Shown piece after piece: positions 1 to 11,109 of a stretch of DNA of 11,109 nucleotides (the first letter of the stretch is position 1; each line of letters opens with the position of its first letter). Made by a program: the position numbers and the translations under genes. Under the pieces are notes generated by a model. That model was not told the origin of the DNA. It saw only the letters and a program-made list of their open reading frames with translations, and made no database searches. This DNA is from Sutterellaceae bacterium (GTDB taxonomy: Bacteria; Pseudomonadota; Gammaproteobacteria; Burkholderiales; Burkholderiaceae_F): contig JAUNOJ010000041.1 in NCBI GenBank assembly GCA_030531135.1, positions 1 through 11,109 on the forward strand. Reading direction: 5' to 3'.

Positions 1-1953
1 GTCGTTCAGAAAACCGGGTGGGGCAAGAGTTTCGTTTATTTCATCGCAACCAAAATGTTGCGTGAAGCCGGCGGCGGCCCCGCGTTGTTGGTCTCTCCCT
101 TGCTTGCCTTGATGCGCAATCAGATCGAGGCCGCCCAACGTATGGGCGTGCGCGCCGCTACCATCAATTCGGACAATACCGACGACTGGGACGAAATCGA
201 ACGACAAGTGCTTGCCGGCGAGGTCGATATTTTGTTGATTTCGCCAGAACGCCTGGCCAACGAACGTTTTCGTACTCAGGTTTTGGCGCCTTTTGCCGCA
301 AATGTTTCCATGCTTGTAATTGATGAGGCGCACTGTATTTCCGACTGGGGACACGATTTTCGGCCGCATTACCGGCTGTTGGAGCGCATCGTCAAACGAA
401 TGCCGCCCAATGTCCGATTGCTTGCCACAACGGCGACTGCCAACAACCGTGTGATGCAAGATCTTCAGGAGGTGTTGGGCCCGAATCTTCATGTTTCTCG
501 AGGCGACTTAAACCGTCCGTCGCTCACGCTTCAAACAATTCGTTTGCCGAGTCAAGCCGAGCGTTTGGCATGGTTGGCCGAACAACTCAAAACATTGCCC
601 GGCCACGGTATCGTCTATACGTTGACCGTGCGCGACGCCAATTTGGTTTCGGACTGGCTCAAATCGCAAGGCTTTAACGTCGAGGCGTATACGGGCGAGA
701 CGGGAGAGCGTCGAGAAGAACTCGAACAGGCTTTGCTCAACAACCGAGTCAAAGCGCTAGTGGCGACCACTGCACTGGGGATGGGCTACGACAAGCCCGA
801 TTTGGCTTTCGTCATCCATTATCAGACGCCGGGTTCGGTCGTGGCCTACTATCAGCAGGTCGGTCGCGCAGGGCGCGCGTTAGACTCGGCTTACGGCGTG
901 CTGCTCAGCGGTGAAGAAGAGACCGATATCAATGAGTATTTCATCCGTAGTTCGTTTCCGAGCAGAGCAGAAGTTGCCCAAGTGCTTGAGCAACTCGAAC
1001 AAGCGCCCGACGGATTATCCGTTCCGGAATTGATGCAGCGCGTCAACATCAGCAACGGACGGATCATCAGGACGATGGATTTGCTATCACTGGAGTCGCC
1101 CGCTCCGATTGCCAAACAAGGCACCAAGTGGCAGCTGACAACCTCAACGCTTAAAGAAGAATTCTGGAATCGTGCAGAGCGCTTGACCGAGCTTCGCCGC
1201 CAAGAGCATCGGCAGATGCAAGCCTATGTCGACTTGCCCTTCGGTCAACACATGACATTTTTGATCCGTGCGCTCGACGGCGATGCAAGCGGGGTGACGT
1301 CGCCGAATTTGCCGCCCCTGCCAGAGACTGTCGATGAGCATCTTGTCAGGACGGCCGTCGAATTTCTTCGTCGCAGCACGTTGCCGATTGATCCGCGCAA
1401 AATTTGGCCGTCCGGCGGTTTGCCGCGATATGGCGTTATTGGAAAAATCGCTCCGGAACTCAAGCACGAACCCGGCAAGGTATTGTGCGTATGGGCCGAT
1501 GCCGGATGGGGCGAGCTTGTGCGACAAGGCAAATATCGGGACAAACGCTTTGCCGACGATCTCGTGTACGCCTGCGCACGGATGGTTCGCGATTGGAATC
1601 CGCAACCGGCGCCGAAATGGGTAACTTGCGTGCCTTCGTTGCGTCATCCGGAATTGGTGCCGGATTTCGCACAACGCTTGGCTTCGGAGTTGGGGCTGCC
1701 GTTTCGCATGGTGATTGCAAAAACGGATGAAAGACCGGAACAGAAAACAATGGCAAACAGTGTTCAACAGGCCAATAATTTGGACGGTGCGCTGGCACCC
1801 AACGGTGAGCCGATACCGCACGAACCGGTCCTTTTGGTCGACGATATGGTCGACTCGCGTTGGACAATGACGGTGATGGCGTGGTTACTGCGCAAAAACG
1901 GCAGCGGCCAAGTTTGGCCGATCGCTCTGGCACAGACGGGAAAAGGCAAATGA
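1..1953 (+). CDS. RecQ-like DEAH helicase fused to a C-terminal phosphoribosyltransferase-like domain (5' partial)
   Basis: The frame is open from base 1, so the true start lies upstream; 650 residues are visible. The first codons give the Walker A loop (QKTGWGKS, residues 3-10), so only motif 0 and a short N-terminus are missing. DEAH is at 108-111 followed by [10 protein letters not shown], the RecQ signature. The TTATA motif III and the motif [10 protein letters not shown] (about 285-292) follow. A winged-helix-like stretch covers about 315-385. Next comes the RecQ zinc-domain region (about 399-430), which has no cysteines. The C-terminus (about 470-650) is PRTase-like, with [13 protein letters not shown] at 610-622 resembling a PRPP loop, although the usual small residue is Arg620. 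Expected role: ATP-driven 3'-5' DNA unwinding in the cytoplasm; the PRTase role is unknown. The stop overlaps the next start (ATGA), implying translational coupling with the DprA-like gene. The family resembles RqlH-type helicases rather than housekeeping RecQ. Confidence 0.93.
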
Positions 1954-3281
1954 CAAACGAACTTTCTTTGAATACGCAAGCAATTTTGTTACTGACGGCA
2001 CCCTTGATTGCGGGGCGGCGCGACAAAACTCCCGATTTGCTCACACCCGGCGAATATAAGAGGTTGGCGCACCGATTGTTGGAACTTCGTCGTCAGCCGT
2101 CCGATTTGCTCTCGCCCGATGCAGGAGCACTGTTGCGCGATTGTGCTTCGGTGATTGATGAAAATCGTCTTAAAGAGTTGTTGGGGCGCGGATTTCTGCT
2201 CAGTCAGGCATTCGAGCGGTGGCAAGCGCGCTCCGTTTGGGTGGTGAGTCGCGCCGACGCCGACTATCCGCGTCGTTTAAAGACGCTTTTGCGCGAAGAT
2301 GCTCCGGCCGTGCTCTATGGTTGCGGCGATAGACAATTGCTCAAAACCGGTGGCTTGGCGATGGTAGGCTCCCGCCATGTGGATGAGGCGCTGACGGACT
2401 ATACGATTCAAATCGGCCGTCTTGCCGCGCAAGCCGGTAAAACCGTTGTTTCGGGTGGTGCCAAAGGCATCGATCAGGCAGCGATGAAAGGTGCGTTGGA
2501 AGCCGGCGGATACGTCTGCGGCATACTTGCCGACAGTTTGGAAAAAGCCGCGATGAAGGCGGAAAACCGAGATCCGATTCGCGAAGGTCGTTTGGTCTTG
2601 GTCTCGCCCTACGATCCGAATGCGGGTTTCAATACCGGCAATGCCATGCAACGCAACAAGCTCATTTACGCCTTTGCCGATTGTGCGCTTGTGGTCAATT
2701 CCGATCTGCAAAAAGGCGGAACGTGGGCCGGAGCCTTAGAGCAACTTAAAAAGTACAAGTTCGGGCCGCTCTTCGTGCGATCGACCGGGGCTGCCTCCAA
2801 AGGCTTGGATGCTTTGCATGCGTTGGGTGCAATTTCTTGGCCTAACCCTCAAGATGCGGCATCGTTTAAGGACGTTTTCAATGTAAAAATGCTTGTTGAA
2901 CCGGAGCAGGCGGATTTGTTTGCTACACCGAAACCGGATATCCCCGACTTTGAATCTCTACAACCGCTTGTAAGTGCGCCTGTTGCAGAGTCTGAGAGCA
3001 AAGTTGAGGATTCGGTTGTAGAGCAAACCGATCTCAAGGCGCAAGAAAAACCATCCGAGGCTGAAAAAGAGATGTCGACAGAGGGTTCACCTGCCGATGT
3101 TCTTTATGAAACCGTCAGAAAGGTGATGCATGCGCTTTTAACGAGACCGATGTCCGAAGACGATGTGGCCGAGACTTTGCAAATCACCAAGGCGCAAGCC
3201 AAGGCATGGTTGAGTCGCATGGCCGAAGAAAATCTTCTTGACAAGCAAAAGCGTCCTGTGCGTTATGTCAACAAGGTCTGA
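1950..3281 (+). CDS. DprA/Smf-like DNA-processing protein with C-terminal winged helix
   Basis: 443 residues. The ATG at 1950 is chosen because it overlaps the upstream stop as ATGA and has AAAAGG a few bases before it; the longer open frame from 1860 lies inside the helicase. The Rossmann-like DprA core spans about 95-300. It shows AMVGSR (137-142), [10 protein letters not shown] (166-175) and a late segment [10 protein letters not shown] followed by SDLQKGGTW (235-259), matching DprA's phosphate-binding loop and its RN-x-I-x-G-like helix. The usual GID-xxAH histidine is Met179 here. A low-complexity acidic linker (about 318-380) leads to a DprA-type winged helix (382-443, ending RPVRYVNKV). 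True DprA loads RecA on incoming single-stranded DNA. This copy is divergent and coupled to a RecQ-PRTase gene, so a partner, restraining or antitoxin-like role is more likely than transformation. That role is inference. Confidence 0.9.
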
Positions 3282-3446
3282 GACAATGGGATGAGATATT
3301 GCAGTCGACCGTACGGCAAGAAACGCCTTTGTGAAATCTTGTGTCGGTCAGACTGCGAAGTATGCGTTGCTGGAATGCATGTGCCTTATCTGCGAGCATT
3401 GAGGGCGAAATATTTTGTAAATTGTTCAATAACGCTTGACTTTGGG

Positions 3447-3455
3447 TGTTAGAAT
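3447..3455 (+). promoter_or_regulatory. Extended -10 promoter element for the PBP7-type gene
   Basis: TG-T-TAGAAT is an extended -10 with five of six consensus bases, followed by C as in many betaproteobacterial promoters. No good -35 sits at 17 bases, which extended -10 promoters tolerate. Transcription would start near 3462. That would exclude the in-frame TTG at 3436 as the start codon. Confidence 0.45.
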
Positions 3456-3477
3456 CTTTCGGTTTATTGCCGTACGC

Positions 3478-3498
3478 AAGGGTTTGCGCCCTTTTTTT
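3478..3498 (+). terminator. Terminator-like leader hairpin before the PBP7-type start
   Basis: AAGGG and CCCTT pair around a TTTGCG loop (six pairs if a T-G wobble is counted) and run into seven T residues. It lies between the promoter and the GTG start at 3502. It could be a terminator for readthrough from the dprA-like gene or a weak attenuator. The stem is short, so this is tentative. Confidence 0.35.
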
Positions 3499-3501
3499 CT
3501 C

Positions 3502-4518
3502 GTGACGATTTCCCGTACCCTTCTTTCTTTTGCGATGACGCTCTCGATCTTTGCCGCCTCTTGGACGGCAGGTTCCGTTGCGTCTGCAGCAGACGTGGCC
3601 AGCATGAGCCCGAGAAGCGGTGTGGCCGCCACGGAAGACGGCACGGCAAAGCCCGCCAAGAAAGTACGTGTGGCCAAAAAGCGTTTGCGCCGTTCGCTTT
3701 CCGTGGCCTCTCAGGCCGGTTTGCGCGAAACCCCCGATCCTTTGGAATTGTCGAGCTCCGTGGCTTACATGATGGATCAGGATACGGGCGAAGTCTATTT
3801 TGAGAAAAACGGCAACGTTCAATTACCCATCGCGTCGGTCACGAAACTCATGACCGCTTTGGTCATTGCCGAAAGCGAACTGCCTTTGAAGGCCAAGCTC
3901 AAGGTGACGCGCGCCGATTACGTCAAGAGCACGGCCGAAAGCAAACTCAGAGCCGGCATGGTGATGACCCGCGAAGATGCGCTTCGTGCAGCTTTGATGA
4001 GCTCTGACAATCGTGCCGCACACATGCTCGCAAGAACGTATCCGGGCGGTATCAAGGTGTTTGTCGCCAAGATGAACGAAACCGCGCGCGATCTCGGTAT
4101 GACGCAGTCCGTTTTTGCCGATCCGACGGGCTTGTCCAACGACAATGTTTCGACGGCGCACGACTTGGCGCTGTTGGCTAGCCGCGTGCACGAGTTTGAC
4201 GTTTTGTCGCGTGTCTCGACTGCGCCTACTGCTTTGGTCAATACGGGCAATGCCAAGATTCGACTCACCACCACCAATCGTTTGATTGGAGACCCCCGCT
4301 GGAAAGTGGGCTTGCAAAAGACCGGTTACACCCGTGCGGCAGGCCGCTGCATGGTGGTGCAAAGCGAATTTGCCGGGCACCGCGTCGTGATGGTGGTGTT
4401 GGATTCCGTCACCAACGCCAAGCGAGCCGACGATATGTATCGTATGCGCCGCTGGTTGGAAGAAGAAACGCGCTTTCAAAAGCAGTTTGCGCAAATCAGT
4501 CCTTACGAGCTTCTCTAA
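3502..4518 (+). CDS. pbpG: PBP7/PbpG-type D-alanyl-D-alanine endopeptidase/carboxypeptidase, peptidase S11
   Basis: 338 residues from GTG 3502. This start gives a classical signal peptide (MTISRT, hydrophobic core, cleavage after about A29, SVASA-AD). The alternatives are TTG 3436 (before the likely transcription start) and ATG 3535; none has a strong ribosome binding site. The three serine-peptidase motifs are present: SVTK with catalytic Ser112 and Lys115, SDN at 168-170 and KTG at 273-275. Segments such as ALMSSDNRAA, YPGG and ADPTGLSNDNVSTA match PBP7. The protein trims or cleaves D,D-crosslinks of peptidoglycan in the periplasm. A basic linker (about 50-65) separates the signal peptide from the catalytic domain. 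There is no C-terminal PBP5-like domain or amphipathic anchor, as expected for PBP7. It is separated from the dprA-like gene by about 220 bases and has its own promoter, so it is probably not part of that cassette. Confidence 0.92.
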   Translation: MTISRTLLSFAMTLSIFAASWTAGSVASAADVASMSPRSGVAATEDGTAKPAKKVRVAKKRLRRSLSVASQAGLRETPDPLELSSSVAYMMDQDTGEVYFEKNGNVQLPIASVTKLMTALVIAESELPLKAKLKVTRADYVKSTAESKLRAGMVMTREDALRAALMSSDNRAAHMLARTYPGGIKVFVAKMNETARDLGMTQSVFADPTGLSNDNVSTAHDLALLASRVHEFDVLSRVSTAPTALVNTGNAKIRLTTTNRLIGDPRWKVGLQKTGYTRAAGRCMVVQSEFAGHRVVMVVLDSVTNAKRADDMYRMRRWLEEETRFQKQFAQISPYELL

Positions 4519-4586
4519 TCCGTCAAGGATTTGGAATACGTCAAAACATATTGACTTCAATTCCGATACCTATCGATTTCTAACCC

Positions 4587-4592
4587 TATAAT
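4587..4592 (+). promoter_or_regulatory. Candidate -10 (TATAAT) for the racemase gene
   Basis: A perfect TATAAT followed by C. The best -35-like hexamer, TTGACT at 4551, is 30 bases upstream and too far for normal spacing, so the -35 is weak or an activator is needed. That TTGAC is the right arm of a GTCAA-N6-TTGAC inverted repeat (4540-4555), a possible operator. Transcription would start near 4600. Confidence 0.45.
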
Positions 4593-4604
4593 CGTTTGCA
4601 AGAG

Positions 4605-4647
4605 CCGTCTCGATTCCCTTAAGAGACGGTCACGGGTGTTTGCGCCC
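4605..4647 (+). promoter_or_regulatory. Two tandem hairpins in the racemase 5' leader
   Basis: CCGTCTC (4605-4611) pairs with GAGACGG (4623-4629) around an 11-base loop. Directly after it GGGTG (4634-4638) pairs with CGCCC (4643-4647) around TTTG. They lie between the -10 and the Shine-Dalgarno GAGGAAG. They do not cover the Shine-Dalgarno itself and have no T-run. They may stabilise or regulate the mRNA; no known riboswitch was recognised. Confidence 0.3.
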
Positions 4648-4669
4648 ATTTAAAACGACGAGGAAGAGA

Positions 4670-5773
4670 ATGAAAAAAATCGGGATTGTGGTCGGTCACC
4701 ACGACGAGCGCGCTTTGGCAGTCAAAGCCGCCATTTTGGCTAAGGACAGCACCGTTGAGGTGATTCTCGACGACGAGCGTTTCCATGCCGACGATCCGGA
4801 ATTTAAACAGTCCGACTGCAAGATCAACAACTTCAATGCCGTAGAGCGCTTGGCCGAGCGCGGCGCACAAGTCATTGCTTTCAGTTGCGGCTGCCCGCAC
4901 ATGTTCTTTGCAGAACTGCAAACGGAAACGACGATTCCCTTAGTCGATCCGTGCAACATTCTGGGCGATCTTTGGTCGGTCGAAGACTACGCCAAGCGCA
5001 TTTTGGAAAAAGATGCCACGCCCAAAGCCAAGCCTTTTAAGGTGGGGTTGATCGGAGGTCTTGGCCCTGCCGCCACGGTTGACTTGTACGACAAGATCGT
5101 GCGCGCCACGCCCGCGAAAAACGATCAGGAACACTTTAAGCTCGTGGTCGAACAAAACCCGCAGATTCCCGATCGCACTAAGGCGTTGTTAGAGGGCGGC
5201 GTCGATCCGACGTTGCCGATGTATCACTGCGCCAAGCGTTTGGAAAAAGACGGCTGCGACTGCTTGGTGATTCCTTGCAATACGGCGCACGCCTTCATTC
5301 CCGGGATCGAGCGCCACATTTCGATTCCCTTTATCAACATGCAGCAGGCCACGATGGACGAAATCAAGGCCAAGTTCGGCGACGATGCCCGCGTGGGCTT
5401 GATGGCCACGAGCGGCACGGTGCGCACTGGCATCTATGGCGACAAGGCCAAGGACATGGGGGTCGCGATGTTTGTGCCCGACGAAGTGCATCAAAAGCGC
5501 GTGATGGAGGCCATTTACGGTCCCCAAGGCGCCAAGGCGGGCTACACCACGGGCGTGTGTTACGACGATTTGATGGCGGCGTCCGAATACCTGGTCAATA
5601 CGTTTGATTGCAACGTCTTGATTTTGGGTTGCACGGAACTGCCCTTGATCTTTAAGGAAGGCGACACGAAGATTGCCGGCAAAGACGTCTTTATCATCGA
5701 CCCGACTTCGGCTTTGGCACGCAAGGTCGTCAAGCTTGCCGAATCGACGATTGCCGAGCGCGGCGTTCGTTAA
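4670..5773 (+). CDS. Aspartate/glutamate racemase family protein with an additional N-terminal half-domain
   Basis: 367 residues from ATG 4670, preceded by GAGGAAGAGA as ribosome binding site; an in-frame TTG at 4640 lies in the leader hairpin and lacks one. The canonical aspartate racemase domain begins at about 123 (VGLIGGLGPAAT). It carries both thiol acid/base motifs, IPCNTAH (Cys203) and GCTELP (Cys321), so PLP-independent racemisation of aspartate, glutamate or a related amino acid is likely in the cytoplasm. Ordinary members are about 230-240 residues. Residues 1-118 are extra and look like a degenerate racemase half-domain: KKIGIVVG at the start, then GAQVIAFSCGCPH (Cys73, Cys75), then IPLVDPCNI, paralleling CDCLVIPCNTAH and IPFINMQQA later on. 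The substrate cannot be told from sequence. The gene lies next to a peptidoglycan peptidase and ends at a strong bidirectional terminator. Confidence 0.9.
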   Translation: MKKIGIVVGHHDERALAVKAAILAKDSTVEVILDDERFHADDPEFKQSDCKINNFNAVERLAERGAQVIAFSCGCPHMFFAELQTETTIPLVDPCNILGDLWSVEDYAKRILEKDATPKAKPFKVGLIGGLGPAATVDLYDKIVRATPAKNDQEHFKLVVEQNPQIPDRTKALLEGGVDPTLPMYHCAKRLEKDGCDCLVIPCNTAHAFIPGIERHISIPFINMQQATMDEIKAKFGDDARVGLMATSGTVRTGIYGDKAKDMGVAMFVPDEVHQKRVMEAIYGPQGAKAGYTTGVCYDDLMAASEYLVNTFDCNVLILGCTELPLIFKEGDTKIAGKDVFIIDPTSALARKVVKLAESTIAERGVR

Positions 5774-5795
5774 TTCTTAATTTTGCACCGACACG

Positions 5796-5832
5796 AAAAA
5801 GCCGCAAAGGAAATCTCCGATGCGGCTTTTTT
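5796..5832. terminator. Bidirectional intrinsic terminator between convergent genes
   Basis: GCCGCA (5801-5806) pairs with TGCGGC (5821-5826), flanked by five A on the left and six T on the right, so the structure works on both strands. The loop contains a further small GGA/TCC pairing. It lies 22 bases after the racemase stop and 17 bases beyond the stop of the minus-strand regulator gene. Confidence 0.92.
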
Positions 5833-5849
5833 CTTAATCCCAAAAAGAA

Positions 5850-6623
5850 TCAAAGGATATCGTTTTCGTCGACTTGAGAGCTGATCGCCTTGGCGGCGTC
5901 CATCAAGTGCTTGACCCATTCGGGCTTGTGTTGCATGTCGGTTTCGGAGCTGATCGTCAAGGTGGCGATGGCTGCCCCCTTTTTGTCGCGCACGGCGGCA
6001 CCGATACATTGAATACCGAGCTCCAACTCTTCGCGATCTTCGGCCCAGCCGAGTTCTTTGACGCGGTTAAGTTCCAAAATCAACTTTTCGGGTGTATGAA
6101 TCGAGCGTTCGGTGCGCGGCGCCAATTTGCTTCGTGCGATGTAAGCCGAAACTTCTTCGGGCGAGCAATCGCACAAAAACAGCTTGCCGCCGCTCGTGCA
6201 ATGAAGCGGTGCAACGGCACCCACGCGACGCGCCAGACGCACACCGGTCAACGGTGCGTAGACGTGCTCGATATACATGATGTGATCGTCGCGACGCATG
6301 GCCAAATTAATGGTCTGGCCCGTGATTTCATGCAGGGTCTGCATGACGGGCAGAGCCTTTTCGCGAATCGTCAAACGATCGCGCACAAGGCCTCCGAGTT
6401 CCAAAAAGCTCAAACCCAAACGCCAGCCGCCGTTGCTGTCGCGCTCGACAAAACCGTTTTCGGCCAAGTTCCACAACAGGCGATGGGCGGTGGACGTGTG
6501 AATTTGAGTGGCTTCGGCAATTTCGTGCATTGTGTACGGGGCTTTGCGCGAAGCTAAGAGTTCAAGAATGCGCTTGGTGCGCTCGAGAACCTGGACTTGT
6601 TTTAACTTGTCTTTGACTTCCAT
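5850..6623 (-). CDS. IclR-family transcriptional regulator
   Basis: 257 residues from the ATG at 6623; a TTG three codons upstream (6632) is possible, and neither has a clear Shine-Dalgarno. The N-terminal winged helix-turn-helix is at about 12-72, with recognition region EIAEATQIHTSTAHRLLWNL and wing FVERDSNGGWRLG, typical of IclR proteins. The C-terminal effector domain (about 80-250) shows INLAMRRDDHIMYIEHV, PLHCTSGGKLFL and GIQCIGAAVRD, where these regulators bind small aromatic or organic acids. It lies 40 bases downstream of the HdrD-like gene on the same strand, so it is probably co-transcribed with it and may control that gene or a catabolic pathway elsewhere. The ligand cannot be predicted. 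The gene converges on the racemase gene across the shared terminator. Confidence 0.93.
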   Translation of the reverse strand: MEVKDKLKQVQVLERTKRILELLASRKAPYTMHEIAEATQIHTSTAHRLLWNLAENGFVERDSNGGWRLGLSFLELGGLVRDRLTIREKALPVMQTLHEITGQTINLAMRRDDHIMYIEHVYAPLTGVRLARRVGAVAPLHCTSGGKLFLCDCSPEEVSAYIARSKLAPRTERSIHTPEKLILELNRVKELGWAEDREELELGIQCIGAAVRDKKGAAIATLTISSETDMQHKPEWVKHLMDAAKAISSQVDENDIL

Positions 6624-6663
6624 GGCAATCAATCTATCGGTGTCGTTATAAAACTTTTTTCAT

Positions 6664-8676
6664 TTAAGCGGCCGTGTTGCTTTGGGCTTCGGGCTGACGC
6701 AATTGCGAGGCCACCACTTCGGCGATGTCGCGTACCGGTGTGGGCTCGGTCTTCGTGTCTTGGGCCTGCGCACTGTTAATCATCGTCATGCAGTGCGGGC
6801 AGCTCACCACGATTTCGTCGCCCCCGGCAGCTTTGAGTTCTTTTAAGCGAATCACGTTGATGCGAGCCGGGCGATCCATGAAGATTTGCGCGCCGCCTGC
6901 GCCGCAACACGTGGCGTTGCAGCCGCGCTTTTCGGTTTCTTTCATGTTTTTGCCCAAAGCCGTCATGATTTCGCGCGGATCTCGCCCGATTTTGTTATAG
7001 CGCGCCAAATAGCAGGCGTCGTGTAACGTCACGCTCGCATTGTCGGCCTGCTCGGTCGAAATCTTGCCTTCTTTGATCAATCGGGCAATGAGCTGCACGT
7101 GGCTGGTGACCGGCCAGGTGGCATTTTCAAACTGCGGATATTCGTTTTTGAGCGTATTGAAGCAATGCGGGCAGGCCGTAACGATTTCGTCGAACCGATA
7201 ACGATTGATCGACTCGATGTTTTCGGCTGCCGCCATTTGGAACAAATACTCTTCGCCGGCACGACGCGCAAAGTCGGCGTGGCAGCGCTCTTCACTCATC
7301 ACGGCAAACTTGATGCCGGCGGCATGAAAGATTTCCACCATGGCGCGCGCAATTTTTTGTGCACGACGATCGTAGCTTGCCGAGCACCCGACCCAGTAGA
7401 GTACGTCGTATTTTTCACCGGGTTTGGCGCGCGGCACGTCCAAATCCGCGGCCCATTTCAAACGCGAGCCCGGATCCATGCCCCAGGGGTTGCCCACGCT
7501 CGAGGTGTTTTCGAGTGCTGTGGCCAAGCCTTCGGGAAAGTCGCCTTGCTCCAAGGCCAAATGGCGACGCATCGAAACCACCAAATCGGGAATCGGAATC
7601 TGTGCAGGACACACCTTGGCGCAAGCGCCGCACGTGGTGCAGCTCCAAAGGGCGTCTTTGCCGACGATGCCCTCGATGAGTTCCTTGTCGGTATTGGCAT
7701 TGCGCATGCGCGCCTGTAACGACAGGATGAAATTCTTGGGATCCAAAGGCGTGCCGGCTTTAACCGCCGGACATTCGTTACGGCAACGACCGCACTCGGT
7801 ACAGCCGTCAAAGCGGATGCGATCGAGTTTTGAAAACTGCTCGAATTTGGAAATGCCGAACGTTTCCTGCTCTTCAATGTCTTCAATCTTGGCAATGGCG
7901 CCCATGGGAGCGGTCTTTTGCCAGAAAATCGAGGTCGGGGTCTTGAAGATGTGACCGTAAAAGGTCAGCGGCACGGATGCCACAAAAAGCAATGCGGCAA
8001 GTCCATGCACCACCCAAACGTAAATGTGAAGTGTGCGAAGGAAGGGTTCCGAGGCGCCCGCAAAGAGCTGCGCAATGGCGTAACCCACAAAGCTCACGCT
8101 CGCCCATTCGGGCTTGTCGGCAGCCAGACGCAAAGCTTCCAAAAGAAAGCCCGTGACGATGATAAAGGCCAAAGATCCGAGCACGACGGCAAAGCGGCTG
8201 GAGCTTTCCACCTTAAAGTCGTGCTTGACAAAGCGCCGCCAGCTGTACCAGACAATGGTCAAAAGGCTCACGAGACCGGCCAAATCCAAGACGAACTTGT
8301 AGACGAGATAAACGTTGCCGGCCAAAATGCGCTTGCCGAAAACAAGATGAGCCACGTCCCAGTCGATCGTGGCAATGGCTGTGCCCAAAAACAACAAGAC
8401 AAAGCCCCAAAAGAGCGCAAAGTGCATCTGGCCGCTCACGGTTTGACGAATACGCTTTTGCCAGAGAATTTCTGCGATCAAGCGCTTGAAGCGGTCTTCG
8501 TTTTTTTCTTGGGGATTGACCGGGGCATCGACGCTTTGGCCGCGACGAAGCTTGACGGCATGCACGATGCCGGCAATGCACACGCCGATCGCTAAAAGAC
8601 CGACAATATAAACGCCAATCTCGGCCCAGAGAGGAACATTCCAAAAGGCCGGACGAACGGGGAAGACTTCTTGCAT
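6664..8676 (-). CDS. Membrane-bound Fe-S electron-transfer protein: NarI-like cytochrome domain fused to HdrD-like CCG domains (EtfD-like)
   Basis: 670 residues from the ATG at 8676 (MQEVFPVRP). The frame extends upstream, but that part crosses the palindrome and does not look like protein. Five membrane segments (about 18-43, 84-107, 122-147, 161-185, 215-245) form a nitrate-reductase-gamma-like domain with candidate haem histidines 39, 85, 224 and 242. Two 4Fe-4S motifs follow: Cys292/295/298/302 and Cys346/349/352/356. Two CCG-type domains then use Cys431, 465, 502, 505 and Cys555, 590, 591, 627, 630. The architecture matches EtfD/HdrDE-like proteins, which pass electrons between a soluble donor such as electron transfer flavoprotein or an acyl-CoA or lactate-type dehydrogenase and the quinone pool at the cytoplasmic membrane. 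The partner is not in the window. The first CCG motif has a single Cys (ERCHADFARR) in place of the classic CC pair. Confidence 0.88.
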   Translation of the reverse strand: MQEVFPVRPAFWNVPLWAEIGVYIVGLLAIGVCIAGIVHAVKLRRGQSVDAPVNPQEKNEDRFKRLIAEILWQKRIRQTVSGQMHFALFWGFVLLFLGTAIATIDWDVAHLVFGKRILAGNVYLVYKFVLDLAGLVSLLTIVWYSWRRFVKHDFKVESSSRFAVVLGSLAFIIVTGFLLEALRLAADKPEWASVSFVGYAIAQLFAGASEPFLRTLHIYVWVVHGLAALLFVASVPLTFYGHIFKTPTSIFWQKTAPMGAIAKIEDIEEQETFGISKFEQFSKLDRIRFDGCTECGRCRNECPAVKAGTPLDPKNFILSLQARMRNANTDKELIEGIVGKDALWSCTTCGACAKVCPAQIPIPDLVVSMRRHLALEQGDFPEGLATALENTSSVGNPWGMDPGSRLKWAADLDVPRAKPGEKYDVLYWVGCSASYDRRAQKIARAMVEIFHAAGIKFAVMSEERCHADFARRAGEEYLFQMAAAENIESINRYRFDEIVTACPHCFNTLKNEYPQFENATWPVTSHVQLIARLIKEGKISTEQADNASVTLHDACYLARYNKIGRDPREIMTALGKNMKETEKRGCNATCCGAGGAQIFMDRPARINVIRLKELKAAGGDEIVVSCPHCMTMINSAQAQDTKTEPTPVRDIAEVVASQLRQPEAQSNTAA

Positions 8677-8707
8677 TTTTATTGGTTGTTTCGGGGTCTG
8701 AAAAAGA

Positions 8708-8748
8708 CAATGCTCTAACATTGCATAGAGTGCAATATTAGAGCATTG
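8708..8748. repeat. 41-bp near-perfect palindrome upstream of the HdrD-like gene
   Basis: CAATGCTCTAA (8708-8718) is mirrored by TTAGAGCATTG (8738-8748). Inside them ATTGCA (8720-8725) is mirrored by TGCAAT (8731-8736) around TAGAG. That is 17 pairs with one mismatch and a 5-base loop. On the minus strand it follows the pyrD stop by 40 bases and is itself followed by TCTTTTTC, so it could terminate pyrD. It also overlaps a possible promoter for the HdrD-like gene, so it could be an operator. Confidence 0.85.
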
Positions 8749-8763
8749 AGTAAGGGGAAACAA
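8735..8763 (-). promoter_or_regulatory. Candidate promoter for the HdrD-like/IclR transcript
   Basis: Read on the minus strand, TTGTTT (8763-8758), a 17-base spacer and TAATAT (8740-8735) make a moderate sigma-70-like promoter (3/6 and 4/6). The -10 falls inside the right arm of the 41-bp palindrome, which would allow repression by a protein bound there. Confidence 0.3.
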
Positions 8764-8788
8764 GGCAGAGAAATACGCGGTTTTGCTT

Positions 8789-9838
8789 CTAGCGGGAAGA
8801 TTTTCGCAATTTCGCAACAGCGTCGACACAATCGGCGGGCAGCCCCAAGCCGCGATAAAAAAGCCCGGTATGAATTTGCACAAGATCGGCGCCGGCTTCG
8901 ATTTTGGTGACGGCATCCTCGGGACTCATCACGCCTCCCGAAGCAATTACGGGCAATCGTCCTTGCAAATACTGCACGCAGTCGCGCACGAGTTTCGTGG
9001 AGCGCGCCATTAAGGGGGCGCCCGAGATGCCGCCTTCGGCAAAGGGTCTACCGCCCTGAATCTGACGGCCGAGCTCGGCACTGGTGTTGGAGACGATCAC
9101 CGCATCCATTTTGGCTTTGACGATACTTTCAAGCGCACGGTACAAATCGTCCGTATCCAAATCGGCCGAAAGCTTTACTGCAACGGGTTTGTAAGGCAGC
9201 CCCTTGTCTTCTTGAAGTCGGGTGCGCTCGTCGTCGAGTTCGGTCAAAAGCGTCAAAAGTTCGCGGCTTTTTTGCAACTCGCCCAAACGCTTGGTGTTGG
9301 GACTTGAAATATTGACCGTGAAGTAGTCGGCGCGATCGTAAAGCTTGGCCAAAGCACAGCGGAAATCCCCCGCGGCGCTTTCAATGGGGGTGGTGGCATT
9401 TTTGCCGATGTTCACACCCAAAATACCGCCGCGCAACTTGAAGGCGTCGGCGCTTTTGAGATTTCTCAACACATGCTCGCACCCGTCGCTGGCGTTGCCC
9501 ATGCGATTGACAACGGCTTCGGTGGCCGAGAGCCTGGCTACGCGCGGCAGGGGATTGCCCGGTTGCGCTACGGGCGTGACGGTGCCGATTTCGACGTGAC
9601 CCACACCCAATGCGCCCAAGGCGCTCACCATTTCGCCGTTGCGATCAAAGCCTGCGGCAATACCGATGCGATTGGGAAAACGTATGCCCATCACTTCGAC
9701 CGGGTCTTCGACCGGCACATGCGTGACGTGTTTGTGCCATTGAAACGTCGTATAGGCATCAAGGTAGCGCGCGCACAGATTTCGGGCGAATTCGGGTGCG
9801 GTTTTGGTCATTACCAGTTGAGTCAGAAACCGAATCAT
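8789..9838 (-). CDS. pyrD: Dihydroorotate dehydrogenase (quinone), class 2, divergent
   Basis: 349 residues from ATG 9838 (a GTG codon directly before it is an alternative). The E. coli enzyme is 336. It catalyses oxidation of dihydroorotate to orotate with membrane quinone in pyrimidine synthesis. A short amphipathic N-terminus (MIRFLTQLVMTKTAPEFAR) fits membrane association. The FMN barrel carries AAGFDRNGE (61-69), EIGTVTP-QPGNP, NRMG (111-114), NIGKN, NISSPNT with the class 2 catalytic serine at about 179, VKLSADL, SNT (250-252), EGGISGAPL and HTGLFYRG. Several normally fixed positions differ: Arg66 for the substrate Lys, Asn115-Ala-Ser where Phe-Asn-Asn is usual, and His for Tyr in the IYTG motif. 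It is clearly this family, though altered kinetics or a paralogue cannot be excluded. It is the first gene of the minus-strand run and ends before the palindrome. Confidence 0.9.
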   Translation of the reverse strand: MIRFLTQLVMTKTAPEFARNLCARYLDAYTTFQWHKHVTHVPVEDPVEVMGIRFPNRIGIAAGFDRNGEMVSALGALGVGHVEIGTVTPVAQPGNPLPRVARLSATEAVVNRMGNASDGCEHVLRNLKSADAFKLRGGILGVNIGKNATTPIESAAGDFRCALAKLYDRADYFTVNISSPNTKRLGELQKSRELLTLLTELDDERTRLQEDKGLPYKPVAVKLSADLDTDDLYRALESIVKAKMDAVIVSNTSAELGRQIQGGRPFAEGGISGAPLMARSTKLVRDCVQYLQGRLPVIASGGVMSPEDAVTKIEAGADLVQIHTGLFYRGLGLPADCVDAVAKLRKSSR

Positions 9839-9872
9839 CACAAAGAAGCGTTAGACAAAAAACATGTCTCCG

Positions 9873-9878
9873 ATTCTA
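9873..9878 (-). promoter_or_regulatory. Candidate -10 (TAGAAT) for pyrD
   Basis: On the minus strand GGGC-TAGAAT-C matches the -10 type seen before the PBP7 gene. The expected start of transcription near 9866 gives a leader of about 28 bases. No convincing -35 was seen. An AGACA-N7-TGTCT inverted motif (9853-9869) overlaps the start point. Confidence 0.35.
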
Positions 9879-10080
9879 GCCCGTCAGACATTGAGTTGGA
9901 GAAAAGAAAGGGGCTCGGCAATTGTTAAGAAAATTTCGCTGAAGCGCTTTGCGACAAATGAATGTCTGTTTTTGCAGACAAAATTTCAAGTGGCGATAAG
10001 CCGGCTAATTTTTTCAGGGTAAATGCGGTGGGAAATTACCTAAGATTTTTCTAGTATTGAAGGCGAGGAGAAAAAAAACA

Positions 10081-10109
10081 TTGCGCACCCCGAAAAGAAG
10101 CGCAAGGAG
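10081..10109 (+). promoter_or_regulatory. Shine-Dalgarno with overlapping hairpin before the molybdoenzyme
   Basis: AAGGAG (10104-10109) is the strongest ribosome binding site in the window, 9 bases before the ATG. TTGCGC (10081-10086) can pair with GCGCAA (10100-10105) around a 13-base loop, covering the first two bases of the site. This might moderate translation. Confidence 0.45.
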
Positions 10110-10118
10110 AAAGAAAAT

Positions 10119-11109
10119 ATGACCCAGACAGTCTCTCGCCGCTCCCTGATTCAGGGCGCGGGCGCCGGCTTTGCTGCCGCGCTTTTTCAGCCCGTGGCCG
10201 CTCAGGCCGCCGCTGCAGAGTCTAAAGAAGCATGGTCGGGCTGGACCATTTGCGACTCTTGCAACCACATGCCCATGTGCGGCATTCATTTCAAAGCTCG
10301 CGGCAATACCGTGATTCAGATTGCCAACTGGAACGAACACCCCAATCACTTCCTGTGCTCCAAAGGGATTTCCACGTTGCAGCGTCTGTATAACCCCAAT
10401 CGCTTGCTCTATCCGATGAAGCGTACCAATCCCAAGGGATCGGCCGATCCGGGTTGGGTGCGTATCGGTTGGGACGAAGCCATCAAGATGATCGCCAAAA
10501 ACTTAAACGAGGTCAAAGCCAAGCACGGTGCCGATCGCGTTTTGTTCTATTGCGGCGACCCCAAAGAACCGCGTCCGCCCGTGATGCGTTTGGCGCGCTA
10601 TTTCGGCAGCCCCAACTACTGCTGCGAAAGCTCGGTGGCTTGTAACTTGGCTTATGTACACGCCTTGGAATTGTCTTACGGCGCCGAAATTGCCGGCGGC
10701 CCGAGCCCCAAGACGAAGTGCTGCATGATCGTGGGTAAAAACGGCTCTTGGGCATCTCCGCACGGGTTCTTCCGCAATCTCTTGGCACAAAAAGCGCGCG
10801 GCTTGAAGTTGATCGTCTCCGATCCGCGTCGCACCAAGGTGGCAGAACAGGCCGATATTCACCTGCAAGTGAAGCCGGGCACCGACGGCGCTCTTGCCTG
10901 GGGCATGATTCGCGTTTTGGTCAAAGAAGGCTTGGTCAAGCGCGAGTTTGTCGACAAGTGGTGCACGGGCTACGAAGAATTGGTGAAGTACTGCGAAACC
11001 TTTACGCCCGAATACGTTGAAAAAGAAACAGGTGTGCCCGCAGAAAATGTCGTCAAGGCCGCTCGTATGTTTGCCGACGGTCCTTCTTCGATGATGTTGC
11101 CCGGCCAAT
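10119..11109 (+). CDS. Tat-exported molybdopterin oxidoreductase, DMSO reductase superfamily (3' partial)
   Basis: 330 residues are visible and the frame is open at the window end; full-length relatives are roughly 750-1000 residues. The ATG at 10119 has AAGGAG 9 bases upstream. The N-terminus SRRSLIQ followed by an Ala-rich hydrophobic stretch ending near AQA is a twin-arginine signal, so the folded cofactor enzyme is exported. The 4Fe-4S ligands are Cys45, 48, 54 and 80, with CSKG supplying the conserved Lys82. The Cys spacing C-x2-C-x5-C (CDSCNHMPMC) is longer than the common C-x2-C-x3-C. GSPNYCCESSVAC (163-175) is where the metal ligand cysteine usually lies, and SDPRRT (234-239) is the typical cofactor-binding motif. 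The substrate is unknown; polysulfide/thiosulfate-type reductases and catechol-dehydroxylase-like or transhydroxylase-like enzymes are possible. Electron-transfer and membrane subunits may lie downstream. Confidence 0.92.
   Translation, partial: MTQTVSRRSLIQGAGAGFAAALFQPVAAQAAAAESKEAWSGWTICDSCNHMPMCGIHFKARGNTVIQIANWNEHPNHFLCSKGISTLQRLYNPNRLLYPMKRTNPKGSADPGWVRIGWDEAIKMIAKNLNEVKAKHGADRVLFYCGDPKEPRPPVMRLARYFGSPNYCCESSVACNLAYVHALELSYGAEIAGGPSPKTKCCMIVGKNGSWASPHGFFRNLLAQKARGLKLIVSDPRRTKVAEQADIHLQVKPGTDGALAWGMIRVLVKEGLVKREFVDKWCTGYEELVKYCETFTPEYVEKETGVPAENVVKAARMFADGPSSMMLPGQ

Follow-up and report, generated by a model that had tools for sequence, protein, structure and literature searches.

The window, by which we mean the whole stretch of DNA analysed, is an entire 11,109-base contig of a draft genome (2.11 Mb, 403 contigs, 87.6 % complete) and begins with two overlapping genes, which are a genuine, unexceptional example of a known family of toxin-antitoxin and putative defence systems and fall in a zinc-free subtype. 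The pair is of the RqlHI kind of Escherichia coli F11, also named PsyrTA, and by analogy is most likely a toxin-antitoxin module with a possible role in phage defence. The evidence obtained for the pair itself is its anatomy, its retained catalytic residues, the conserved adjacency and correlated divergence of the two genes, and a patchy presence with altered gene order. The window copy appears to be a lineage-specific gain in a gut bacterium and introduces no new principle.

Gene content of the window

The features of the gene pair are as follows.

1..1953, + strand: rqlH (psyrT), RecQ-type helicase fused to a ComFC-like phosphoribosyltransferase (PRTase); PADLOC PsyrT
16..30, + strand: Walker A motif GWGKS (Lys 9) in rqlH
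322..333, + strand: DEAH box (Asp 108, Glu 109) in rqlH
1243..1320, + strand: site of the RecQ-type zinc module, four of four cysteines missing (alignment of 84 sequences)
1498..1950, + strand: ComFC-like phosphoribosyltransferase domain of rqlH
1837..1866, + strand: PRPP-loop region (Asp 614, Asp 615, Trp 621), rqlH residues 613-622
1950..1953, + strand: ATGA, overlapping start and stop codons of rqlI and rqlH
1950..3281, + strand: rqlI (psyrA), DprA-like partner, 443 aa from the ATG; PADLOC PsyrA
2220..2720, + strand: DprA Rossmann (SLOG-like) core of RqlI
2907..3080, + strand: predicted disordered linker of RqlI (pLDDT < 50, residues 320-322 and 324-377)
3090..3272, + strand: C-terminal winged-helix domain of RqlI

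The 5' end of rqlH (approximately 42 codons) was lost at the contig edge, and the ORF runs from base 1 with no start codon. It aligns from residue 43 of a 692 aa relative (P0002, 92 % identical), and the missing end was not found on the other contigs of the draft genome. The ATGA overlap suggests that rqlH and rqlI are translationally coupled, and the rqlI product is classed as the antitoxin by homology. The genes 3' of the pair, named from family matches, encode a D-Ala-D-Ala carboxypeptidase (dacC), an Asp/Glu racemase, an IclR regulator, an Fe-S protein, PyrD and a molybdopterin oxidoreductase.

Family identity

The helicase scored 885.7 bits with the PADLOC PsyrT profile (residues 1-648, profile positions 42-686 of 689) and the partner 455.6 bits with PsyrA (residues 5-440, profile positions 3-395 of 398). 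As controls, the genome's other DprA-family protein matched ShosA alone (104.5 bits) at E 1e-20, and not PsyrA, and a 287 aa fragment of a housekeeping-type RecQ from a genus relative scored 496.6 bits with DpdF versus 273.7 with PsyrT. These near full-length matches, taken with the control scores, place the pair in the RqlHI/PsyrTA kind. However, the PsyrT profile also scores solo RqlH proteins highly, namely those of Arthrobacter (L063, 713.5 bits) and Halanaeroarchaeum (819.6 bits), for which no partner was found by tblastn in the 6 to 8 kb downstream, and a PsyrT match alone is therefore no proof of a toxin-antitoxin pair.

The RecQ-type helicase core is intact at the Walker A and DEAH motifs. 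The fused C-terminal PRTase domain is supported by PADLOC PsyrT, by the fold model and by the match to ComFC. With the Pfam PRTase model alone the domain scored under the cut-off, and Foldseek alone gave low TM-scores for it (0.29-0.44 on the query), with ComF third by E-value behind APRT and 7f06; when solved folds were re-aligned, the domain matched ComFC (best) and ShosT. The fold of the partner matches DprA and ShosA. In the DprA equivalog model TIGR00732 (cut-off 191.15 bits) the partner scored 85.6 bits and the genome's other DprA-family protein 140.4 bits, both under the cut-off.

Two other assignments were rejected. ShosT is not known to contain a RecQ helicase, and in ShosTA the PRTase toxin is a separate gene; here helicase and PRTase are fused in one polypeptide, and the partner scored 455.6 bits with PsyrA versus 85.1 with ShosA. 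For the Dpd system, the best DpdF profile gave the window helicase 284.6 bits versus 885.7 for PsyrT.

The original prediction, made from the bare sequence, had described a RecQ helicase with a PRPP-loop-like end overlapping by four bases with a DprA-like gene, and the ATGA at 1950-1953 and the PADLOC matches confirm this. The systems that it named, RqlHI and ShosTA, were the right ones, the pair being a member of the first. Its remark that helicase and PRTase are here a single polypeptide was offered as a contrast and does not hold, as RqlH of E. coli F11, too, combines a RecQ helicase and a PRTase tail (PMC4670107).

Catalytic residues and the PRPP loop

The window sequence was aligned with those from 83 of 93 loci (84 sequences). 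The ten loci omitted, in which the helicase is incomplete or broken, are L083, L085, L086, L092, L117, L131, L142, L147, L148 and L149. K9, D108, E109 and W621 are present in all 84 aligned sequences, D614 in 83 and D615 in 82, and the window retains the PRPP-pocket aspartates D614, D615 and D618. At the position of DIVD in the E. coli plasmid homologue L034, which is the segment mutated in F11, the window has DMVD. Its PRPP loop reads DSRWT at the position of TTGTT in ComFC, and this difference suggests that the ligand of the PRTase may differ. The conserved tryptophan-bearing loop, together with the ComFC and ShosT folds, makes the chemistry of the PRTase directly testable.

A branch lacking the zinc module

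Four cysteine positions, which from RecQ anatomy we take to be the RecQ-type zinc module, separate the window's clade from the remaining homologues: none of the four cysteines is present in any of its 23 sequences (window included), whereas three or four are kept in all 61 others. The module is common in the RqlHI/PsyrTA family and missing from the window. The zinc-free sequences are at least 65 % identical to the window (65-79 %) and the zinc-bearing sequences at most 56 %. In a tree computed without the zinc stretch, by a quick method only, a single branch (SH-aLRT 100) separates the 23 from all the others, with one change of state. By record titles they span 13 phyla, plus plasmid and viral contigs, with many of the records being metagenome bins that may be misbinned. 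The branch retains the helicase motifs, the ComFC-like PRTase, the invariant PRPP-loop tryptophan and, nearly always, the DprA-like partner. The word zinc does not appear in the main text of PMC4670107.

We regard as doubtful a broader reading, in which the window represents a distinct, mobile zinc-free RqlH branch and the pair would be a portable sensor of single-stranded DNA (ssDNA) built from competence-like parts (helicase, ComFC-like PRTase and DprA), with the partner replacing the DNA contacts of the zinc module and PRPP-dependent arrest of the infected cell as the output. The branch nevertheless provides natural variants for asking whether it is the zinc module or the DprA-like partner that contacts DNA.

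The branch includes a zinc-free, paired copy in an actinomycete (L081, Mycobacterium colombiense), despite Gram-positives having been reported to carry nearly always RqlH alone. Helicases with N-terminal extensions were also seen in it, namely P0106 and P0118 (995 aa), P0011 and P0113 (938 and 942 aa) and P0013 (837 aa). Two of the extensions contain PF13280 (which we take to be WYL), PF26107 and PF26109, and the other three contain no additional Pfam domain. Such proteins could be genuine fusions, or the reading frame may simply continue from an upstream gene.

Adjacency and co-divergence of the two genes

Genome contigs were scanned with an alignment of 13 helicase sequences, and the best 80 of 592 relatives were examined. 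The partner was not used in the selection, and selection on the helicase favours window-like sequences. Loci were considered testable if the sequence extended 1 kb or more past the helicase stop (75 of the best 80), and in 69 of these 75 a PsyrA-like match in the same direction adjoins the helicase, so that the co-occurrence looked for in the original prediction is present among these relatives. The 69 include L085 and L117, which have a prematurely ended helicase frame and a more distant partner. No partner was found in the remaining six (L078, L086, L090, L113, L132 and L139); the helicase frame of L086 also stops early, and in L090, L113 and L139 the sequence continues for only 1.0 to 1.4 kb beyond the helicase. 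Plasmids gave 279 matching records, and among the eight regions examined an annotated DprA adjoins the helicase in three, the partner frame is short (268 codons) in one, and no partner was found by tblastn in four. The 2015 paper PMC4670107 gives RqlH without RqlI in 55.3 % of the strains in its survey, mostly Gram-positive. The lack of a partner in these loci, plasmid regions and many Gram-positives suggests that RqlH is not always toxic.

The distances between helicases and between partners are correlated (r = 0.845 for 69 pairs, uncorrected for shared ancestry; the highest of 2000 permutations was 0.184). A pair near-identical to L034 was found in 53 of 5,426 complete E. coli genomes, in a search that more distant alleles escape, and in all 54 matching E. 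coli records 80 % or more of the two-gene query aligns at a single place.

Some partners are shortened. On Sinorhizobium meliloti pSymB (L033:9950-10753) the partner frame behind a full-length helicase (77 % identical to that of the window) has only 268 codons, with no annotated DprA and with transposase genes close by, and this is apparently a broken antitoxin beside an intact toxin gene. Partners of approximately 310-365 codons, presumably without the C-terminal winged helix, were seen at L076, L082, L096, L100, L105, L108, L109, L141 and others, where frameshifts are possible. Such partners fit the report in PMC4670107 that the C-terminal winged helix of RqlI is dispensable in E. coli.

Genomic setting and probable horizontal gain

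The distribution of the pair was examined in a genus set of 10 genomes and a family set of 67. At E 1e-100 the helicase was found in one of the 67 family genomes, the window's own. All ten genomes of the genus contain some helicase match, with the whole query spanned in the window's genome alone, and none of the nine genus relatives examined has the helicase at full length. Six of these nine gave a strong dacC match, and each of the six has an HrpA-like helicase (named by eye) whose C-terminus lies directly 5' of dacC. In the window this position before dacC is occupied by rqlHI, and the host's hrpA is on another contig, followed by LysR-like and aspA-like frames (by eye). On the strength of this single occurrence in the family and the replacement at the hrpA position, rqlHI looks to have been acquired horizontally by the window's lineage. 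GC3 of rqlI (0.547) is lower than that of the six downstream genes (0.647-0.714), and GC3 of rqlH (0.619) is slightly lower than theirs. By path, the sequences closest to the window in the tree come from two gammaproteobacterial records, a Sinorhizobium plasmid and two viral contigs, and the protein search also gave betaproteobacteria such as Ralstonia and Neisseria at 78-79 % identity.

A foreign contig misplaced in the draft genome is unlikely, because the downstream order is common to the six genus relatives, in which dacC, iclR and the Fe-S gene (six of six) and the racemase gene (five of six) follow in the same order at 54-83 % identity. Among the 120 matches listed for the window racemase, the top one with a named source belongs to Duodenibacillus sp. 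(72 % identical), a gut betaproteobacterium.

Helicase, ComFC-like PRTase and DprA might also be natural-transformation genes that handle incoming DNA. We rejected this role as very improbable, given that a separate DprA-family gene is present elsewhere in the host genome, so that the rqlI gene is not, as the original prediction had allowed, its only DprA, that the ComEC-type Competence family PF03772 had no match in the draft genome (87.6 % complete), and that the nine genus relatives lack the full-length helicase. A comF family search of the host genome gave a single match, far under the cut-off.

A solitary RqlI-like gene (L004:1501-2763; L164-L168) was found in all five genomes of another genus of the same family, which have no RqlH at E 1e-100. 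It is 32-34 % identical to the window's RqlI in the two compared, no rqlH match was found in two surroundings of 13-14 kb, and in L004, the one sequence aligned, the DprA motifs, including RNK, are lost. This may be an orphan antitoxin with another use, or may confer immunity against incoming pairs.

Defence context

Copies of the pair's helicase occur on plasmids and viral contigs. Two plasmid copies of the pair are nested in defence operons: the one from E. coli sits in a type I restriction operon, flanked by hsdM-hsdS and hsdR, and the one from Acinetobacter sits in a BREX operon, flanked by pglX and by a DUF262 gene that precedes pglZ. When eight proteins from these two operons were used as reference (E 1e-6), homologues were found at 13 of the best 80 genome loci versus 0 of 54 control loci (286 kb), a rough count in that some matches are weak, hsdR can match other helicases and the controls are few and from other taxa. 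Viral contig L145 carries a complete pair together with hsdM-like and hsdR-like matches. In the window, no defence gene stands beside the pair on the downstream side, where dacC, the racemase gene and the IclR regulator gene adjoin.

Phage protection by a separate DprA-PRTase pair is described in PMC9122126, where DNA sensing by DprA is suggested. For the PsyrTA of E. coli NILS69, PMC12409345 (2025) gives no detectable phage protection under the conditions tested, in a PsyrTA-expressing strain that grew poorly.

Possible function

Others have shown for the E. coli homologue that RqlH is toxic, that this requires the PRTase pocket, and that RqlI restrains RqlH and physically interacts with it; the same would hold for the window pair by analogy. 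According to PMC4670107, RqlH alone in E. coli causes SOS induction, filamentation and loss of growth. Changing DIVD in F11, or D663A in the PRPP pocket, abolished the growth inhibition, SOS induction and filamentation and left a modest effect on viable counts, and the PRTase alone was not toxic, so that this domain is required but insufficient. Helicase-dead mutants (K49A and D148A) reached normal density, lost viability and induced more SOS, and RqlI interacts with wild-type RqlH and relieves its harm (PMC4670107). The original prediction, in which the DprA-like protein restrains a genotoxic helicase-PRTase, stands for the restraint, in the F11 homologue; the term genotoxic helicase fits poorly because toxicity needs the PRTase and the helicase-dead mutants behave as above (PMC4670107).

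We consider it probable that the two genes are a horizontally acquired RqlHI/PsyrTA toxin-antitoxin operon that arrests infected cells when abnormal ssDNA lifts the restraint. RqlH (PsyrT) would load on DNA via its RecQ helicase core and carry a ComFC-like PRTase whose PRPP-binding loop would be required for toxicity, and RqlI (PsyrA), supplied by coupled translation, would bind RqlH and silence the PRTase. Phage or damage would produce abnormal ssDNA, to be sensed by the DprA-like fold of RqlI or by the helicase, and the restraint would be lifted. The released PRTase would then cause PRPP-dependent damage, and growth of the infected cell would stop. We infer the sensing of ssDNA, the PRTase substrate and a defence role in the window's host.

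A role in DNA repair or replication restart, with RqlH remodelling stalled forks, RqlI recruiting or limiting it on ssDNA, and toxicity without RqlI as a by-product of the unregulated helicase-PRTase, is in our view somewhat unlikely. It would accord with PMC4670107, where M. smegmatis RqlH is described as unwinding DNA and occurring without RqlI and where the authors propose a beneficial joint function of RqlH and RqlI on bacterial DNA, as well as with the solo RqlH gene of Tsukamurella, found in an ordinary-looking setting before yajC-secD-secF, and with the one PsyrTA without phage protection (PMC12409345). However, presence in one of 67 family genomes, the plasmid and viral-contig copies and the nesting in restriction and BREX operons better fit a mobile defence or addiction module.

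Plain addiction, with the pair persisting because its loss kills the cell and with no benefit to the host, is an unlikely explanation. The nesting in restriction and BREX operons and the rough survey of defence homologues (13 of 80 loci) speak against it, and a helicase and DNA-binding folds appear elaborate for a mere addiction toxin, although the plasmid copies, the adjacency, overlap and correlated divergence of rqlH and rqlI, and the toxin-antitoxin behaviour in E. coli (PMC4670107) are all in keeping with it.

Comparison with known systems

The ComFA-ComFC-DprA set of natural transformation shares with the window the helicase/ATPase, PRTase and DprA functions (PMC9005727). In the account given there, ComFC contains a zinc finger as well as the loop DDIITTGTTL, and ComFA is a separate DNA-dependent ATPase. 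In ShosTA (structures 8zva, 8zvb, 8zvc, 8zvd and 9vzo) the PRTase toxin gene is separate, whereas the PRTase of the window is fused to the helicase.

Both window proteins match the PADLOC profiles of PsyrTA over almost their entire length. This toxin-antitoxin family is attributed to Sberro 2013 in PMC8790059, and its place among listed defence systems to Millman 2022 in PMC10121019. The helicases of the window and of L034, the homologue on an E. coli plasmid, share 49 % identity, and the two L034 proteins score 1018.9 bits with PsyrT and 576.8 bits with PsyrA. Two features set the window's clade apart from L034: the four zinc cysteines are missing, and the PRPP loop reads DSRWT in place of DSGWT. 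As in RqlH-RqlI of extraintestinal E. coli (PMC4670107), the window has the helicase-PRTase fusion first and after it a DprA-like gene that abuts or overlaps the fusion gene and encodes a C-terminal HTH, so that the gene order is identical.
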